A stretch of DNA of 16,078 nucleotides from Candidatus Altarchaeum sp. (lineage in GTDB: Archaea > Altiarchaeota > Altiarchaeia > Altiarchaeales > Altiarchaeaceae), in assembly GCA_018260755.1 (NCBI GenBank), contig JAGTWP010000032.1, positions 1-16,078 on the forward strand, in the 5' to 3' direction. The notes under the pieces are model-generated. The model had not been told where the DNA came from and searched no databases. It saw nothing but the letters and a program-made list of their open reading frames with translations. How positions within the stretch are numbered: position 1 is the first letter of the stretch; each line of letters opens with the position of its first letter. The translations under genes were made by a program, and so were the position numbers. Positions 1-16,078 of this stretch are shown one piece after another.

Positions 1-180
1 TTTTTGTCACCTCACTTCGTTCGGAGATTTACAAAATTTCATTTTGAAAATACCTTCTGAATAGTTACTAAATTTTTTGATTTTTTACGCTCACTTCGTT
101 CCCTCTGAATAGTTATTAAAATTTTACATAAATTTTATTTCCGGATTTTAAAAACCAGAAGTTTTTAAAATCTACTGGCA
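1..180. repeat. Dispersed intergenic repeat debris at window edge
   Basis: This non-coding DNA carries the same short words as the element at 2929-3172. CTGAATAGTTA occurs at 57-67 and 104-114. CTCACTTCGTT occurs at 11-21 and, as ACGCTCACTTCGTT, at 87-100. A perfect 12-bp hairpin lies at 144-155/161-172 with loop CAGAA. The order of the words is similar to the later element, but no complete bounded copy is visible because the window starts inside it. No coding region was found here. Confidence 0.6.
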
Positions 181-226
181 TTATCGAGGTGATTAATTTT
201 GTACTCTTTTGAGGGTTAAATTTTTT

Positions 227-352
227 CTAATCTGGATAAAAGTGCGACCAGAAGAAACTCCCAAAGATAAAAATTATCATTATTATTGCCAACACTGCTG
301 CACAAATAAAAAATATAGTTCCCGCAATAAAGAAAAGTTTTTGATAATCCAT
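227..352 (-). CDS. Possible 41-residue single-pass membrane peptide
   Basis: A small reading frame starts at ATG (352) and ends at TAG (227-229). It encodes MDYQKLFF, then about 22 hydrophobic residues (roughly 7-30), then a short tail rich in F and W (GSFFWSHFYPD). This is the shape of a small single-pass membrane protein. The start is preceded by AAATTTAAA, the same context found before hsp20 and thrS, and it is divergent from hom across a 73-bp AT-rich gap that could hold both promoters. I recognise no family. The short length means chance cannot be excluded; the start context and clean hydrophobic segment are the only support. Confidence 0.4.
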   Translation of the reverse strand: MDYQKLFFIAGTIFFICAAVLAIIMIIFIFGSFFWSHFYPD

Positions 353-425
353 TTTAAATTTAAAAATTTGTTTTCAACACTAAATTAATAATCTTAATAA
401 TTAATTTTTACATAAAATTTTTACA

Positions 426-1433
426 ATGAAAACCATAAATTTAATCCTAATCGGATTTGGAAATATAGGAAAGGGATTTTCAACAGTCCTGCTTCAAAAG
501 GAGAAATTTCTTGCCGAACTGGGATATAAATTTAATGTACGGGCAATCTGTGAATGGAACGGCTCAATAATTGATAATGATAGCAATGGAATAAATTTAA
601 ATGAAGTGCTTGAACTTGCCAAAAACAAAAAATTTAACGAACACAAAAATTTTTCCAAAAAGACGGCAAAAGATGTACTTGAAGAGGTTGATGCAGATAT
701 TGCTCTGGAATTAACACCGGGAAATATTCGGACAGGAGAACCTGGATTAAGCAACATAATCAATGCACTGAACAGCGGAAAGCATGTTGTAACCTCAAAC
801 AAGTCCCCAATTGCTTTAAAATTTAACGAAATAATGGAGTTGGCAAAAAGGCATAACAAAAAAATTTTATATGAAGCAACCGTTGCGGGAGCAATTCCTT
901 TGTTTAATCTGTGTAGGGAAACATTACAAATAAATACTATCAACAACATTTACGGAATTTTCAACGGAACAACAAATTACATACTTACAAAGATGACCGA
1001 CGAAGGAACTGATTTTAACACTGCATTAAAGGAAGCACAGGAACTGGGATATGCGGAAAGAGATGCGAGTTATGACCTTAATGGTTATGATACAGCAGTT
1101 AAAGTAGTTATTGCTGCAAACGCACTTATAGGAAGAAAAATAAATTTTAGCGATGTCAAAATTTCAGGTATAACGGGAATTACAGAAGAGGCAATAAAAT
1201 TAGCAAAGGAGCATAATTATGTTATAAAGTTAATTGGCGATTGTAATAAATCAGAGGTTTCTTTGCGATTAATCAGAAAAGACAGTCCGTTGAACATAGG
1301 AGGAAGTTTAAATGCGGTAATGATAGACACAGACATAGCAAAAGACATAACTATAATAGGAAGAGGAGCAGGAGCAATTGAAACATCTTCCTCAATATTT
1401 TCTGATATTTTAAAGATTGCGAAAGAAATTTAG
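426..1433 (+). CDS. hom: Homoserine dehydrogenase
   Basis: This enzyme reduces aspartate-semialdehyde to homoserine with NAD(P)H, the branch point toward threonine and methionine. The 335-residue protein begins with a Rossmann dinucleotide loop (GFGNIG, residues 10-15). It then has the SNKSPIAL strand (124-131), the NGTTNY substrate loop (180-185) and the family signature DASYDLNGYDTAVK (213-226). That signature contains the conserved D217, D222 and K226 around the active site. The usual Pro after the first Asp of the signature is Ala here. There is no C-terminal ACT domain, so feedback control by threonine through that domain is not expected; this is the common compact archaeal form. No other amino-acid biosynthesis gene is adjacent. 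There is no Shine-Dalgarno sequence, and the start is preceded by TTTTTACA. Confidence 0.95.
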   Translation: MKTINLILIGFGNIGKGFSTVLLQKEKFLAELGYKFNVRAICEWNGSIIDNDSNGINLNEVLELAKNKKFNEHKNFSKKTAKDVLEEVDADIALELTPGNIRTGEPGLSNIINALNSGKHVVTSNKSPIALKFNEIMELAKRHNKKILYEATVAGAIPLFNLCRETLQINTINNIYGIFNGTTNYILTKMTDEGTDFNTALKEAQELGYAERDASYDLNGYDTAVKVVIAANALIGRKINFSDVKISGITGITEEAIKLAKEHNYVIKLIGDCNKSEVSLRLIRKDSPLNIGGSLNAVMIDTDIAKDITIIGRGAGAIETSSSIFSDILKIAKEI

Positions 1434-1529
1434 TGGTTAGTGGTGAGTAAGAAGTTGCTAAAAAATAAAGTTTACTTTTTAACCAACCATTACCGAAACT
1501 AAAATTTAAGAAAACATTACATTAAAATT

Positions 1530-1622
1530 TTGGGAGTGTTAACCAAAAGATAGATGGCACGCTTAAATCACTCATAAAAACAATATGGTGTTCTATCTAC
1601 AGTTTACACCCCTCAATTTTTT
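1530..1622 (+). ncRNA. Long imperfect hairpin followed by T6, possible small RNA
   Basis: Bases 1530-1616 fold into a long imperfect hairpin. The inner stem AGATAGA (1548-1554) pairs perfectly with TCTATCT (1592-1598). AAC (1541-1543) pairs with GTT (1602-1604), and GTGT (1536-1539) with ACAC (1606-1609), extended outward with one mismatch and one bulge. Six T follow at 1617-1622, as at a termination site. It lies about 100 bp beyond the hom stop codon, so it could be a 3' structure of hom, an independent small RNA, or a terminator. The triplet ACA directly follows the inner stem, as in H/ACA RNAs, but the upper stem is too weak to make that assignment. Confidence 0.35.
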
Positions 1623-1836
1623 ATTAATGAAATATCACATCTCATCTATTTGAACTATTGATTTCACCATCAACACTTGGTTCTAGCAATTTTTTTGTTA
1701 ATAGTTCTTATCTATTTCAAAACAGCTGTTCTATAAATTTCGGTTGATTTGATTCTGATTTTGGATAATCCTGTTTGTGATTTTTGTATTGTTTCACGGC
1801 TCGTTGAATAAATTTAAATAATTAAATAAAATTATT
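1623..1836. other. Gene-free AT-rich stretch
   Basis: I see no supported gene, RNA or clear repeat here. A 33-codon open stretch on the minus strand ending at 1712 lacks a start codon and was rejected. The right end grades into the duplicated block that begins at 1837. Confidence 0.5.
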
Positions 1837-2061
1837 TTTATTTTTATAGAAATTCATAATTTAATATGTTTATTTTTATAGAAATTCATAATTTAATACA
1901 TACAAAAATAATTTGCAGTATTAACCAAATTTAAACAAATAAAATTCGCAGATTACAAAAATAAAATTATTATTTATTTTTATAGAAATTCATAATTTAA
2001 TATGTTTATTTTTATAGAAATTCATAATTTAATACATACAAAAATAATTTGCAGTATTAAC
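1837..2061. repeat. Perfect 89-bp direct duplication with internal tandem repeats
   Basis: Bases 1837-1925 and 1973-2061 are identical over 89 bp, and a near-identical leader of about 13 bp (AAATAAAATTATT) precedes each. Within each copy a unit of about 29 bp centred on TTTTTATAGAAATTCATAA is itself repeated twice, giving four units in total. The second copy ends exactly where the TATA-like box of the following coiled-coil gene begins. The 47-bp spacer after copy one resembles the promoter-proximal region after copy two, so the block looks like a duplicated upstream region. It may be regulatory or simply slippage-derived. Confidence 0.9.
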
Positions 2062-2069
2062 TATAATAA
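2062..2069 (+). promoter_or_regulatory. TATA-like box of the coiled-coil gene
   Basis: TATAATAA sits 20-27 bases before the ATG at 2089. This is the archaeal TATA spacing expected if transcription starts at or next to the start codon. No Shine-Dalgarno motif is present, so a leaderless transcript is likely. The assignment is by position and composition only. Confidence 0.5.
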
Positions 2070-2088
2070 ATAATTAAACAAAAACAAA

Positions 2089-2805
2089 ATGGCAACACCA
2101 CAAAAAAACGCAGCGAACATCGCCGCGAATAAAAAAAAGATATATGAGTTGAAAAGGACCGTTGACGAAAACAGAAAGAACATACTCTTAAACAGGAGTA
2201 TGTTAATGGTGAATAGAAAAATGATGGAGCGAAACATGGAAGCAGCACTTGCTAACCGGATGCTTGCGGAGGAGAACACAAAAAACATCTTCCGCAACAG
2301 GAGAGCAGCGATGCACCTTCTTCCGGAGAATACTGATGTTGAGAGAAACATGAAAAATTCTCTTTTGAATAGGGCGAAGTCCCGCGAACTCATTGCAAAA
2401 GCAGAAATAAACGCAAAAATGATTGATGTGAACAGAGATATTATGGCAGTGAACGTTGGGATGAAGGCAGTAAACGACAAGATAAGAGGAATAAACGAAG
2501 AAATCATTGCAAAGAACTCTGAGAGGATTGCTGAGAACACCGAATGGATTGACAACGGATTCCCTGAAAAGCCTGATGTTGAGGAGAACGCAAAAAGAAT
2601 TGAGAAGAACGCAGAGAGAATTGATAAAGCATTGGCAATCGCAAAAGAGAACGCAGCGAAATGGCATGAGACAAGAAAGATGCTTCTTGAAAACAGAGAT
2701 GGAATTGAGGAGAACACAAAGAAGATTTACGCGAACAGGGATAAAATCCTTGCAAACGCAGATAAAATAAAGGCAAATTACGAGAAGGTAAAGGGCAAGT
2801 TTTAA
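2089..2805 (+). CDS. Asparagine-ladder coiled-coil protein, function unknown
   Basis: This 238-residue protein is almost entirely one heptad repeat of the form [I/V/hydrophobic]xxNxxx. With the hydrophobic residue at position a, Asn occupies position d in 25 of 29 heptads (for example N28, N35, N42, N49, N56, N63, N70; N108 to N150 every seven; N202 to N230 every seven). The exceptions are L21, L101, A181 and T195. Two ten-residue breaks, AMHLLPENTD (74-83) and IDNGFPEKPD (154-163), divide it into three coils of about 9-10 heptads. There is no signal peptide or membrane segment, so it is probably a cytoplasmic rod. Such N@d layers in trimeric autotransporter adhesins form parallel trimers that bind anions in the core. 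Asn is encoded mostly by AAC, unlike the AT-rich surroundings, which hints at strong expression. I recognise no named family. Confidence 0.85.
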   Translation: MATPQKNAANIAANKKKIYELKRTVDENRKNILLNRSMLMVNRKMMERNMEAALANRMLAEENTKNIFRNRRAAMHLLPENTDVERNMKNSLLNRAKSRELIAKAEINAKMIDVNRDIMAVNVGMKAVNDKIRGINEEIIAKNSERIAENTEWIDNGFPEKPDVEENAKRIEKNAERIDKALAIAKENAAKWHETRKMLLENRDGIEENTKKIYANRDKILANADKIKANYEKVKGKF

Positions 2806-2820
2806 TCAGACATATTAAGG

Positions 2821-2855
2821 TATTATGCTCCTAACTCAAATGATGGAGCATAATA
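2821..2855 (+). terminator. Hairpin after the coiled-coil gene
   Basis: TATTATGCTCC (2821-2831) pairs perfectly with GGAGCATAATA (2845-2855) around a 13-nt loop. It begins 15 bp after the stop codon and is followed by a moderately T-rich stretch (TTCTGGCTCTTATTTTC). It probably ends or stabilises the 3' end of the coiled-coil mRNA. The lack of an immediate T run makes it a weak intrinsic terminator. Confidence 0.55.
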
Positions 2856-2928
2856 TTCTGGCTCTTATTTTCAAAATCGTGAGATGCGTAAATTTTTATT
2901 TTATTTTTTTATTTTATTTTTTTATTTT

Positions 2929-3172
2929 GTAACTATTCAGCCACCCAAAAAATTACGAGTAAATTTTTTGATTTTTACGCTCACTTCGTTCGTGTATTTT
3001 AAAATCTTTGAGATTTTAAAATTGTATTTTTTGAAATTTTACGCTCACTTCGTTCGTGTATTTTCAAACAAGTTTGAAAATCGCAGGTATTAAAAAATAT
3101 TTGAAATATTTTTTAAGATTGAAAATTTATTTATAAATTTTCAGTAAATTTTTGTACCCTCTGAATAGTTAC
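2929..3172. repeat. 244-bp palindrome-rich element with 12-bp inverted ends
   Basis: The element is bounded by GTAACTATTCAG (2929-2940) and its exact reverse complement CTGAATAGTTAC (3161-3172). Inside are two direct copies of ACGCTCACTTCGTTCGTGT (2977-2995, 3041-3059). Four perfect hairpins follow: 2996-3007/3011-3022 (12 bp), 3060-3069/3072-3081 (10 bp), 3090-3102/3104-3116 (13 bp) and 3121-3130/3133-3142 (10 bp). Fragments with the same words occur at 1-115. It encodes nothing convincing. It may be a non-autonomous mobile repeat or a chain of structured RNA hairpins. It fills most of the 426-bp gap between the coiled-coil gene and the ClC gene. Confidence 0.75.
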
Positions 3173-3184
3173 TTTTATTTTTAA

Positions 3185-3194
3185 ATTTATAAAT
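3185..3194 (+). promoter_or_regulatory. TATA-like box of the ClC gene
   Basis: ATTTATAAAT is centred about 42 bases before the ATG at 3232, implying a 5' leader of roughly 15-20 nt. It lies just outside the inverted-repeat element, so the element does not interrupt the promoter. Assigned by composition and spacing only. Confidence 0.4.
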
Positions 3195-3231
3195 CTAATT
3201 ATTAAAATCATTTTAAAAATTCAAAAATAAA

Positions 3232-4848
3232 ATGGCTTTTTGGCAACCCTTCAAGGCGGCAGTAAAAGAGTTTCTACAAATATTAGTAGCAAGCATTATT
3301 GTTGGTGCAATCGTCGGAACAATCGTTCAAATATTTTTGAAATTATTTTTCCAAATGCAAAACTGGGCTTTTAGCATGTTTGTTCAGGATCACATTTACA
3401 TCATCATCATTCCACTAATTGGTGCATTAATATCTTCTTTAATTTTACACAACAAATGGTTTAAACCAGGACACGGATGGGGTCCGGGACCTGATGTAAT
3501 GATAAAAGAATTTCATGACGAGGAAACCCAGGGGAAGAGTCACTGGACCGCTGGAATAGCAAAATTTTTTGCTCAATTATTTGGTGTTGGAATGGGTAAC
3601 AGCGGGGGTCTTGTGGGTCCTTTGGCAAGAATCGGACAAGGATTTATCTCACCTATAATGCCTTATCTCGAAAAACTAGGTGTTGACAGAAGACAACTTG
3701 CCATTATGGCGATGGCAGGAGGAATAGCTGGGATTTTAAGAATCCCCGTCGGTGCAGGAGTATTTGTTACCGAATTACTTCATGCAGGTGAAAAGATACC
3801 GAAAAAATATGTTATTGGAGGTGAATTGTCTGGGATGACTGCTGCTGCAACTTCTTTTATTGCGTTTGACGCGAACCCGTTTTTTGGCTACTTGCCTTAC
3901 ACGCTTGAGGTGTCACATCTCTGGTGGTTTGCAGTTCTCGGGTTTCTTGCGGGAATCGTTGGTTTAATATTTATTAAAACATTCCAGTTCAGCGTTAAAT
4001 TTTTCAAAAATTTAAATATTCCTGTTTATGCAAAACCGTTAATCGGCTCAATTGTACCCACGGTATTAGCGTTTATTTTGTTAACAATACCTATTGGCGA
4101 TTATGGAAATAATATCTTAACTTCATTTGATAAAGCCGCATCCGATGATAGTTTTTTAATATTGGGATATTATGGAGATGACCCTTCTAAAATAGCAGGC
4201 ATAGATGCTTCAAATAAAACATTGTATATTAAAGATGAATTTAACGACTCTCTCTCATATTCTCATTCAACACCTACTTATCTAGGCTTCGGTGCAGATA
4301 ATGTGCGAATGGCAAAAGCAGCCGAATACGACTCACAAACAGGGCTTGTGACAATGATGATAGCATCACAGATAGAACCTGTGTATGATGCAAACGGGAA
4401 TCAAATAGAAAAAGATGGTATAAAAGGATATGTAAACGGGTTGGAACTTCCTCTAATTGCTGCAATTGGCCTTCTTTTATTGATAATGTTCGGTAAGATA
4501 TTTGCAAACTCATGGTATGTCGGCTCGTTTGCAAGTGGGGGAATGGTAATGCCTGCAATAATCGTCGGGAGTTTGTTTGGTAGTGTGTTTGCATTAATTC
4601 TTGCGGGCCTTGGATTTATATCGCCGGATAATACAGCAGGTTATGTTGTAGTTGGTGGGCTTTCGGTACTTGCTGCGATGACGAACGCGCCGATAGGATG
4701 CGCTATTTTTGCACTTGTTATATTCGGCGTTCCGTTTGCAGTCCCTGCATTAATCGGAACAATGATAGCATGGCAGATTTCTAAATTCGAAACAATCTAC
4801 GAAGGAGAGATACCGAAAGGAGAGAGATACGCTCAGGCGAAAAGATAA
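3232..4848 (+). CDS. ClC-family chloride/anion channel
   Basis: This 538-residue polytopic membrane protein has ClC-family motifs in order. GPGPD (84-88) matches the GSGxP region. GNSGGLVGP (122-130) matches the GxEGP region. RIPVGAGVFVTEL (170-182) matches the helix G-H strand, and ASGGMVMPAIIVG (434-446) matches GGxFxPxxxxG. Y523 falls where the pore tyrosine lies. The gating glutamate of CLC-ec1 (E148) aligns with V128 and the internal proton glutamate (E203) with L182, so H+-coupled antiport is unlikely and a passive anion channel is more probable. A hydrophilic insert of about 100 residues (roughly 298-402) lies between membrane segments and looks like an external loop. There are no CBS domains. 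Substrate cannot be read from sequence; a proline near the selectivity serine position may alter anion preference, but that alignment is ambiguous. The upstream neighbour is the asparagine-ladder protein. Confidence 0.9.
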   Translation: MAFWQPFKAAVKEFLQILVASIIVGAIVGTIVQIFLKLFFQMQNWAFSMFVQDHIYIIIIPLIGALISSLILHNKWFKPGHGWGPGPDVMIKEFHDEETQGKSHWTAGIAKFFAQLFGVGMGNSGGLVGPLARIGQGFISPIMPYLEKLGVDRRQLAIMAMAGGIAGILRIPVGAGVFVTELLHAGEKIPKKYVIGGELSGMTAAATSFIAFDANPFFGYLPYTLEVSHLWWFAVLGFLAGIVGLIFIKTFQFSVKFFKNLNIPVYAKPLIGSIVPTVLAFILLTIPIGDYGNNILTSFDKAASDDSFLILGYYGDDPSKIAGIDASNKTLYIKDEFNDSLSYSHSTPTYLGFGADNVRMAKAAEYDSQTGLVTMMIASQIEPVYDANGNQIEKDGIKGYVNGLELPLIAAIGLLLLIMFGKIFANSWYVGSFASGGMVMPAIIVGSLFGSVFALILAGLGFISPDNTAGYVVVGGLSVLAAMTNAPIGCAIFALVIFGVPFAVPALIGTMIAWQISKFETIYEGEIPKGERYAQAKR

Positions 4849-5341
4849 TACCTAAAAGCATGTGAGCGTATCTTTTTATGTGAACTGTATGAATTTTCAT
4901 CCAGGGGTTATAAGCAGAATCAAAAATTAAATTAAATATTAATTTAAAACGCCATGATTTTAATTCCTGCGATGTTTCTATTCCTATTTTCTCCATCCAC
5001 CACTCAACCATATACAGTCTCCTCAAGGGAAGACTTGAAATAGAATCCAATAATGTGTTTAAGAACATTTTGAAAACAAACAAAAGTTATATTAGGGATG
5101 ACAAATCAATGGAAGGTTAGATGTTTATAAACTTTATCTCGCTTCTGCTTTACTACAAAACATATATGATGCTCACGGAGAAAAAAATGCTTGCAAAATA
5201 CTCTCCAAAAGACATGTTGATGCATCTTTCAAGGATATATAAGATAAAGATAAACAATAAGTGGGCAACTTCTGAAATTCCTAAGAAGTCAAGAGATGTT
5301 ATTGTGGCGATAGGAATGTCTATTACCTAAAACATGCTGAG
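4849..5341. repeat. Imperfect 18-bp direct repeats flanking the transposase remnant
   Basis: TACCTAAAAGCATGTGAG (4849-4866, right after the ClC stop) and TACCTAAAACATGCTGAG (5324-5341, just before the trpS stop on the other strand) match apart from two compensating single-base indels. The transposase stop codon lies inside the second copy. They bracket the 493-bp decayed mobile-element region. They could be insertion or recombination footprints, or the ends of two overlapping element copies. Bases 4867-5009 between them hold no gene I can support. Confidence 0.4.
5010..5330 (+). pseudogene. Decayed IS4/IS1634-like transposase, C-terminal fragment
   Basis: One continuous frame reads GRLEIES..VFKNILK, then SYIRDDKSMEG, then a TAG codon at 5118-5120, then MFINFISLLLYYKTY, KYSPKDMLMHLSRIYKIKI and SEIPKKSRDVI before TAA at 5328-5330. 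This is the C-terminal end of DDE transposases of the IS4/IS1634 kind: the IE region that supplies the last catalytic acid, the Y-x-RDD step, the FISLLLYY segment and the SEIPKK tail. The TAG stands where family members carry an aromatic residue, so it looks like a nonsense mutation. The catalytic N-terminal two thirds are absent. It ends 12 bp from the trpS stop codon on the opposite strand. It is inactive. Confidence 0.75.
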
Positions 5342-6463
5342 TTATGGTTTAAATATAAATTTATCCATCAAATCACCTGCCTTTTCCCTTCTCTCCCGAT
5401 GAGTCCTTAAATAACCGTTCAGTTTATCAGTCAAAATTTCCTTTAATTCTCCTGTAAGCAATGCCCCGCTTCTGTAATCTTCATAAATTTTGTGTAATTT
5501 TTCATCATCTTCCTCAAAAAACACGAGCCACTGATAAGAAACATCAATATCAGGATTTCCGCCTTTTTTACGGTGCTCTTCAACTGTTGCCTGCCCCCCT
5601 GAAAATGCGTATTTCATAATTTTCTTCCTTACTGTCTTTTCGTTATCTGTTGTAAAAATTGCCGTCTGTTCTTCCGAAGACGACATCTTTCCCTGCTCTT
5701 CCATCCCTTTAAGTCCCGGCAAAAATATGCTGTGAATAACGGATGGTTTGTAAAAATTTAACTTCGGCAAAACATCCCTCGCCAGACGAAAATGCGGGTC
5801 CTGGTCAATTGCACAGGGAATCAGACAGGGAATCTTCTTGTTGTAAATAACAGACGGCAAAAACGAAGGAACCGCCTGCATTGCCGTATAAAAAATTTCT
5901 CCGATATTATTCTCATCCGTAAATCCGAATGTCGCCTTTGCCGTTGATAAAGTTATTTTCTTTGCAACCTTGCACGCCTCTTTATACATTAAATTTGCAT
6001 GCTTCGTATCAATCAAAAAATGTGTCTTTTCAGGATTGAAACCAACTGCAATAACATCTGTCATATTGTCATATAACGCTTTTTCCGTATCCTCAAAACT
6101 CAGATTTTCCTTAAACAAAAACTTTTCTTCGTCGGGAAACTGAAAAAACAACTCAACATCAAATTTATCCTGCAGCCATTTTGTAAACATCCATGGAATT
6201 AAATGTCCCAAATGAACCTTTCCCGATGGTGCCCTTCCAGTATAAAGAAAAAATTTATTTCCTTTCTCATACTCATCCAGCAAAAAATTAAGGTCTCTGT
6301 GCGAGAAAAAAATTTTCCTTCTTAAAAAATGATGCAAGTCCCCCGTGTGCTTTTTAATTCGCTCTAATAAATTTTCATCAATTTTCTGTGTTCCAAATTT
6401 TTCAGTTAATGCATCATAATCAACATTTCCTTTTACTGTCCATGGGGTTACTTCATAAGTCAT
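5342..6463 (-). CDS. trpS: Tryptophan-tRNA ligase, archaeal/eukaryal type
   Basis: This enzyme charges tRNA-Trp. The 373-residue class I synthetase has the HIGH-type motif within APSGKVHLGHL (78-88) and the second signature GKMSSS (258-263) that binds ATP. It has the N-terminal extension (DENLLERIKK..HHFLRRKIFFSHRD) and the AIDQDPHFRLARD segment (218-230) characteristic of the archaeal/eukaryal TrpRS branch rather than the bacterial one. The start ATG at 6463 is preceded by GATTTTAAA with no Shine-Dalgarno, and a TATA-like box (ATATAATAAA) lies about 40 bases upstream. It is divergent from hsp20 across a 197-bp AT-rich region. It converges on the transposase remnant, whose decay has not reached this gene. 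Confidence 0.97.
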   Translation of the reverse strand: MTYEVTPWTVKGNVDYDALTEKFGTQKIDENLLERIKKHTGDLHHFLRRKIFFSHRDLNFLLDEYEKGNKFFLYTGRAPSGKVHLGHLIPWMFTKWLQDKFDVELFFQFPDEEKFLFKENLSFEDTEKALYDNMTDVIAVGFNPEKTHFLIDTKHANLMYKEACKVAKKITLSTAKATFGFTDENNIGEIFYTAMQAVPSFLPSVIYNKKIPCLIPCAIDQDPHFRLARDVLPKLNFYKPSVIHSIFLPGLKGMEEQGKMSSSEEQTAIFTTDNEKTVRKKIMKYAFSGGQATVEEHRKKGGNPDIDVSYQWLVFFEEDDEKLHKIYEDYRSGALLTGELKEILTDKLNGYLRTHRERREKAGDLMDKFIFKP

Positions 6464-6500
6464 TTTAAAATCGTATTTGTTTAGTTAATTAAATTTTTAC

Positions 6501-6510
6501 TTTATTATAT
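6501..6510 (-). promoter_or_regulatory. TATA-like box of trpS
   Basis: ATATAATAAA on the minus strand lies 38-47 bases upstream of the trpS ATG, implying a leader of about 15-20 nt. Assigned by composition and spacing only. Confidence 0.4.
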
Positions 6511-6591
6511 TTGCTAAAAAATAGTAAAAATTTATTAAATTTTATAAAAATTTATTAAATTTTTTATAATTACTTTTTAATTAATTTTATA

Positions 6592-6605
6592 AATTTATAT
6601 ATAAT
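6592..6605 (+). promoter_or_regulatory. TATA-like box of hsp20
   Basis: ATTTATATATAATC lies about 55-70 bases before the hsp20 ATG and is the best TATA candidate in the divergent trpS/hsp20 region. It implies a leader of roughly 35 nt made almost entirely of the 10-bp repeats at 6621-6660. The surrounding 6520-6560 also holds two copies of AAAAATTTATTAAATTTT. Confidence 0.4.
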
Positions 6606-6620
6606 CACAAATTAAAAACA

Positions 6621-6660
6621 AAATCTTAAAAAATCTTAAACAACCTTAAACAAATTTAAA
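6621..6660 (+). repeat. Four 10-bp repeats directly before hsp20
   Basis: The 40 bases before the hsp20 ATG are four consecutive decamers: AAATCTTAAA, AAATCTTAAA, CAACCTTAAA and CAAATTTAAA. The period matches one DNA helical turn, so all copies face the same side. They would lie in or at the start of the 5' leader. They could be an operator for a heat-shock regulator, an mRNA thermosensor element, or plain slippage. Confidence 0.75.
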
Positions 6661-7209
6661 ATGGCTAAAAAAGAAAACAAAAAAAATAAGGGCGAAAATA
6701 AGGGCGAAAATAAGGGTGAAAATAAGGGTGAAATCGTACCTGCAGGATCGGGATTTGAAAGAATGTTTGGAAATATGCTGAAGGAAATGAATGAATTTGA
6801 CAGACCTTTTGGTTTGGGACATTGGCCAAGGTGGAGAATGTTCCCTGAATTTCTCAAGGAGTTTAGGAAATTTGAAATTGCCGAGCCAGCAGTAGATATT
6901 ATTGATAAAGGAGACAAATTTGAAGTTACGGCAGATATTCCCGGAATTCCAAAGGAAAATTTAGAGGTGAATGTGACAGACAACGAAATTGAAATAAAGG
7001 GAAATTTTGAAGAAAAGAAAAAAGAGGAAGGAAAGAACTATCTAAGAAGAGAAAGAAGAGCGACAAGCGTTTACAGGCGTGTCTCGTTGCCTGCAGAGGT
7101 AATTTCTGACAAAGCAAATGCAAAGATTGAGAACGGAATATTAAAAATTTCATTGCCAAAGAAAAAGCCGACAGAGGAACAAAAAGCAAAGAAAATAAAG
7201 ATAGAATAA
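6661..7209 (+). CDS. hsp20: Small heat-shock protein, Hsp20/alpha-crystallin family
   Basis: This ATP-independent chaperone binds unfolding proteins. The 182-residue protein has a basic N-terminus with four perfect NKGE repeats (about residues 9-24), encoded by a 12-bp tandem repeat. An aromatic-rich segment (FGLGHWPRWRMFPEF) follows. The alpha-crystallin domain covers roughly residues 77-166, from EPAVDIIDKGDKF through the LPAEV strand to the signature NGILKISLPKK. The C-terminal tail ends KKIKIE, containing the I-x-I motif that docks into neighbouring subunits. The N-terminal repeat is unusual for the family and may vary in copy number between strains. It is divergent from trpS and followed by a hairpin terminator. 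Confidence 0.96.
   Translation: MAKKENKKNKGENKGENKGENKGEIVPAGSGFERMFGNMLKEMNEFDRPFGLGHWPRWRMFPEFLKEFRKFEIAEPAVDIIDKGDKFEVTADIPGIPKENLEVNVTDNEIEIKGNFEEKKKEEGKNYLRRERRATSVYRRVSLPAEVISDKANAKIENGILKISLPKKKPTEEQKAKKIKIE
6686..6733 (+). repeat. 12-bp in-frame minisatellite in hsp20
   Basis: Four copies of the 12-bp unit AATAAGGGYGAA run in tandem, differing only at one synonymous base (C in the first two, T in the last two), and encode NKGE four times. Being a multiple of three, copy-number change would keep the frame. Confidence 0.85.
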
Positions 7210-7244
7210 AGGCAATAGAAAATAAGGTGGATGAAAACATCAGA

Positions 7245-7274
7245 AGAAATAATAAATTTTTTATTTCTTTTTTA
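7245..7274 (+). terminator. Terminator after hsp20
   Basis: AGAAATAA (7245-7252) pairs with TTATTTCT (7261-7268) and is followed by a T run, with a second TTATTTCTTTTTT copy immediately after. It is placed 36 bp after the hsp20 stop and 34 bp before the next gene, so it would separate hsp20 from the regulator downstream. Confidence 0.6.
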
Positions 7275-7307
7275 TTTCTTTTTTAAATTTAGTCATAAAA
7301 ATTTTGA

Positions 7308-7829
7308 ATGGAACCAAAAATAAAAATCCTGCTCAATGACGGGAAAATAAACGAGAAAAGGATTAAAATCCTTAAATTTATTGAGAAATTCGGCTCGCTG
7401 AATAAGGCCTCAAAAGAGTTAGGGATAACTTATAAACACGCATGGGATGAAATAAAAGATATAGAAAAATATCTGAATAAAAAACTGCTGCGGACTATTT
7501 CAAAAGGAAGGAAAGGAGGGGGAACAACACTTACCGAAAAAGCAAAGGAAATTTTAAACGATTATGAAATGTATGAAAAGGGAATAAATTTAGAAATTTC
7601 AGATAAATTTTGGGAGAGTTTAAGCATAATGAGTGCGAGGAATAAGGTAAAAGGAACAATCGAAGAAATTAAAATTGAAGGTGTTGCTGCTGAAATAAAG
7701 ATAAAAGTCAATGAACCGGTTGAAATTGTTGCCTTGATAACAAGAACATCTGCCGAGCGTTTGAAGTTAAAGAAAGGAGATGCTGCTTTTGCAATTATAA
7801 AAGCAACGGATGTTATGTTGGGAAAATAA
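7308..7829 (+). CDS. modE: ModE-like molybdate-responsive transcription regulator
   Basis: ModE-type regulators bind molybdate or tungstate and control uptake and cofactor genes. The 173-residue protein has an N-terminal winged helix (about 17-85: RIKILKFIEKFGSLNKASKE, then GITYKHAWDEIKDIEKYL and the basic wing KGRKGGGTTLTEKAKEIL). A single C-terminal Mop (molbindin) domain follows (about 107-172), beginning with SARNKVKGTI and ending FAIIKATDVMLG. E. coli ModE carries two Mop domains, so the single-domain form would need to dimerise to make a full oxyanion site. No molybdate transporter or molybdopterin gene is in the window, so its targets lie elsewhere. The start ATG has no Shine-Dalgarno; TTTTTAAATTT lies at about -30. 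Confidence 0.88.
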   Translation: MEPKIKILLNDGKINEKRIKILKFIEKFGSLNKASKELGITYKHAWDEIKDIEKYLNKKLLRTISKGRKGGGTTLTEKAKEILNDYEMYEKGINLEISDKFWESLSIMSARNKVKGTIEEIKIEGVAAEIKIKVNEPVEIVALITRTSAERLKLKKGDAAFAIIKATDVMLGK

Positions 7830-7867
7830 AATTTCTTTATGTTTCGGTAAATTTATAGGGTCTTGAC

Positions 7868-7951
7868 GGGTTGTAAGGAAACTAAAAAATTCACCTTCAA
7901 TTTTTGCAAAATAACTTTTTCACCTTCAACTTTTACATTCCCTTACAGCCT
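7868..7951. terminator. Convergent-gene stem-loop with internal direct repeat
   Basis: GGGTTGTAAGG (7868-7878) can pair with CCTTACAGCCT (7941-7951) through eleven pairs including two G-T wobbles. The 62-nt loop holds two copies of TTCACCTTCAA (7890-7900, 7919-7929), each next to a T run. It lies between the convergent modE-like gene and the C25 peptidase and may act as a shared terminator. Confidence 0.35.
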
Positions 7952-7961
7952 ATTGAGTAAA

Positions 7962-10334
7962 TTATTCCATTGAAATTTTTGTCATTAAATCCATGACATC
8001 AGATAACTCCACTTCTCCGTTATTATTTAAATCACCGCAAAAATTTAATTCATATTTTTCTTTATCTCCACTCAAATATTCTAAAATTTCAACCGCATCA
8101 AAAATATCTATGCTGTTGTCTTTATTTACATCTCCAACTTTATCGCATTTTAAATTTTGAAATTTTGAAATGTAACCCACACATATTTTATCGTGCAATT
8201 CATTGCTATCTTTAAATTTCAAATCCACATTCTTAAATGAAAATTTTGTTTCGTTAAATTTACAATTACTTGCCATGTCTTTGCTAAAATAAATAAATAC
8301 ATTTTGCATTCCTTCTGTTAAATTTTTCTCATAATAAATATGTTCAACCTTGTTCCTATTACAATAAACATCCCCTTCTATTGTGTATGCTCCATTTTTT
8401 GTTATGTCCAACGTAACATTAACGCCGTATTCATAAATGTCCAAAAAATTTATAAAAGAAGATGTTGATGATTCAAATTGTGTACATTTGTAATAAGAGC
8501 TGCACCAGTCTGTACCTTTATCCTGTTTGTCATTGTCTTTATAAATTTCAACATTGACATTAAAATTTCCCTCCTTTTTACTATTTCTTATTGCTTTTCC
8601 GTCAAAACTCAATGTAATATTATTAATACCTTTTGTAAGCTCGGTTTCATTTGAAGTTGATGAAACATACGCTCCTGCAACATCTATACTTCCATCAATA
8701 CGATATGTTCCAGTTTCAGATATATTAACTGTAACAACGGCATTAAACGAATCATAAAGCAAATTGTGATTGTTGTCAGGAGTGTAATAATTTGCCAAGG
8801 TGTCAATAATTGATCCGTAAGTTACATTATTTTCAACCTTAAAGTAAAACCTTTTTTCATCCTTGTTCGTGCATTTAATTAAATATAAGCCCTTTGTATT
8901 TGGCGAGAAATTTAATAAATTTATTTCGCTTTTGAGTGTAGATGAATTATCCACATAAATGACTTTGATGAATGCATCCTCATTTAATGAAGATGAACAG
9001 CTTATATTGATTGTATCATTAATATAAAACACAGGCAATGTTCCATAAATTCCAAAATAATTTGAATTAATTGTCTTTTTTGCATTCTCGCTGAGGTCAA
9101 TTGTTAAATTTTCTTGTGTAAAATTTACCTCGTTTTTTTCAAATTTCAATAAAGGACTTCCTAACAGCACAAATTCCATAATTGTTCGTAATCTATCCAT
9201 GTCTAATCCCGCATTTATCATTCTTTCATAAGCATCTATGTATGCTTCTCCTGTTGTATTCTTGCTTGATGTCATGAAATATTCTAAAATTTCATTCATA
9301 TAACCAACATAATAATCGTCAACCGAGCCATTATCTATATATATCCATGCACTGCCGTAATTTACTCTGCTTCCTCCAACATAAGTAATACTATCTTTCT
9401 TTAATAAGTTCTCTGCAAAGCTTTTAGTATAATAACCCCAAATCGGAATTATTGAAGAATCATAAGCTCCGTTCATACAAGCAACCGAAACGAAAATTGC
9501 AGAAGAATTTGTATTGAAATTCCCTTGTGTGCAATCATTTGAAAAACAAGCAGAAACACCGCTTCCATGCCCAAAGTGAAAAACCATATCATAATTGTTT
9601 AATGCACCACTTAATTTTGAAGATGTGAAATTTCCATCGGTTTGAAAAAATTTAGTATAATTTAAATTTAAATTTTGCAGAGCATGCAATGCCGAAATTT
9701 CACCCATATATTCGTCATCACCACCAAAAAGTTTTCCTCCGAAGAGAGCGATTTTTGAAATCGTTTTATTATAATTTTTGAGCTTTTCAACCATCGCCGA
9801 TGCTTCCTGCTCATTATTAACCAAAATCCTTCCGACAGAATGTTTTATTGTCGGATTTTTCTCATCAAACACGGCATAAAATAAATCTGTCGGAACCCAG
9901 GAATTATATCCATCATAGGGGTCATAATAATATTTATCAAAATAATAATAACTCGGCGGAATTACCGTTGCATTACCAAACAAAATAACATAAGATGAAT
10001 TTTGCTGACTTAAAAATTTCCGTATTTTCTTTGCCAAGGTATAGTTAAATTTTCCAGCATCTTCAAAATTTTTTATTCCTTCCCACACACATAATGAATC
10101 GTCGCTATATCCTGGAAAATTAATCTCAAATTCGAAAAAATTTTCAAAATCGCCAACTTTATAAATTTCTACTGGAATGGTTTGCCTGTAAAAATTTGCC
10201 AAATCGTTCGCCTGTCCGTATAATTCATCTGAGGTTATAATTATTACCTTTGAAAAATTTTCTCCGTAAGCAACAGGAAAAAGACAAAATATCCCGAATG
10301 TGAGCCCTAAAATAAGCAAAATTTTTGCATTCAT
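7962..10334 (-). CDS. Secreted C25 (gingipain-like) cysteine peptidase with C-terminal dockerin
   Basis: The 790-residue protein starts with a signal peptide (about 1-24, MNAKILLILGLTFGIFCLFP then VAYG). The catalytic region (about 27-400) resembles the caspase-fold C25 family: FHFGHGSG supplies the histidine (H256) and FVSVACMNGA the cysteine (C286). The start of the fold is VIIITSDEL, and VGRILV precedes the active-site half. Beta-rich modules follow (about 420-720). The last 60 residues form a type I dockerin with two calcium-loop repeats, DVNKDNSIDIFDAVEIL (735-751) and DLNNNGEVELSDVMDLM (768-784). Many N-x-S/T sites suggest surface glycosylation. It is expected outside the cell, tethered or assembled through a cohesin partner that is not in this window. 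Substrate is unknown. It is transcribed divergently from the KH-domain gene and has no Shine-Dalgarno. Confidence 0.88.
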   Translation of the reverse strand: MNAKILLILGLTFGIFCLFPVAYGENFSKVIIITSDELYGQANDLANFYRQTIPVEIYKVGDFENFFEFEINFPGYSDDSLCVWEGIKNFEDAGKFNYTLAKKIRKFLSQQNSSYVILFGNATVIPPSYYYFDKYYYDPYDGYNSWVPTDLFYAVFDEKNPTIKHSVGRILVNNEQEASAMVEKLKNYNKTISKIALFGGKLFGGDDEYMGEISALHALQNLNLNYTKFFQTDGNFTSSKLSGALNNYDMVFHFGHGSGVSACFSNDCTQGNFNTNSSAIFVSVACMNGAYDSSIIPIWGYYTKSFAENLLKKDSITYVGGSRVNYGSAWIYIDNGSVDDYYVGYMNEILEYFMTSSKNTTGEAYIDAYERMINAGLDMDRLRTIMEFVLLGSPLLKFEKNEVNFTQENLTIDLSENAKKTINSNYFGIYGTLPVFYINDTINISCSSSLNEDAFIKVIYVDNSSTLKSEINLLNFSPNTKGLYLIKCTNKDEKRFYFKVENNVTYGSIIDTLANYYTPDNNHNLLYDSFNAVVTVNISETGTYRIDGSIDVAGAYVSSTSNETELTKGINNITLSFDGKAIRNSKKEGNFNVNVEIYKDNDKQDKGTDWCSSYYKCTQFESSTSSFINFLDIYEYGVNVTLDITKNGAYTIEGDVYCNRNKVEHIYYEKNLTEGMQNVFIYFSKDMASNCKFNETKFSFKNVDLKFKDSNELHDKICVGYISKFQNLKCDKVGDVNKDNSIDIFDAVEILEYLSGDKEKYELNFCGDLNNNGEVELSDVMDLMTKISME

Positions 10335-10380
10335 TGTTTTTTATTTTTAGTCCTGTTTCTAATTATATTTCCATATTAAC

Positions 10381-10404
10381 AATTAATAAAGTAATTAATA
10401 AAGT
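10381..10404 (+). repeat. 12-bp tandem duplication in the KH/C25 divergent promoter region
   Basis: AATTAATAAAGT occurs twice in direct succession (10381-10392, 10393-10404), midway between the divergent starts at 10334 and 10440. Such AT-rich repeats may duplicate a TATA/BRE-like element, and a further TATA-like TAAAATTAAAA follows at about -30 from the KH gene start. No regulator can be named. Confidence 0.6.
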
Positions 10405-10439
10405 AAAATTAAAAGGTAAAATTAATAAATAGAACAAAA

Positions 10440-10925
10440 ATGTTGCCAATATGTAATATATGTGCAAAGACAAAGACATTGTGTGCATCTTGTGAAAAAA
10501 AGTTAAAGAACGAGGAAATTTCGGATTTGGATGTGAAAATTTCTGAAATGATGTATGATTTTGGAAAAGGAGAGTTTGGCTTTGAAAAGGCAGTAGATGT
10601 AGGTAATTTTGTTGTGATATTGACACAGAAAGAGGATATCGGTAAAATAATAGGTCCGGGAGGAGAAAATTTAAGAAAAATTGAAGAAGCCCTTGGAAAA
10701 TTAACAAAAGTTATGGGTGCAAGCTCCGCAGAAGAAATGATATATACCCTCATCTCTCCGGCAAATATTGCATCTACGAGTAAGTTGTACAGGGCAGACG
10801 GAACAGTTATGCGAAAGATCACAATAAATAAGAATGATGCAGACAAGTTAAAGATGGATATACATTCAATCAAAAAAATTGTTTCAAATTTAGTGCATGC
10901 TGATGTTGAGATTATTCTGGGATAA
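10440..10925 (+). CDS. KH-domain RNA-binding protein with N-terminal zinc ribbon
   Basis: The 161-residue protein begins with a four-cysteine knuckle, CNICAKTKTLCASC (C5, C8, C15, C18), which should bind zinc. A KH domain follows with the GxxG loop IGPGGENLRKIEEALGK (71-87; G72-P-G-G75). The C-terminal half (about 110-161) contains VMRKITINKNDADKLKMDI and resembles a second small RNA-binding fold, but I cannot name it. The protein is probably an RNA-binding factor in translation or ribosome assembly. The gene is 22 bp upstream of pth2 on the same strand, which supports an operon. The start lacks a Shine-Dalgarno site. A NusA-like role is an alternative, but only one clear KH motif is visible. 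Confidence 0.8.
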   Translation: MLPICNICAKTKTLCASCEKKLKNEEISDLDVKISEMMYDFGKGEFGFEKAVDVGNFVVILTQKEDIGKIIGPGGENLRKIEEALGKLTKVMGASSAEEMIYTLISPANIASTSKLYRADGTVMRKITINKNDADKLKMDIHSIKKIVSNLVHADVEIILG

Positions 10926-10947
10926 AATTTAAAAACGAAATTTTCAG

Positions 10948-11283
10948 ATGTTAAAACAGATAATTGTTGTCCGAAATGATTTGAAATTGGGTAAAGGTAA
11001 GCTGGCCGCACAGGCGGCACATGCTGCAATCTCGGCTGCAGAAATTTCAAAATTTAAGAAACAATGGCTCGCAGAAGGACAGAAAAAAGTTGTTGTGAAG
11101 TGTGAATCCCTTAATATGCTGCTTGAAATTTATGAAAGAACCAAGAGAGCATCCATAGCAACATCATTGATTCAGGATGCCGGCATGACAGAAATTCCTC
11201 CGGGAACGATTACATGTATCGGAATAGGTCCTGATGAAGAAGAAAAAATTGACATGATAACTAAAAATTTAAAACTTTTGTGA
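10948..11283 (+). CDS. pth2: Peptidyl-tRNA hydrolase 2
   Basis: Pth2 frees tRNA from peptidyl-tRNAs dropped by the ribosome. The 111-residue protein is the family's normal length in archaea. It shows the N-terminal signature VVRNDLKLGKGKLAAQAAHA (7-26), with the lysine and histidine of the active region, the central SLNMLLEIYERTK segment, and the C-terminal signature AGMTEIPPGTITCIGIGP. The 22-bp gap to the KH-domain gene suggests co-transcription in a translation-related operon. It converges on gins15 with only 45 bp between the stop codons. Confidence 0.96.
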   Translation: MLKQIIVVRNDLKLGKGKLAAQAAHAAISAAEISKFKKQWLAEGQKKVVVKCESLNMLLEIYERTKRASIATSLIQDAGMTEIPPGTITCIGIGPDEEEKIDMITKNLKLL

Positions 11284-11288
11284 AAGAA

Positions 11289-11324
11289 CCAATGCAGTTT
11301 CTTTTGCCAATGCAGTTTCTTTTG
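11289..11324. repeat. Perfect 18-bp tandem duplication between convergent genes
   Basis: CCAATGCAGTTTCTTTTG occurs twice back to back (11289-11306, 11307-11324) and fills most of the 45 bp between the pth2 and gins15 stop codons. Each unit contains a T-rich stretch that could aid termination of pth2 transcription. Confidence 0.9.
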
Positions 11325-11328
11325 TGTT

Positions 11329-11859
11329 TCAGCCAGTTTTGAACTCATATTCTGCGAATCCTGCTTTAACAAGAATTTTTGCCAATGACGCGGTAATCTC
11401 AGCAACATCTTCATCTTTAAATGGGCCATATCTTTGCAAGTCATCTCCCACAATTCCGGGACAGGAATTCAGAAATCTTACATTCGCCCATAATTGTTTT
11501 TTCTCCCGTTCATTATCATTTTTCGCATCATTTTTTTCCTTTCCGAACAAAAGGTCGTTCTTATAGATCTTTATGAGTTCTAAAATTTTATTATATAGTT
11601 CTTTCTCTTCTTTGGTTGTATTTAAAGGTTCTTTTATGTTCCCTATGCTTGCGCGGAGAGCGTGAATTAAAATTTTTTGCACCCTTTCGGTATATATGTC
11701 ATCACCCAATTTCCCGAGGTATTCTTTATGCTCTTCGGATGAATTATATATTTTGACAAAATTCGGATAGAAATTTTCATCTATCTTTTGAAGTATGCCT
11801 ACATTTTTTCTATTTTTTTCCTGTGAATATATTTCCTCAATATCCGCATAAGTTATCAT
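11329..11859 (-). CDS. gins15: DNA replication factor GINS15 (Gins51)
   Basis: GINS joins MCM helicase and GAN/RecJ-like nuclease at the archaeal replication fork. The 176-residue protein has the family order A domain then B domain. The N-terminal helical A domain contains ADIEEIYSQEK and YTERVQKILIHAL. A charged linker follows (about 105-120, KEKNDAKNDNEREKKQ). The compact C-terminal B domain (about 125-173) contains VRFLNSCPGIVGDD, the hallmark YGPF (144-147) and the ending AKILVKAGFAEYEF. This A-then-B order identifies the 15/51 type rather than the 23 type. In many archaea it sits beside PCNA or primase genes; here it is downstream of a PfkB kinase. Three TGTGTTAA words lie in its 53-bp upstream gap. 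Confidence 0.88.
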   Translation of the reverse strand: MITYADIEEIYSQEKNRKNVGILQKIDENFYPNFVKIYNSSEEHKEYLGKLGDDIYTERVQKILIHALRASIGNIKEPLNTTKEEKELYNKILELIKIYKNDLLFGKEKNDAKNDNEREKKQLWANVRFLNSCPGIVGDDLQRYGPFKDEDVAEITASLAKILVKAGFAEYEFKTG

Positions 11860-11864
11860 TTTTA

Positions 11865-11907
11865 TGTGTTAAAATTTATGTAAAATTTATGTGTTAATAT
11901 GTGTTAA
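11865..11907 (-). promoter_or_regulatory. Triple TTAACACA motif upstream of gins15
   Basis: On the minus strand TTAACACA occurs at 11900-11907, 11890-11897 and 11865-11872, in the short gap before the gins15 start. The same word occurs twice upstream of tRNA-Arg(CCG) (13045-13052, 13058-13065). This repetition could be an operator, but low-complexity drift is possible. Confidence 0.3.
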
Positions 11908-11912
11908 ATTTT

Positions 11913-12938
11913 TTAAATTTCCTTAATTTTTGCCGTTTTTAAAAATTTTATAATATCTTTTATGTTTGCATGCCTTGCTTTTGGATTGGAAATATAATAT
12001 GCAGCTGCTGCATTTCCAAGTATTAATTTCTCTTTTTCTTCAAAATTTCCCATATCTCCGAATATAAATCCGGAATTAAATGTATCTCCTGCACCTGTCA
12101 ACTGTTTAACATCAACATCAAAGGAGGGAATTTTTGCTATTGTTTCTCCTTTTTTAATTATTGATGAAAAATTTGCAGTATGTTCAATTATTTTTGTTTC
12201 TCCTTTAAAATCGCCGAGTTCATAAAATTTAAATTCATCTTCATTCACGCTCAAAAAGTCAGTCTGATTTAAAATTTCTTTTATTTCTTTGGCAATATTT
12301 TTGGTATTTTTGATATTTTTAGCATTATCGCTCTTTATTTTTGGTGTCGGGTCTCCCGGGTCAAAGAATGTCTGGACATTGTTGCGTTTTGCAAATTTAA
12401 AAACCTTTTCTGCAAGTTCGGTTCCTTTTTCATTTAATGCCCAGTCAGAGATACTTACAAACTCCGAATGTTTGAGCAGTTCGAAATCATCTGTGCTTAA
12501 AAGAGCAATTCCGAAATTTTTCAACGAGCCGGCATCACTGAGCATTATGTTTTTGTCTGGCATCTCAATTGCACAGGTACTTGCTAGTTTGCCATCTGTT
12601 TTTATGTGTGAAATGTCTAAATTTTTGAGTTTATTTTTTGATTTGAAATTTTTAAGCAAAGCAAATCCAGCTTCATTTGTTTTTGCAATTATTGCCGAAC
12701 TGATTTCAAGTGATGCAAGAGCAAACGCAGAATTTGTTGCTTTTCCACCTTCTTTAATTGTATTTTTAGTTTCAAAATGTGTTGATGATGTGAGTAAACT
12801 AAAATTTCCTTTAAATTTTGCGAGAAGGTCTATACAAAAATGCGGCATAAAGACAGCATATTTTTTCCCGCCAAAATTTTTGTTCTCTTTTTCTAATTTT
12901 CCTATTAAATTTTTGATGTTGCCCTTAAATTTAGCCAT
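11913..12938 (-). CDS. PfkB/ribokinase-family kinase
   Basis: The 341-residue protein has the two PfkB landmarks: an early glycine pair in KEGGKATNSAFALASLE, which binds the sugar or nucleoside, and the late signature QLTGAGDTFNSGFIFGD (GAGD at 282-285) holding the anion hole and catalytic aspartate. FDPGDPTP and SVNEDEFKF are the middle strands usual in the family. Substrate cannot be assigned; sugars, nucleosides and fructose phosphates are all possible. The start was set at ATG 12936-12938 because the longer frame (to 12974) runs into a tRNA gene, whose translation gives MTRVQIPAGS. This start lies 6 nt from the 3' end of tRNA-Arg(CCG) and has the TTTAAA-ATG context seen in other genes here. 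It probably shares transcripts with the tRNA and gins15. Confidence 0.88.
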   Translation of the reverse strand: MAKFKGNIKNLIGKLEKENKNFGGKKYAVFMPHFCIDLLAKFKGNFSLLTSSTHFETKNTIKEGGKATNSAFALASLEISSAIIAKTNEAGFALLKNFKSKNKLKNLDISHIKTDGKLASTCAIEMPDKNIMLSDAGSLKNFGIALLSTDDFELLKHSEFVSISDWALNEKGTELAEKVFKFAKRNNVQTFFDPGDPTPKIKSDNAKNIKNTKNIAKEIKEILNQTDFLSVNEDEFKFYELGDFKGETKIIEHTANFSSIIKKGETIAKIPSFDVDVKQLTGAGDTFNSGFIFGDMGNFEEKEKLILGNAAAAYYISNPKARHANIKDIIKFLKTAKIKEI

Positions 12939-12944
12939 TTTAAA

Positions 12945-13018
12945 CGAGCCCGCCGGGATTTGAACCCGAGTCATTCGCTCCGGAAGCGAATAGTATATCC
13001 AAGCTAACCTACGAGCCC
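12945..13018 (-). tRNA. tRNA-Arg, anticodon CCG
   Basis: The 74-nt cloverleaf has acceptor strand GGGCTCG paired with CGGGCTC (two G-U pairs) and discriminator G. The anticodon stem TTCGC/GCGAA encloses loop TTCCGGA, giving anticodon CCG (codon CGG). The T arm is TCGGG-TTCAAAT-CCCGG. No 3' CCA is encoded. The D stem is short. It differs from the UCG gene upstream at eight positions. Its 3' end is 6 nt from the PfkB start codon, and no well-placed TATA box of its own is evident, so it may be read from the upstream tRNA promoter. Confidence 0.96.
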
Positions 13019-13169
13019 AAATAAATTATTATAAAATTAGGTGTTGTGTTAAATTTTTGTGTTAATTTGTGCAAATACATAAGTTCAAAACCTTAAGAAT
13101 ATCTTTTGTTTTTGTCATTTTTGGATTTATACCTTTAAAATTTTTTTCTTAGATTTTCCGGTTAAATTT

Positions 13170-13234
13170 TTAAATCTCAGAACTCATAAGTATCATCATG
13201 GAATCAGATCATGGGGTAGTCATCACGGATTTAA
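13170..13234 (-). ncRNA. Box C/D guide sRNA
   Basis: Reading the minus strand 5' to 3': stem TTAAATC, box C GTGATGA (13226-13220), a 12-nt guide CTACCCCATGAT, box D' CTGA (13207-13204), spacer TTCC, box C' ATGATGA (13199-13193), a 12-nt guide TACTTATGAGTT, box D CTGA (13180-13177), and closing stem GATTTAA. All four boxes match consensus, both guides have the archaeal 12-nt length, and the terminal stem is 7 bp and perfect. The unpaired C plus GU of box C form the three-nucleotide bulge of a kink-turn. It would assemble with L7Ae, Nop5 and fibrillarin to direct 2'-O-methylation. It starts 4 nt after tRNA-Arg(UCG), so co-transcription is likely. Confidence 0.92.
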
Positions 13235-13238
13235 TTTA

Positions 13239-13312
13239 CGAGCCCGCCGGGATTCGAACCCGAGTCGTTCGCTCCGAAGGCGAACAGTATATCCAAGCTA
13301 GCCCACGGGCCC
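13239..13312 (-). tRNA. tRNA-Arg, anticodon TCG
   Basis: The 74-nt cloverleaf has acceptor GGGCCCG paired with CGGGCTC and discriminator G. The anticodon stem TTCGC/GCGAA encloses loop CTTCGGA, giving anticodon TCG (codon CGA and wobble partners). The T arm is TCGGG-TTCGAAT-CCCGG. No CCA is encoded. It is the first gene of the minus-strand cluster, with the C/D sRNA 4 nt downstream. It and the CCG gene are paralogues with 66 of 74 positions identical. Confidence 0.97.
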
Positions 13313-13345
13313 AAAATTTAATGAAGGTTTTAATATCTAAATTCA

Positions 13346-13355
13346 TTTATAAAAT
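13346..13355 (-). promoter_or_regulatory. TATA-like box of tRNA-Arg(TCG)
   Basis: TTTATAAAAT on the plus strand (ATTTTATAAA on the minus) is centred about 38 bases upstream of the tRNA 5' end, predicting a start roughly 12 nt before the mature tRNA. It is the best promoter candidate for the tRNA-sRNA unit. The rest of 13313-13478 is AT-rich and divergent toward thrS, with no gene. Confidence 0.45.
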
Positions 13356-13478
13356 TTAGTTTTTGTATAATTTAAATCGTGTTTAAATCATGCAAATTTT
13401 AGGATTAGGCCTCAATTTTATTTTTTGTGTTATGTTCTTAATTGGTTAAGTTTCAAATATCAGTTTAGCAAATTTAAA

Positions 13479-15398
13479 ATGAAAGTTTTATTTATCCATG
13501 CGGACTACATAAAGATAGATGTTAAGAAAAAAGCAATTGCAGATGCAGATGAAATAAAAGAGAAAAATTTAGAAAGCAAGGAATGCTTAGTTGTATTTAC
13601 AGCAGTTGAAAAAGATGATGAAAAAAACAAAACCGAAATTTTAAACAAAACAATAGGCAATATAAAAGATGTTTATGGCAAAGTCAAGGCCAAAAGCATA
13701 GTTATTTATCCTTATGCACATCTTTCAAGTAATCTATCAAGTCCGAAATTTGCAAAGGAAATGTTGCAAGAAATTTATGAAAATTTAAAACAGCAAAATT
13801 TAGATGTAATTAAAGCACCATTCGGATATTATAAGGCATTTGAACTCAAATGTAAAGGACATCCGCTCAGCGAATTAAGCCGGGAAATCAAGGTTGAGGG
13901 AAAGGAAGAAGGAAAGGAAAAAGAAAAGGATGCTATCAAGGAAGAAGAAGAAATTACGCGGGAAGATGTTGTTAAAGATATAAAATCAGAGTTTTTTGTT
14001 CTTACACCGACAGGAGAGGAATACAAAATAGATATGGAAAATTTAAAAGATAATTTAGATAACTATGAAATTTTTAACAAATTTCCGACATTAAAGAAAT
14101 ATATGCTCGCAGAGGAGCTGAAAAAGGTCTCATCGGTTGAACCTCCGTCAATAAAGGCGATGGTGCATCAGGAATTAATTGATTATGAAGAAGCGAGTGA
14201 TTCCGGAAATTTAAGATTTTATCCGAAAGGAGCATTGTTCTTTGATTTATTAAGCGACTGGGCGGAAGAAATTGCGTTGAATCGTTTGGGTGCGATGAAA
14301 ATTGACACACCTGTTATTTACGACTGGAGTATGCCTGACATCAGAGAACAGGGCAAGTCATTTCATGAAAGACATTATATGGTCAAGGTTCCTGATAATG
14401 AAAACAAGGAATTTGTTTTGAGATTTGCCGGTGATTTCGGATTGTTCAGGATTATGAAGCAGACAAATATGAGTTATGACCAGTTACCAATAAGAATGTA
14501 TGAATTTTCAAAGAGTTTTAGATACGAAAAGAAAGGCGAGTTAAGCGGATTGAGACGACTGAGAGCTTTCCACATGCCAGATATTCATTCTTTTTGTAAG
14601 GACCTTGAACAGGGCTGGGATGAATATGAAAATTTATATAAAAATTACAACGATTTGGCAAATGCAACGGGAATTGAATATACCGTTGTTTTCAGGATTG
14701 TCAAGGAATTTTATGATAAATACAAAGAGCATATTATAAATTTACTTAAATATTCAAACAAGGCGGCATTTATTGAAGTGCTTTCATCAATGAAGCATTA
14801 CTGGGCGGTTAAACACGAATTTCAGGGAATTGATTCTGTCGGCGGAAATTGTCAGTTAAGCACGGTTCAGTTAGATGTTAAGGATGCGGGTTTATACGGA
14901 ATAAATTTTGTTGATACAGATGGAAAAAAGAAGGGTTGTATTATTTGCCATTCGTCAATCGGATCAATTGAAAGATGGATGTTTGAAATTTTAGAGAGTG
15001 CACTGAAGACAGAAAAACCAATGCTTCCGTTATGGCTTTCACCAACGCAGGTAAGAATTATTCCTGTTTCAAAGGAATCTTTAAATTTTTCCGATGAAAT
15101 TTCATATATACTTGAAAAAAGTAGTATCAGAATAGATGTTGATGACAGGAATGAGACATTAGGAGCAAAAATCAGGAAGGCAGAAAGAGAGTGGATTCCT
15201 TATATTGTTGTTATTGGAGAAAAAGAAAAAGAAAGCGGAAAATTTTCCATAAGGCGAAGGGAAGACAATAAAAATTTAAATCTGGAAATTTCAGAATTAG
15301 TTGATGAAATTAAGAGTAAAACAGCCAATATGCCATTCAGAAAATTAAATCTTCCGAAGAAGTTATCAAAAAGACCTATTTTTGTCGGATATACATAA
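13479..15398 (+). CDS. thrS: Threonine-tRNA ligase, archaeal type
   Basis: This enzyme charges tRNA-Thr and clears Ser-tRNA-Thr. The start was placed at ATG 13479 because the archaeal N-terminus MKVLFIHADYI begins there; a longer frame adds 18 residues with no family match. The start has the AAATTTAAA-ATG context. The 639-residue protein has an archaeal editing domain of the D-aminoacyl-tRNA deacylase fold (about 1-130, ending FGYYKAFELKCKGHPLSE), a K/E-rich linker (about 138-170), and the class II core with motif 2 (SKSFRYEKKGELSGLRRLRAF, 344-364) and motif 3 (GSIERW, 495-500). The C-terminal anticodon domain covers about 525-620. Two expected zinc ligands, H370 and H491, are present. The position usually held by a cysteine is D319 (RFAGDFGLF). 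Confidence 0.96.
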   Translation: MKVLFIHADYIKIDVKKKAIADADEIKEKNLESKECLVVFTAVEKDDEKNKTEILNKTIGNIKDVYGKVKAKSIVIYPYAHLSSNLSSPKFAKEMLQEIYENLKQQNLDVIKAPFGYYKAFELKCKGHPLSELSREIKVEGKEEGKEKEKDAIKEEEEITREDVVKDIKSEFFVLTPTGEEYKIDMENLKDNLDNYEIFNKFPTLKKYMLAEELKKVSSVEPPSIKAMVHQELIDYEEASDSGNLRFYPKGALFFDLLSDWAEEIALNRLGAMKIDTPVIYDWSMPDIREQGKSFHERHYMVKVPDNENKEFVLRFAGDFGLFRIMKQTNMSYDQLPIRMYEFSKSFRYEKKGELSGLRRLRAFHMPDIHSFCKDLEQGWDEYENLYKNYNDLANATGIEYTVVFRIVKEFYDKYKEHIINLLKYSNKAAFIEVLSSMKHYWAVKHEFQGIDSVGGNCQLSTVQLDVKDAGLYGINFVDTDGKKKGCIICHSSIGSIERWMFEILESALKTEKPMLPLWLSPTQVRIIPVSKESLNFSDEISYILEKSSIRIDVDDRNETLGAKIRKAEREWIPYIVVIGEKEKESGKFSIRRREDNKNLNLEISELVDEIKSKTANMPFRKLNLPKKLSKRPIFVGYT

Positions 15399-15480
15399 AA
15401 TTTTATCGCTCTTATAATCCCCGCTATTGTAACAATACAAAAAATTTAAAAAAGTTAAATTTACCTTTAATTCTTGAAAG

Positions 15481-15747
15481 ATGACAACTATGTACATTAC
15501 AGCAAATATAAAAATAGAACGGATGGAAGAAGAAGGGAAAGTATATTATTTGGCAACATCAGATGAAATTCAGGGATTGACTGTACAGGTAGATACACTT
15601 TCGGAATGTATTGAAATCGCAGAGGAGTCCGTAAAGGAGCTAATAGATATTCATAAAAAACTTGGCAATCCGATTCCTATTAATACAGCAGGGAAAGAAA
15701 TCGTTGAAATAAAAAATTTTACAATACCTTTGACGGTGCCCGTATAA
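15481..15747 (+). CDS. hicB: HicB-like antitoxin (UPF0150)
   Basis: The 88-residue protein has the HicB-type partial RNase H fold. A strand (YITANIKIERMEEEGKVYYL) is followed by ATSDEIQGLTVQVDTLSECIEIAEESVKEL, which matches the family pattern A-x-x-P/D-x-I/L-x-G-x-x-x-x-G/V-D-T-x-E-E/C-A/I. The short C-terminus holds no visible HTH or ribbon-helix-helix domain, so DNA-binding autoregulation is not evident. HicB binds and inactivates the HicA ribonuclease. It lies 14 bp upstream of a frameshifted hicA, antitoxin first, the reverse of the classical hicAB order. The alternative start at the second ATG (15490) would give MYITANI, which fits family N-termini equally well. It follows thrS by 82 bp and is probably a separate unit. 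Confidence 0.8.
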   Translation: MTTMYITANIKIERMEEEGKVYYLATSDEIQGLTVQVDTLSECIEIAEESVKELIDIHKKLGNPIPINTAGKEIVEIKNFTIPLTVPV

Positions 15748-15761
15748 TGCATTAAATTACG

Positions 15762-16006
15762 GTGCCAAAACTACCTGTTTTTAACTACACACAACTTATC
15801 AAGAAGATTAAAAAACCGGCTTTGTTTTTGAAAGACAAGGAAAAGGAAGCCATGAATTTTGGGTTAATTATGAGACAAAAAGAATCGTCATGGTGCCAAG
15901 ACACCCACAAAAAACCATTCCGGTAGGAACATTAAAAAGCATCATCAGGGAATCCGGACTCACTGTTGACGAATTCTTAAACCGTAACTTTGCACTTTTT
16001 AAGTAA
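15762..16006 (+). pseudogene. hicA: HicA-like mRNA interferase toxin, single-base frameshift
   Basis: From GTG 15762 the frame reads VPKLPVFNYTQLIKKIKK, then leaves the family frame at a run of six A (15810-15815). One base back, the rest reads TGFVFERQGKGSHEFWVNY, ETKRIVMVPRHPQKTIPVG and TLKSIIRESGLTVDEFLNR to TAA at 16004-16006. The joined product is 81 residues, the normal HicA size. It has the catalytic histidine in GKGSHEF and the conserved VPRH and PVGTLKSI motifs of the double-stranded-RNA-binding-like fold. One missing A (seven instead of six) would restore a single frame. Either the toxin is disabled, the base is a sequencing or assembly error, or the ribosome slips. The rest of the gene shows no decay, which favours a recent or artefactual change. 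Confidence 0.8.
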
Positions 16007-16078
16007 TAGGTAAAATATTTCTGTGTGATTTTTTCTTTAACAATTATTTTTTAAGGTTATAAATATTTAATTCCAATT

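Follow-up and report, generated by a model that had tools for sequence, protein, structure and literature searches.

Coiled coils with layers of asparagine buried in their core are known from the stalks of adhesins and from viral fusion proteins. Engineered trimers become less stable with each Asn layer, and in solved structures such a layer may hold chloride. The closest examples for the present purpose are the stalks of trimeric autotransporter adhesins (SadA, PDB 2wpq and 2wpr; UspA1, 2qih), parallel trimers in whose interior chloride is coordinated by triads of Asn. The combination of Asn at heptad position d with Ile or Val at position a is a known chloride site of trimeric coiled coils, and a GCN4 trimer given two layers with Asn at d did not form in solution (PMC12933892).

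A protein sharing with these stalks, over part of its length, the Ile/Val at a and the Asn at d is encoded in the window, that is, the whole stretch of 16,078 nucleotides from Candidatus Altarchaeum sp. that was analyzed here (Table 1). It contains 32 Asn among its 238 residues, and these are placed far from randomly: 19 pairs were spaced by seven residues, compared with 4.1 expected (20,000 shuffles, maximum 13). A preliminary description of the sequence had counted Asn at d in 25 of 29 heptads, which was borne out, as Asn is found at 26 of 30 heptad sites (9/10, 9/10, and 8/10 in ladders 1, 2, and 3, respectively). The same description had the ladder running nearly without interruption over the whole protein. 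It does cover all three repeats, but in three separate registers (residues 7–70, 87–150, and 167–230), offset by exactly 80 residues and interrupted by the Pro/Gly-containing segments LLPENTDVE (77–85) and GFPEKPDVE (157–165). The best self-alignment of the protein was likewise obtained at a shift of 80 residues (42 identities over 158 positions), and, given this equal spacing, the protein is most simply regarded as a triplicated unit. That a hydrophobic residue accompanies Asn at position a proved correct for helix 3 (large hydrophobics at 9 of 10 sites) and roughly so for helix 1 (7 of 10, plus three Ala), but not for helix 2 (6 of 11), where Lys126 and Arg133 occupy a and the conserved hydrophobic residues lie on the opposite flank, at g and c. 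Heptads of the form [I/V]xxNxxx are a feature of helix 3 and of part of helix 1, and are absent from the middle of helix 2.

Table 1. Coordinates of the Asn-ladder gene, its parts, and associated features (positions in the window unless a locus is named).
Feature	Position	Strand	Remarks
Upstream 107-nt direct duplication	1828–1934 and 1964–2070 (region 1828..2070)	+	Two copies (93% identity) shortly before the ladder ORF
Asn-ladder protein gene	2089..2805	+	ATG at 2089, stop at 2805; three repeats of 80 residues in 238 aa, pI 9.8; based on ORF, orthologues, dN/dS
Helix 1, residues 4–76	2098..2316	+	Asn 7, 14, (L21), 28, 35, 42, 49, 56, 63, 70; AF2; ladder columns invariant 10/10
Turn 1, residues 77–82, LLPENT	2317..2334	+	Non-helical in AF2
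Helix 2, residues 83–156	2335..2556	+	Asn 87, 94, (L101), 108–150; g/c hydrophobics; ladder columns invariant 10/10
Turn 2, residues 157–163, GFPEKPD	2557..2577	+	GVPGAGNPTPDG in WOR_SM1_SCG paralogues
Helix 3, residues 164–237	2578..2799	+	I/VxxN[A/T/R] heptads; Asn 167, 174, (A181), 188, (T195), 202–230
CLC-family anion channel/transporter gene	3232..4848	+	PF00654, directly downstream of the ladder gene
CLC homologues	L010 13444–15063; L012 11256–12878		
HTH regulator and two small ORFs (88–100 aa)	L010 16064–17470; L011 4360–5808		

The host is indeed an archaeon, as had been supposed, and the relatives of the gene were found in other Altiarchaea. One orthologue (76% identity) is present in Ca. 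Altarchaeum HURL_140 (G003), which belongs to the same genus, and two copies (47–48% identity) are present in Altiarchaeales WOR_SM1_SCG (G026). No further relatives were detected by a profile search of 394 archaeal genomes. Weak matches in G006, G018, G027, G038, and G045 were dropped, those in G018, G027, and G038 lying in or overlapping unrelated genes. Neither did viral contigs or, by tblastn, a phage collection yield a relative. The protein matched no Pfam or NCBIfam family above the cut-off (the sole Pfam match below it was SecA_SW, 13.9 bits vs a cut-off of 26.7) and had no significant match in PHROG or the PDB. A pattern scan of the 394 archaeal genomes returned mostly low-complexity repeats, with no clear second Asn-ladder family among the matches inspected; in the genome of the window itself (L064, G000:C58), a 703-aa ORF frame with a very long, near-consecutive run of Asn was seen. 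The 107-nt copies upstream of the gene, which share the element TTTGCAGTATTAAC, possibly constitute a duplicated promoter. A by-eye comparison of the regions upstream of all four ladder genes revealed no common operator, only AT-rich, TATA-like leaders. Elsewhere in the window (7962–10334, minus strand) lies a gene for a secreted-looking archaeal peptidase of the C25 (gingipain) type that carries a dockerin at its C terminus.

Between the window protein and the G026 copies, 26 of 30 ladder sites were identical, compared with 81–84 of the 204 sites outside the ladder (P about 1e-6), and the 26 Asn columns were invariant in all four family sequences, irrespective of the fact that the codon switched between AAC and AAT in 18 of them. 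This synonymous variation rules out that the ladder is an artefact of tandemly repeated DNA. The comparison of the window gene with its 76% identical orthologue gave a dN of 0.14 and a dS of 1.13 (dN/dS about 0.12). Judged from these sequence comparisons (the excess identity of ladder sites, the codon switches, and the low dN/dS), the gene is under purifying selection, it is the protein sequence of the ladder on which selection acts, and conservation within the family is strongest at the ladder Asn.

Structure prediction was run on the monomer with the four-sequence alignment, input which would favor a single-chain fold. AF2 returned three helices of equal length joined by short turns for the window protein (residues 4–76, 83–156, and 164–237; pLDDT 79, pTM 0.63) in a bundle-like arrangement. 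When the alignment was led by a G026 paralogue, the three helices were kept, but the model was poor (pLDDT 58, pTM 0.35), so that the packing of the helices is not robust and is unproven. The best Foldseek match of the window model in the PDB, albeit weak (E 0.01, TM 0.40–0.42), was 4tql, a designed single-chain three-helix bundle. Matches by VIA-align were mostly to single-chain bundles of long helices (with Z reaching 12, as helical bundles commonly do), and a search against viral models gave weak long-helix matches only. The direction of the hydrophobic moment, calculated without Asn in the 7-residue frame, was compared with the Asn line. In helix 3, with Ile at a, it deviated by +54 to +94 degrees in all four sequences; in residues 105–143 of helix 2, it deviated by −54 to −57 degrees, again in all four, a stretch picked after inspection of the sequence, the offset of the whole helix 2 being only −2 to −19 degrees. 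Helix 1 lies between the two. The residues responsible at g and c of helix 2 (I118, V121, M125, V128, and I132) are invariant. Because an antiparallel helix is mirrored when viewed from the end of a bundle, helices 2 and 3 would carry their Asn on the same rotational side. The Asn lie on or beside the hydrophobic face. The opposite offsets are thus easier to reconcile with an up-down-up bundle than with a parallel homotrimeric rod, which gives no reason for them, and the ladder protein is probably a single-chain, up-down-up three-helix bundle.

The preliminary description had instead envisaged one soluble rod with some 25 stacked anion layers, by analogy with the chloride-binding trimers. The analogy holds for helix 3, which follows the [I/V]xxNxxx rule with its Asn by the hydrophobic face, but fails in the middle part of helix 2. 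A parallel homotrimer like those of SadA-type stalks and phage fibers, with chloride or another anion at each Asn layer and the Pro turns as local breaks, would be roughly 33 nm long. Such a rod is in keeping with the heptads of helix 3, and some of those of helix 1, which match the known chloride site, with long ladders of this type in many phage ORFs (one segment of which matches solved fragments of UspA1 and of trimeric adhesins), and with the CLC gene next door. It is nevertheless unlikely: the ladder changes register twice across Pro/Gly turns (the second reading GVPGAGNPTPDG in the paralogues), AF2 separates the chain into three helices that bundle in the monomer model, the Lys, Arg, and Glu at position a of helix 2 would be stacked threefold, and helices 2 and 3 have opposite offsets. 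Two Asn layers were already sufficient to block a GCN4 trimer in solution (PMC12933892), and the archaeal protein, in which no signal peptide or membrane-spanning stretch was seen on inspection, lacks the anchor of an exported stalk.

Beside the ladder gene in G003 and on contig C297 of G026, a divergent HTH regulator gene (HxlR-like) is followed by an ORF of 89–91 aa with only one Asn ladder (motif ENREMILENR) and by a further, helical-looking ORF of 88–100 aa. The family profile recognized the single-ladder ORF through its helix-3 section, with an E value of about 1e-5, a match to which compositional bias may contribute. A one-helix relative, taken together with the threefold repeat in one chain, fits a history in which a homotrimer of a one-helix protein would have become a fused three-helix bundle.

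The gene directly downstream of the ladder gene encodes a clear member of the CLC chloride channels/transporters (PF00654, Voltage_CLC; E 4.4e-47, 161 bits vs a cut-off of 24.8). The same arrangement was found at three of the four ladder loci (the window, G003, and contig C225 of G026), the fourth (contig C297 of G026) being without a CLC gene. Among the 29 genomes of the class, a close homologue of this CLC (79–80% identity) was present in exactly the three genomes that have a ladder gene, a small sample of three genomes from two lineages. In G001 and G002, incomplete genomes (65% and 87%) of the same genus, neither the ladder gene nor a close CLC was found. The CLC proteins are ∼80% identical in both comparisons, despite the fact that threonyl-tRNA synthetase (ThrRS) of the window genome is only 46% identical to that of G026, compared with 85–87% within the genus. 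This suggests that the ladder/CLC cassette either moved laterally between Altiarchaeal families or is under unusual constraint. As to ThrRS itself, G003 carries three extra fragments of its N-terminal editing domain (77–80% identical) upstream of the full-length gene (G003:C104:4334-15912).

In known CLC proteins, replacement of the external and internal gating glutamates by such residues as Val and Leu would mean a channel-like or uncoupled protein. When the CLC of the window was aligned with 1kpl (a weak alignment, E 0.0035), Val128 and Leu182/183 coincided with the external and the internal gating glutamate, respectively, and these residues were invariant in the three CLC sequences. The glutamate pair expected of an H+/Cl− exchanger is hence absent in this alignment, which suggests that the adjacent CLC is a channel or an uncoupled form. 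A CLC neighbor makes a link of the ladder protein to anions more plausible than could be known from the ladder alone, a functional tie between the two proteins is likely, and an anion-handling role for the ladder protein is plausible.

The composition of the protein could also be read differently. With a net charge of +13 (K+R minus D+E), a pI of 9.8, and Arg or Lys directly after 10 of its 32 Asn (the dipeptide NR occurs nine times), it could be a basic helical protein that binds nucleic acids or other polyanions and acts on DNA, RNA, or membranes, its linkage to CLC being incidental; the divergent HTH regulator genes at two of the loci would be in line with this. Such a function is improbable, however, as no nucleic-acid-binding family was matched, the ladder Asn are placed on the hydrophobic side, and the CLC linkage is kept across two families.

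The reading that best accommodates these observations, and which is put forward tentatively, is that a soluble three-helix bundle with Asn layers cooperates with an apparently channel-type CLC. Triplication of one ∼80-residue Asn-ladder helix would have given rise to a soluble, basic, all-helical protein, folding as a single up-down-up chain about 11 nm long. If the turns are taken as midpoints, the ten sites of each helix would align into ten layers (7/150/167 to 70/87/230), seven of them with three Asn and the other three with one or two Asn plus Leu, Ala, or Thr; this matching was derived from residue numbering, with symmetric turns assumed, and not from coordinates. The Asn layers would form a polar, hydrogen-bonding stripe through the core that fixes the register and in which water or an anion might be accommodated, and the bundle would probably act with the adjacent CLC, as its cytoplasmic partner or as an anion-responsive regulator or buffer. 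It is somewhat doubtful that the layers do bind anions.

Even less probable, and in fact quite unlikely, is the most far-reaching variant, in which up to ten Asn layers of the fused bundle bind chloride or another halide cooperatively and the bundle, folding or reshaping with the cytoplasmic anion concentration, is a soluble chloride sensor that gates or reports to the CLC. Conversely, the Asn could form only a buried, anion-free hydrogen-bond network that, much as in designed HBNet oligomers, keeps the helices in register and the protein soluble, the protein serving as a structural spacer or adaptor. The best sequence match in the PDB, 6nx2, a design with repeated Asn (weak, E 0.051), and the presence of 5j0l, a designed hydrogen-bond-network oligomer, among the fold matches point in this direction; yet the matches are weak, the designs share only a principle of construction with the ladder protein, and the linkage to an anion channel would be left unexplained, which renders this alternative rather unlikely as well. 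Should the preferred reading, the Asn-layered bundle acting with the CLC, be correct, the protein would offer a natural system in which to ask how many polar layers can be built into a helical core, and whether Asn layers sense or hold anions could be tested directly.

Unlike the adhesin stalks of SadA and UspA1, the ladder protein possesses no signal peptide, no C-terminal outer-membrane β-barrel anchor (the ORF is helical throughout in AF2), and no anchor or head domain detectable with Pfam; its ladder is divided into three by Pro/Gly, Arg or Lys is often found at position e, and its helix 2 departs from the rule of a hydrophobic residue at a. None of the trimeric autotransporter adhesin chains in the PDB was matched by phmmer up to an E value of 10. 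The designed bundle 4tql is of nearly equal length (229–235 vs 238 aa) and likewise has three long helices, but it is only 15–17% identical to the ladder protein. The designed hydrogen-bond-network oligomers 5j0l and 6nx2 ("AAA"), whose buried polar layers consist of repeated Asn, have no evolutionary relation to it.

Very long runs of heptad-spaced Asn are also found in phage tail-fiber-like ORFs. A pattern scan of viral contigs gave many ORFs with longer ladders, including ones with 40, 39, and 34 heptad-spaced Asn, which disposes of the idea that the archaeal ladder is unique or unprecedented in length. The longest ladders seen in this analysis (34–40 Asn; L109, L116, L201, and L123) are natural test cases for multilayer anion binding. 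The phage ladders, made of IxxNT or IxxNA with small polar and few charged residues, differ from the charged ladder of the archaeal protein. What is unusual about the latter is not its length, but that a charged, soluble, triplicated ladder with turns occurs in an archaeon and beside a CLC gene.
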